Made by a program: the position numbers and the translations under genes
The notes under the pieces: generated by a model
The model's database searches: none
What the model saw: the letters and a program-made list of their open reading frames with translations, nothing else
What the model was told of the DNA's origin: nothing
In this document: piece by piece, positions 1 through 5,906 of the stretch
Layout of the letters: each line of letters starts with the position of its first letter
Position numbering within the stretch: position 1 is the stretch's first letter
Assembly: GCA_946482355.1 (NCBI GenBank)
Contig: CAMLRE010000149.1
Coordinates: 1-5,906, forward strand
Reading direction: 5' to 3'
Source: an uncultured Bdellovibrio sp.
GTDB taxonomy: Bacteria > Bdellovibrionota > Bdellovibrionia > Bdellovibrionales > Bdellovibrionaceae
Length of the DNA stretch: 5,906 bases

Positions 1-547
1 AGAAACCGCAACTAGCCCTGAACCAGTTTCAGTAGATGCTTTATCTGAGCCCGAAAAAAAACTATGGGCTAATTTAGAAGAAATTTTAAAATCTAAAAAC
101 GACAGTGATCCGCGCGTAAAAGACCTAGTCAACTTAAGTGCTAATTTTCGTAAAGCTTTATCAGATAAATACAATTCGTTAAAAATGGAAGACCGCAATG
201 GTCGTGGCTTTATAGTTTTTTTAATTTCAAAAGAATTAAAATCGGGCAGTGATCTCGACTTTTTACAGAAAGTTTATCAAGAACCGCCGTGTTTAAGTTT
301 AGAAAACTGTGCCGTGACTTCGCGTGATGATAATCCACATAATTCAGGTATTGATCAAACAACAATGAATTATCCGCAGTTAGTGGTTCTTTACCAGTTA
401 GACAAGCAGTTAGAATCTAATCCTGCTTTGTTAACTGATCCTGCAATGCGTGCCGGAGTCTTGGCGACCCTGAAACAGGCTGAAAGCTTTCCGGTTCCAT
501 CTGTTCATGATCGCGCTCAAAAAATTCGTGAAAAATATCAATTGTAG
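1..547 (+). CDS. 3' part of a gene for an unrecognised mostly helical protein (5' end outside window)
   Basis: The frame is open without a stop from base 2 to the TAG at 545-547, giving 181 residues of a protein that starts upstream of the window. The ATG at 185-187 is an internal methionine: the 61 codons before it look equally coding (a Pro/Ser/Glu-rich start, then a charged helical stretch), and no clear ribosome-binding site precedes it. The visible part begins with a low-complexity Pro-Glu-Val-Ser linker, followed by predicted amphipathic helices, a Cys pair (C97 and C103 of the fragment, in PPCLSLENC) and a helical C-terminus ending REKYQL. I do not recognise a family and see no catalytic motif. 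The Cys pair would fit an exported or periplasmic protein, but the N-terminus that would carry a signal peptide is missing. It converges on the minus-strand operon, its stop lying 11 bases from that of the 68-aa peptide. Confidence 0.8.
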   Translation, partial: ETATSPEPVSVDALSEPEKKLWANLEEILKSKNDSDPRVKDLVNLSANFRKALSDKYNSLKMEDRNGRGFIVFLISKELKSGSDLDFLQKVYQEPPCLSLENCAVTSRDDNPHNSGIDQTTMNYPQLVVLYQLDKQLESNPALLTDPAMRAGVLATLKQAESFPVPSVHDRAQKIREKYQL

Positions 548-558
548 ATTCTAAAAAG

Positions 559-765
559 TTAAAGACTTTGAAGACGAAGAAGACATTCTTCGTAAGTTTC
601 TTTTTTACCAGAAATCTTTAAACGTTTTTTGCTACAGAAGTTTTGGGCTTCGTTCACTGTTGGTTTTTTCGCTGAGTTCATTTTCGAAGCCTGTGCCTCG
701 GTAGCTGTTAACAATAAAAGTAAACAAGTGATTGCTAAAAAGAACATAGGTTTAATGTTTGTCAT
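559..765 (-). CDS. Small exported cysteine-containing peptide (68 aa), last gene of the operon
   Basis: The product has a classical signal peptide: Asn/Lys-containing N-terminus, a hydrophobic core (about residues 7-20, with a run of five Leu) and a likely cleavage after A24-Q25-A26. The mature peptide would be about 42 residues, very lysine-rich, with two cysteines (C44 and C61) that could form one disulfide after export. No family is recognised. The start at 765 has AAGAGGG (771-777) five bases upstream and overlaps the end of the MACPF-like gene by 14 bases, which suggests translational coupling. Starting instead at Met7 would lose the charged N-region and that spacing. Position at the end of the operon suggests a partner, inhibitor or accessory of the upstream proteins, but the sequence does not say which. 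Its last codons double as the stem-loop at 574-593. Confidence 0.75.
   Translation of the reverse strand: MTNIKPMFFLAITCLLLLLTATEAQASKMNSAKKPTVNEAQNFCSKKRLKISGKKETYEECLLRLQSL
574..607 (+). terminator. Candidate intrinsic terminator of the left-hand + strand gene, embedded in the convergent gene
   Basis: A perfect 8-bp inverted repeat, ACGAAGAA (574-581) and TTCTTCGT (586-593), encloses a 4-base loop (GACA). On the + strand it is followed after three bases by a T-rich tract (TTTCTTTTTT, 597-606). It lies 27 bases past the + strand stop, as expected for a terminator. The stem has only 3 G/C pairs, so it may be weak. It sits inside the last codons of the minus-strand 68-aa gene; on the minus strand the stem is followed by a less convincing tract. 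Confidence 0.45.
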
Positions 766-2062
766 TTTGTCCCTCTTGTTTTTCTTTTTCTAACTGGGCT
801 TTGATTTCAGCCACATACTTAAGAACACGAAGTTTGTGACGGTATTGTTTGGGCCACAATCTAATTTGATCAGCTAGCTCAAGATGAACTTTCAGATCTG
901 TTAAACTACAACCCTCAATACCATTTCCATTCGCACATTTTTGAATACCTACCACAAGCTCATTTCGGGCTTTATCTAAAGATCTGGTTTGAAAGCCCAC
1001 ATATTCTGCGTACTGCTCACAAGACATTTCTTTGCCGTCTTTAATTTCTTGAATATCGCAAAGGTTCTCAGTGTCGCTGACAAGGTTTTGCCCCACGTAC
1101 TGGCGCATACGGCTTAAATCTGAATCAACTTTTCTAAAAGCCCCATACAGATCATTCAGTGTAGTTTTTTGTGCCTCGCCGGCGATGGCCATGTAAGGCT
1201 GGTATTGAATTGGGTACGGTGATGTTAAGTACTCAGTAATTACAGACTGTTTTGAGTCCATTTGGTTAAGCATATCTGAAATAATCTCAACGATTTTATC
1301 AACATCTTTTGGCGTTTTAATGATTTGTGCTGTTGTCGCTAAGCCCCCAGTGCCGTAGCCAATGATACGCACTTCAAGAGAGCTAAATTTTAAAAGACTG
1401 CTAGCTACATTTAAAAAAGCAGCTTGCACTGAGCCGCCACCAGATCCAAATTTAGCCGAGGCTGTAGCACCGGCCTGAATTTTTTCATACGAGTATGAGC
1501 TTGCTTCTAAAGTGCGTAAGACAATGTTAAGCCCCTGACCAAGACGGTAGCCATTTACAAATTCAGTTCCACATGTTTGATAAAATTTTTGCGTGTTGCT
1601 TTTACTTAAACTTAGAAGATCATTTCTGATCTCTGGATTTTTTAAGTACCAACGGCCAAAATCAGCTTTAGCACGAATACCTACAGTAATTTGGTCACTG
1701 CTAAGACTTGTTTGTTTTTCGTGGTTATATTGAGCTGATCCTGAATAAGCCATGTACTGAACATCAGCTGAAATACTTTCATTTAAATACTCATCAAGTT
1801 TTTGATAGCTGCGGATCACTTCAGATGTTACTTCAAGGCGCAGTGTGCCTGCGGGGTTGTGGTCATCTGATCTTCCATCTTCTGAAACAACATCTTTAGG
1901 TGAAAAGCTATTGATGCAACTTGGGTAAAGTTGTTCAGTGGCCACTTTGATGCCGCTACCAAGGCGGGCTTCATTGTCTGGCGAATTTCTAATAATGGCG
2001 GCTTGAGAAAAACAGCCCACAAGTAAAGAACCGATATAAAGTGATAGGTTTAGTTTTTTCAT
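752..2062 (-). CDS. Exported MACPF/perforin-like putative pore-forming protein (436 aa)
   Basis: The core resembles a divergent membrane-attack-complex/perforin (MACPF) domain, a family whose members oligomerise and insert beta-hairpins into membranes. Residues 164-177 read CGTEFVNGYRLGQG, which fits the family signature (aromatic)-G-T-H-(Y/F)-x6-G-G with Cys, Glu and Gln at three positions. The signature is preceded by a helix and a 'Y/F at minus three' context, as in family members. Alternating Ser/Ala-rich stretches flank it (about 100-140 and 195-228, including FGSGGG), where the two membrane-inserting hairpin regions are expected. A later segment (about 230-285: RIIGYGTGG, then a helix, then ITEYLTSPYPIQY) matches the usual 'GG...P..I.Y.L.P' end of the domain. 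The C-terminal 130 residues are helical with Cys pairs C335/C348 and C376/C385. The N-terminus is a signal sequence; L14-V15-G16-C17 could be a lipobox, or signal peptidase I could cut near S19-Q20-A21. A strong GGAGGT ribosome-binding site is present. The family call rests on motifs read by eye. Confidence 0.6.
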   Translation of the reverse strand: MKKLNLSLYIGSLLVGCFSQAAIIRNSPDNEARLGSGIKVATEQLYPSCINSFSPKDVVSEDGRSDDHNPAGTLRLEVTSEVIRSYQKLDEYLNESISADVQYMAYSGSAQYNHEKQTSLSSDQITVGIRAKADFGRWYLKNPEIRNDLLSLSKSNTQKFYQTCGTEFVNGYRLGQGLNIVLRTLEASSYSYEKIQAGATASAKFGSGGGSVQAAFLNVASSLLKFSSLEVRIIGYGTGGLATTAQIIKTPKDVDKIVEIISDMLNQMDSKQSVITEYLTSPYPIQYQPYMAIAGEAQKTTLNDLYGAFRKVDSDLSRMRQYVGQNLVSDTENLCDIQEIKDGKEMSCEQYAEYVGFQTRSLDKARNELVVGIQKCANGNGIEGCSLTDLKVHLELADQIRLWPKQYRHKLRVLKYVAEIKAQLEKEKQEGQNDKH

Positions 2063-2063
2063 A

Positions 2064-3464
2064 TTAATTTACCTCCGAAGTTAAATATTTAAAAAATTCC
2101 ATCCAAGTTGCTAAGTCAGTGCGATCTTTTGTAAGTTTACGTTCAAAATTTACTAGTTTTTCTAACGACCCCGTCGTGTTTGAACTAAAAGCCGGCCAGA
2201 AAACCTCTTTGGGATCGTCGGCAGTTCCACAGTAGTAATTGGCAAATTTACCTTCATGAAACTCTTTGACGCGATCAATTGTTCCGTCAACTTTACGGGT
2301 TTGTTTGCCGTAATAAAGAAGAGGACCCATTTTAGAAATCTGTTTTTGAATAATCGATTTAATGTACTGAAGGGCTTTCATGCGATCAGCGTTAGGTTTT
2401 GTTTGATCTTCATAAATAGAGAACTTATTTTTTAGGTCGTCTAAATACATTTTTACTAAATCTGGATTGCAGGTATAAAACGTGTTGATTACTTCAAACT
2501 TACTAGAATTTTGCTGATAGCTATTGGCAAACCCACCATAATCAAGATTCAGCTGTCTAAAACCGCCAACACCATGGCTTGCTAAATCACGAATAAACTG
2601 ATTGGGAAACAGATAGTAGCCCGGAAGATTACGCGCTGAAATTTTATGGCGAAATTTTTTAAGTAATTCATCGTTTTCTGTAGTTCCATATTTTGGATCG
2701 TTACGGCGAATAGCGAAATCGCTATTCCACGTGTTGCGAAGAATGACTCCATCTAAAGCATCATCATAACCAACAGTCGCCACAGAGTGATTAGTCTCTT
2801 TTAAAAAACTTGCATCAGTGGCATAGGCTTCTGCTAATAATCCTGTATAAGGATCAAAATAATTAAGAAAAAGCGCATCGAAAGAAAGAGTTATAGCGGC
2901 GCCACTTTTTACAAGTGAAAAGAATTTGTCGGCACCCACGGTGTTTGAATAACCCGGTGAAAAAGTAAAAAAAGCTTCAGAAAACACACCTGGATTCGGC
3001 GGAAAAGTTCCGTCGTAAATTCCCATGTCTTCAATTTTTGGACGAAAATATTTTTCATTTCCTGCCACGGGGGCATTGTCTGCGATACCGGCTTCAGTTC
3101 CTAGTTTAGAAAAATCCACACCAGAAAGATCTTCTGGAAGTACGTAATCAGGAACAATGGTTCCGTATTGCCCGGTGATTTGGTTTGATGTGGCCGTAAG
3201 AATAAGACCAACATCATTACGGTTTGTTAGATCTTTACCGCGCCAGATCGCTGCATGAGCATGTTGCAAAGAAATTTTAAAGTTAGCTCCGCGTTCAGCT
3301 AATTTGTGTTCAAGAGAAGTCACATAGGATTCAGATTGGCATGAGCCCGTGTCTTGGTTAGAACCAAAAGTACGCGCCGGTGTTGTCGGGTAAAATTCAG
3401 CGCCTTGTGAAACTGTAACCGTTAGTAATAAAGCAGTGGTCATTAAATGATGAATCGTGCGCAT
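2064..3464 (-). CDS. Exported papain-like (C1 family) cysteine peptidase with C-terminal extension (466 aa)
   Basis: The catalytic set of papain-type peptidases is visible in order. N36-Q37-D-T-G-S-C42 corresponds to the oxyanion Gln and nucleophile Cys (papain: QGSCGSCW). N225-H226-SVATVGYD corresponds to the catalytic His region. R243-N244-TWNSDF corresponds to the Asn of the 'NSWG..WG' block. The Trp normally after Cys is Gln here, so it is a divergent member. A signal peptide spans about residues 1-21 (cleavage near S19-Q20-G21). The catalytic Cys follows only about 20 residues later, leaving no room for the usual N-terminal inhibitory propeptide. Beyond about residue 265 lies a roughly 200-residue, mainly helical extension of unknown role. 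The start at 3464 is preferred over an in-frame TTG at 3494: ATG has AAAGGA seven bases upstream and opens a proper signal peptide, and the TTG lies inside the preceding gene. Peptidase activity itself is inferred. Confidence 0.8.
   Translation of the reverse strand: MRTIHHLMTTALLLTVTVSQGAEFYPTTPARTFGSNQDTGSCQSESYVTSLEHKLAERGANFKISLQHAHAAIWRGKDLTNRNDVGLILTATSNQITGQYGTIVPDYVLPEDLSGVDFSKLGTEAGIADNAPVAGNEKYFRPKIEDMGIYDGTFPPNPGVFSEAFFTFSPGYSNTVGADKFFSLVKSGAAITLSFDALFLNYFDPYTGLLAEAYATDASFLKETNHSVATVGYDDALDGVILRNTWNSDFAIRRNDPKYGTTENDELLKKFRHKISARNLPGYYLFPNQFIRDLASHGVGGFRQLNLDYGGFANSYQQNSSKFEVINTFYTCNPDLVKMYLDDLKNKFSIYEDQTKPNADRMKALQYIKSIIQKQISKMGPLLYYGKQTRKVDGTIDRVKEFHEGKFANYYCGTADDPKEVFWPAFSSNTTGSLEKLVNFERKLTKDRTDLATWMEFFKYLTSEVN
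2071..2076 (-). promoter_or_regulatory. Strong ribosome-binding site of the MACPF-like gene, inside the preceding gene's last codons
   Basis: On the minus strand GGAGGT stands eight bases before the ATG at 2062-2060. It is written into the Ser-Glu-Val codons at the end of the cysteine-peptidase gene, whose TAA (2066-2064) is only one base from the next ATG. This is the best Shine-Dalgarno match in the window, suggesting the pore-former-like protein is translated at a relatively high rate and is coupled to the peptidase. Confidence 0.75.
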
Positions 3465-3471
3465 AATATTT

Positions 3472-3477
3472 TCCTTT
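3472..3477 (-). promoter_or_regulatory. Ribosome-binding site that fixes the cysteine-peptidase start
   Basis: On the minus strand AAAGGA lies seven bases before the ATG at 3464-3462 and overlaps the TAA of the metallopeptidase gene (3478-3476). This geometry favours the ATG over the upstream in-frame TTG (3494-3492) and implies termination-reinitiation coupling between the two peptidase genes. Confidence 0.75.
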
Positions 3478-4705
3478 ATTTTTTTGATTCGCAATTCATG
3501 TAAAAGTGAACGCCAATCGCCCCTTTACAAAGATCTTTTCTAACTAAACTTGGCATTTGAGCTAAAGTTGCGCTGAGTTTTTTACTACGATCAGAAGCTT
3601 CTTGAGCTAAATTGACTCTAAAATTTTCTTGGGCTGTAACAAGTTTTTCTTGGGTTGTATTAAAAGACTCTGTCAGCTTTTCGCAATTAGGAGCGTTTTG
3701 TACATCGCAATCATCTTCATAGAGTTTTTGCTGAGTTGTGCGAAGCTGAATGGTCTGAAGGCGAATTTCACGCATTAAAGAATTCAGAGCATCTACTTTC
3801 TGTGAAAAATACGCCGTCAGATCTTCCATAGGTTTTGTCACCTCAGGCGGGCAGACCACAGAAGATTTAATCATCTGGCTCATTGTCAGCGGATAGTTAA
3901 GATTGATATCTAATAAATTAACTTGTGGAAATCTTAAGTGAAGTGATCCAGGTTTTCCGCCAGAGATAAGTTCATTAAACTCTGTTTCAATACCATTATA
4001 AAGATGAAGTTCAAAAGTTGTCGCATCAATTTCACCGAATGCACGGCTCATTTGTCGCAGACAAGAAAGCTCTAAATACTTCGGGCTGTAGTTAAGTCTG
4101 ATATATTTGTATTGTTCATGATGTCTAAGTTCATGAGGCAGAGTGCCCGGCTCTGAAAAAATATGCAAACCGATCAACCCTAAGGAGTTAAAGTATACAC
4201 CTGAAGCGGTTGATGGTGACTTAGACGAGATAAAAGCAACTTGTAAACCTTGCTTTTGGGCTTTCTGTACATCAAGCCAAAACTGTGAAGTTAAAATAGC
4301 TAGTGAGTAGCGGTTTTTAAGAAGGATCTGATTAAGTTCGGCGATCAATTCTTCAGGTAATGGTGCTAGATAGTACATTAAGTAGCTATCGCTAACCATT
4401 TCACGTTTCCATAGACCGCGCCCTGGAGTAAACCAAGAACTCAATTTCGGAAGTAAAACTTCTGGTGTCCAGTAAGGATCGTTATCGCCACTTTCTTGGG
4501 GGGCGATACGTGTTTCTTCGTAACGCGAACGAATTTCATTAAGGCCCTCATGATTAATCACGGTATCTTCAGCCGTATATTCTGCAAACTGACTGGGTGT
4601 TTCAGTTTTGTGAACATCGGCTTTTTGAGCATCGGTCTTCGCTTGGCAAGCAACCGATTGGTAACTTAGAAGAAAAACTAATGTAAATCGAAATAAGCGA
4701 ATCAT
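3476..4705 (-). CDS. Probable lipoprotein zinc metallopeptidase with HELRH motif and four-Cys C-terminal module (409 aa)
   Basis: Residues 191-197 read HELRHHE (bases 4115-4135), an HExxH zinc-binding and catalytic motif in the context L-P-H-E-L-R-H. About 30 residues downstream, G224-E-I-D-A-T-T-F-E232 offers E225 or E232 as a third zinc ligand, as in gluzincin-type peptidases. I do not recognise the exact family. The N-terminus is a short signal sequence ending S17-V18-A19-C20, a plausible though imperfect lipobox (Ser at -3), so membrane anchoring through C20 is likely but signal peptidase I processing is possible. A Thr/Glu/Lys-rich linker (about 22-60) precedes the catalytic domain. The C-terminal part (about 295-409) is a long charged helix followed by a module with C333, C341, C393 and C405. 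That module recurs in the gene at the right edge with all four cysteines. AAGAGG stands five bases before the ATG; the gene lies 33 bases after the 239-aa gene and 11 before the cysteine peptidase. Confidence 0.75.
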   Translation of the reverse strand: MIRLFRFTLVFLLSYQSVACQAKTDAQKADVHKTETPSQFAEYTAEDTVINHEGLNEIRSRYEETRIAPQESGDNDPYWTPEVLLPKLSSWFTPGRGLWKREMVSDSYLMYYLAPLPEELIAELNQILLKNRYSLAILTSQFWLDVQKAQKQGLQVAFISSKSPSTASGVYFNSLGLIGLHIFSEPGTLPHELRHHEQYKYIRLNYSPKYLELSCLRQMSRAFGEIDATTFELHLYNGIETEFNELISGGKPGSLHLRFPQVNLLDINLNYPLTMSQMIKSSVVCPPEVTKPMEDLTAYFSQKVDALNSLMREIRLQTIQLRTTQQKLYEDDCDVQNAPNCEKLTESFNTTQEKLVTAQENFRVNLAQEASDRSKKLSATLAQMPSLVRKDLCKGAIGVHFYMNCESKK

Positions 4706-4738
4706 AAGGGCCTCTTTTTTGTTCGGCGATAAATAGAT

Positions 4739-5458
4739 TTAGTAATTTGTTAAAGTTTTGATCCAGTCAGAGTATTTCATCGTTTTTCCATAAACGTTTG
4801 ATTTATCTGTAATGGTGATGCTTTTACTTTCACTCGGAGCGCCAGGAACGATGCCGCTCATAGATGGAGGTGGACCGTAAAGCACTTCAGTAGCGCCTGT
4901 CGCAACAAAGTGGCCGTCGATATCGGCATTAATATCAAGCGGAGCGATACGACCGGAAACAGCTGTTAGGTAGTTATTATCAAGACATTTATAAAGTGAT
5001 GTGTAATAGGTCTTTTCATAGTTTTTATAAGTCATGAAAGTAAGATCGCTAGGAACTGTTGGCCATTCGCCTTTGGCTTCTAGCTCTTTTCTGACAGCGT
5101 CAGCACCGTCGATAAGATCGCTTCGGCCAAGGGTAACAATGGCACGTGTTTTTTCGACATTATCTAAAGCGTTTAAATAATCGCTCATTGATTTTTCGTC
5201 TTGTGCGGTTTCATCAGCCATAACACTTCTGATAACTGGGCGGCCCCATTCAGCAAAGATTTGGTTGATACACACAAGCACGATGTCAGAGCCATTTTCA
5301 GTCTCTGAAGGGGAATAGGCGATCACTTCATAACGTTGATTAACGATAGAGTGTAAAGCCGATGCGGCGAAGGTGCGGTGTTGATCGACATCAGCTAGTG
5401 CTGGAGCGATCTGGGTTAAGGAGCAAATGGCAGGAACTAATAATAATTTTTTGATCAT
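4739..5458 (-). CDS. Exported protein of unknown function, first gene of the five-gene run (239 aa)
   Basis: A clear signal peptide begins M-I-K-K, has a hydrophobic core and ends A20-L21-A22, so the mature protein would start at D23 (about 217 residues, soluble, two cysteines: C63 and C158). No catalytic motif or known family is recognised. A Pro/Gly-rich loop (about 195-208, GPPPSMSGIVPGAP) separates a mixed alpha/beta body from a short C-terminal segment ending KTLTNY. The start at 5458 has AAGAGG eight bases upstream and gives a proper signal peptide. An in-frame TTG at 5488 would only prepend a charged, non-signal stretch and is rejected. As the first gene after a 147-base non-coding region, it is probably the promoter-proximal gene of the operon; the following metallopeptidase begins 33 bases after its stop. 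A substrate-binding, chaperone or inhibitor role for the peptidases is possible but unsupported. Confidence 0.75.
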   Translation of the reverse strand: MIKKLLLVPAICSLTQIAPALADVDQHRTFAASALHSIVNQRYEVIAYSPSETENGSDIVLVCINQIFAEWGRPVIRSVMADETAQDEKSMSDYLNALDNVEKTRAIVTLGRSDLIDGADAVRKELEAKGEWPTVPSDLTFMTYKNYEKTYYTSLYKCLDNNYLTAVSGRIAPLDINADIDGHFVATGATEVLYGPPPSMSGIVPGAPSESKSITITDKSNVYGKTMKYSDWIKTLTNY

Positions 5459-5605
5459 AGGAAAAACCTCTTTTCTTGTCCGGAGCAAATTGCAAGGCCA
5501 AGTCCAGAGGATTACTACGTCAAATGCAAATAAACGCAGAATGAGCTGTTAAATTCCGTGATTTCGGAATCCGGAATACTAACTTTTGGAATTTCGGTTT
5601 TTATT
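5459..5605 (-). promoter_or_regulatory. Intergenic region with nested dyads, candidate promoter/operator of the five-gene operon
   Basis: This is the only sizeable non-coding gap in the minus-strand run. It holds a near-perfect 17-bp dyad, ATTTCGGAATCCGGAAT (5561-5577, one T/G mismatch pair), an overlapping 6-bp stem-loop (ATTCCG 5553-5558 with CGGAAT 5565-5570), and a further ATTTCGG copy at 5591-5597, exactly 30 bases from the one at 5561-5567. Next to the dyad on the minus strand is TAGTAT (4 of 6 matches to a -10 box) without a convincing -35. No T-run follows the hairpins on the minus strand, so a classical terminator for the upstream gene is not evident. A regulator-binding site is the best reading; the promoter itself is not securely placed. 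Confidence 0.35.
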
Positions 5606-5906
5606 TTAGTTTTTGCAAGACAGGTAAAAATGAACGCCAAGAGCGCCCTGACAAAGATCTTTTTGAATAGCCATGGGTAGTTGATTTAAAATCTCTTTGA
5701 TTTTTACCGGGCGTTCAGAAACAGCATTCGTTAAGTGAACTTTAAAGTTTTCTTTGGCCGCTTGCGCTTTTTCTTGATGTTGAAAAAAAGACTGCGCGAG
5801 CTTATCACAACTAAGACTGCTTTGGATTTCGCATTGATTTGTAGTTTGTTTTTGGTGAACCATTCGCTGCTGATAAATTTCACCTGGAATAGTCATTAGC
5901 CAGTTT
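5606..5906 (-). CDS. 3' end of a paralogue of the HELRH metallopeptidase (5' end outside window)
   Basis: The frame is open to the right edge, so these 99 residues are the C-terminal end of a longer protein; the ATG at 5896-5894 is internal. The last 74 residues align without gaps to the C-terminal module of the 409-aa metallopeptidase. About 34 are identical, including four cysteines at matching positions, the stretch KDLC-x-GA-x-GVHFY and the helix motif QEK...A.EN F.V.L. Nucleotide similarity is also visible at the 3' ends (5624-5640 against 3500-3516, 16 of 17 bases). The gene is therefore very probably a second metallopeptidase-like protein from a local duplication. The catalytic domain lies outside the window and cannot be checked, so it could also share only this C-terminal module. 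It may be co-transcribed with the run below or be a separate unit ahead of the intergenic region. Confidence 0.8.
   Translation of the reverse strand, partial: NWLMTIPGEIYQQRMVHQKQTTNQCEIQSSLSCDKLAQSFFQHQEKAQAAKENFKVHLTNAVSERPVKIKEILNQLPMAIQKDLCQGALGVHFYLSCKN

Follow-up and report, generated by a model that had tools for sequence, protein, structure and literature searches.

A gene row joining predicted peptidases to a MACPF/CDC-like protein in an uncultured Bdellovibrio sp., with a distant copy in a phage genome

The window analysed here, the whole stretch of 5,906 nucleotides of contig CAMLRE010000149.1 from an uncultured Bdellovibrio sp., contains five adjacent minus-strand genes between 559 and 5458 (Table 1), and the gaps of 33, 11, 1 and -14 bases given in the initial annotation agree exactly with the list of open reading frames (ORFs). 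Every start is preceded by a purine-rich Shine-Dalgarno-like stretch. The mechanical ORF of gene 3 begins at a TTG at 3494, and the length of its product refers to the ATG start. All five products have hydrophobic N-termini and are apparently exported, as had been proposed, on a reading of the N-termini by eye rather than by a signal-sequence predictor. The four large genes of the row served to train a codon-usage score, which gives them, in-sample, +0.22 to +0.30 per codon. Gene 5 scores +0.225, compared with -0.20 and +0.05 for the two remaining frames of its strand and values from -0.27 to -0.06 for the frames of the opposite strand; with its ribosome site, this makes it probably a real gene. 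That gene 5 is a false ORF, given the hairpin inside it, was considered and set aside, as ribosome site and codon score speak for a gene; the hairpin lies on the plus strand behind the convergent gene and perhaps belongs to it.

Table 1. Features of the window and of the phage-borne copy (locus L001 of record G001).
Feature	Position	Strand	Description
Convergent gene	2-547	+	runs towards the five-gene row
Terminator-like hairpin	574-593	+	inside gene 5
Gene 5	765-559	-	68 aa; small exported-looking Cys-containing protein
Gene 4	2062-752	-	436 aa; MACPF/CDC-like protein
Gene 4, putative membrane-inserting segments	residues about 93-122 and 186-224
Gene 4, C-terminal helical part	residues about 292-433		four invariant cysteines
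Terminator-like hairpin	1438-1418	-	inside gene 4
Gene 3	3464-2064	-	466 aa; C1-type papain-like peptidase
Terminator-like hairpin	3137-3121	-	inside gene 3
Gene 2	4705-3476	-	409 aa; predicted lipoprotein metallopeptidase
Terminator-like hairpin	3522-3508	-	gene 2 end
Gene 1	5458-4739	-	239 aa; exported-looking protein
Upstream paralogue ORF	5905-5606	-	C-terminal 99 residues of second HExxH lipoprotein; runs off window edge
Terminator-like hairpin	5653-5632	-	end of upstream paralogue
L001 sigma-54-type regulator	4353-5477		just upstream of phage row
L001 glycine-rich protein	5410-6180		just upstream of phage row
L001 gene 1-like	6387-7073		homology by shuffle test
L001 metallopeptidase	7116-8339		22% identity over aligned part
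L001 papain	8373-9902		25% identity
L001 MACPF-like	9896-11224		34% identity
L001 trypsin-like, then weakly matrixin-like protein	11241-12606		after phage MACPF gene

A second HExxH metallopeptidase, absent from the initial annotation, lies just upstream of the row. Its full-length form (P0030, 387 aa, HELRH, 53% identical to gene 2, longest contig 7,487 bases) was flagged as a protein encoded by the window, and the C-terminal 99 residues of P0030 are those of the upstream ORF. This paralogue is a possible first gene of the row. Against a transcript common to it and gene 1 stand the 147 bases that separate the end of its ORF (5606) from gene 1 and the terminator-like hairpin at its end; similar minus-strand hairpins are found at the end of gene 2 and inside genes 3 and 4. 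Terminator-like sites in the window are above chance (13 versus 5.6 expected) and promoter-like sites are at chance level (10 versus 12.3 expected), and neither set fixes the transcript ends.

Gene 3 encodes a papain-like peptidase in which Gln37, Cys42, His226 and Asn244 are invariant in all 12 aligned sequences and retained in the phage-borne copy described below; the order oxyanion Gln, catalytic Cys, His, Asn is that of peptidase family C1. The family profile PF00112 matches 8 of the 12 sequences at E <= 0.1 (best 3.5e-6), the window's own protein not being among them. A profile of gene 3 retrieves cathepsin K at E 0.0036 and, from E 0.012 on, cathepsin S; the matches cover the half with His and Asn and, very weakly, the region of the Cys. 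With the catalytic Cys already at residue 42, shortly after the signal sequence, the protein has no room for the usual N-terminal propeptide. A C-terminal extension of about 220 residues is present.

Gene 2 possesses HELRH at residues 191-195, Glu225 within an EIDAT motif and a long helical C-terminus. The lipobox Cys20, HE[LIM]RH and E225 in the E-[IV]-DAT motif are kept in all 12 gene 2 sequences, the window included, and HExxH together with the conserved Glu225, a possible third zinc ligand, is the pattern of a metallopeptidase. The putative metallopeptidase family DUF6782 (PF20573) matches weakly around HExxH in 11 of the 12 sequences (best E 0.0018), the window protein reaching 17.2 bits, below the cut-off of 27; unlike DUF6782, gene 2 combines a lipoprotein anchor with its long helical C-terminus. 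In the AlphaFold2 model (pLDDT 82.9, pTM 0.81) HELRH and Glu225 lie on successive helices. No peptidase is found among the 50 rows listed in either of two fold searches, the comparison for a known zincin fold gave no PDB match of any kind at E <= 0.001, the lists being filled by the helical C-terminus, and PDB sequence profiles of the alignment match mostly apolipoproteins. Of the two peptidase classes proposed initially, the papain-like one (gene 3) has clear catalytic residues and relatives with clear Pfam hits; for gene 2 the rows listed for the model contain no peptidase, and its peptidase fold is unconfirmed rather than excluded by the modelling.

The AlphaFold2 model of gene 4 (pLDDT 71.7, pTM 0.66) bears out the MACPF-like nature attributed to this protein earlier: Foldseek, a repeat fold search and a viral structure library all returned pore-former folds of MACPF/CDC type, at moderate strength and with low TM-scores, and the best matches are MACPF/CDC proteins, the fold shared with CDC-like (CDCL) toxins. 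The Pfam MACPF profile PF01823 matches none of the 12 aligned gene 4 sequences at E <= 1 and, with the limit set to E <= 10, nothing in the phage record; NCBIfam places no window protein in a family above its cut-off; PHROGs gives no match at E <= 0.001 for the window proteins scanned (best 0.0079, gene 4); and nothing meaningful was matched by PDB sequence profiles from the gene 4 alignment. The similarity of gene 4 to Tse6 (E 0.66-0.81) was dismissed as chance. By eye, the phage MACPF-like protein, P0010 and P0011 have a Cys that ends the signal sequence and are lipoprotein-like, unlike most relatives of the window's gene 4 outside this clade.

Both putative membrane-inserting segments of gene 4 are rich in small residues (0.45-0.65 versus 0.31-0.40 overall, 6 of the 12 rows counted). 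Alternation has maxima at residues 93 and 194 and larger ones at residues 31 and 125; the region means, 0.89 and 1.05 versus 0.81 overall, are modest. This modest alternation is consistent with gene 4 being a non-lytic surface protein of MACPF-like fold within an envelope-processing or nutrient-uptake system, as is the exported-looking or lipid-anchored character of most of its partners; in the available passages on a Bacteroides MACPF protein, its context was likewise interpreted as protein transport or nutrient uptake (PMC2954219). All 12 aligned rows have small-residue-rich segments where the two insertions are expected, which argues against a non-lytic role; we consider such a role quite unlikely.

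Gene order, on which the case for a common function had been made to depend, is conserved beyond this genome: genes 2-4 are linked elsewhere, and the order including gene 1 is kept in the phage copy. The protein searches, in which 7,998 and 7,997 best word-sharing candidates were scored for genes 4 and 3, list the 12 best matches each, and rows without a counterpart in another search are uninformative on linkage. The only named organism among these matches is Bdellovibrio bacteriovorus, in which the relatives of genes 4, 3 and 2 are tagged AZI86_05785, AZI86_05790 and AZI86_05795 and have the same longest contig; steps of five between neighbouring locus tags are the usual NCBI numbering. With equal size of the longest contig as a proxy for, not proof of, the same contig, relatives of genes 4, 3, 2 and the paralogue share a size of 9,219 bases, and other shared sizes are 43,916 (genes 4 and 3), 18,579 (4 and 2) and 4,528 (3 and 2). 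On the 9,219-base contig (P0002, P0015, P0028, P0029) the pore-former is 85% and the paralogue 82% identical to the window's, versus 63% for the gene 2 relative and 60% for the gene 3 relative. From these identities, both peptidases appear to have changed together, either by exchange (mosaic) or by faster paired divergence.

Searches of wider collections were mostly negative. In 84,980 species genomes the patterns of gene 4 matched 43 times (single sequence) and 75 times (alignment), none of these matches being a relative; this is a weak negative from a scan made for gene 4 only with six and two peptide patterns. By tblastn, genes 3 and 4 match none of 50,697 phage and 72,556 plasmid records, and the phage MACPF protein none of the 50,697 phage records. 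Among viral contigs, every scan with matches gave one and the same record, G001 (IMG/VR, 67,562 bases); scans with alignments of genes 3 and 2 gave nothing although G001 encodes distant copies of both, which indicates that these scans are insensitive. The weak negative among species genomes and the phage copy suggest that the row is rare and perhaps mobile.

The phage-borne copy, a further feature that had gone unmentioned, occupies locus L001 of G001 with 20-34% identity and the same gene order, its four genes lying on one strand with gaps of 42, 33 and -7. Since the order is kept in so distant a relative, the association of peptidases with a pore-former candidate is, as judged from gene order, not an accident of this genome. 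Gene 1 is homologous to the gene directly upstream of the phage metallopeptidase: the local score of 60 was reached by none of 1000 shuffles (mean 31.0, sd 4.8), and nine other L001 proteins score 29-41. This sequence kinship is weak but above chance, and Cys63 and Cys158 are common to both proteins. No small Cys-containing ORF like gene 5 was seen behind the phage MACPF gene. What follows there is a trypsin-like protein (PF13365, 6.8e-12) and then a predicted lipoprotein resembling matrixins weakly (PF00413, 6.4e-4, below its cut-off), so that the phage row, counting these two, has four peptidase types; further lipoprotein-like genes continue it.

G001 is probably the complete circular map of a tailed phage, judging from its sequence. 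According to PHROGs, the start of the record encodes sheath, fibre, tape measure and tail proteins; nearer its end lie the genes of the terminase, portal, head protease, decoration, major head and baseplate proteins. The record closes with a repeat of its first 155 bases (99.4% identity), which match nowhere else in it at E 1e-5, and the sheath gene is split, its N-terminal part (profile 9-172) lying at the end and its C-terminal part (215-470) at the start, in different reading frames or ORFs. End overlap and divided sheath gene together indicate a circular map, and argue against a prophage border with host flank, which was rejected. A ParA-like gene means that G001 is perhaps a phage-plasmid; a tRNA scan of four pieces was negative. 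Its terminase matches 534 phage records, each at less than 60% identity (best listed 31%), which implies that its kin are missing from the collection of 50,697 phage records. The GC content of the row (0.48-0.51) is like that of the rest of the non-structural part (0.46-0.52; structural genes 0.54-0.59), and the row thus does not stand out as recent cargo.

In G001 the row is located between the sigma-54-type regulator and the terminase; a helicase gene on one side and packaging genes on the other likewise enclose it. As one of the two copies with readable DNA sits there, the row might be spread by phages as a module for defence or superinfection exclusion that would act on the envelope of its own carrier upon attack by another phage, by analogy with gasdermin-protease pairs. 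The phage trypsin-like protein does match protease parts of PADLOC models (RT-Protease_XI 1.3e-5, LmuA 4.6e-5), but this is a generic resemblance of protease domains; none of the five window proteins matches any PADLOC model at E <= 0.1, and the hits of the paralogue and the phage papain (E 0.014 and 0.067) are at chance level. Moreover, known gasdermin systems work from the cytoplasm, inside the cell, but every product of the row looks exported. We regard a defence role as very improbable.

Bdellovibrio is a predator of bacteria, and since it is the one named carrier, the row may also be thought of as digestive, its peptidases acting on prey or environmental protein and an unprocessed MACPF-like protein only opening prey membranes or taking up products. 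The trypsin-like and weakly matrixin-like proteins of the phage copy, which bring the peptidases to more than gating needs, point in the same direction. Enzymes for digestion, however, need no single pore-former held in fixed order over 20-34% identity, and a phage would be an odd carrier of digestion genes; we regard a purely digestive row as unlikely.

The best explanation, to which we give a little short of an even chance, is an exported attack cassette in which a MACPF/CDC-type pore-former, a papain-like peptidase, a surface metallopeptidase and accessory proteins would be directed against other cells. It builds on which genes are present and in what order, on the conserved catalytic residues, on the MACPF-like fold seen in the model and on the synteny of the distant phage copy; from these we infer export, proteolytic gating, pore formation, the target and what genes 1 and 5 do. 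The proteins of the row would leave the cytoplasm through Sec, and the metallopeptidase lipoproteins (gene 2 and the paralogue) would be located at the outer membrane. The pore-former would be inactive until trimmed by a peptidase of the row or by one on the target, upon which it would bind the membrane of prey or competitor cells, oligomerise and open a pore. The peptidases would perhaps also digest material let through by the pore, and gene 1 or gene 5 might be an inhibitor or immunity factor that protects the maker.

The analogy of CDC-like toxins suggests that the pore-former may be activated or trimmed by one of the row's peptidases, either the surface metallopeptidase or the papain. This parallel was not part of the initial annotation. 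According to the passages available, CDC-like toxins of Bacteroidota require proteolytic activation and open the outer membrane, the activating enzyme for one of them being DpnB, a C11-type protease that belongs to the target cell; they can reside on mobile elements, and one has a co-encoded immunity protein (PMC11169675, PMC11952106). Likenesses to the row are a MACPF/CDC fold, Gram-negative makers, location of some on mobile elements and, if the row works as proposed, dependence on a surface lipoprotein-type protease (PMC11169675). CDCL toxins are encoded mostly as long/short gene pairs and activated by the target-cell C11 protease. The row, in contrast, has one MACPF-like gene in the window, as in the single G001 locus returned, and two other peptidase classes co-encoded.

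Bacterial gasdermins with protease partners are likewise pore-formers encoded beside a peptidase and, in the passages available, require cleavage (PMC11952106); the row differs in looking exported and in the best matches of its model, which are MACPF/CDC proteins. The Bacteroides MACPF proteins (Bth-MACPF, PMC2954219; BSAPs, PMC12853789) also occur among lipoproteins and other exported proteins; they are assigned to PF01823, a family whose profile misses gene 4, and the passages available describe no row with papain and metallopeptidase. No operon of MACPF, papain and metallopeptidase, and no phage-borne one, was found among the matches listed, in titles and abstract beginnings of the open-access journal literature. 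The earlier remark that no described operon of such composition was known to its author fits the open-access matches listed.

A more specific proposal, which we hold only tentatively and on the doubtful side, is that of an exported system spread by phages in predatory or competing bacteria, in which a MACPF-type pore-former would be gated by peptidases of the same operon and carried as lysogenic-conversion cargo, an extracellular counterpart of the protease-gasdermin pairs. The joint divergence of the peptidases, with pore-former and flanking paralogue staying similar, would then reflect co-adapted specificity.

If the attack reading is true, the row would add a MACPF-like family that is missed by the current Pfam profile and comes with peptidases of its own as candidate activators or partners. 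The switching-on of bacterial MACPF proteins would become directly testable through gene removal, and the phage-borne copy would tie such weapons to phage transfer, like the mobile CDC-like toxins of gut Bacteroidales.
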